The notes under the pieces were generated by a model. That model saw nothing but the letters and a program-made list of their open reading frames with translations. It did no database searches and was not told the origin of the DNA. This document shows positions 1-44,080 of a DNA stretch of 44,080 nt, in pieces. Source of the DNA: Paracamarosporium sp. OC-R06-R3 (Eukaryota; Ascomycota; Dothideomycetes; Pleosporales; Didymosphaeriaceae). The stretch covers positions 1 through 44,080 of the forward strand of contig JACVRA010000467.1 of NCBI GenBank assembly GCA_019828545.1. The letters run 5' to 3'. How positions within the stretch are numbered: position 1 is the stretch's first letter; every line of letters begins with the position of its first letter. The translations under genes and the position numbers were made by a program.

Positions 1-133
1 ACGACGTGCATTGACTGCCAAGACACGGTACCATTTTGGGTGCAGCTCTCTGCTAACGCGCCACGCTTCCCGAGTCCGCCTCTATCATCTCGACTTTGTT
101 CACGCGAACAACCTCGCTCTATCACTCGCGGGG

Positions 134-3100
134 ATGGATGTGCTGCTGGACGGCCTCAATGACGCGCAACGGAGCGCCGTCACCAGTCCTGCGTCTGTTC
201 TACAGGTCCTCGCACCGCCGGGCTCAGGGAAAACGAAGACGCTCACGGCGCGCGTCGCGTACCTCATCAATCACGAACGGCTGCAACCATGGAATATCAT
301 CGTTTGCACCTTCACCATCAAGGCCGCGCGGGAGATGAAAGAGAGAATCCGTGGGTTTGTTGGCGAAGGTATCGAAAAGAGATTGATTTTAGGTACCTTC
401 CATTCGGTTGCCCGTCGCTTCCTTGTTCGCTACGGTCAAGAAATCAGCATACCAAAGAACTTCGGCATTGCGGATACCGGCGACAGTAAGTCGATCATCA
501 AGCGAATCATAGACACCAGGCAGTATCTCGTACCACCCGATCAAGCTCGTAGTCGGATTTCTGGCCTGAAGGCACGAAATGTTTCCGCTGAACAATTTGC
601 CGCTACCCAGAAGAAGGCGGACGAGCATGAATTCGCAAACGTCTACTCCGAATACGAAGAGCAGCTGAAATCTCAAAATCTTCTGGACTACGACGACCTC
701 CTCGTACGATGTGTGGAACTCCTTCAAAAGCACCCGAAATGCGTTTCCAGCATTCAGGCCGTACTTATCGACGAATATCAAGACACCAATAACGTGCAAT
801 ATGAGCTTATGAAATTACTGGCCCAAGAAAGGGGGCGTATTACGATCGTTGGTGACCCGGACCAAAGCATATACAGCTTTCGCGCCGCTGAAATTAAGAA
901 CCTTCTCCGGATGCGACATGATTATCCCGATTCTTCTGTCATCAACCTTGAAATGAACTACCGATCCTCTGGTTGCATCCTGAGTACAGCAATGGCTGTC
1001 ATTGAACAGGACGAAACGCGCATCAACAAGGCGCTTATTGCAACCCACTGTGTGGGTGAGCAACCGACGCTCCGCCACTTAGCTACTGCGCAAGTCGAAG
1101 CATGGTGGATTGTTGATGAAATTCAGCGAACAACAACACTCACTGCAGGACTACTGGGCTACAACGACTACGCCATTCTTATTCGATCAGCCGCCCTATC
1201 ACTATCTATTGAAAGAGCACTTGGAAGAGCAGGAATACCGTATCGCATGGTTGGTGGCTTGCGCTTCTTCGATCGTGCAGAGATCAAACTTATTTTGGAC
1301 TATCTCCGCGTCATTAATCAACCAGAATGCAACGACGTATTGATGCGAGTTATTAATCGACCGTCACGAAAGATTGGAGAGAGCACCGTCAAAGCTCTTG
1401 TTCAGGAAGCAGAGGAACTAAAGATATCTCTGTGGGCGCTTATCCTAGGCAGCGCTCAAGGCAGCCGAAAGCCGCGTTCGAAGATCTCCAAACCTGCGCA
1501 ACTCGGTATCGAGACGTTTGTCAATTTGGTCCTTACTTCGCAAAAAAAGCTCTTCTCGGAAGACTCCTGCGATCTCTTAGGCTTAATTGACCACGTGAGC
1601 AACAAGATCAAGCTTGAAGCTTACCTAAAGAGCACGTACAAGGACGACTGGAAAGAGAGGTGGGCCAATTATGAGGAACTTGTATCTCAAGCGACGCAAA
1701 TGGCAACGAGTGTGGCAAACGGCGAAGAAGTCGCTGATGATGCGTTACCTGTAGTCGAGGGTATCGAACAACGCCATGATACGGCTGCTGACATCCTTTC
1801 GAAATTTCTTGCTAACGTCACTTTGTCATCTGCGGTAGAACAACCTGGCGGCGAGGAAGTGAGCCAGGTTACTATATCCACGATTCATGCCGCCAAAGGA
1901 CTCGAATGGCCAGCCGTCTTCATTCCAGCCGTTTACAAGGGCTCGATACCTCATTCTAGAGCGGACGATCATGACGAAGAGAGGCGTTTGCTTTATGTCG
2001 GCATGACTCGAGCCAAAGGCCTGTTGTACTTGAGCTGTCCTGTTAAGCTCGCTTCATCGGAAGACACTGTTCTGTCAAAGTTTATTGACGAACCTGGTAT
2101 ACAAAAGTTCTTCAGCCGTTGTGGTCCAAGAATGGGGTCTACAGCTATTAGGGATCTTGCACAGATACTTGGACGGTCTTGCCCACTCGCTACAGAGGTC
2201 CAAGCTGCTCAAAGCCTACTGGACCGCGTAGAAGACGATAAATACCCACTGACGCGGGATGAAATAGACGGAGAAGAGACATCCTGGTCCAAGACACCGA
2301 ATGCAATGCATGGTACGACAGAGCCTTGGCCTAAGCGGGCAAAGATACAGCGCTCAAAATCTGATATTGGTGGCAAGACGTACGACTTGGAGGGACCAGG
2401 TTATGCGACGCCTACAGGAAACATGGGATTTACCAGTGCGAGGGATGTGAGAGCTCTGCAGCAGGAGGCTGAAAACACACGCATGCTCGCACGTGCTAAT
2501 AGCACATCTGCCAAATTCACATACAGCGAAGTCAACGTACTTGGTACGTCAGCAAGGTCCGTCTACAAAGAGGCCAATAGACTTGGTGCGAATTCAGGAC
2601 AGACGACAAAAGGCAAACGGCGCGCTGCAGGACAGGGCTCTATTGTTGGTTTCTTCAAGCGTTCTGCGAGCACTATGTCTGAGGAACAAGAGCCGCCACA
2701 TCCCATCCCAAGAGTTCAGCCGCTGCCTCGAAATACATCCGTCGCATCTATTCGTCCACTCACGGATGTGTCCAATAGGCAGACACATTCTTCGCAAAGC
2801 TACCGCCCGTATCAGCCTCCCTCGTTCCCCAACCATGGCCTACGCAGCGCACCCATGAATAGCAAACCAAAGAAACTTTTGTCCGAGGAAACCACACAAC
2901 GCACAAAACACATTTTGCTCTCTAGCTCTCCCCCGAAACCAGATAATGAATCGACTGGCATCTCGTCGGAGGGTAACATCGAACCGATTGAGCAGCCCTC
3001 GATATCAGGCTTCCGACCTGCTTCGACATTCCATACCACGTCGATGAGCCAGCTGCAGAACCAGGCTGGGCCACAGAGGAGAACGCTCGGGGCGAGGAGA

Positions 3101-3157
3101 TCTATGCAGGGGTGGAGTGTGAAGCATAATGCGCCGCCGCGTCCCAGGCAGACATAG
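134..3157 (+). CDS. srs2: Srs2-type UvrD/Rep superfamily 1 DNA helicase
   Basis: ATP-dependent 3'-5' DNA helicase of the UvrD/Rep/Srs2 family, expected to act in the nucleus by stripping Rad51 filaments and limiting recombination at forks. A single exon encodes 1007 aa from the ATG at 134. The frame is open further upstream, but without an ATG. SF1 motifs appear in order: Walker A APPGSGKT (residues 27-34), motif II DEYQDTN, motif III VGDPDQSIYSFRAAE, motif IV NYRSS, motif V TIHAAKGLEW and motif VI RRLLYVGMTRAK. The last 350 or so residues are polar and probably disordered. They hold a canonical PCNA-interacting box, QGSIVGFF, at residues 834-841 (nt 2633-2656) and a candidate SUMO-interacting stretch, HILLSSSPP. 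The fungal family and length fit Srs2 well. The true 5' end could lie at or before the window edge. Confidence 0.93.
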   Translation: MDVLLDGLNDAQRSAVTSPASVLQVLAPPGSGKTKTLTARVAYLINHERLQPWNIIVCTFTIKAAREMKERIRGFVGEGIEKRLILGTFHSVARRFLVRYGQEISIPKNFGIADTGDSKSIIKRIIDTRQYLVPPDQARSRISGLKARNVSAEQFAATQKKADEHEFANVYSEYEEQLKSQNLLDYDDLLVRCVELLQKHPKCVSSIQAVLIDEYQDTNNVQYELMKLLAQERGRITIVGDPDQSIYSFRAAEIKNLLRMRHDYPDSSVINLEMNYRSSGCILSTAMAVIEQDETRINKALIATHCVGEQPTLRHLATAQVEAWWIVDEIQRTTTLTAGLLGYNDYAILIRSAALSLSIERALGRAGIPYRMVGGLRFFDRAEIKLILDYLRVINQPECNDVLMRVINRPSRKIGESTVKALVQEAEELKISLWALILGSAQGSRKPRSKISKPAQLGIETFVNLVLTSQKKLFSEDSCDLLGLIDHVSNKIKLEAYLKSTYKDDWKERWANYEELVSQATQMATSVANGEEVADDALPVVEGIEQRHDTAADILSKFLANVTLSSAVEQPGGEEVSQVTISTIHAAKGLEWPAVFIPAVYKGSIPHSRADDHDEERRLLYVGMTRAKGLLYLSCPVKLASSEDTVLSKFIDEPGIQKFFSRCGPRMGSTAIRDLAQILGRSCPLATEVQAAQSLLDRVEDDKYPLTRDEIDGEETSWSKTPNAMHGTTEPWPKRAKIQRSKSDIGGKTYDLEGPGYATPTGNMGFTSARDVRALQQEAENTRMLARANSTSAKFTYSEVNVLGTSARSVYKEANRLGANSGQTTKGKRRAAGQGSIVGFFKRSASTMSEEQEPPHPIPRVQPLPRNTSVASIRPLTDVSNRQTHSSQSYRPYQPPSFPNHGLRSAPMNSKPKKLLSEETTQRTKHILLSSSPPKPDNESTGISSEGNIEPIEQPSISGFRPASTFHTTSMSQLQNQAGPQRRTLGARRSMQGWSVKHNAPPRPRQT

Positions 3158-4593
3158 ACCATTCTAGGTGTAGCATTTCAGGAATAGCGTGTGCATTGGG
3201 TGGCGTTTTGATCGGTGAGCAAAAAAGTTAACTTTAGACATGGTGTAATGTATATATCACTTCAGTCAGCCTATCTACTTCCATTACTATTTTAGTAAGT
3301 AGCTTATAACGAAGTATATGACGAGCTTCCTATACATGTGCCTTCCGAGAGCAATACGGCCGTTGCTGTACGAGAATTATCCAACCATGTGTAGCTTGAT
3401 TGTTCGAGGTAGGCTGCTCAAAATCGATTTGGTGTCAAAATGAGCAGTGAGAAGACGGCTATTCCGGTCTTTGACCCGGGCATCTCAGCTGTGAGCTTTT
3501 ATAGTTCTGCCCGTCAAAAGTCGTTGTCTCCACCCAGGAGTCATAAGCACCTCAACGAGTGATGCAGCAGTCGAATATTTCATGCGAAGTCCTCGATCCA
3601 ACCAGCACCCGCAGCATGTCTCTAGTTGGGGGCAGACGAAGAATTTACGCTCTTCTTCCGTTGTACTAATTGTTCATACGTATGATCATTCATAGACTCT
3701 TAAAATGTTATTCGATGATGGTACTTAGGTGGAAATGGGACAATCGATCAGGCCTGGGCAAGAACTACTTCTATACAAGTAGTCAATTTTCGCAGCTTTC
3801 CTCAATCGACTTGTGCAGGTCGTGTTAGAATAAGTACAGCAGCAGGAGGAAATGTGTAGGGCTTGCGGTTCGCTAGGGAATTGCTTGCTTTGGGAGGAGA
3901 TCAATCACGTGGTGTTTTTGAGTCCACAGTTGATGCAGCTAAGAACTAGGCCTCATCCTACTCAGATTTTGGGGCCAGAAATTACCGGACGAGACTTACG
4001 TTTCAAAGTCGTATACATATCTTGTAGGCTACCTAATCGGCTTCTGTAAAATTTGAAATACTGATAGCGGATTAGCTTGTTTTGAGGCAGGTTATACACG
4101 CATACTAGTATGCACGAGGACGAGTGTAGCACCACGAGAGTAGATTAGGGGAAACAAAAACCCTGTGATACCGCCTGCCAACAATAGTAATTATGCATTC
4201 ATATCGCGATCGTAATCCAGTATCAGAGCAGCAGCAGTAGCAGGCCCGCCTTCTCCACCAGCACTAGTATTACACAAGAGGCAAGCCGATATCCATCACT
4301 CCCACCATCTTCTTCAAACGCGCGACCCTCTTCAAAATCCTCATCCTCGAAGCCCTGAGCTCCGCCAGCAGCTCTAGCCCAAGCCCAAGCTCCACGATAT
4401 TAGAACTATATCCCAAGGCCCTATCTGTATCTGTATCTTGCGTGTTCCGTACCACCATCCTACGCCCGAACGCCGCGTCGCAGGAGAAAGCCCTCCGCGC
4501 CACATCTAGATCCTCCGATGAACGCATTTGCTAAATAACGGTATTATGGCTTTGTGAGGCATAGCCTCCGCCTCTCATCAGCCCGGTGGGTTC
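3158..4593. other. intergenic region between srs2 and AP180 gene
   Basis: About 1.4 kb between the 3' end of the helicase gene and the 3' end of the AP180 gene (convergent). Short ORFs here (for example 3852-4049 +) show no recognisable motif. The only one I list is the weak minus-strand ORF at 4270-4527. No repeat, tRNA or transposon signature is seen. Confidence 0.6.
4270..4527 (-). CDS. possible small helical protein, unrecognised
   Basis: An 85-codon ORF begins with an ATG 66 nt beyond the AP180 stop on the same strand. The N-terminal half is polar. The C-terminal half (roughly residues 45-75) is a Leu/Arg-rich stretch, LGLGLELLAELRASRMRIL followed by basic residues, that would form an amphipathic helix or short coiled coil. 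I do not recognise a family. It could equally be 3' untranslated sequence of the AP180 transcript or a chance ORF. The non-random heptad-like composition is the only reason it is listed. Confidence 0.22.
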   Translation of the reverse strand: MRSSEDLDVARRAFSCDAAFGRRMVVRNTQDTDTDRALGYSSNIVELGLGLELLAELRASRMRILKRVARLKKMVGVMDIGLPLV

Positions 4594-6940
4594 CTAGCCC
4601 AGGTAGTTTGGCTGTTGCTGCTGGCCTGGTCGCGGGAACACGCTTGTTGTGGGCACGGCGTTGAGGTTCATGCCACCTAACGTGCCTTGGCCGGTGTTTT
4701 GCCAGCCTTGTCCCGTCTGCTGGTTGACGAAAGCGGACTGGCGGAAGGGGCTATAAGGGTAAAGTTAGTAGTGGCCAAGAGAGAGAGGATTAGGTACCGA
4801 ATGAATCTCTCAGACATATTCATCGTGTACTGGGGGGCAGGGGGGAAGGTTTACGTACTTCGTACTGCCAGTGGCATGGACGGTGAGGCCGCCTTGTGGC
4901 GACGAGGCGCCGCCCTGTACAGGTGACAACCCTCTTGCAAATGGATTGGTTCCGGTAGGTGTGGGCTGTAGAGGCTGTAGAGGCTGTGGTTGCTGTGGTT
5001 GGGACGCGAATGGTGAGCTTGTTTGTGGCGTTTGGATTGAAGGTACCGAAAAAGGTGAAGAGACGGTGCCTTCATAAGTAGGTGATAATGATGACTGGAA
5101 ACCACCGGTGCTGTGTTTCGCAAAAGGGTTGGTGGGTGAGCGGCCCAATGGTGACGAGGCACCTGTAGGGTTTCCGAGAAGCTTTGGTTCGGCAATGCCA
5201 GTTGGTTGTGCAGGCGGTAGCATGGATGCACGGAAGGGATTGGTCGACGTTGGTTGTGCCTGCAATGGCTCTGCCATCGTAGGCTGCTGCTGCGGGAAAC
5301 CCGATACGCCATTTTGAGGAATGGGTGCGAGGTTGTTCTGTGGGCTGAACGGCTGTGGGGTGTAACCGCCAAATCCAGCACCTGTGAATTGAGACTGGAG
5401 CTGCGGTTGTTGCGGTTGTTGTAGGTTCATCTGCTGCATTCCTTGTTGCATCTGAGTGAATGGATTCGTCGACTGTCCGTCTTGTGGGCTGAAAGGTTGC
5501 TGCTGTTGCTGAAAGCCCGCAGTTTGTTGTGGTATTTGCATGTTAGGCTGCTGGAAACCCGTCTGTTGGGGAAATTGCTGTGCTTGCGGCTGAGCCATGG
5601 TCTGCTGATTGTCCTGTATTGAGTCAAAGAAATCGATGAGCGGCAGACTAACTGCTGGTGGTTTAGAAGGCGCCGAAGATTGAGTTGGGGAGGTGTTCGA
5701 CGTGGCCGTAGGTTTAGAGTCGGAGAACAGCTTGCTGGCTCCGTTCGTGGTCTTTCCACCAGCCTTTTTCGCTTCGCGCTCCGCCAGGTATTGTCTACGG
5801 TTGATTTCGAAGTCCTTATCATTCAAGTACTCTTCCAATGCCTGAGTCAAGCTGGTTGGGGCGTGCTTGATCTTCGGTATCTCTAATCTTGTAGAATGCT
5901 CATGTAACCGAGCAACGCTCAGATACTGTACGACCAGGTCGGTCTGCTTCACAAACATCCGGTAGATGTCGAGAGCACGCTTCGCATCCGGTTTCGAAAG
6001 TTCGAAATAGTGTTCTAGGACATCAGAACGAGTTGTTCATGGCACTGGAAAGGCGTCTTACCCAGAACATTGATGGTTCCTTCGTTCATGACGTGGAAAA
6101 GCACAAGCAAGTCCATTGTGAGTAAACGGAAAGCAGTCAATGTTATCTCGTTTTCCGGTTCTTCGTGGAAAGGCTGCGTATAAAGTTAGATGCCTCATTT
6201 CCGCTCATGTCAATCGTGCATACCTCGCATCTTAGCAGAAACTTGATCTGATCTTGTACGCTTTCTGTCTCCCGGAGCAGACCCTTTTCGATGTTCAGAC
6301 GCTTAAGCCGGCCTTCTCCGCCTCGTACATAGTCCATTTTGGTGGAGCCATATTGTTCGGCTCGACAGAGCAGGTACTCTGTGTAGTTGCGAATATTCTG
6401 TCCTTGTGTTTGCACTGTTCGCAAATGGTCAGCTTTGCGCATTCCTGTATAACCAAATCCTGTGGTATAGCATCCCACGAGCTGTCGTCGGGATTGTTTT
6501 TCTGCCCGCAGCGTGACAAGCTGTGCAACATCCCTTATCTCATGTTCCCCCTTGTGCACGTACCCTCAGTGAAGTGGTTTATAGCCAGCGTCCGGCGGGG
6601 ATTCTTAGATAGGAACTTGAGCGTAACTTCCGGTTCGCCCTCCCGTATCATAAGATGTACGATGATTAAGCTCTTGTATACGATGGTCCAGGTCGAGTCG
6701 CGGAGACGATTCGTAAGCGCTCGAAAGATTTCACCGACGCCTGCTTCGCCCGCATGGGTAGCAACGAGAATGTGCTCGACATATTTGGATTTGGGCGCGG
6801 CGAGCTGTCAAAGGCGCATTAGCATCCGTATGTACCAGCGGGCGAGGGCCGGGGCAATGCAATGCAATGCAATGCCAGCATGGGGAGCACACCTTGATCT
6901 TGGTGCCGCCCTTCACGGATTTCTCAAAGGAGCTCGCCAT
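4594..6940 (-). CDS. AP180/CALM clathrin assembly protein (ANTH domain)
   Basis: Endocytic adaptor that binds PI(4,5)P2 and clathrin at the plasma membrane (yeast yAP1801/1802 family). I resolve six exons: 6893-6940, 6564-6804, 6224-6414, 6062-6173, 4859-6014 and 4594-4750. All have GT-AG borders and phases that match, giving 634 aa. The N-terminal ANTH domain (about residues 1-270) contains SLIIVHLMIREG, DYVRGGEGRLKRL and GLLRETESVQDQIKFLLR. The tail is Gln/Pro-rich and disordered. It carries five NPF tripeptides (TNPFTQ, TNPFRA, TNPFAK, TNPFAR, TNPFRQ), the ligands of EH domains (Pan1/Ede1). The fifth NPF is created by splicing of the last intron: codon AA|C joins exons 5 and 6. The open frame continues 16 codons into that intron, so an unspliced reading would lose the conserved C-terminus. 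The gene is divergent from nudC. Confidence 0.93.
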
Positions 6941-7309
6941 CTGATATGCGCTGGGGTTGGCAGAGGGGCCGGTCCACTTGTTTCCAGACGTCGTTTCGAG
7001 GGTCAGGGTTCAACGCGCGCTCGCTTCGTGTCGCGGGCACTAGGGCAGCATCGCGGGAGGCCGAGGATGCGGTAGCAATACGTGGATATGGATCGGGCGC
7101 GAGGAGGGACGACGCGCAGGGGGCAAAGGCGAAGGTCGATAGCTTCCGGGCTCGTTCCGGGATGTAGAATGAAGGTGCACGGTGCCGGTCCACGTCGCTG
7201 TGAGCTAGGGTGCTAAGGGCCGCTATGACGAGGGCCCAACCCCACGTCCAGGCACATTTCCGAGAAGCATCGCAGCACAGTAGCACAGCCCACACCGCAC
7301 GCTTTCACC
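6941..7309. promoter_or_regulatory. 369-bp divergent promoter, AP180 gene / nudC
   Basis: The start codons of the AP180 gene (minus) and nudC (plus) face away from each other across this segment, which must hold both promoters. It is GC-rich (many CGCG/GCGC steps), with no TATA consensus on either strand, as expected for housekeeping genes. ORFs crossing it are shadows. Confidence 0.6.
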
Positions 7310-7928
7310 ATGTCGGAGCCCACGCCCGAGGAGCAAAAGAAGCTCGACGCAGAGGCAAAGGCCAGAGAGGACGCCGAGCAGGCCGCCCTGCCCTACAAGT
7401 GGACCCAGACCATCAAGGACCTCGACGTGACCGTCTCCATCGACGGAAAATACAAGGGCCGCGACCTGGACGTGAAGCTCACCAGGACGCACCTGAAGGT
7501 CGCTATCAAGGGCCAGGACCCCATCATTGACGTACGTTTGCTCCACAAGCTGCACCTGTGTCCTCCTCTGACAGTCCCAGGGCGATCTCCCCCACCCCAT
7601 CCACGTCGACGACTCTACCTGGACCCTCGAAACGGTCCCCGGCGGCAAGGAAATCAGCGTGCACCTCGACAAGGTCAACCAGCTCGAATGGTGGGCCCAC
7701 GTCGTGACCACCGCCCCCAAGATCGACACCTCCAAGATTCAGCCTGAGAACAGCAACCTCGGCGACCTCGACGGTGAGACGCGGGGCATGGTCGAGAAGA
7801 TGATGTTCGACCAGCGCCAGAAGGAGATGGGAAAGCCCACGAGTGACGAGCAGAAGAAGCTGGATATCCTGAAGAAGTTCCAGGAGCAGCATCCGGAGAT
7901 GGACTTTTCCAACGCCAAGATGGGATGA
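7310..7928 (+). CDS. nudC: nuclear movement protein NudC (CS domain)
   Basis: Conserved cytoplasmic dynein-pathway and Hsp90 co-chaperone-like protein; in filamentous fungi it is needed for nuclear migration. Two exons, 7310-7531 and 7581-7928, give 189 aa, close to the roughly 200 aa of Aspergillus NudC. An N-terminal acidic/basic helix ([18 protein letters not shown]) precedes a p23-like CS domain: [14 protein letters not shown], the lost-and-regained strand [15 protein letters not shown] and LEWWAHVV. The C-terminal family signature is [15 protein letters not shown] and DFSNAKM. The intron donor is GTACGT. Two in-frame acceptors lie 6 nt apart (after 7574 and after 7580). I chose the second because IIDGDL fits the domain better. 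The alternative would add Ser-Gln. Confidence 0.95.
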
Positions 7929-8647
7929 ATGCATAAAAGTTGTGGCACTATGAAGTTGCAGGAGACATAAAATCACGATGAGACGATTGAGATGTGTCGG
8001 CAGCTCGAGGTACAGTCCAAGACAGCAGTCAGGATAATCGCCAGCCAGGTTCGCCAGCCACTCGCTGCGAACTAGACTTTTGGTGGTGAAAAGCCATGAA
8101 ATTGGCAGCAAGAAAGAAATCACAAAAACTTACACTTTTAAACACTGATTGCATCTCCATTAGTCTGCATCTTTAAATCCTTGCGGCTTTTTCTCTATCG
8201 TTGCTTCGTATGAAACCATAGGTTTGCTTACGTGTCGGGCTGCATGAGAAGCAACCACAGCTCCTACCTCCTACCTCACTACAACCTTACCAGTCCCCTC
8301 TTAAGTCTCTGACTCAGTCACTTACCACGAGACAAATTTCCGACTTCCACGACTCAAGCAACGTTCCTGCTAAACAGCGGCATAACCGAGCAGTGACATG
8401 CCGAACAGCAAGCGCTTGCGCAGTGGCCACATTAATTATTCCTCTCCATCCGACGCTTTTCTCCCTTTCCAGAGCAATACCTCACGACTAATACATCGTA
8501 ATTTTAGGGCAGCCAAACGTTTGGATACCATGAAATCATTCCCGCGGTAGAAAATCAAAACCACAACACCACCTCAGAGGAGCCAGGCATAACCGTCTTG
8601 AATTATTTTTACTTTTCGAAATAGTATTTGATTAGGTTCCACATCCT
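7929..8647. other. convergent 3' region, no gene seen
   Basis: About 720 bp separating the stops of nudC (+) and the membrane-protein gene (-). The large minus-strand ORF running back from here over nudC is an antisense shadow. No motif, repeat or RNA gene recognised. Confidence 0.6.
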
Positions 8648-9706
8648 TCATCTCGTCTCATGCCGCGCATCACTATAACGCTGTTCTCCAGCAACAATTC
8701 CAGCCTGTCTCTCCTCGCCACTTTCCACCTCACCAGCGTCAAGCTGCTGGGGAGACTCCCGCGCTTCCAACTCTTGCGGTATTGAATGTGCTGGCATCTC
8801 CTTTCTTTCGGCAGGCGCTATTTCGGACACAGGCGTATACTTCGGCATGCCGTTCGCTTCCAACTCTGCCTTATCCCACCCCTCAGCGTTCTGGTTCCTC
8901 CGCTTCCTTCTCAAAAGCAATATCGCGGCAACCAGCACGACTGCCACGCCTGCGACCGCAGCAATACCTATTCCTGCCTTTGCGCCTGTGGATAACGTGG
9001 CATCGGAGGCGCTGTCAGCGTTCGTCGACGATGTAGGTGATGATGTGGGCGACTCTAGGGCCGAGCTCGGTGCGGGCGTTGAAACAGAATTTCTCGAGGA
9101 CTGTGTAGTGGTGGCCGTTGCTGTCACCGGCGAAACCGGAACGCTCGAATTTGCGCCCATCTTCCCACCAGAAGTCTGGTATCTGTACGTGAGCTGCGAC
9201 GCATCATGGTCCCACAGGAAGTGCGCGGTAAAGGTATCTGCAGTCAATGGCTCGTCTAGCAATGGGCGCAAGTTCAGCCATGTTCCAATCCCACTGGTAT
9301 ACCACAGACTGTAAAACGTGCCCGAAGTGAGTGTGCTTTTCTCTTGGTAAAATGTTATCGTTGGGTTCGGAGCCTCGAAGGGAACGACGGCTACGGGGAC
9401 GGGATCTTTCGGGGGTTGAATCCAGAGGGAATCAGGTCCTAGGGTGAGGACACCTGTGGTACTTTCGCTAGCTGCGGATACGATACTTGTGGCAATCTCT
9501 TCTCCAAGTGAGAGGGAGACGGAGCTGCCATCCACCAATGCAGGTACGTTGCTGGTCACCGCGTCAGTTGCGCCCGTGAAGAAGATGGGGCTGCCGGTGG
9601 TGTCAGGTTGGCGTGCGGTGAGCACGGCGGCCATCAAGGGAGCACCCGTGGTGCTGGCGCCAGCGACAATGCCAGCGGCAGTGAAGAAGACAACAAACAG
9701 GCGCAT
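8648..9706 (-). CDS. mucin-like single-pass membrane protein
   Basis: One exon, 352 aa from the ATG at 9706, chosen because it opens a signal peptide (MRLFVVFFTAAGIVAGA). The frame is open upstream but lacks such a start. The order is: signal peptide; Ser/Thr-rich ectodomain (to about 240), including a globular-looking part with tryptophans (IWF-type SLWYTSGIGTWLNL and HFLWDHDASQLTYRY); a Ser/Thr/Pro stalk; one membrane span at about 244-266 (GIGIAAVAGVAVVLVAAILL); stop-transfer RRKRR; and an 82-residue acidic cytosolic tail. The tail contains WDKAELEANG, a motif often seen in fungal surface-sensor tails. The architecture resembles WSC/Mid2-type wall sensors, but there is no cysteine-rich WSC domain and no known family is recognised, so a sensor role is inference. 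Confidence 0.85.
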   Translation of the reverse strand: MRLFVVFFTAAGIVAGASTTGAPLMAAVLTARQPDTTGSPIFFTGATDAVTSNVPALVDGSSVSLSLGEEIATSIVSAASESTTGVLTLGPDSLWIQPPKDPVPVAVVPFEAPNPTITFYQEKSTLTSGTFYSLWYTSGIGTWLNLRPLLDEPLTADTFTAHFLWDHDASQLTYRYQTSGGKMGANSSVPVSPVTATATTTQSSRNSVSTPAPSSALESPTSSPTSSTNADSASDATLSTGAKAGIGIAAVAGVAVVLVAAILLLRRKRRNQNAEGWDKAELEANGMPKYTPVSEIAPAERKEMPAHSIPQELEARESPQQLDAGEVESGEERQAGIVAGEQRYSDARHETR

Positions 9707-12700
9707 TAGTACGAAAAGCTCACATAAAACAACAACAGGTTCAAAAGAAGAAACTTGCCCCTCCAGCAAGCAACGACAGGCCGAGATTTCAAACGAGATG
9801 TGCAAGTCCAGGGTTCCTTCGCAGCGTTGTTGACGCCGGGCGTAAACGGCCCCATATTGAGAGGATTCACAGCCCTGTGTTGAGCTGCTCGCGAATACGC
9901 CCCGTCCGTACAACGACGTTTTGCACCCACTGGTTGGCCCGCTTAGACGCTGTACCCTCGAGAACATCAAAATTATTCCGTGACACTTTGCATGTGGACC
10001 AGAGCCAACGCTAATCTTGCCTGGTGCGGCTTGGCTGCGTTGTGTACTGCTTTACTAGTATGCGCGGGCAAAAAACGGTGGTTGTGGCTGTACACGATGC
10101 TCGGCGTTGTTTGTAAGTAGTAGCGAGCGCACTGTGTTCTGCGCTCTGGTGCTGAGAACTATGGAATTCTGTCTCGCCTACTTATTTCCTGCAGAATTGT
10201 TTTTTCTAGCGTTCAAAGTAGTTCGCCTGGACTATATCTTCTCTGTAATCCTTGGGTGCTGCTGCAGAACATTTCTAACGTCGTTTTAGCTTTCAGGGAG
10301 GCTGAAATCTTAGAGTTTCGTTCATGGGAAACCAAAATATGGACTAAGTTTCTGGGTGCTGCTGCAAAACAATATATCCCGTCTTTCTCACTTCTGATAA
10401 CGCTAAAGAGATGGATGTTTTACAGCCTAGTTGATAATTCATCTCACTTCATAAGATGTCGCAGTCATCACTTGAGATATAAAAAAGACGCAGCGGACAG
10501 TATAAGGGCGTATTGTGTTGGAGAAGGTTCCACCGCTGTGTGGATTTATTGTCTCTTGCGCTCAGTAATCAAATACAGCACCAGTCACTACTTATTACCT
10601 CCGCATCTTGGCTGGTATGTGTCCTTGTACTCATATTCAATAGTGCCTACAGACACCAAGTCAGCAAAGTCTAGCAAACACTAGCATGGTGAAGCCTGCC
10701 GTCTCCATTCCTACGCCACCTGTACGATCTCTGGGTTGACTTGTCCCATAGCCAGTCGCTCCAAGCAGTCGCCTGGTCTATCATTACAACTCTGACTTAC
10801 GGTCGGCATTGCTGCTAGAGTGGGTGCATTCAAGATCTTCTCAACAAAATGATATGACTGTGTTCAACGTTCGTGGTATGCCCCATTTTTCTCTCTAGGC
10901 AGACTGCTATATGATAGCAAGCTCGCCAACACAACGGAGCACAATAGCCAAGCGATTCAGCAAACGCACAGGGCTATATGGAAGCACTACACCACAACAT
11001 GAGAAGAGAGCCAACGAAAATGATTTCAAGAAGTGGGGAAAACTGCACTGCCATGTATCAAGCCATGTTGGGCTGAGTCCATTTGATCCGAACCTATGAT
11101 GTCAAGCTTGATATCAACCGCAGTCACGCCGAAAGGCTATCAGCAGCCGAGCTCCAATGTCGGGTGATAAAAATAATCGAGGTGGTGTGTTACACAAGGC
11201 TGGAGGACATCGTTCTGCCTCGGTGCCGTGGACCAAACATTGAAAAGGCCCACCTACACCGTACATAAAATATGAGCGCATCACAATCATCTCGCCTATC
11301 TTCCGCTTCGATGACACAGCAGGCAAAGTCTACGGAGATACCACACCGCCACACTGCCACAGTAATCATCCTACAGCCTTCTCCTACTACAGGAAGCTAA
11401 CTACTGGCCCGATGAACTCAGCTTCTCCTTCCGTGCGTTGAATGCAACAGCGACGTACATCCTGCACACAAGTGATTTAAGGCCGTCCATGTCATGTGCG
11501 GCCACGACCATTTAGTCACTCCAGGGTTGGCACGTTGATGATTAGTCCGACATCACAGAATGTCACAGTCGGAACTTGGGCTATAAAAGGACAAAACGGA
11601 TGGTATTCATGTGAAATATCTCTGAGTCATTTTCACTGCTGTATGGATTTCCCGTCCTTTGGCCTCAGCTCCCAACTGCCAGCAACCTCCCGCTCCTTTG
11701 TTGGTGCCACCGATGAGCCTTGCCGTGGACGCCCCAAGGCAGCAGAAAAAAAACCGAATAGCCCGCAGAGTGAGCTTTGCACTACCAACATGTCAGGGTT
11801 ACACTCCTTGGTGTTCTCCTGGAAAACAAGGGAGCCACGTTTTCAAGTCGGGCTAGCCGGTGATGCGCCCTTTTGACGTGTCATGTACGCGTTTGTTTTT
11901 GAGGCATAAGCTCCAGGGGGTTCAGGTTGTCGACGCCACATGATGAGCCTCCACACGGCAGTTCAGATGCCTGTCCTTGTCCACTGTTATTACGCGGTCA
12001 ACTTTGAATTTGCACGAGGTTGTACCCGTCCGGCAGTGTTTTGATAGTAAAGGCATTTACTATAGATGAGCACATCTGATCTGTTAAACCACCTGACATG
12101 GACCTTAGTAGGCACTTTGTATGCCTACATAGGACGCCTACCTGCCAAGGTCCTCCTTCACTCCTATACTCAACTTCGAACGATTATCTTGCACCGTTTG
12201 TGGAAATTGACAGACTAAACCGAACCAAGCCACCACCAGTGCAACTTTGGTAGATGAAAACCGAAAGTGGCGTTCCACTCCGTTTTAAGGCAACAGACGC
12301 ATGACTGGGAGCGTCGTCACCATGGCAAGCCATTCGAGCCTCGAACTCCTGCACTCACCCGCTCTGAGTCCCACATGCGACAACATCAGGAACGCAAAGG
12401 CGCACTTGTGCAGGCACCCGCGCTTGTCACCCGCGCGATCTAACAAACTTCGGCCTTTTCGCGAAGAAGCTTCCGAAAAGACTGACAAAGCTCCCTCATT
12501 TTCGCCAAAACGGCCCCCAACCTCGCATTAATCATCTTTGCCTGGTTGTGGCGACGAGCTTTCAGCTTGGATGTCCCCTCCAACACGACCCCACCAGTTG
12601 TCGCTCACTGACCGCCTGACCGAACATCGGGCTCTGCAAACGCTGCCACGGATGTCATGCGTCCCAAGCGGTCAGCATCTGTGGCTGATGTAGGTTTACG

Positions 12701-13083
12701 ATGTCATGATTGGCGCGAAAGGTGGCTGGTGCGGCAGATCAGCCAATCAGAAGACGAGCGGAATCGGCCGAGTGAATGGCTGCGCCTCAGGTTGCTGTGG
12801 CTTGAACTCCGCCAGCACTCCGCCGCAGTCCATGACCAAGCGTCGTAAAGGTGGGTGTGATGTAGGGGGATGGTGAGGCAAGTGAAACATGGAGAGGTCA
12901 GAGTATAAAACTACTCACGAGATTGTGATGTCGTGACTTCACCTTCGCTTGAGCATACAAAGAACAAACTACAACAGCATCGCATAGCAACCCAACAACA
13001 CTACAGTTTTCGCACATTCGTTTTCAGTTTCCTACTATAAGAATATACAGTCAGCCAATCAACGCTTCGCACGGCAGCCAACC
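9707..13083. other. 3.4-kb gene-poor interval
   Basis: No ORF here shows a recognisable domain, signal peptide or codon pattern. The left end must hold the promoter of the membrane-protein gene, the right end that of the 13084 gene. A TATAAAA at 11582-11588 sits 55 bp upstream of an ATG opening a 77-codon ORF (11643-11876), without any family match. A 15-17 nt near-repeat (GGGTGCTGCTGCA) occurs around 10256 and 10353. The interval could hold a long non-coding RNA or simply extended regulation. Confidence 0.5.
12575..12908 (+). promoter_or_regulatory. TATA-containing, STRE-bearing promoter of the 13084 gene
   Basis: A consensus TATAAA at 12903-12908 lies 176 bp before the ATG, followed by an A/C-rich leader typical of fungal 5' UTRs. 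Upstream are a CCAAT box (12743-12747), an AGGGG (12864-12868) and a CCCCT (12575-12579); the last two match the Msn2/4-type stress element. The functional reading is inference from motifs. Confidence 0.45.
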
Positions 13084-13746
13084 ATGACCTACGTGCACTA
13101 CTCCTCCTCGCGTACGCGCGACCGTAGCCCCATCTTCGACGACGATGATGACTACTATTCTTCGCGTCGCCTGGTCCGCTCGAACTCCAAGCGTGTACAC
13201 GCAGACATCTACGACGACGACCAGTACGATGACTATCCGTACTCCAGCAACAAGTCGAAGCCTTCCCGCGCCCTCACCATCCGCCAGCCCTCCCAGCTAG
13301 AGAAATACAACATCTGGTCGCGCCACTCCTCTTCGTCTCCTAAACACACGAGCTCAAAGTACTACACCCCAGCTTCAGACGACGAAGACCAGGACCGCAC
13401 AATCCGCTACAAGTACACCACGACGCGGTACTCTCCGGCAGCGGTCTCGCGCTCTGACGACGAAGACGAGCGTGAGCGCGAGTTCAGACTCAAAGTGAAG
13501 GCTTCATTCGGTCGACCCAAGTCCTCTCATTCGTCTGAACGCAAGGCGATGGCGTGGTCTGGTGACATGTTCCGCAGGAAGGAGAAGTGGGTGGATGAAG
13601 ACTGGGAGACCAGGGAGCGCGAGAGGCCGAGGCGCGACTCCTTCTTCGACGACGAGCCGGTGAAGGAGAAGATGGTGCGGTTCCATCGCGTGAAGAGGAC
13701 GAAGACGGATGAATGGAAGCCGTTGAGCGGATGGCGACGATCGTGA
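13084..13746 (+). CDS. charged Ser/Tyr/Asp-rich fungal protein of unknown function
   Basis: A single-exon 220-aa ORF with a good start context (CCAACCATGACC) after an A/C-rich leader. The N-terminal half is low complexity: Asp runs (FDDDDDYYSS, DIYDDDQYDDY) alternate with Ser/Arg. A central RALTIRQPSQLEKYNIWS stretch looks like a conserved core. The C-terminal third is rich in Arg/Glu/Lys (FRRKEKWVDEDWETRERERP) and ends in EWKPLSGWRR. There is no signal peptide or membrane span. It is predicted intrinsically disordered and nuclear or cytosolic. The TATA-bearing promoter with stress-type elements suggests regulated expression. I do not recognise the family and assign no function. Confidence 0.75.
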   Translation: MTYVHYSSSRTRDRSPIFDDDDDYYSSRRLVRSNSKRVHADIYDDDQYDDYPYSSNKSKPSRALTIRQPSQLEKYNIWSRHSSSSPKHTSSKYYTPASDDEDQDRTIRYKYTTTRYSPAAVSRSDDEDEREREFRLKVKASFGRPKSSHSSERKAMAWSGDMFRRKEKWVDEDWETRERERPRRDSFFDDEPVKEKMVRFHRVKRTKTDEWKPLSGWRRS

Positions 13747-14170
13747 TCGGTTTATCTTTTTCTGTTTTGGTCTCTTTCCTTTTGTTGTCGTTCGTTTTAT
13801 ATCGCAATTAGACTGGACTGGAGTTCGCTGGCTGCCTTTCTTTCACCAGATTGATTGACTGCTTGCATTCCGGGTTTGATTGGATCTACGGCGCTGGAGA
13901 TTGGTTTTTGTTGGGGACCTGTGTTTGTCTATTGGGGGAGTGTGTTTTGAGTATTTGTATAGTAAGATTGATACCCAGGAACATAACTTGAGAAATAATG
14001 GACTATTTGGGGAGGAATACGCTGTTTCCGTTATGATGAGTGTGGTTGTGCTGAGATTCGCTGAGCGATACTATTCCATTGTAACATTCTGAAAGGCGCA
14101 TTAGCCTTCGTGAAGTATAAGGCGGTCACATACTTGCACCGCCCCTTCCTTCCCAATCGCTACTACGCAC
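13747..14170. other. convergent 3' region
   Basis: T-rich sequence after the 13084 gene (polypyrimidine TTTTTCTGTTTTGG and similar) followed by about 400 bp with no supported gene. The ORF 13880-14092 is Tyr/Val-rich without recognisable features and is probably 3' UTR. Confidence 0.55.
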
Positions 14171-15326
14171 TTAAAGCACAGCAAATGCGCTGGCATATGA
14201 CACACTGCTGTCTCGAACGCTCACAACCTCGCTACTCCTCTCATACCGCACAAACTTGAACTTGCCCTCGCCTTGCAATCCACTTGCCTGCTCCACAGCC
14301 GCCATGAAGACGCCAATCGGATGTCGCCCACAAACCGTGTTTCCAGTCTCTTGTAGCTGTTCTAGGAACTGTCGATACTCTCCGCTTTCCACCGCATCTA
14401 TGCTCTCGAAGTCGACGGCTTTGATGCTCTCATGGATCGGATAATCTTTCTTGACTTCTGAAGAGGACCGGAGATCCTTGGCACTACCATCAGGCAGCTG
14501 ATAGTATGTGTACCGGAAGCGTGAGCCCCAGTGGCAGAAGTCGGAGGAAATGACGAAGAGATTTGCCGGGTCGGCGAGGTAAGGTGCGAGTTTAGATCCA
14601 AGGTCGCGTTCGGTGGAGGAGTTTGTCGCGCCGACTAGTATGGGGACGAGTGGGACTGAGGAGCTATCCGACTTAAAGCTTGAGTTGTGGCTGTTCCATA
14701 TCATCAGTATCAGATCGAGGACTACAGAGCCGCTCGGGGTGCGTACAGTGACAACATCTTATAGATGTATGGCAGATGCATCTCCAGGCTGTGTTCGTCT
14801 TCGTCTTGCTGTCTAGACATGGTCTTCAGATTCCAGTCTCTCCTGATTTTATCGACGAGCTCGGTATCGACAGTGAGGTTACCGAGCGGAGTGCCGTATT
14901 CACTGCAGGCGGTCGTTGCGGCACCAGGCAGGCCCCAATGGTGGGATGGACCGAGTAAGAAGACGCGTTTCCTACCTAAGTGAGTTGTGGTGTTTACTTT
15001 GTGAAAATGGAGGCATACGCATTCGCCCAGTCGGCGCTCTTGTAAGCCCATGCAGCAGCAGGTCCTGAGTAAGAGTATCCAGCGTGCCTGCACGTCATGA
15101 GCCTCTAGATTCTCGTAGCAACTCTTAACGTAGCCTACGGTGCAATGATGGCTCTGGCATTCTGTGTGGGTACGGAAACGTCGCCCTGCTTCGAGGATGT
15201 TGATCCTATGGGCGTTGTTGAGCTTGGTACTTTCGACAGCCAGTTGTCGAGCTGCTGCGAGAGGGTTGCGCCATCGTCAGTGTACCACGATCCTGCGTGT
15301 GAGGGATAGCGGACAGACGGTGCCAT
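14171..15326 (-). CDS. mho1: MEMO1 family protein (Mho1-like)
   Basis: Member of the MEMO1/AmmeMemoRadiSam B fold family, structurally related to class III non-haem iron dioxygenases. Human MEMO1 binds metal and links to redox and motility signalling. Four exons (15139-15326, 15019-15087, 14747-14971, 14171-14690) with phases 2/2/2 give 333 aa. Family landmarks appear in order: RYPSHAGSWY near the N-terminus, PHAGYSYSGPAAAWAYK, LLGPSHHWG, DEHSLEMHLPYIYKM, VPILVGAT, SSDFCHWGSRFRY (the conserved Cys) and GRHPIGVFMAA. His residues in HAGYSYSG and SHHW and the Cys of DFCHWG match the metal-site triad of the family. The introns are short (47-56 nt). The last two acceptors were chosen for frame and homology. 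Confidence 0.93.
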
Positions 15327-15966
15327 CGAAGCAGAGTATTCTTAAGCTGGCAGAAGATACGTTCTGTTGAAGCTGTGGTAGTTCACGGAATGCGAGAGCG
15401 CTGGTAGCGGGGTACGGATGAGCGGTGCATGAGCTCTGGTGGGGTAGCTGCGTCTCACGGACTGAGTAATACTTCACGGATCTGTAGTAATAACGTCGCC
15501 AGAGAACTATGACTGTTTTACTGCTTTACGGTTCATTAAGAATGAATTTATTGCATGGATTACTATTGTACTGGTCATCAGTGTTCTGTGAGTTTTGAAC
15601 GGCCCTTCGCGGCAACGTGAATCATATGCTCAGGCTGCGTTACGATAGGCCGTAGGTACAACTCCGGCATATTAATTTGGACTGAGATCTTATGCCCTTA
15701 GTATACACAAAACAAGCATCATTGCTGATGTGCAAGGTTGATGAAGTGCAGGCATGTTCATTGTTGGGCTTTCCTACGCGACTAGGTCGCGTCGCGACGA
15801 TGCGCGTCCAGCCCCCAACGATCCTCCGCATTTCATCATCATCTCAGCTCCGCTTACTCTTCGCCCACACAACATACACTTTCCCACCACATTGTTTTCT
15901 TCTTACATCGCGTATATAGACCAACATCACCCCTCCTACCTTACATCTGCACTACTATTCTTCACA
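15327..15966. promoter_or_regulatory. divergent promoter, MEMO1 gene / zinc-finger gene
   Basis: A 640-bp segment between two start codons facing apart. Just before the 15967 ATG is a C/A- and T-rich leader (about 15850-15966) typical of fungal transcription start regions. No TATA consensus is obvious except a weak CGTATATA around 15910. Confidence 0.45.
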
Positions 15967-16683
15967 ATGGGTTTCAAACGCAAGCGATCTGTCGACGAGT
16001 CCCCAATCTCTGTCTCCAGCTTCGGCAGCCTCGCAACACCCGAGACACAATCACCAACACCTATACCGAACAGCTACAACGGCATGATGGAAGTAGACGC
16101 TCCAATGAGCAGAGGCACTGGGTGGGATTTCTCGAATCTAGGAAGGATAAAGAGTGGCGATTGGGGCATGCGCACGCGTAAGCGGTTCCGAGACAATCGA
16201 CCAGACGAACGCGTCATCCACGGTATGCATTCAATATTCTCTCGCTTATGAAAAGAGTAGAGGCTGATGAGAGTAGAATCCACAATCAATAAGCTCTTCT
16301 CTGCACAACGCAAGCAGCCGCACGCCGAGCCCATACCATCCGACACTCTACCGTCTCAACAAACACCTGCCATACAAAAGCCGCAGAAGTCGACACTGCA
16401 CGCATTTTGGAACATTGCTGCGCCACCCGTACAGCCTGCGACACCGCAGACGCAACTCCCTCACGACGCGAACTTGCCGCGGTGCGAAGACTGCGATGCA
16501 CCATTAGAAAACGATGTAAATGACATGGACGTCGATATGGATATAGACGGGCCGTTGGATAGAAGCTCGCTTGCATGCAACGACTGCGGGAGGAGCGTGT
16601 GCGGCAAGTGCGCTGTTGTTACGAATACGAGGCATTGCCTACAATGCGCAACATCGGCAAGGAACCCAAAAAGATGGTGGTAG
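15967..16683 (+). CDS. small protein with C-terminal eight-cysteine zinc-binding motif
   Basis: Two exons, 15967-16222 and 16274-16683, give 221 aa. The intron is 51 nt, with donor GTATGC and branch GCTGAT. The N-terminus carries a basic patch, MGFKRKR, that could serve nuclear import, followed by a Ser/Pro-rich region and WGMRTRKRFRDNRP. A short helix, STLHAFWNI, precedes the metal-binding part: RCEDC, then a long acidic loop with DMDVDMDIDG, then ACNDCGRSVCGKC and HCLQCA. That makes four CxxC pairs, enough for two zinc ions in a cross-brace arrangement like FYVE/RING/PHD folds. I do not recognise a named family. A nuclear ascomycete-specific protein is the likeliest reading. Confidence 0.82.
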
Positions 16684-17152
16684 CACGGGTTTTGCATAGT
16701 GTTCCAAGGCGTTGAAGCGGTTTTATACGGCTGCGGCATTCATCATTACTTTACAGGGCATTTGGATACGTTCGGCGTTCTGGGTTGATACCATTAGCGA
16801 GGTCTTGAGATTGGAAGCAAGGGTTTTCGAGGAGCGTCTTTGACAGAGAATCTGGGTCTACTGGGGAGCAGAGTTGTATCAGTACGACTCTGATATCGTA
16901 TAGAAAGCATGCCACAAGCGGGAGTCTTACATCCCGTAATCCAATATGGGAGAATTTTACAAAGATCCCATCTAATTCATCTGGGATCTAGTACAATGCT
17001 ACATTGAGAGGTCCCTACAAAGCCTCGTGCGCTTACAATATCGTACACAACCACAACCACAACCACAACCACAACCACCCAATATTCCTTATGCATCTCA
17101 TCTCATGCAATGTCCTACCAAATATCGTACAACCTCCAAGCACCCTCACCAT
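16684..17152. other. convergent 3' region
   Basis: A 469-bp segment between the stops of the zinc-finger gene (+) and the mitochondrial-like gene (-). Apart from the short tandem repeat at 17046-17078, I see nothing in it. Confidence 0.55.
17046..17078. repeat. CACAAC microsatellite
   Basis: Five perfect head-to-tail copies of the hexamer CACAAC plus a half copy, in the 3' flank of two convergent genes. A likely length-polymorphic minisatellite with no coding role. Confidence 0.9.
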
Positions 17153-17734
17153 CTAATCCCCATGCTTAACACTCTCCTCCAGCCCCAAAACCGCCTGCTC
17201 CAACTCCCTGATCCTCTGCCCCACCCTCCTCTTCACCTCCTCGGCAACCGCCCTGTCACCCCCCTCCACAACACCCCCGTAATACTCCAGCAACCGGTCT
17301 AGTTCCTCCCTCGCCGCAGCCCGATCATCCGCCGCATATGTAGTATTCTTCTCCGTCTCCTCGGCCGCGATTTCAAACTCGTCGCGCGCCGTGCCGTACA
17401 GTTCTTGGATCTCTTCGATTACTTCGTCGATGGTGGCTGCGGCGTCGGGGGAGCTTGAGGGCAGTGAGTTGGGGGTGGAGCTGGAGTTTGGGAAGTGCGA
17501 GGGGGTCGTGCGTGTGAAGGTGCGGACGGATGAGTATGTGTAGGGTGTTTGGAAGCGGGTCCATTGGGTCGTGGCGAGGAGTGTGAGGCTGCGCGATTGG
17601 TAGGGTGGTGGGGGTGAGGGGGAGCGCGAGTGGGTTTGAAATTGCGAGAAGGGGCGTGTTGTTTGAGAGGTCGCTGGGCGGAGAGAGGTTGTCGTTCGGA
17701 GAAGAGTGCGGAGAGTTGGGGCGCGGGCTGGCAT
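17153..17734 (-). CDS. probable mitochondrial helical protein, unknown function
   Basis: A single-exon 193-aa ORF from the ATG at 17734 (MPARAPTLRTLLRTTTSLR). I chose this over an in-frame ATG 39 nt upstream because it opens a textbook mitochondrial presequence: Arg/Ser/Thr-rich, no acids for the first 60 or so residues. Residues from about 100 to the end are strongly acidic and helical (IDEVIEEIQELYGTARDEFEIAAEETEKN, then AREELDRLLEYY and RRVGQRIRELEQAVLGLEE). They would form two or three amphipathic or coiled-coil helices. There is no recognised domain. Matrix localisation is inference from the presequence alone. Confidence 0.68.
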   Translation of the reverse strand: MPARAPTLRTLLRTTTSLRPATSQTTRPFSQFQTHSRSPSPPPPYQSRSLTLLATTQWTRFQTPYTYSSVRTFTRTTPSHFPNSSSTPNSLPSSSPDAAATIDEVIEEIQELYGTARDEFEIAAEETEKNTTYAADDRAAAREELDRLLEYYGGVVEGGDRAVAEEVKRRVGQRIRELEQAVLGLEESVKHGD

Positions 17735-18297
17735 TTTGGAATCGTGTGGCTCCGGCTCAGCGAAGGTGGTCAATTGATTGTATGTTGTTGTTTTAGAGAA
17801 AGTGTGAGTGTTCAGAAAGATATTGAGCAGCGTGTTAGAAAGATCGTCAGTGGCACTGCTGTCGAGCTGACGGAGCTTGACCGGAATATGTCATGGTTAA
17901 GGCGGTGCACAGTGGCAGTAATATGCGAGTTTCATCCGCGGAACATCGACATCGCAAGATCATCGAGAGTACCACAGAAAGTTAACTATGTTAAAATAAC
18001 GTACAATTAGTTTTAGGGTATGGATGAATTTCCTGATTCATGCTTCTCGGAAGGATGGTGTGTTCCATGTCTCTCCCAAGTGAAGACATACGCCAAGCCT
18101 CCCAACACCCACTTTACCCCCGCATTATCCTTTGTACCAACTGAGTCGCTTGGTCTAGTCTCTTTGTGTAGTAGTGTGCTTGATTTTGATCTACACAGCT
18201 CGACTGTGAGTCGGAAAACCTCAGTGTCGAACGACTAATCTTAACAACTGGCCATATATATCTTTTTGTTCTTAATTTCTCTCACGGAACAGCATCA
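17735..18297. other. intergenic region before tRNA-Val
   Basis: About 560 bp holding the promoter of the 17734 minus-strand gene and the 5' flank of the tRNA. The ORFs crossing it are antisense extensions. A TATATA about 40 bp upstream of the tRNA (18255-18260) may help TFIIIB placement. Confidence 0.5.
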
Positions 18298-18392
18298 GCG
18301 GGAGTAGTCTAGTGGTTATGATGTCTGCTTTACATTACGCATTAGCATATGTATTGCGCAGAAGGTCCCCGGTTCGATCCCGGGCTTCCGTA
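18298..18392 (+). tRNA. tRNA-Val (anticodon TAC) with a 22-nt intron
   Basis: A full cloverleaf can be drawn. The acceptor stem GCGGGAG pairs with CTTCCGT (two G-U pairs), with discriminator A at 18392. The D-arm is GTCT/TGAT with loop AGTGGTTA (A-box). The anticodon stem TCTGC/GCAGA has loop TT-TAC-A and then C. The T-arm is CCCGG-TTCGATC-CCGGG (B-box). The anticodon UAC is at 18331-18333. The canonical intron position after base 37 holds 18335-18356. The CCA is not encoded, as in eukaryotes. A T6 Pol III terminator follows directly. Confidence 0.92.
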
Positions 18393-19152
18393 TCTTTTTT
18401 GCCGAATTACAGTACAGCTTTTTTTGCCTCCCCACCGTTCTGCCCACCCAAAACACTTCATTTTAGAAGAACCACACTTCTATCTGTCTACGACTGCGTT
18501 TTGGTCTAAATTGGTAGACTTTCTAGCTGGCTGCTGCTGCCGATGTGTTCCTGTTGTGTGAAAGCACTGACACAGACGTGGTGATGCAAGAATAGTATTT
18601 CCAGAAATTTAAAAAGGCTACAGTATTAGCTATCTGCATCTACGGTTTTTTCTTTCTTTCTTTTGAATTTCGTAGGCGTTTTGCCTGGTTTGTCCTGTCA
18701 ACGTGTCCTGTCCCCGTTGCGTGAAAACATCCTCCGTTTCCACACGGGGGCAATTGTGCAAGAACAGAATCTAGAAATATGAAGGGATTGTTTAGAAACC
18801 ATTTTGTTTTGGGAGACATTTGTACACTTTGGTGGTGAAGTGGTGCCGAGGTGCATAGTTTCGCGCACACATACTCTCCTCCACGCGTGCTGCGCGGGGT
18901 TACAAACGGCTTCAAAAGCATGCTCTCCGTTAAGACCTTATATTCTTTATCATTAGATTAAGAATTCTAGTCACTGTAAAACGTCCAAGCGCATATATAC
19001 GAGAGTGCGTATCTGAAGTTATGTCTGAGACGTGAACTGTATTCCTTCGTTTCATCACATATTCTCATTATTTCACATCAAAATGGTATCTCTGCCGTTA
19101 CATACAAATACTCCCTTCCTAACTCGAGCCCAAAAAAAACTAAATTAAAGCC
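18393..19152. other. intergenic region with a possible diverged duplication
   Basis: No supported gene between the tRNA and the acyl-CoA synthetase stop. Two stretches, about 18540-18612 and 18698-18782, share an ordered series of short matches (GTGTCCTGT/GTGTTCCTGT, TTGYGTGAAA, ATG/TG-CAAGAA, AGAAAT). They look like an old direct duplication, or sequence fossils of a repeat. The ORF 18640-18921 (-) overlaps one copy and has no recognisable feature. Confidence 0.4.
18395..18400 (+). terminator. Pol III T-run terminator of tRNA-Val
   Basis: Six consecutive T residues two bases after the tRNA discriminator, the standard RNA polymerase III stop signal. Confidence 0.85.
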
Positions 19153-21261
19153 TCAAAGCCTCACATCGCGCCCCTCGATCCTTTCCAGCTGCTTGCTCGT
19201 AAACGTCTCGTAAGTCTTCGTCTCAGGATCCAACCAAAACAACGCATCGCCCTGCTCCTCCACCGCTCGCGCATCAATGCCGTCTTTCTGGAATAGGTGC
19301 TTCTGCTGCTTATTGGTGCCCGTTGTATGCATCTGCTTCGTCAAGCGTATCCACAGCGGGACCGCGAAGCCCGGAAGATTCTTCCGTGCGTGCTCTGCAA
19401 TCGATCTAAGCGTCGATGCGGAAGGTAAAGTACCAGATTTCAAAATGATTGCAGCGCAGCCGGCGCGCCCGTCGTGATGCGGCACTTGCACGCCGTATAC
19501 ATTCGCTTCCTCGATCTCAGGATGCTTTCCCAGCGCATCTGCGACTTCTGCCGTTGAGACGTTCTCCGCTTTCCACCGGAACGTATCGCCGATGCGGTCG
19601 ATGAAGTACCACCGGCCTTCTTTGTCCCGCTTGATGAGGTCGCCTGAGCGGAAGTACGCGTCTCCTTTGCTTTTCACGTCGCGCAGGATCTTGGAAGACG
19701 TGGCTTTCGTGTTGCCCCAGTAGCCTTGGAACTTCTGGGATATGTTTGCTGCGTCGAGCTTGTAGAGGAACTCGCCGGACTCGTCCCAGTTGCAGACCTG
19801 GCAGAGACCGGTCTTGGGATCGCGCAGCGGTTCGGGGGGCGACGAGTCGGGATCCATGCGGATGACTGTAAGGGAAGAGCCCACAAGGAGATTACTTAGT
19901 GTGCCATTGCGTGCGAAAGCTCCTGCGCTGAAGCTGTTCGTCGACTTGTTGAATAATCCGCTTGGGGCTTCCGTTGCGCTGTAGAACTCGTAGATGGTCT
20001 TGATGCCGAAGCGGTCTTTGAAAGCGTCCCATACATCTGGCCGTAGCCCGTTGCCGAACGCAGCACGCACGTGGTGTTGTTTGTCGAGAGGAGAGGCCGG
20101 CGCGGAGTAGAGATAGCGGCAGGTCTCACCCACATACTGTATGATTGTAGCTTTGCTAGCTCTGACCTCGGGCCAAAAGGTCTTGTGGCTGAAGCGCTGT
20201 GATATACATATTGCGGCTCCAGCGCGCAATATGGGCCCGACCCCGAGTACTGAAGCAGCGCTGTGATAGAGAGGCATAGATGTGTAAAATATATCTGAAG
20301 GTGTGAGCCCCATCCAGCCTTGAGTAAATTTAGCGCCAAGCAAGGCTTTGCTCCAGGACATGATGGCAGCTTTGGGAAGACCTGTTGTTCCCGATGTGTA
20401 AATCAACATCGCCATGTCGCTTCCTTGTTGATTGCCACGTTCGGAGTCAGGAACACGGGTCGGTTGAAGCGAAAGGATATGACTCTCGAGACGCTTGTCG
20501 AAGAAGACAATCTCGAGCCTCTGGCGTTGCGGTTCTGAGGTGGTATCCTGAGCTTGAGGTTGTGAAGCAGTCCTACTAGCTTGTTTCTGGACCGATTTTG
20601 GAATTTGGCTCGGATCGCTATTGAAACCATATACCGCCTGATTATCTTGCTGTCCCGAGGTAGGAGGAACCGTTGCAAAACCGTGCTCTGCCATCACGCT
20701 CTCGCTGAACTTCTCCCTCCCATTCTTATCCACAAGCACTAGCCTCGCTGTACTGGTCCTGATGGTATGAAGTAACGGAGCGCCCGTAAGGTTGTAATTG
20801 ATGAAGGCTGGTTTCGCACCAATACTCCATAAACCGAACCACACCCATATGAACACCTCGCTGTTCACAAAGTCCATCGCAACGACTTCGTCCTTCTGTA
20901 CCCCTTTGCTCTTCAGCCATGTTCCATACTTAAGAACAATCTCATAGGCCTCCGCATAGCTCCACTTCTCTCCGGACGGTCCGGATATAATCCATGGACG
21001 ATGGCGATTCGGAGACTTGGCATGTGCTTCAAGCGTGTAGAATATATTGATGTTGTCGTTTCGCTCGGCCAGAAGAAGTTGAATTCGTGCAGAAATTAGA
21101 GAGGAAAGGAGCTCGTAATCGTAGGAAAGACCGTAGCGTGCGTTCAGGTAGGCGAGTCCTGCGCCGGCTGCGGCTGCGGGGAGGGCGAGTCCTGCGTAAC
21201 GGTGGGTTAGCTATGAGACGAATGCACCATGCGTCGCTGTCGGGAATAGCTTGCCTTGCAT
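19153..21261 (-). CDS. FATP-type very-long-chain acyl-CoA synthetase
   Basis: AMP-forming synthetase of the FATP/Fat1 branch: it activates long or very long fatty acids (or related acids) to CoA thioesters, at the ER, lipid body or peroxisome. Exon 2 (19153-21191) carries nearly the whole protein. The proposed exon 1 is only 7 nt (21255-21261, ATGCAAG), joined by a 63-nt intron with a GC donor (AAG|GCAAGC), branch GCTAAC and acceptor CGCAG. This gives 681 aa. Landmarks: a hydrophobic N-terminus (LALPAAAAGAGLAYL), ATP-binding LIYTSGTTGLPKA (about 266-278), IYEFYSATE, and the FATP/VLACS signature GDTFRWKAENVST (537-549). Residues 190-228 are a polar Gln/Ser insertion. The C-terminus RDVRL is at best a weak PTS1. 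Fat1 versus a Fat2/CefD1-like peroxisomal paralogue cannot be settled here. Confidence 0.9.
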
Positions 21262-22348
21262 GGCGATGCAAATACAGGGAATTGGGTATCAATGAGCAGA
21301 GAAGAAGAAGGGAAGCATTGTACAGTCGAATGAGCCGCGGTTGCGCGGTTCGGACGTCGTTCGCGCATACTGACACTTGCAGCTGGCAGATGCCGAGGCA
21401 CAACTGAGGTGGCGGTCTGTGCGTTTTCTGGGGAAGATCTGCTAGCTTAGCCTAAGTTGAGTGCCTTCCCCTCGCTAATGTGCTCTTGGTATCCGTTGTC
21501 GATGCGATGTGTTGTGACTAGATGTTGTTTCTGGACACTGACCGAGGAAGTAGACAGATGCGGCACAGCTACCCGTACCACCTCAACTGTTGCTTACTCG
21601 GCATCAAGAGCCTGTGTGGCCTACCTACCTAGATAGCCAACCTCCTTAGCCACTGATACTCCATACCTGGTCCGGCCCGTTCCCGCGACTGCTTGTAGTT
21701 TAATGGTATTATAATTAGTCGCTCTCTGGGACCCGCCAGCGGTCGAAGCAGATGAGGATCGTGCAAAACAATCTTAATATCAGACAGAAGTCTGCACCTC
21801 AAAAGCTACTCGAACGTACTCGATGTCAACGGGAAAATCGTGAAACAGATGTACAAGAGATGTGCAGTTGCGTGGCGAAAATGAACTTAGTAGAAGTGAA
21901 ACTTTGGAATATGGTTGGAGTCGTTGCATCGGACATGGTGATGGCGTCCATGGACTAGTCTATCGATCTGTTATAGATCGAGCATCCTTGGTGGACAGTT
22001 TCTAGTCAAGACTGACTTTCACCGATCAAATTATCTTCGTGTGTGTGTTCTATATCGCCGACGAAGCTTCTGTGCCGAGAGTTGATGGGGCCTGATAGCT
22101 TCCAGAATCACAAGGATGATATGCATGGCGACCTAGGCGTGAATAGTATTTGTTACAAAAGCTGATTCGTGACAGGTGTCGTTGGTGATAAGCCCGAACA
22201 AGGATTACTGCTTCAGCCTGCATCGCGATTGGATGCCCACACGATATTTACCCCTCTTTTATTGTTTGCCTGCAATTGCCTACAAATATCTCTACATGTT
22301 TACCTTACCTTCTCAGCACTGATCAGTGGCCACAGTTCAGGTTTTCAA
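21262..22348. promoter_or_regulatory. divergent intergenic region, acyl-CoA synthetase / gasdermin-like gene
   Basis: About 1.1 kb between two divergent start codons, so it carries both promoters. ORFs in it (21752-21958 and others) lack features. A direct CCTACCTACCTAGATAG run lies near 21619. No clear TATA for either gene is seen. Confidence 0.45.
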
Positions 22349-23230
22349 ATGGCGAACGTGAAGAAAACCTATTTCCTCTGTCCGTCCTTTGACTATCCTC
22401 CACCACCAGCAGGCCCTATACAGCTTGGCAGCATCCTCTCCGGTCCATTCTCGTTGGACAGGCCTTTGACATCAAAAGACACGGTGGTCCAAGTCCCTCC
22501 AGAATCAACCTTCACAACTAGGAAAACCGAATGGAAGTCAACGTTAAGCAAGGGAAAATCTGGCTCCGTCGGATTGTTCGCCAAATTCCTTCAGCTGGTG
22601 GTTGGCATCGGTGTGGAAGCAAATGTAGAATGGGAGAACGCGGACCTGAGCGAAGTCAACATCGAGAAGTTGGAGACAACTTACTTCAATCCTATGGATA
22701 CGGAGGGGTATCTGGAGAGCGCACTGAAGGCGCCTAACGTGAAGCGATTTATCGAGAAGAGCAGGATTCGTAAACCTGTGTATATGGTGACCGGATTGAA
22801 AATCGCTTGTGGTGGGAGGTATAACACGAGCAAGGCAGCAGCACAAGGGTTGATGTTTGGTCTTAGTTTAGACGGCACGGCGCTGTCTACTCCCATAAAG
22901 GTCGGTCCTCAGACCGAAAGACGCACGGAGAAGGCAGAGGACACAAGTTGGAAAGCAAGCGACGATTTTGTCTTCGCCTATCGCCTGAGTAAGATCAATC
23001 TAAAGAAGAAGACGGGGGAGGTCAAAGAGACTGAGTACATCAAAGGGGCATTGTATGAACATGGTCTCGACGGACACAGGCAAGGGAACGTGGGCTATGA
23101 GCTTGACAATGTCGCAGGAGATGAGTTCGTAGAACATGACGAGCTCAAGGACAGTCTTCTGGAAGTCACAGATGAGGATGAGGAGTACAGCTGCATTGTT
23201 CCTCGACAGGCCACCCGAAGTCATGGGTGA
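22349..23230 (+). CDS. gasdermin-like pore-forming cell-death protein (putative)
   Basis: A single-exon protein of 293 aa from the ATG at 22349; the longer frame upstream has no ATG. It shows the gasdermin N-domain pattern: an N-terminal strand/helix part, SGKSGSVGLFAKFLQ-like amphipathic segment, GIGVEANVEW, a helical middle (GYLESALKAPNVKRFIEKS), then the paired strands PVYMVTGLKIACGG and DDFVFAYRLSKINL that correspond to the YVVTEVL-type and AFRV-type strands of gasdermins. From about residue 236 a 58-residue tail, very acidic (DEFVEHDELKD, TDEDEEY), looks like a removable inhibitory segment. Size, tail and tail-to-tail pairing with a subtilisin gene match het-Q1/het-Q2 of Podospora, where the protease cleaves the C-terminus to release a membrane-permeabilising form. 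The family call rests on pattern and context, not on an alignment. Confidence 0.62.
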   Translation: MANVKKTYFLCPSFDYPPPPAGPIQLGSILSGPFSLDRPLTSKDTVVQVPPESTFTTRKTEWKSTLSKGKSGSVGLFAKFLQLVVGIGVEANVEWENADLSEVNIEKLETTYFNPMDTEGYLESALKAPNVKRFIEKSRIRKPVYMVTGLKIACGGRYNTSKAAAQGLMFGLSLDGTALSTPIKVGPQTERRTEKAEDTSWKASDDFVFAYRLSKINLKKKTGEVKETEYIKGALYEHGLDGHRQGNVGYELDNVAGDEFVEHDELKDSLLEVTDEDEEYSCIVPRQATRSHG

Positions 23231-23261
23231 GCGCAGTATGCATTTCCTGTGGTATCGTGAC

Positions 23262-23267
23262 AATAAA
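23262..23267 (+). terminator. AATAAA poly(A) signal of the gasdermin-like gene
   Basis: A canonical AATAAA 32 nt after the stop codon. It lies within the 70-bp gap before the convergent protease gene, so the two 3' UTRs almost certainly overlap. Confidence 0.5.
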
Positions 23268-23300
23268 AGAAGGACGCAGTATATACAGTAAAGTAGACAA

Positions 23301-26228
23301 TCACCCTAGAGCTTTTTTAATGCTAGCGCTGGCTGACACGATGCCATATTCGAAAAGTCCCCAAGGGGCAAGGTAATCATATTCATCCCTTCGCGCAACC
23401 ATAAGTCGAAAGATAGCGCGCATGCCTCCACAAGTTTTTAATTGTCGTAAGATTTCGTGGTCGTCTGGCATCTTTTGTCTGGTCCACTCTAGGATGAAAG
23501 CTGCAATTGCAGCAGCGACCGGAGTCGCAAAGGAGGTTCCGCTTTTCCTTTTCCTCGTGTCGTTCAACCACGCTGATTCCACCGCTACGCCAACAATGCT
23601 AAAGTTTTCGCAATGCGGCAAGGGCGATGGGTTGAAAAGCGATTTGTTCCCGCTGCCGTCCGTGGAGTGAATACATATCACTCGTTCATGTCTCGCTGGG
23701 TAAGCACGTTCGTAATTCCCTCCGTGGTTAGCCGCCGCTGCAAAAACAAGACAGCCAGCCTGATCGATGGCAATATCAATGGCAGGTATCCGCTTAGGAA
23801 AACCAAAGGACATTGTGATAATATCTACTTTCCATTGATGTGCAGCCCAAGTAATTGCCTTGCATCGGTCAGCATAGAACACACAACTTCGCGGGGAGAT
23901 GCGTACTTCTGCAACGCAATCGGTGTCGATAGATTTCCCGTCTTTCGTGACTTTTGCAACGTAGATATCTGCCTCTGCAGCAACGTCCAGTATAATGCCT
24001 GCGACGTGTGTTCCGTGGCCGTGCTCATCGCCGCTGCCCCAGTCTTCGACACCGTTCTTTCCATCTACCCAACTTCTGATATCCTTCACACTCTCTTCAC
24101 ATGCTACTATATCATTATGCCGAAGGTCGATGCCAGTGTCTAGAATCGCTATCTTGATTCGTGGCCCACTCACGTTGTCAATTTGATCTGTGATGCGCCT
24201 AAGGCTCTCAAACCAGTTGTCAGTTTGTGCTGCTGCTGCAGAGTTTACGTCTTCGGAGTAATGGTCATCGAAAAGGCTGAAACCGGGGCCACGATTAGAG
24301 AAAATTTGGTCATCATCTTGTATTGGTGATTTCGACTGCTTTCTGTGCAGCGGAGATCTGGATCTTCTGTGGAGGAACCCCCCGCTGGCGATTGTAGTGT
24401 CTATGTGCTTCGTGAAATCGCCTACACCAGAAATGGTATCCGTATCATGAATCTGTAACACAGGCACGCTCTGGCCTGGAGGGTTTTCCACGAGATCTAC
24501 CACTTGTTGTTGTAAAGCTTTGTGGTCAGCTGGGGTGGACAATGAACCAACTTCGCCCTTAAGGGTTAGGCGATTTGACGCAATGTCATTATCCATTTGT
24601 ATCCGCTCACCGTACCCTGCCACATCCATCTCTCGGGCCTCCGTGTCGAGATGTTCGATATCGACCGTATCTTGGAAGCCTGCCTCTAGTTCGATCTCCA
24701 AAGGCAAGACGATCTCCTGATAGATTTGATGTCGAGCCTCTTCTATATCGTCGAGCTCTTCCAGGTCGTTCGCAAAGTTGTCATCTAAGCATTTCTCTAT
24801 TGCTTTCCGATATCGAAAGTGCAGGTTCGGTTTGTGTCTTTTATAAGCTTCGTCGGCAGCAAAGTAATCGGCATTGTGTTCGATTTCCGCGAATTTATTG
24901 TTTGTGTACGAGTGAATCGACTGTTTCAGACTGAGCTCGAGAAGCATGATTCCCAGGTTCAGAATGTTTGGATTTGCATGGAGCTGGTTGAAGGCGTCAT
25001 CATCGTCAGAGTCTTCTTCTCCGGAGGCATGCCGAGAGACCAAGAATGGTCGCAAAGGGAAAATGTTGCCTTGTCGAATGAAGACAATATTTTCAAGCTT
25101 CCAATCTTCCAGCCATGAGCTTTTGTATAGATGGAGAAGGGTGTGACCAAGTATGACAGCTAGAATCAATTTCGTTTCTTCGGTTATAACAGAATGCGTG
25201 CCACGAGAAAGTGATCTTAACGATACTGCCGATATGAGATCTTCTGGCGCGTACACTGACCGACTTTTGTTTTCAATATACATCGAATCTCCCTCGGCGA
25301 TAAAGTGTAGTCTAATGCGCGATTGCTGAGCATTCTGCAGAGGATCACAGAGATGCATAACTGGTCGGCGCTTCTTTTGAGATGGTTTGGTTGTCGCCAA
25401 AGCGTCTAAATCGCAGTCTGCCCACTTCACTTTTCGCGTCTTGGCCAGCTTCTCCGGCGGGCTTGATTATCAGAGATATCATTCATAAATAAAGCTTCAA
25501 GATATAACTCACTCTGTCATTGAAATCTTCAATTTCACTTCCTGTCCACTCGAAATGTCCCCATTCAGGCAGACAATAGTATCCATCTCGAGGATAACTG
25601 AGCTTCGATGCGTAAGCAGCGCTAGGCGCGTTAAGAATCTACTGCAGTTGACGCATTTCTCTGCAGTTGCCAAGAAAGCCTTGAGTAGCTCGTTGTTAAC
25701 TCTCCATATATCGTAATTTGGGCCCTTCCTCTTCGATTTCCTCGTAGGAAGGTTGTCCTCGCCTCCTAAATCCACATGCTGGTCAAGCTCATCATTACAA
25801 GATAGGATAGCTTCTAGAACGGAGTGAGCACTGTATTCCGTAAGATCCAGTAAATTGGCCCAGCTCTCCGTCTGTTCTTGGTTCTTTTCTTGTACAAAGC
25901 GATCCCGCAGCGCGCGTAGACCGCCATAAGGCTCGTCATCAGATATTTCGCTTTCAGGGAGGGTTTCGTTTAGCTTATCGAGCACATTGACGATGGCAGC
26001 AAGCGCGAGCGATGTATTTCTTTGATTCTTCAGGTAAATGAGACTCTCGTGAAGCGCAAGTGATTCGGTGTCGATGTAAAGAAGATCGTTGCACAATGCT
26101 CTCTCAGCCTTCTTATCCACCTGGCGCCTGCGAGCTTTCACAACCTGTCTGAGCGCGCCGTCGGGCGCCAGTAACTTTAAGAGCAACAAGAGCTTCTCTC
26201 GCGCATCGTAGTTGCGTGCGACCGCCAT
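23301..26228 (-). CDS. DUF7580-subtilisin (S8) protease, HET-Q2-like
   Basis: Large cytosolic serine protease of the type encoded next to fungal gasdermins. Exons: 25513-26228, 23907-25461 and 23301-23858. The second intron (23859-23906, 48 nt) is in frame and stop-free, and was recognised because its removal restores VAEAITWA. The result is 942 aa. Residues 1 to about 430 are a helical fungal domain followed by DUF7580 features (LLHLYKSSWLEDWKLENIVF, PFLVSRH, NILNLGIMLLEL). A linker of about 240 residues precedes the S8 domain. It has a complete triad: Asp680 (AILDTGID), His721 (EHGHGTHVAG) and Ser866 (SGTSFATPVAAA), plus oxyanion Asn801 (AAANHGG). There is no signal peptide, so it should act inside the cell. 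It is convergent with the gasdermin-like gene and divergent from the NLR-like gene. The likely substrate is the gasdermin-like neighbour (inference). Confidence 0.85.
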
Positions 26229-26563
26229 AAGTCAGATGAACGAGATTAGCTACTGAGTTGGCACTAGACGGAAGGCATGTTTGTGGGGGTTGTCTCCTCA
26301 CCACATCATTTAGTAATCCCCAGCTGGAACCTCTCAATATCTTGGGCGCGCCCACAATATATATTCGAGCTCTTATTGGTGGCATGTCTCTTACACGCAT
26401 ACATGTCGCGTTAGTGGGACGCAGGTCGCCACGTTCGGCTTACGCCCAGTTCCAGGCGAAAACCGTCTCATCACACATACACTGATATCCGCAACTTAAT
26501 CCCGGATTGTCATAGTGGGTGTCCTAGGAGCAAGTGACTTTCACGACACCTTCACGCGTAGCG
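26229..26563. promoter_or_regulatory. 335-bp divergent promoter, protease / NLR-like gene
   Basis: The only space between the two divergent start codons. It holds a TATATAT stretch at about 26357-26364 and an ATTGG (CCAAT on the minus strand, 26375-26379), placed about 150 bp upstream of the protease start. A shared promoter would co-express protease and sensor-like gene. Confidence 0.5.
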
Positions 26564-29500
26564 ATGTCCCTAGCAGTGGATATGTCTGACACTTCTTCAA
26601 CGGAAGTCACAATCGCTGGACAGGCGCGCCGCTGCCACGATCTGTACGTCAAATGTCTCTATCTTGCAAGCGATTCACCGAATGACGAGTTTAAAAATAC
26701 CTCACAAGAAGATCAAGCTTCTGAAAGCCGGTTCGATGGGCGTCCTACGAATCCTAGCAAAGGGCCGTCTCTCTCCAATATCTTGAAAAATGAAGCAGGG
26801 CGATTCAACATCTGGACAGCAAATATTGGCGTGTTCGCCGAACTCAAGCTTTCTATGGACTACCGCTTACGAGACGCACCTGACATCCATACACTGGTCG
26901 TTGAATTGTTAGATGCCCTTGTGGGGAATCTGTGTCACCTTGAAAAGCTTCTCGCCAGGGAAGCGAATATTGGAGATGAAAGCTCTTTCTATGCAAATGC
27001 CGATGCTTCTGTTGTAAAACAGAACACCCGATCTATAGATGGGCTGGAAGACGTCGGGCATGCTGTCACTGCCGTGAACAATAATGTAAGCCGTCTACAT
27101 CGGTTGTCCAACGCAATACACCGGGCAGGAGCCGACACTCGAAATATTCGAGCCACAAAATTCGTGTTGAGAGACGAAGAAGGAAACGATATCGACGCAG
27201 CTTATGAGACTTTTGCGCTTGGGCAATGTCAGAGACTATTCCCGACTGGAGACGGCAATCTGCTTCAACGCCTCGCCACGACTATGCTTAGTCGGCGCAA
27301 ACGACTTTCGTACGGACGCGAGCGACAAGTGAAGCTTGCCATCAATACACAGCGTCCCGAGAAGAAGCTTATAACAAAGGTGCACAAAACCAAAACTCCA
27401 ACACCCTCAGAAATTCAAGTGCAGCCTATCCGCCAACAAACCGACAAATCGGTGACTGCGTCAAACACACATTCTACGCGAACAACAGACACGGCTGCGA
27501 CTCCTCTACCCATTCAGAAAATGCAAGCTCCGTCTGTCATATCTCGATTATCGTCTGCGCAAAGTGTTAGGCTAGGCGACGAAACAAAGCGATTATTCCC
27601 ACTACCTCCTATCGCAAAAGATTCCTCGGACGTTGTATGCCCTTATTGTAGCTTGGTTCTACCAACGCAACGCCTGAAGGACGGCAAATGGTGGCGGTGA
27701 GTGAGGTCTTCCTCGACAATAGCTAGAATAACATGGGCTAACCGTGTAGACATCATGTCCTGCATGATCTCAAACCATACGTTTGTCTAGAAGAGGATTG
27801 CCAAAATGTGGAAACCTTGTTCGGTGACGAAAAGTCCTGGATCAGACACATTCGCACGGAACATCGCCAGCAATGGCGATGTTCCATCAGAAAGCATCGG
27901 ACCGCTGGCCCCACAACATTTAATACAAAGCAAGACTTTGAGCATCACATGAAAGAGGAGCACGCAAAAGCATTTCCAGAACACCAAATATCATCATTGT
28001 CTGAAGCAAATGCGCGACCAACTGGTCCAACCTTCACAGTCTGTCCATTGTGTGCGCCGGAAAAGACGTCAAACTTAGAGACAGGGCAAGGCGAGGCACC
28101 TAGTCCCATGGAAAAACATATCAGTGACGACTTGCTACATCTAGCACTTCTTTCCCTGCCTTGGGTTGATACAGGAGATGGAGAGGGGCTCAGCGATAGG
28201 AACGTGAGATCCGAAACACGGGAGACCATAAAGGACTTCCAGGATAAGGATCCCTGGCAAGAACAGGACTTTCCTCCTTCAGGCTCCTTTCCGCCTCTTG
28301 ATGACTCCTGTGACTTTATTTCCGAAACTTTGTCGGCGAACACGGACAGACAACAAGAGTGGGGCGGGATACTAGGCTTACCTACGTCTTCTACGGTCGA
28401 CTATGACCCGGTTTTACGACCGTTCTTAATCCCTTCGGATTGGTTCAAAGGTACATTGGATCGAACGACATGAATGTTAGTTACATCACTAACTTGCGAA
28501 GGATATATTGACTCACGTCCCTACCCTGAAGAGGTTTTCGGGTTCCCATCTCCCTCTCCAAGGGATTGTTCCTGGTTGCTACGACTTCCTCCATACGCAT
28601 GGTGGAAACAGAGAAATAGAGGTGTTCTCTTGCTATATGGAGGCATGGGTGTTGGGAAATCCGTACTTTTGGAATATGCTTTGCATCTAGCTCGAAAGCA
28701 GTCCAGCCACTCAAGGTCACTTGTGTTGCCATTGCGCTGTGGAAGTATAGCTACGCGGCAGCTTCAGCTTCTGGACCTCTTCGTACAACTACAATACGAA
28801 CTCACTACTAATATGGGGGAGTTTCCTCGCGTGTCGGATCTGATCAAAAACTCCCGTTCTTCGAGCGCCCCTAGAGAGCTGGCTAGAGACCTTCTTCTTA
28901 TCGGACTGAGTAGTTGCGACATCCAACTTTTTATCGATTTAAACGATCAGCAACGGACCTTAGGAATAGACTTGCTATCTTGGTTGCGCGACATCTGCCT
29001 CGATTTCGGGCCAAAAGCACGTATGCGAATCATGATAGCTTCTCGCTTTCATGGCCTTGTCCAAGAAAGTGGGTTTGCCTGGAAGAGAATTCTAGTGCAT
29101 GCTTGTACAGTAGAAGGAATAAAGGATCTCGTGGAAGATTCAAAAGCCTTCTCACTCTCCCAAGAGACGAAGCGCGATATTATCTCCCATTCATGGGGCA
29201 ATATTTTGTGGGCAAACATCGCCTTGACACGACCGCTGAGGCACGTCCAAAATGTCATGGACAATCATTTCCGATCGTCCCATGTCGAGTTTAGAGATAA
29301 AAAGAGTCTGAGCTGGCGAGCTTTTGTCTACGCATGGGTGTTATATGCGCCTGCAGCTCTGACAGTCCAACAATTCGCTGCGATATTCGTCCTGGGAGAG
29401 TACATATACCACGGTGTCAAAACTTCTCTGGCTCCCTTGACGATCGAATACCAGATCGAATACATCGTAGAATCATTGACACGAGGTCTGGTTCATCTTG

Positions 29501-30679
29501 TCCGACGAGACAATGATATGGTGTTCGAATTCGTACACCCTAGCGCAGAATTTTACATTCGACAGACTGGATGCGTTGATAACGATACAGAGCGACGATA
29601 TCTAATGTTCCCCTTGCGCTGGCTTGAGTATGCCAATTTATCACCGAATTCCGCCATGTTGGAACATACTTTCACCCAGTATGTCTGTCAGTATTTTCCA
29701 TATTTCATCTCAAATATTGCAAATATGCCCGATTCGAGCCTGTTCCACGAGATAGATTGGGATGGGAGCGTACTCCACTGGTTACAGGCGCGGAAAACCC
29801 AGCACGACACATACATCGACCTACAATCCGACAGCAGTACTAAGCTTGTTCATATTGCTGCAAGTTGTGGTTTAGTTCCCATCATATCGAACCTCAACGA
29901 CCTATCCAAAGGCGCTTCTCGTAATACTAGACATCATTTGGATATAACGTGTCAAGATTCGTTAGGTCGGACACCGCTTGACCTCGCAAAGCAGGTGAAG
30001 GATGATGACATGGTTGATCTAGTGAACGAAGCCATTAAAGAGAAGGTGAAGGTGGAGTCACAGGCTCAAATCCGAGTCGACCAGAATTCACCTCCTATCA
30101 TTCGTGCTTTCACTATAGAGTCGGAACCGAACTCAACGGCTGCGAAACATGAAGCGGCTTCAACGTATTCTGAAACGACGGCTGGCAAGTTGTTCCCAAA
30201 ATCAGGGTTGATTGTAATCATGCCAGGTGAGTTATCTCATCAACAAGCTCAATGCATTCTAACTTGGAAGGAAAGCCTTGGTATCAATATGCTGTCATTG
30301 CTCTACCTGGAATACCATTAACGGTGAGCAAGAAAGCCGTTGCTACACATGCTCTCAACCACATTGCGACTCCTGTAGAATGATGCTTTGGCAGAACTAC
30401 GAGGTAGACTCCTCGTGGACGTGCTGCAAATGTTTGATGGTAAATTCAAGGAAGGACCACCCTAAGATGTGCAGTACCTGTGATCATGAGCGTTGCAAAG
30501 AGACTTGCATATCTCAACCGGGTATTACCATAGACAGCCGGGTGGCATCAACAGGCATCAGCAAACATTACAGATCCGTAGACAACGAAAACAGCAGTAT
30601 CGACCGCGCAATATACCGCATGATGGATATAGGTTTTACGCCTAAGCAGGCTAGACAGGCGTTTAGACGAACAGTGTAA
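26564..30679 (+). CDS. NLR-like protein: AcuF zinc finger, NACHT-like NTPase, ankyrin, zinc ribbons, UBA-like
   Basis: Four exons (26564-27696, 27750-28450, 28502-30226, 30276-30679) with introns of 49-53 nt, three having CTAAC branch points, encode 1320 aa. The pieces look like separate ORFs only when introns are ignored. Order: an N-terminal helical fungal domain (GRFNIWTANIGV, LSMDYRLRDAPDI, about 80-150); a disordered linker; an AcuF-type C2H2 block starting CPYCSLVL (about 359), with HHVLHDLKPYVC, IRHIRTEH and FTVCPLC; an NTPase with Walker A GGMGVGKS (658-665), Walker B-like IQLFIDLND and sensor-like MIASRF; a winged-helix region (YAPAALTVQQFAAIF, FVHPSAEFYI); two weak ankyrin repeats (about 1057-1122, DSLGRTPLDLAKQ); two Cys-rich zinc ribbons (CCHC...CYTC...CDSC; CCKC...CSTC); and a C-terminal UBA-like helix set (MMDIGFTPKQARQAFRR). 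This is an intracellular sensor architecture; the ligand is unknown. Confidence 0.85.
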
Positions 30680-32658
30680 GGGAATGAGCCTCCCTTTTTA
30701 TCAGATTCACGATGCATGTTAATAGTTCACTATAGTTAAGAATACTAGAATATATTAGTTATAGTAGAAGGTATTAGTTGGTACACTTATACGAACAGAA
30801 CTAGGCGACGACCTGAGAGTCGATCGCGCAGTCGAGCTATTGTTTAGAGAGATGTAGCAGTGCCCGCCCACCCGATTCCTTTCGTATCCTACTTCACTGT
30901 ATCGTTAATAGTTTTACCCTTGTTATCTTTAGTCTACGATCTTCTATGATACCCAGAAATCTTTTCTCATGTTTATGTTTATGTTTACGGTATGCTACAT
31001 CAGCGAACATGGATTAGCTGGACATTGTCTTTACTTCGATCTTTCGAGACTGTACTGGAAAGAAAAGCGACGCTGGGGTACACGTCATCTAGCTGGGAAC
31101 CTTGGACGAGGAGTGCAAAAGTTTCGGTATCAATCGAACTATTACATTCGCAGACTGCTATTCCCTGAAATGCAACTATACACAGCATCTGGCCCTCCGG
31201 TGATGTTTGTCGCACAATGTCTCATCTGTTATGAGAGGTAGTATCCTAATTGTGTCGCACCGATCCCACACCCAAAGACACTACATACTGTGACAAACAA
31301 GTCCGCAGATTGTAGTACATGTGGATTTTGTAAAACGTGCAGTTGATCAACGAGAGACTCCTACGGGCTCATAGATCGCTTCTCTTGTTATGTCATAGAA
31401 ATATATCGCGGAGTATTATCCCGCTGGCTACGCGTTCTGATGTCGTAGGACCCTTCCCTTTCCGAACGCTCTCGGCCCCACGCGTTTACATCGCCTTCGT
31501 CGCACATAGTCTATGCCGTGAGACCTAAAGCTCTGGCGCGCGACGCTTACTCCACAGTAACATCACGATCTAATAATTAAGGCCTGCCGCTGCGATGATT
31601 CATCATTCACTCTGTCTCGCTTAGAGCAATATCACCATTCGCCCTTTCTATATGATGCCGCGCGCTCGCATTGTCATCGCATTGCTGAGTACCAGAAAAA
31701 AAACCAGGCTGCGTTACCATGCGCACAAAGGATGTTATCGAACGCGCGTGAGTCTTGGAGTTTCGAAAGCGAACGTAGCCTCAGCCGTGGGCGACGAATC
31801 CACCAGATACGGGTCCAGTCGGCTAACACTCCAAAGCCTAAAATCCGGTCAGATAGTACCCTTCGTGCAGCTTACAGTTCAGGCGGGCAAAGAGGGGCCG
31901 TGACTCACTGTTAAACAACCGTTTCACGCACGGAAGAAAGTGTAGTCACTAAGCTAGAAGCCAAATAGTCAAGGCTTTAGACTGATTTCTTCCTCGGATG
32001 GCATGTCACGCGAGGATTTTAACATATTCTTAGCCTCAGTGCACTCGCACCGCCTCCATACTGTATCCTTGCATATCTGAAGTCAGTGCAATCTGTGAGC
32101 CACCACCCTTGGTCGTCTAGCACTAAGCTCTTCATAATAAAGGCAAACGTAAACAGGCCATGCCTTCCTGCTACATAGTTTGCTAACGGTCTTTCTTTAG
32201 GCAAATGTATGCTGATGTTCTTCACTGCATAAGTTGACACGAGCTCGCGCACCATCAAACATGAATTATATAAACAAGTTCTGCCGTAAACCGTGAGAGC
32301 TCGTCATAAAGCCCACGTGTCGAAAAGACATCGCTTTGATTGGCAGCTGCATGCCACTCGGCGAAGGAAATCGATACTTCTCATCGTAGAAAAGTGCTGT
32401 CATCAGCGCGGCATGTGATCTCAGTCACAAGCGAGGTGAATGCCATGAAAACAAAGGGGATGGCACCGCAAGCTAGATTTTGAAGTGGGGTATCAAAATC
32501 GGGGTGGAAAGGTAGACTTGTTTCAGCAGCGGAGAGGTAGAGAGAACAGTTAAAGGACATTCATACGCGATTGATAAACTAAGTCTATGCAGGCCCGTTG
32601 TAGATTTTTGAGATCCTTTCTGATTCCCTTTCCTCTGTCATAACCATTCAGATCCCTT
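30680..32658. other. 2-kb intergenic region, no gene supported
   Basis: Begins with an AT-rich stretch (about 30715-30790, many TTAGTATAG-like steps) that could be a remnant of a mutated repeat. ORFs at 30969, 31652 and 32019 (-) have no recognisable motif. No terminal repeats, transposase fragments or tRNA were found. Confidence 0.5.
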
Positions 32659-33752
32659 CTACGCAGAAGAGTAATTGCCCTCGACCCATCCTCCGTCGAC
32701 ATACCACGATGCCTTCGTTACGTACTTACTCTCGTCGCCGAGCAAGAACGCGATGGAGGCAGCAATCTCCCATGGCTCGGCAAGCTCGCGCTTGAGGATG
32801 GCAGGGATGTTGTCCTTGGAGAGGTGAAACTGGCCAACCGGGGAGTTGAATGGTTTCTCCATCATCTCAGTGTTAATGCAGCCCCTTTCGTCATGTTAGC
32901 ACTTAATCAGAGGGTAATAAACGCATGGATCACTTACGGGCAGAGAGCATTGACTCGGATTCCCCTTGGTGCCCCCTCAAAGGCAGCAACTTTCGTGAGC
33001 CTGATATACAAAGTCAGTGTGAGTTGGTAAAGGGCCGGTGGGGACCTTGTGGATAGGCTAGTCAAGCGAGAAAAAGCTTCCTTCAATCGACAGACCCATC
33101 GTTTGATACCCAAAGATTGACCTACCCTATCAAAGCGTGCTTCGCAGAGACATAGGCGGCTACACCAGCAGAAGCATAGTTGCTGGTGATGCTACCCACA
33201 TTCACAATTGAGCCGCCATCCTTGATCACTTTCATCTCCTCCTTGACGCAGTTGAAAGTACCCACAACATTTACGTTAATCAGACGAGCAAAGTAGTCTG
33301 CATCTAGGTCGGTGATCGGGAAGATCTCTCGCTGTTCCACGGCTACGGATGTCATCTCATGTCAGCGAACAGGCATTCTCGCATATGCATGCGGCTCGTT
33401 TCAAGGTCTGAAAACGCCGATAGGATCGGATAATATTCATACCAGCAACATTGGCACATCCATCAAGCTTCCCAAACTTTGCGACCGTCTGCTCAATCCA
33501 CGATTTGACGGTCTCTGGCTTGCTGATGTCGACGACGCATGTCCAATACCTCTCTTTAGCTTCAGGAAACTCCTGGTCGATCTCTGAGGCGGCTTTGTCG
33601 AGATTGGCAGCCGTGGTAGCGCACATGGACACTGTAGCGCCCCGAGCAAGAAGGTATTTGCTCAGAGCAAGGCCAGTGCCTCGGCTGGCTCCTGTGACTG
33701 TGATGACCTTGCCTGCAAACGGCTGCGGGTTGACTGCGTAGGGGCTTGCCAT
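32659..33752 (-). CDS. classical short-chain dehydrogenase/reductase
   Basis: NAD(P)(H)-dependent oxidoreductase of the FabG-like classical SDR family; the substrate is unknown. Four exons (33443-33752, 33126-33342, 32938-33000, 32659-32884) give 271 aa, the usual size. The Rossmann cofactor motif is TGASRGTG (residues about 20-27). The structural Asn lies in GCANVAAV (usual ANVAG or NNAG). The catalytic Ser is in VNVGSITS, and YVSAK gives the Tyr-x3-Lys pair. VNALCPGCINTEM follows as in the family, and the C-terminal ASWYVDGGW is typical. The first intron joins G|CC, placing Ala where most homologues have Gly. The third exon is only 63 nt. There is no cluster of biosynthetic genes around it, so a secondary-metabolite role is not indicated. 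Confidence 0.92.
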
Positions 33753-35228
33753 TTTGCTAATCAGATAGGGTGATCTGAACGAAATTCACGATCTATGACG
33801 TGGGGAGAAGGGTTTAATTGGTTGTGAGTGCTCTGTGCAACAACAAGAAAGTAAGAATTGATGAGAAGAGGATGCGGTCCGAACAGTGGGGATTCGAATG
33901 AAATGGCATGGAGACATATCCCCACGCTCGCGATATGCAACCCTGGACAATCCGTCTCGCGAGTCATGCATGGGCTTCTCTTGGTCGTGCTCCTGATCGT
34001 CTCGATACCGCGGCGGCTGAAACATCCAGGATACGCGTACGCTCTACTGACCTTAGTATAGTTCGTCTTGGAAGTCGGGGGTTCTGCCACAGAGCTGATC
34101 CTACAGAGACCCGACTGTCTGGTTGGGGAGGCTACCAGCGCGCGGGACGTTCCGGAACCCTGTTCGCAACGGCTGAAAGTTAACAAGCGAGTCGCCTGAG
34201 GGTGTGGATCTTCACCTAGCACGGCTGATACTCCGAAAAAGCATTGTTTAAAATCGGGGCCGCCTTCCCGTCGCCGCCGTCGCAGCCGAGGCTTCCTTTC
34301 TCTTTGTGTGCGAAGGAACGCAAACTAATTCGACTTCAGCTTAGGGGGAACAGGCGGTTAAAGGCCGGATTGGTCAACAATGTGATTCGCACGAAAATTC
34401 CCCAACTACCCAGGTACATATGCTGCCGGTCTCGCATGTGTGGAGCGTCATCCAAGAGATGTTCCGAGTCCAGCATATGATGCTCGTGGTATCTCCTAGC
34501 TATCGGTAGTTTTCTGGAGCTGTCTGAAAAGCTCTTGTCTATAGTATTGGTGTCTACAGCTACGTTTCGTCGGACTTGACTGATTCATGTTGTGAATATC
34601 TAATGTTACTTTTGAAGTGGAATCCTCATGATCGAACCCCGACCGGATAAGAGTACAGCTATAGGTAGGATAACAGCGAGAAGGGCAAATGCTTTCTCGT
34701 CGTCTATTTACTGATTCGAGCCGTTAAAAAGCAAAGTGGATCCTTGGCCCCTAGGCGGTCGAGAGTGGGGTCTCTGCCAGGTACTGTGTTCTGATTTGCT
34801 GTGACAACTATGGTCATTTGGTTGACACATGCAGGAACAAATCCTTGGTAGTTGTCACGCCGCATTTCGCTCTAGAATTGTCACCGTCCTCGATGATCCT
34901 ATCGGACTGATCCTCTGGTGGACGGCACACCGCTGCTTATGGTGCCGCTTTGACAGCCGTGGGTGCGAGCTCCACGGGCGTAGACGGAACCGTCCGCTCA
35001 GACCGTTGGGAGTTACAAGGCTCCCATCCATAATAGACATATACTCGAAGATCCCTTGCGTGTCTGGCAACAGTGGATCCCACCGCCCCTAATCGCATGA
35101 CATTGGGCTGTGTATATTACTGTCGGTGATGTACCACGCAGGCGGTGCTGGCTCGGGTTTTTTTGCTGCCTCGTTTTGATTTTTGTACTTGACCATTCGT
35201 ACGCAGTTTCCATTGTGTGTGGCTGAAC
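33753..35228. other. 1.5-kb divergent intergenic region
   Basis: Lies between the divergent starts of the dehydrogenase and the rhodopsin-like gene. Several ORFs of 70-150 codons cross it on both strands, overlapping each other and lacking domains, which suggests chance frames. No repeat or RNA gene is recognised. Confidence 0.5.
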
Positions 35229-36742
35229 ATGTTCAACTCCATGGAGACGCCCTCGCGGCCGCTGGTGGCGCGCCAGTTTGCAGACGCAAACACGGGCGTC
35301 ATGTACCTCGCAGACCCTCCGAATGGGACACAGAGATATGTGGGCGATGCGCGTCCAAACCTCCACTCCCAGTTAATCGCAACTGCTGTATCGGTCACTG
35401 TGGTTGCATTTTTTACCGTGGCTCTTCGCATATTCACAAGGATACACGTGACGAAGGCTGGTCTGGCCGTAGATGACTGTGCGCACCTGACATTTCCAAC
35501 CTCCAAAAGAGCGAAGAGCTGACAAGGGCAGATATGGTTCTGATTGCAATGGCTTTCTCAATCGTACGTTTATCCCTCCATTGTCCTAAGATAACTTCTA
35601 ACCTCGATTCAGGTTCTGCTTGGAATGAACTTCAAACGTAAAGTCAGCTCTGTTCTGTCGCAATACTCTTGCTCACTCATCTAGACATGGCCGTAGGCCT
35701 TGGCTACCACTTCTGGGATATCCCTATGACCGACTATATGGTTCCATTCCAGGTTTATACCCTCGCAGGCACGATGGTGTATTCACTCAGCCTCGCCTTC
35801 TCGAAAATCTCGATCCTCTTCTTGTACCTTCGACTATCTACTGTCCGATGGTTCAGAATACTGGTCTGGGTTTTGCTCGGCGTCGTCGTATCATATGCGG
35901 TTATCTACAACTTGATGTCCCTGTTCGGCTGCAAGCCTGTCGCCGCCTCTTGGGATTTGTCGCTCGCAGCAACAGCAAAATGCTTGGATCAATTAACCAA
36001 GTACACTGTACGTATGGAATGGCTAAATGCGAAGAGCTGGCTGACCAGATACAGGCCCTATCTGTTCTCAACATCATTATCGATGTTTTCGAGCTTGTTC
36101 TCCCAATCCCAATTGTTGTTCCCCTCCAGATGTCTCGCCGTCAGAAGATTTCGGTCTGTCTAATGTTCGCGACGGGTATCTTGTACGTCTTTCGGTTGCC
36201 TTGGACGAAGAGCATTCTACTAACAAAGCGCTAGTGTTTGCGCCGTCGCTATCAAGCGAACATTGCTACTTAAACCTCTTATGACGTCTCCGGATTACAC
36301 TTGGGCGGCCGTGGAACAGTTCCAGTGGTGTTTCGTGGAAGTCAATGCTGGTGTCGTATGCGCGTCTGTCCCAGCTCTTAAATCCTTCTTCGCTCGGTAT
36401 CTCCCAGGCTTGATCAACTCCCGGTTGCGAAGCCACGATCGATCCAAGAACACCGAAGGATACAACACGATTGAGAAAGGCAGCACCCAGCGGTCCAAAG
36501 CGAAGAAAGACATCTACGAGATGACGGTCGTAGAAGACGATGTGTCTTCTGAGAAAACGGTCCAGCCCCCGCATTCCAACGACGACGAAGCTAGGCTGTG
36601 GACAGGTGTGCGAACCAAAGCTTCATCGAGTCTTGGGAAGCCTGCCCCGGCGCATGTTCAAAGGCCAACGCTTGGGCGGGATAGCGAAGGGAGAAACATC
36701 TATGTGACGTCGGAGACGACCGTAGAGTATGGAGACCGCTAG
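35229..36742 (+). CDS. fungal rhodopsin-like (PTH11-related) seven-TM protein
   Basis: Integral membrane protein of the fungal rhodopsin domain family, to which many PTH11-like receptors belong; ligand and signalling are unknown. Six exons (35229-35478, 35532-35563, 35613-35637, 35685-36007, 36055-36182, 36235-36742) with introns of 47-53 nt give 421 aa. Exons 2 and 3 are only 32 and 25 nt. The splice choice is fixed by the family signature VDDYMVLIA, which appears only when the acceptor after 35531 is used. Membrane segments: SQLIATAVSVTVVAFFTVAL, MVLIAMAFSIVLLGM, MVYSLSLAFSKISILFLYL, ILVWVLLGVVVSYAVIYNL, VLNIIIDVFELVLPIPIVV, ISVCLMFATGIFVCAV and the FQWCFVEVNAGVVCASVP helix. The cytosolic tail of about 120 residues is polar. 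There is no CFEM domain at the N-terminus, unlike true Pth11. A start at 35241 is possible. Confidence 0.9.
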
Positions 36743-37207
36743 GCGTGCACTGTTGTCCGTTCGAACGAGTCCGCGGCTGCCGCAGTCTGATAGATGTAAC
36801 GATGAGCCTCGAGAAGCCATCAGCAATGTCAAGAATAGCGCAGCTCAGCGTTGTACAATACCACTGTGTCCCCTTTCGTCCCGTCTCGTGAGATTCCCCG
36901 AGTACAACACCGGTCCTTGGTCGCTTCACCTCCCATTCGCGGTGCCTGAGCGAGTTACAGGAGGGGGTGACGCCACCGCGCAGAATAATTTGTGGGGACC
37001 TGGTCACGAGTGGGTCAATCATTGCTCAAAGATGCGGGGAAGCTGGGGATTGAAGCTCTAATCCGTTTCGGGTATAGAATATATTTGGTTGCGTGACCCC
37101 TCCTCTCCCCACCATCTTATGATCTCTCACACGAGCCCGAAACACGTACACCTCTTCAACTTCATCCTTCAGATTCCTTCTTCCATCCATTGAAACACGC
37201 AGACAAA
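36743..37207. promoter_or_regulatory. intergenic region upstream of the DJ-1-like gene
   Basis: Holds the 3' flank of the rhodopsin-like gene and the promoter of the next gene. A TATAGAATATAT stretch near 37073 lies about 130 bp before the ATG, followed by a C/T-rich leader with CACACG and CATCC elements typical of fungal transcription starts. Confidence 0.45.
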
Positions 37208-38238
37208 ATGAGTGCAATTGCTGATAACACTGACGGGCCTATTGAGACGGTTCAGGTGCTCTTTGCCCTGTACCCTGGCTACAACACTCTCGATGTAGCT
37301 GGCCCGCTCGAGATCCTCAGCCGCTCTCTGCACAACCCCAAGGATAAGAGTGAGTACTCGGATCGGCTCAATGAGCACCAATTGGGCGCTTGGCTGCCTT
37401 AGTTACCCCGTTGACGCGTTCCCGCAGCGAGCAAGGCGTTCAAGGTCCAGTTTGCGGGCCCCTCAGCTGCCATGACCTCCGTCCAGGGCCTTACCATCAA
37501 GGCCGACATGGACTACGAGGATGCCAACGATGAGCTCGAGGACTTTGATGTCATCATCGTGCCTGGCGGCGAGGGCGTCTTCGACGTGCTCAAGAACAAG
37601 TCGGAGCCTCTTGGTCTTCTCTCCAAGTACGTCGAGCTCCAGGAGAAGAACCCCGCCAAGGAGCGCACCATCCTCGCCGTCGACATCGGCACGCTCCTCC
37701 TCGCTCAGCAAGGCATGCTCGAGGGCCTCGCTGCCACCACCCACCCCGATTTCTATACCCGTCTTGAGCAGATCTGCCAAGAGGCCTCGAGCCGCGACCT
37801 CTCCATGCGCACCGATGTCATGGAGGAGCGCTACGTCGTCAACAATGCTCGGTTCGACCTGGGCGAGAAGTAAGTATCCCGTTGAGCTACGTGGAGAGTG
37901 CTTCACTGACATTGCTTAGCCCCGACGACAACCCGTACATCATTAAGAGGGCCCGCGGTGGCGAGGGCGAGAATACACAGAATGCTCGGAGGAAGTCAAT
38001 TGCACGCAAGGGCAGCAACGCCTGGAAGGAGTCCCGCCGCCGCGAGTCCATCGCCCGGCGTGCCCACCTGCCGCTCGGTGGCATGCGTATCATCACCACC
38101 GGCGGCGTGACAGCCAGCTTGGATGCTAGCTTGTATTTGGTGGGTTCATTGGTTTCTCACGATTCGGCCCTGGAGGTCGCTCGTGTCATGCAATATTCCT
38201 GGGTCAAGGGCGTTACGGTCGATGCGATTGACGTTTGA
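37208..38238 (+). CDS. DJ-1/PfpI-fold protein lacking the nucleophilic cysteine
   Basis: Member of the DJ-1/PfpI (class I glutamine amidotransferase-like) superfamily, about 300 aa. Three exons: 37208-37349, 37428-37869 and 37920-38238; all borders are GT-AG with matching phases. Features: TVQVLFALYPGYNTLDVAGPLEIL (family Glu at 35), FDVIIVPGGEGVFDVL, then the nucleophile elbow ILAVDIGTLLLAQQGMLEG. There the usual Val-Cys-Thr-Gly is Val-Asp-Ile-Gly, so the catalytic Cys is Asp133; the following ATTHP keeps the His. A basic Arg/Lys/Ser insertion (about residues 205-235, ARRKSIARKGSNAWKESRRR) interrupts the fold before GGMRIITTGGVTASLDASLYLVG. Most likely a catalytically changed or dead paralogue with a binding role (inference). 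Codon use is C-rich at third positions, suggesting good expression. Confidence 0.9.
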
Positions 38239-39935
38239 GCAAGACATGGCGATGGCGTTGGAAGCATTTTGGGAATGTGCCGAACCAAACAAGGTCGGAC
38301 GGTATGAAATGTCGGGTAGATGCGGTCATCTGCTCTGGCTTGATGTAAAGCTAACGAAGAAATTCACGAAATCAATGTAAAAGTATCTGAAAGAACTCCT
38401 CGCCTCAGAGGTCATGACTCTCCGTGATGGTGCCTGGCAGACCGGGTCAGTCGAGATGGATTTGAAGCGACTCTCGGGACGGTATTGTTGCATACCCTGC
38501 ATACACTTCTGATGTCCGGGATCACACGCTTACCTACACAGAACTCACAAAGTACCATCGACTAAGCGCCGAGATGGTCGTGTTTGGTGAGCAAGCGGGT
38601 GGCATGATGCATTGTGCCTGCCACATTGCCAAGGTAGGTGGAGCACTGAGCAAAATACCGGTAGCGCTTCAGCCTGCGTGCGAAGAACCATAAAATTCAA
38701 CTCGACCGCGGCACGCTGCATCAGTCTCCGACGTCCGCCCTGACTACTGCCGGCACTGCAGTCTTTCCTACCTAGCGACTTTTTGGCGTTGCTCTCCGAG
38801 CTCACAGCCACGCGGCGGTTTGCACAAAAGCCGTTGGGTCCCCAAGTCGGCCAGCCGATGAACAAGCGTCTTCATCGGAGTAATGACCGCTGCAAGAGCC
38901 AGACTTGTGGGCTCTGCCGTCACAATAAGCTCGCAAGATCGAGTCCTAAAGCCGCTAAACTGCACTAGCGAGCAGAAATCGTCCATGCACCCACGCTTTC
39001 CATGCGGCCCTCGCCGTCGCACACAGATGATGCAAATACGAACATCAGGGTTCCTTACTCGAATATTGGATATCCTGCAGCTTGGCCCTGTTTCTGCGGC
39101 TCGGGTTGCCCCCTCTGTTGGCACCCGGCGTTGGAGGCGTAGTGACGAGGAGCCCACAGCACAAGGCGAGCACTCTTTGCCCTCGAAACACGACAATCTG
39201 CTGGCTGCGGGGATCCATCCGCAGTGTGAGGTCGAATGGAACGCGCCGTGATTGGCCAGGGGCGTGGGTACACTGCATGTGGCTGTGTACGTGAGCTCGA
39301 AATTCGCGCATATCTAACCACCAACAGCTTAAGCAAAGGGACATCATCAGTACATCGTCTACCGCTTTTGGAGCGGAAATTGCATCTCACATGCTCTGCG
39401 CTTGCTCCTGGAGTCGCAAACAGTGTGACGATGACGATGGGCGTAGTCTGAGGCATTTTTGGTCGAATCGCTTTGTTACCGTGCCCGGCAAACTGCACAG
39501 CCTGGGGTGAAGCCTTTGTTCGCTTCCGTAGTATCTTGTCGAGTTTTCTCGGCGACCTATCGTGTTACCGCTTCCCGCGGTTTTCGTTACGTGCAGGATA
39601 CATTGGCGGTTGATGCAGGCTTTGACAGTGCTGTAACCTGGAAATGCGAATGCGCGGCACGTGGGTGGCAGCATGGTCGGCGCGCAGGGCTGGACAGGGT
39701 CTACCGGGGCGACATCAGAGCCACGAGGAAGCTTGACGGAGTGTAGCATCAATTTCCTTTTCCGTGCGCGACATAAATAACACTGCCTTGAGCTCGACTC
39801 CTCTTCTCTACCTCTTCTACCTTCTCCCCTTTCCCTCTCTTCTCGCTCCCCCTCCTCCTCAACTTTGTCCAGGAGCGAGTCCGCCAGTCAACGAATTCAA
39901 TCTCCTGTCGTTGAAGCTTCTCGCGCACTCCTTCT
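38239..39935. other. 1.7-kb intergenic region upstream of the P-type ATPase
   Basis: No ORF in it shows recognisable features; those between 38545 and 39752 overlap on both strands. It contains the ATPase promoter at its right end, including the pyrimidine tract listed separately. Nothing else is seen. Confidence 0.5.
39798..39860 (+). promoter_or_regulatory. CT-rich tract in the ATPase promoter/5' leader
   Basis: An almost pure pyrimidine stretch of about 60 nt, 75 bp before the ATPase ATG. Such tracts precede transcription starts of strongly expressed genes in filamentous fungi. ATAAATAA about 25 bp upstream may act as a TATA-like element. Confidence 0.5.
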
Positions 39936-42900
39936 ATGGACAGAGAAGAGATCAAACCGTGAGCGATCCGACCATGCGGGACACGAACGTGTAACATGCT
40001 CATCATTGCACAGGGCTCGGGTCCATTTCCCTGGCGATGAGGAAACAGGTCGCGTGGGCCGCGAGCGCGAAGCGTATCGCCATGACAGGCGATTGTCGCG
40101 TCAATCTAGCGTAGGCAGTCTCTCGATCCACAGTGCAGGCGGAGGCACGAGGACTGTACAACCAGAGACTGCTCTACCCATCACGTACCGTACTCTGTGA
40201 GTTGTTCATTTCATACATGCACGCTTACGCGTTTGCTTGTACGTTGCCCTTTCAGGGGCGACCTACTCTGCCATGGCCTTGGCCGGGTACATTGCCTGGA
40301 CACACTACTGACGGAACGTAGCTCTATCGAACTCGATGAAGCCCAGAGCAAGAAGCAGGAAAGCGTAAAGCGTGCCAAAGAGCGCGCTGGCGTTGGTGAG
40401 TCGCTGCCCTTCGTGTGTACTCTTGCCCCTAACAACCCACAGACCTTGCCGGCTTGGAATGGCACACCATCTCCACTGAAGAACTCCTCCGCCGCCTGTC
40501 AGTCACCCTCGGTCAAGGTCTTTCCCCAGACCAAGTCACGCGTCGCCTCAACGAACATGGCCACAACAAGATGACACCTCCTCCTTCTGGTCTCTTTGGT
40601 AAGATCATGGGCTACTTCTTCGGTGGCTTCGGATCGATCCTCCTCGTTGCTAGTATACTGGTGTTTATCGCGTGGAAACCGCTTGGTAACCCGCCTGCGA
40701 AGGCTAACCTTGCGCTTGCAATTGTCTTGCTCGTTGTGTTCTTCTTCCAAGCTGCCTTCAATGCGTGGCAGGTACGTAGATCAGAAGACAACGATGCGTC
40801 GATTACAAAGGAAGGATGCTCATTTATACCATTAGGATTGGAGCTCAGCACGAGTGATGGCTTCCATTGGAAGTATGTTGCCTGACCAATGTATCGTCGT
40901 TCGCAATGGGTCTCAAGCTAGTATATCAGCAACTGACCTGGTCCCCGGAGACATCGTGATCATCAAGCAGGGTAACAAGCTCCCTGCAGATGTTCGCTTT
41001 GTCGAAGTGTCCAGCGACGCCATGTTCGATCGCGCAATTCTTACAGGTATGTTCAGCTCGTTTGCAGTTCTCTGCATCTACCCAATCTAACACGTGTTAG
41101 GTGAATCTGAGCCCTGCCCTGCGACCATCGAAGCGACCGAAGACAACTACCTCGAGACACACAACATCGGTATGCAAGGTACTCACTGTATCTCCGGAGG
41201 TTGCATTGGTATTTGCGTGGCTACGGGTGACAACACAATCTTCGGACGCATCGCGAAGCTTACAAGTGAACCCAAGACCGGCATGACCCCGTTGCAAAGG
41301 GAGATTCTGCGATTTGTGCTGATCATCACGGTCTTCATCACCTGCGTGGTCATCCTCATTGTCATTCTCTGGGCTGCATGGCTTCGTAAAGACTACCCTG
41401 AGTGGATCGATGTTCCCCTCCTCATTGTAGATTGTGTCTCCTGCGCGGTGGCCTTCATCCCTGAGGGCTTGCCTATCGCATTGACGACTAGCTTGACGAT
41501 TGTTGCGAATATCATGAGGAAGAACAAGATTCTTTGCAAGTCGCTCAAGACAGTTGAGACTCTGGGTGCTGTGTCAGTCATCTGCTCAGACAAGACTGGT
41601 ACTCTGACGAAGGTACGTCATCGCTTATTACAACAACTCTTTCGAGAAGACATGACTAAAGTTTCATAGAACTCTATGGTAGTTACAGACATCTACGCAG
41701 GAGGCGAAGAATACACACCCGAGGCCGCTCGAGATTTGATGGCAATCATTCGGTCAGAGAACAACATCGCAGCACTTAGCAAGAAGCGGGAAGACGTAAT
41801 GGAGGACCTCCGCTTGATGTCTGGTCTATGCAATGCTGGCGAGTTTGATGCTGCCACTATGCACCTGCCTATCTACGATCGTAAGATCAACGGTGATGCG
41901 ACTGACCAAGCTATCTTGCGCCTATCCGAAAGCCTTGGTTCTGTCGCCGAGCTTCGTCAGAGTTGGAGAAAGGTTTTTGAGATCGCATTCAACAGCAAGA
42001 ACAAGTTCATGGTGCGGTTGATGTCGCCGGCGTCCCAGGATGCATCTAACAAGCAGACTACGCTCATGATAAAGGGAGCTCCGGACATTATTCTGCCTCG
42101 CTGCAACTCGGTTGTTGGGGATCATGGCGAGATTCTACCTTTGACCGAGGCCCAGACCCAGCGCATTGAACAGACCAAGGACGACTGGTCACGACAAGGA
42201 AAACGTGTGATCCTCCTTGCTCGCAAGCAAACAGTAGCTCCCTTTTCCAACAACCCAGAGAAGGAGGTCCTCGTCGCAGCTCGTCAAGGCTTGACTTTCG
42301 TGGGTCTGCTCGGCATCGTGGATCCACCCCGTGATGAGATCCCTTCTGTCGTCAACATCCTCCGAAACGCATCTATCCGCATCTTCATGGTCACCGGCGA
42401 CTTTAAGCTTACGGCTCAAGCAATTGCCGAGGAATGCGGCATTATCTCCAACTCAGCGATGGTCGACGACATCACCGCCTTGGACAGAGGAGTCAAAGAG
42501 GGATTTTCGCGCCGAGCCATCGTCCTGAGTGGCCCCGAACTGATGACACTCAACGAGAACCAATGGAACCAGCTATGCCAGTACGAAGAGATTGTATTTG
42601 CCAGAACCACGCCCGAGCAGAAGCTTCGTATTGTCAAGGAGTTCCAAGCCCGGGACAACATCGTCGGTATGACAGGCGATGGTGTCAATGACGCTCCTTC
42701 GCTGAAAGCTGCGGACATCGGCATCGCGATGGGTAGCGGTAGTGACATTGCGATCGAGGCCGCAGACATGGTGCTTCTCGACTCGTTTGCCGCCATTGTT
42801 GCCGCCGTGGAATACGGTCGTCTCGTGTATGACAACCTGAAGAAGACCATCTTGTATCTGCTACCTGCGGGTTCCTTCAGTGAACTTTGGCCTGTTGTCA

Positions 42901-43577
42901 CGAACGTTGCGTTTGGCATTCCGCAGATCTTGTCTTCCTTCCTCATGATCGTCATCTGTTGTTTCACGGATTGTGCGGCTGCCATTACGCTCGCTTACGA
43001 GAAGCCTGAGTCGGACCTGATGCTGCGTGCTCCTCGGAGCCCCAAGAAAGACCGTCTCGTCAACACGAGGCTTATCTTCCATGCGTACTTTGTTGTAGGA
43101 TTGCTCGAGTGCTTCCTGTCTTTCACCATGGCCTTTTGGTACATGGAGCGCAAGGGCATTCCTTTCACAGCGATGTGGCTCAAGTTCGGTAACTACGATT
43201 CGCAATACGACCCAGACTATATAATCCAGACGACAAACGAAGCGTCGAGCATCTACTTTGTCACGCTTGTAGTCATGCAACTATTCAATCTACTAGCGAC
43301 TCGCACGCGGCGTCTCAGCATCTTCCAACAGCCTCCCGTCTTCAACAAGAACACCCAGAACTGGCTCTTGTTCCCAGCCATGGTCTTCGCCATCGTAGTC
43401 GTCTTCATCTTCTGCTACCCTCCTTCAGTCCAGGAAGCCATCGATACCACTACGATCCCAGTAGAATATTGGTTCTTCCCTGTAGCCTTCGGAATCGGTC
43501 TGCTCATTCTCGATGAGGCACGCAAATGGGCGATACGCACGTGGCCGCATGGTCTGCTTGCCAAGATCGCTTGGTGA
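39936..43577 (+). CDS. P2C-type (Na+/K+-ATPase-like) cation pump
   Basis: Fungal homologue of the Na+/K+- and H+/K+-ATPase alpha subunit, expected to move Na+/K+ or H+/K+ across the plasma membrane using ATP. Seven exons (39936-39958, 40014-40196, 40322-40395, 40443-40771, 40836-41046, 41101-41612, 41670-43577) give 1079 aa. Motifs: an N-terminal Ser/Arg-rich cytosolic tail (RRLSRQSSVGSLSIHS); actuator-domain LVPGDIV and LTGESEP; M4 FIPEGLPIAL (PEGLP 394-398; animal pumps have PEGLL); phosphorylation site SDKTGTLTK with Asp437; KGAPD (579-583); VDPPR; TGDGVNDAPSLK (779-785); and a complete C-terminal set of membrane helices (about six). Everything needed for catalysis is present. No beta-subunit gene is seen nearby, as usual in fungi. 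Splicing between exons 5 and 6 forms the conserved LTGES. Confidence 0.95.
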
Positions 43578-44080
43578 TAAAGGGCGGAAGTGGTGGGAAG
43601 GGGTGGCTCGGTCACCGGACTGCGGATGACTTCCAATAAATGGACCAAGGCAACGCCGATTGCCCCGTCACTCTTGGGTCCCCACATACTCTGCTCATGC
43701 ACCATGCATCCTAACATGGCTCAGGAGGGCGTGTGAGTCAGAGTCAGTGTACCCATCATACTCATCAGCAATGAATACCTTCCGTAGTCACAGGTAGATC
43801 CAAGTAGCCCAACAATCAAAAAAATAAGCATGACGCAAACACGTCTCATCCAACCCTCACCATCCCAATCTCAGTACCCACCTATCTAAACCAGATGGAC
43901 TACCTCCACTAAGTGTTTTCAGCAAATCATGCCTTTAGCGGATCTGCGAGCCTAAGCCTACGTGCTGGCACTTATCACAGGTAGGTTATGGATAGGGCGG
44001 GTGGTGCAAAGCGGGTTCGAACCGGCGCACCGTCCCATCTCCAATCGTCAAAAAAGTCAAAAACTAAAAGCCACTTCGAA
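43578..44080. other. 3' flank of the ATPase gene to window end
   Basis: Contains ATPase 3' untranslated sequence and about 400 bp with no gene. Near 44005-44028 is a near-palindrome around GGTTCGAACC flanked by GGTGC/GCACC, which forms a hairpin but does not complete a tRNA. Confidence 0.5.

What the first reader, a model, noticed from the sequence alone, without database searches (positions are those of the whole stretch)
22349..30679. Candidate three-gene cell-death module: gasdermin-like + subtilisin + NLR-like
Seen: a 293-aa gasdermin-patterned protein with an acidic tail ends 70 bp from a converging DUF7580-S8 protease gene with intact triad. That protease shares a 335-bp promoter with a 1320-aa NLR-like gene. 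Known: in Podospora het-Q1 (gasdermin) is activated by cleavage by het-Q2 (S8 protease), and such pairs cluster in fungal genomes. Inference: here the protease and a separate NTPase/zinc-finger sensor are co-regulated, so sensor, activator and executor sit in one locus. A physically linked NLR-like gene with AcuF fingers, zinc ribbons and a UBA-like end is, as far as I know, not described as part of a gasdermin system.
Basis: partly seen in the sequence, partly recalled or inferred. Interest (0 to 1): 0.88.

Follow-up and report, generated by a model that had tools for sequence, protein, structure and literature searches.

The report
Fungal gasdermin locus with separate sensor
This fungal locus holds a pore-forming death protein next to the protease that probably unleashes it, plus a third, sensor-like gene whose relatives sit beside the same kind of partner elsewhere in the genome, which suggests a fungal self-destruct system built from three separate parts.

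Summary

A plus B is a known kind, the fungal gasdermin-protease cluster. New, as far as I could search, is gene C. Its zinc-finger family lies within 5 kb of a DUF7580 gene at 7 of 10 loci (6 of 9 without the window); an eighth pair was seen later. Seven of eight pairs are head-to-head. Three loci carry gasdermin, DUF7580-S8 and zinc-finger gene together. The zinc-finger partners share a front half but differ behind: N-NACHT, ANK, TPR, macro, kinase, receiver-like, PHD/RRM; several tails resemble other proteins of the same fungus.

Best reading: a three-protein, pyroptosis-like module in which C senses, B cleaves and A kills. Anatomy and linkage are shown; signalling from C to B and cleavage of A are inferred. 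Linkage of C was testable in one genome only.

The parts
22349..23230 (+). Gene A: fungal gasdermin, 293 aa, one exon
23057..23227 (+). Acidic C-terminal tail of A (residues 237-293; 16 D/E vs 4 K/R), candidate inhibitory segment
   Evidence: Composition; lies beyond the aligned RCD-1/HET-Q1 core; boundary placed by me just after the conserved G233-A234
23231..23299 (.). 69-bp gap between the convergent stops of A and B
23300..26228 (-). Gene B: DUF7580-subtilase, 958 aa, exons 26228-25513 and 25461-23300
24684..25424 (-). DUF7580 domain of B (residues 252-498), kinase-like fold
23469..24161 (-). Peptidase S8 domain of B (residues 673-903); triad codons begin at 24140 (D), 24017 (H), 23534 (S)
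26229..26563 (.). 335-bp shared intergenic region between B and C
26564..30679 (+). Gene C: zinc-finger/N-NACHT protein, 1320 aa, 4 exons
27632..28236 (+). C2H2 zinc-finger block of C (from residue 357; spans intron 27697-27749), shared with the zinc-finger genes at the other DUF7580 loci
28567..29046 (+). N-NACHT (NPHP3_N) domain of C with Walker A GGMGVGKS
   Evidence: Pfam 1.1e-8; motif position
30290..30508 (+). Two Cys-rich zinc-ribbon-like units near the end of C
   Evidence: sequence by eye; similar units in P0035
30593..30676 (+). UBA-like C-terminus of C, shorter than the matching end of another protein of this genome (C334)

Best explanation
A three-protein, pyroptosis-like cell-death module. 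C is a cytosolic sensor: shared zinc-finger front half, P-loop NTPase, variable tail. It lies across one intergenic region from B, whose degenerate kinase-like DUF7580 domain docks to C's front half and holds the attached subtilase inactive. On recognition C releases or clusters B; B cuts the acidic tail off gasdermin A, which forms pores and kills the cell. Shown: gene identities, intact triad, gasdermin fold, kinase-like fold of DUF7580, tight linkage, and recurrence of the trio at three loci and of the zinc-finger/DUF7580 pair at eight. Inferred: that C binds B, that C senses anything, that B cleaves A, that A makes pores.
For: A is a gasdermin. B has a complete triad and its DUF7580 is kinase-like in fold. 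Six of 6 gasdermin loci found have an S8 match within 0.6 kb. Equal longest-contig lengths and sources suggest that A-like and B-like genes also share a contig in a 4128-bp metagenome contig, Aulographum hederae and Biscogniauxia sp. FL1348. Trio at 3 loci: C229, C104, C21. Zinc-finger family within 5 kb of DUF7580 at 7 of 10 loci, 6 of 9 without the window, binomial P 7e-16 and 1.5e-13 under random placement; an eighth pair, at C335, was seen in a locus fetched for its DUF7580. Head-to-head at 7 of 8. Tails of the zinc-finger partners differ: ANK 2.8e-74, TPR 1.8e-16, macro 3.7e-18, kinase 1.3e-15, N-NACHT. None of 31 B-family members scanned shows a sensor-repeat family, while zinc-finger partners at C104 and C21 do.
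Against: Linkage of C to A and B was seen in one genome only; no collection of fungal genomes was available for synteny. The only homologue of C found at E 1e-3 (P0035, Dendryphion nanum) has no A or B relative in my lists, though those searches have limited reach. C67 has a zinc-finger/TPR gene with no DUF7580 in 9.9 kb, C64 and C169 have none in the 8 and 7 kb fetched, and a weak match at C119 was not looked into. At C104 the gasdermin lies between the C-type and B-type genes, so that pair shares no intergenic region. Matches between the zinc-finger genes are individually weak (N-terminal E 5e-6 to 9e-4). Distance correlation between partners is weak (r 0.47, permutation P 0.036, 7 pairs, one DUF7580 partial). 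The pairs are paralogous, so loci are not independent trials. The gasdermin model has mean pLDDT 53. No expression, binding or cleavage data.
Confidence: 0.6

Rival explanations
1. A and B are an ordinary two-gene gasdermin-protease unit; C is a zinc-finger regulator of transcription that binds the shared intergenic region and sets expression of B (and of DUF7580 genes elsewhere), not a sensor acting on the protein.
For: C2H2 fingers often bind DNA (recalled); 7 of 8 pairs share an intergenic region; one partner (C335) also carries Zn2Cys6 and RRM domains and a weak PHD match; two-gene clusters are the published norm.
Against: N-NACHT, ANK, TPR, macro and kinase tails are unusual for transcription factors and usual for immune sensors (recalled); at C104 no intergenic region is shared with B.
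Confidence: 0.2
2. C guards B negatively: it is a built-in inhibitor of the protease, and loss or disturbance of C (by a parasite or an incompatible partner after cell fusion) sets B free.
For: Adjacent, divergently transcribed partners suit balanced dosage (inference); B carries no recognised sensor repeats of its own.
Against: The P-loop motif of C is intact, which suits active switching rather than passive inhibition; no direct data.
Confidence: 0.12
3. The linkage is a by-product: zinc-finger and DUF7580 genes were duplicated together from one ancestral pair and stay adjacent without working together.
For: The members are paralogues; partner distances correlate weakly.
Against: At 68-84% sequence difference and with a different order (C104) and different tails, passive retention at eight loci is unlikely; three trios are kept.
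Confidence: 0.06

Closest known systems
het-Q1/het-Q2 of Podospora anserina and the fungal gasdermin-Q2L two-gene clusters (Clave 2022, not held; seen only through passages of PMC12881547, PMC10197012, PMC10989679)
   Same: Gasdermin with a C-terminal tail beside an S8 protease gene; profile match to HET-Q1
   Different: The protease here carries kinase-like DUF7580 rather than recognised sensor repeats, and a separate zinc-finger/N-NACHT gene lies beside it
Fungal NLRs with an S8 or CHAT protease as N-terminal effector, adjacent to gasdermin genes (PMC9815663 and PMC10197012 passages)
   Same: NOD-like module, S8 protease and gasdermin at one locus
   Different: NOD and protease are on two polypeptides here
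Mammalian inflammasome NLR - caspase - gasdermin D (PMC10197012 and PMC12881547 passages: the NLR controls a separate caspase)
   Same: Sensor, protease and pore protein as three separate proteins, in that logical order
   Different: Protease family and sensor domains differ, and the genes are linked here
Plant head-to-head sensor-helper NLR pairs with integrated decoys (as described in PMC12258605 passages)
   Same: Head-to-head gene pair, one partner with exchangeable extra domains
   Different: Partner is a DUF7580 protein, not an NLR; decoy role untested
Zinc-finger NLRs of Sordariales (PMC12258605 passages)
   Same: Zinc fingers combined with a NOD
   Different: There mostly C-terminal (52 of 57) and not reported with gasdermin or protease; the main text holds 0 occurrences of either word

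Membership tests
Fungal gasdermin (fGSDM) | Sequence homology to RCD-1/HET-Q1 pore domain | tested here: met
   Profile of A plus 27 homologues: RCD-1 1.6e-24, HET-Q1 3.7e-17
Fungal gasdermin (fGSDM) | Gasdermin fold | tested here: met
Fungal gasdermin (fGSDM) | Short C-terminal inhibitory segment removed by protease | tested here: inconclusive
   57-residue acidic tail is present; inhibition and cleavage not tested
Fungal gasdermin (fGSDM) | Membrane pore formation and killing | not testable with these tools
   needs experiment
Q2L S8 protease | S8 domain with catalytic triad | tested here: met
   Pfam 3.9e-23; D and H in 61 of 61, S in 59 of 61 with 2 gapped
Q2L S8 protease | Gene within 10 kb of a gasdermin gene | tested here: met
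   69 bp
Q2L S8 protease | Cleaves the neighbouring gasdermin | not testable with these tools
   needs experiment
NLR | Central NACHT or NB-ARC type NTPase | tested here: met
   NPHP3_N 35.9 bits vs cut-off 24.8; the NACHT model itself 14.8 vs 26.7, below cut-off; Walker A GGMGVGKS
NLR | C-terminal sensor repeats (WD40, ANK, TPR) | tested here: inconclusive
   No repeat family in C by Pfam at E 1; one ANK-like stretch by eye; relatives at C104 and C21 have ANK and TPR but no NACHT hit in the pieces scanned
NLR | Known N-terminal effector/signalling domain | tested here: not met
   No Pfam effector domain in front of the NACHT at E 1; hence NLR-like, not an NLR
Protein-kinase-like (DUF7580) | Kinase fold | tested here: met
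Protein-kinase-like (DUF7580) | Catalytic motifs of an active kinase | tested here: inconclusive
   Canonical HRD and DFG not seen by eye in the alignment; no formal test
Sensor-helper receptor pair with integrated decoys | Head-to-head genes | tested here: met
   7 of 8 pairs
Sensor-helper receptor pair with integrated decoys | Both partners are NLRs | tested here: not met
   No NOD family found in B or in the DUF7580 pieces of the other loci scanned; so works-like at most, not a member

The most novel reading that the evidence does not exclude
The zinc-finger/DUF7580 pair is a previously undescribed fungal paired-receptor system: one partner has a constant zinc-finger front half and an exchangeable tail that mimics the fungus's own regulatory proteins (integrated-decoy-like baits), the other is a kinase-like helper to which killing modules are fitted, including subtilase plus gasdermin at three loci. 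The window is the version with an N-NACHT switch and a shortened UBA-like bait.
Probability: 0.35. Interest if true: 0.92.

Novelty: new variant of a known kind. Interest (0 to 1): 0.78.

Why it matters
Published fungal gasdermin systems are described as two-gene units in which the protease-bearing protein is itself the sensor, and what controls that protein is named as work still to be done (PMC12881547 passage; PMC10197012 passage). A separate sensor-like gene, linked to the protease at three loci of one genome and to the same kinase-like domain at eight, gives concrete candidates for that missing step and makes it testable in yeast or Podospora. If the tails are baits, fungi would have reached a plant-like sensor-helper layout by another route; a Sordariales survey found head-to-head NLR pairs rare (13 among 225 two-NLR clusters; PMC12258605 passage).

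Tried and rejected
Chance neighbour: rejected for the pair (with the caveat that paralogous loci are not independent). C as a plain neighbour of a two-gene unit: not excluded, kept as rival. Relatives in viral contigs: none for the B or A alignments. DUF7580 in print: 0 papers in the held library. A zinc-finger or NLR third gene with fungal gasdermin: nothing of the kind in the titles and abstract openings listed (14 listed; 2; 4; 6; 10 of 22; 10 of 83; 10 of 64), nor in the passages I saw of PMC12881547, PMC10197012, PMC10989679, PMC12258605, PMC9815663 and PMC11138114; no paper was read whole, and Clave 2022 is not held, so its supplement could list such neighbours. A search for AcuF zinc-finger papers (10 of 1,163 listed) gave no lead. 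The six-frame genome searches cross no introns, so counts are lower bounds. NCBIfam gave nothing for A or P0035. C81, C49 and C209 have gasdermin + S8 but no DUF7580 or zinc-finger match in the 7.9-9.9 kb fetched, so the trio is one subtype only.
Full report
What is there. The window is contig C229 of a 43-Mb fungal assembly. Among the nearest named protein relatives are Lindgomyces, Polyplosphaeria, Paraconiothyrium and Massariosphaeria, which I recall as Pleosporales, so this is probably a Dothideomycete. A and B converge with 69 bp between stops; B and C diverge with 335 bp between starts.

Gene C has a front half with C2H2 fingers (by eye; no Pfam call), an N-NACHT domain (NPHP3_N 1.1e-8), two Cys-rich ribbons and a UBA-like end. 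The end matches the C-terminus of another protein of the genome (20 of 39 identities; genome-level E 9.6e-6) and stops short of that protein's last stretch. The exon with the N-NACHT matched nothing else in the genome. One homologue was found in the protein database, P0035 of Dendryphion nanum, 34% over 84%; it keeps Cys-rich ribbons but ends in different sequence.

The trio recurs. Searching the whole genome with A gave five gasdermin loci, window included; a profile run on fetched loci and a second genome search gave a sixth at C21. All six have an S8 match within 0.6 kb. Three of the six (C229, C104, C21) have DUF7580 fused to or directly before that S8, and the same three have a zinc-finger gene of the C family within 5 kb. 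The other three (C81, C49, C209) have neither in the stretches fetched.

The zinc-finger/DUF7580 pair is the wider unit. DUF7580 occurs at 14 loci (a lower bound). Genome-wide searches with pieces of C and with one relative gave ten zinc-finger loci; seven lie within 5 kb of DUF7580, or 6 of 9 without the window. I did not count C306, which matches only a tail. Under random placement the binomial probability is 7e-16 or 1.5e-13, but the loci are paralogues, so this overstates independence. An eighth pair, C335, was noticed only because that DUF7580 locus had been fetched, so 8 of 14 DUF7580 loci have such a neighbour; the other 6 show none in the 9-9.9 kb fetched. C67, C64 and C169 have a zinc-finger match but no DUF7580 in the stretch fetched, and a weak match at C119 was not looked into. 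Seven of the eight pairs are head-to-head; at C104 the gasdermin lies between. Five of the eight pairs have neither S8 nor gasdermin in the stretch fetched.

The zinc-finger partners swap their tails. C229: N-NACHT. C104: ankyrin repeats, 2.8e-74; C21: TPR, 1.8e-16; C60: a macro domain, 3.7e-18, in the next open frame downstream. C172: protein kinase, 1.3e-15. C46: a stretch 30% identical to a 1755-aa frame on C306 in which a receiver domain is found (Response_reg 6.8e-14); C46 itself gives no Pfam receiver hit. C335: RRM 6.5e-8, Zn2Cys6 8.4e-7 and a sub-threshold PHD 9e-4 in one open frame, with segments 71%, 60% and 60% identical to three different loci of the genome. C234: a segment 39% and 41% identical to two other loci. 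Exon joins were not proven for C60 and C172. That these tails are baits is my inference; how often other genes of this genome are such mosaics was not tested.

Other species. Among homologues of A and B, three pairs report identical longest-contig lengths and sources (P0003/P0037, 4128; Aulographum hederae, 504716; Biscogniauxia sp. FL1348, 663550), so A and B are probably linked there; Fusarium oligoseptatum has both on contigs of different length. Linkage of C could not be tested outside this genome; viral contigs gave nothing. Dendryphion nanum has the C homologue but neither A nor B in my lists.

How it probably works. In published two-gene systems the protease often carries the sensor repeats itself (PMC10197012, PMC10989679 passages). 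Here those repeats, or the NOD, sit on the zinc-finger protein, and the protease carries a kinase-like domain instead. The simplest model is sensor C, protease B, pore A, with DUF7580 as the coupling point, because that domain is what the eight partners of zinc-finger genes share, with or without S8. Rivals are transcriptional control by C and inhibition by C.

Compared with what is known. A and B are new members of a known kind. I found no description of the third gene in the listings (lists capped in the last three) or in the passages seen, within an open-access library that lacks Clave 2022. I therefore call the whole a new variant of a known kind. C fails one defining feature of an NLR (no known N-terminal effector domain), so it is NLR-like; the pair fails one feature of plant sensor-helper pairs (both NLRs), so the likeness is functional only.

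Noticed in passing
G000 C335, locus L016:8173-9900 (+): A zinc-finger partner gene whose single open frame strings together a weak PHD match, Zn2Cys6 and RRM domains, segments of which are 60-71% identical to three different loci of the same genome.
   Followed up: partly
G000 C21:137163-138693 and 149041-149478: Three extra copies of the zinc-finger N-terminal region, two of them with stops in the matched frame, flank the C21 trio.
   Followed up: no
L018:4892-6811 (-), C213: HeLo (4.3e-30) plus DUF7580 with a weak Pkinase match: a protein laid out like the necroptosis executioner MLKL (MLKL layout as in PMC12881547 passages).
   Followed up: no
Gasdermin family tails, alignment A1: 13 of 28 aligned gasdermins (not the window's own, which has a single Cys there) have a CxC motif in the last 25 residues, mostly after an acidic run; possible lipidation or metal site.
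   Followed up: no
L022:3988-5180 (+), C50: An S8 gene close to the gasdermin-linked type (7.9e-48) with no gasdermin detected in 9.9 kb.
   Followed up: no
window 19153-21210 (-) and 41670-43577 (+): Nearby unrelated genes: an AMP-binding enzyme and part of a cation-transporting ATPase.
   Followed up: no
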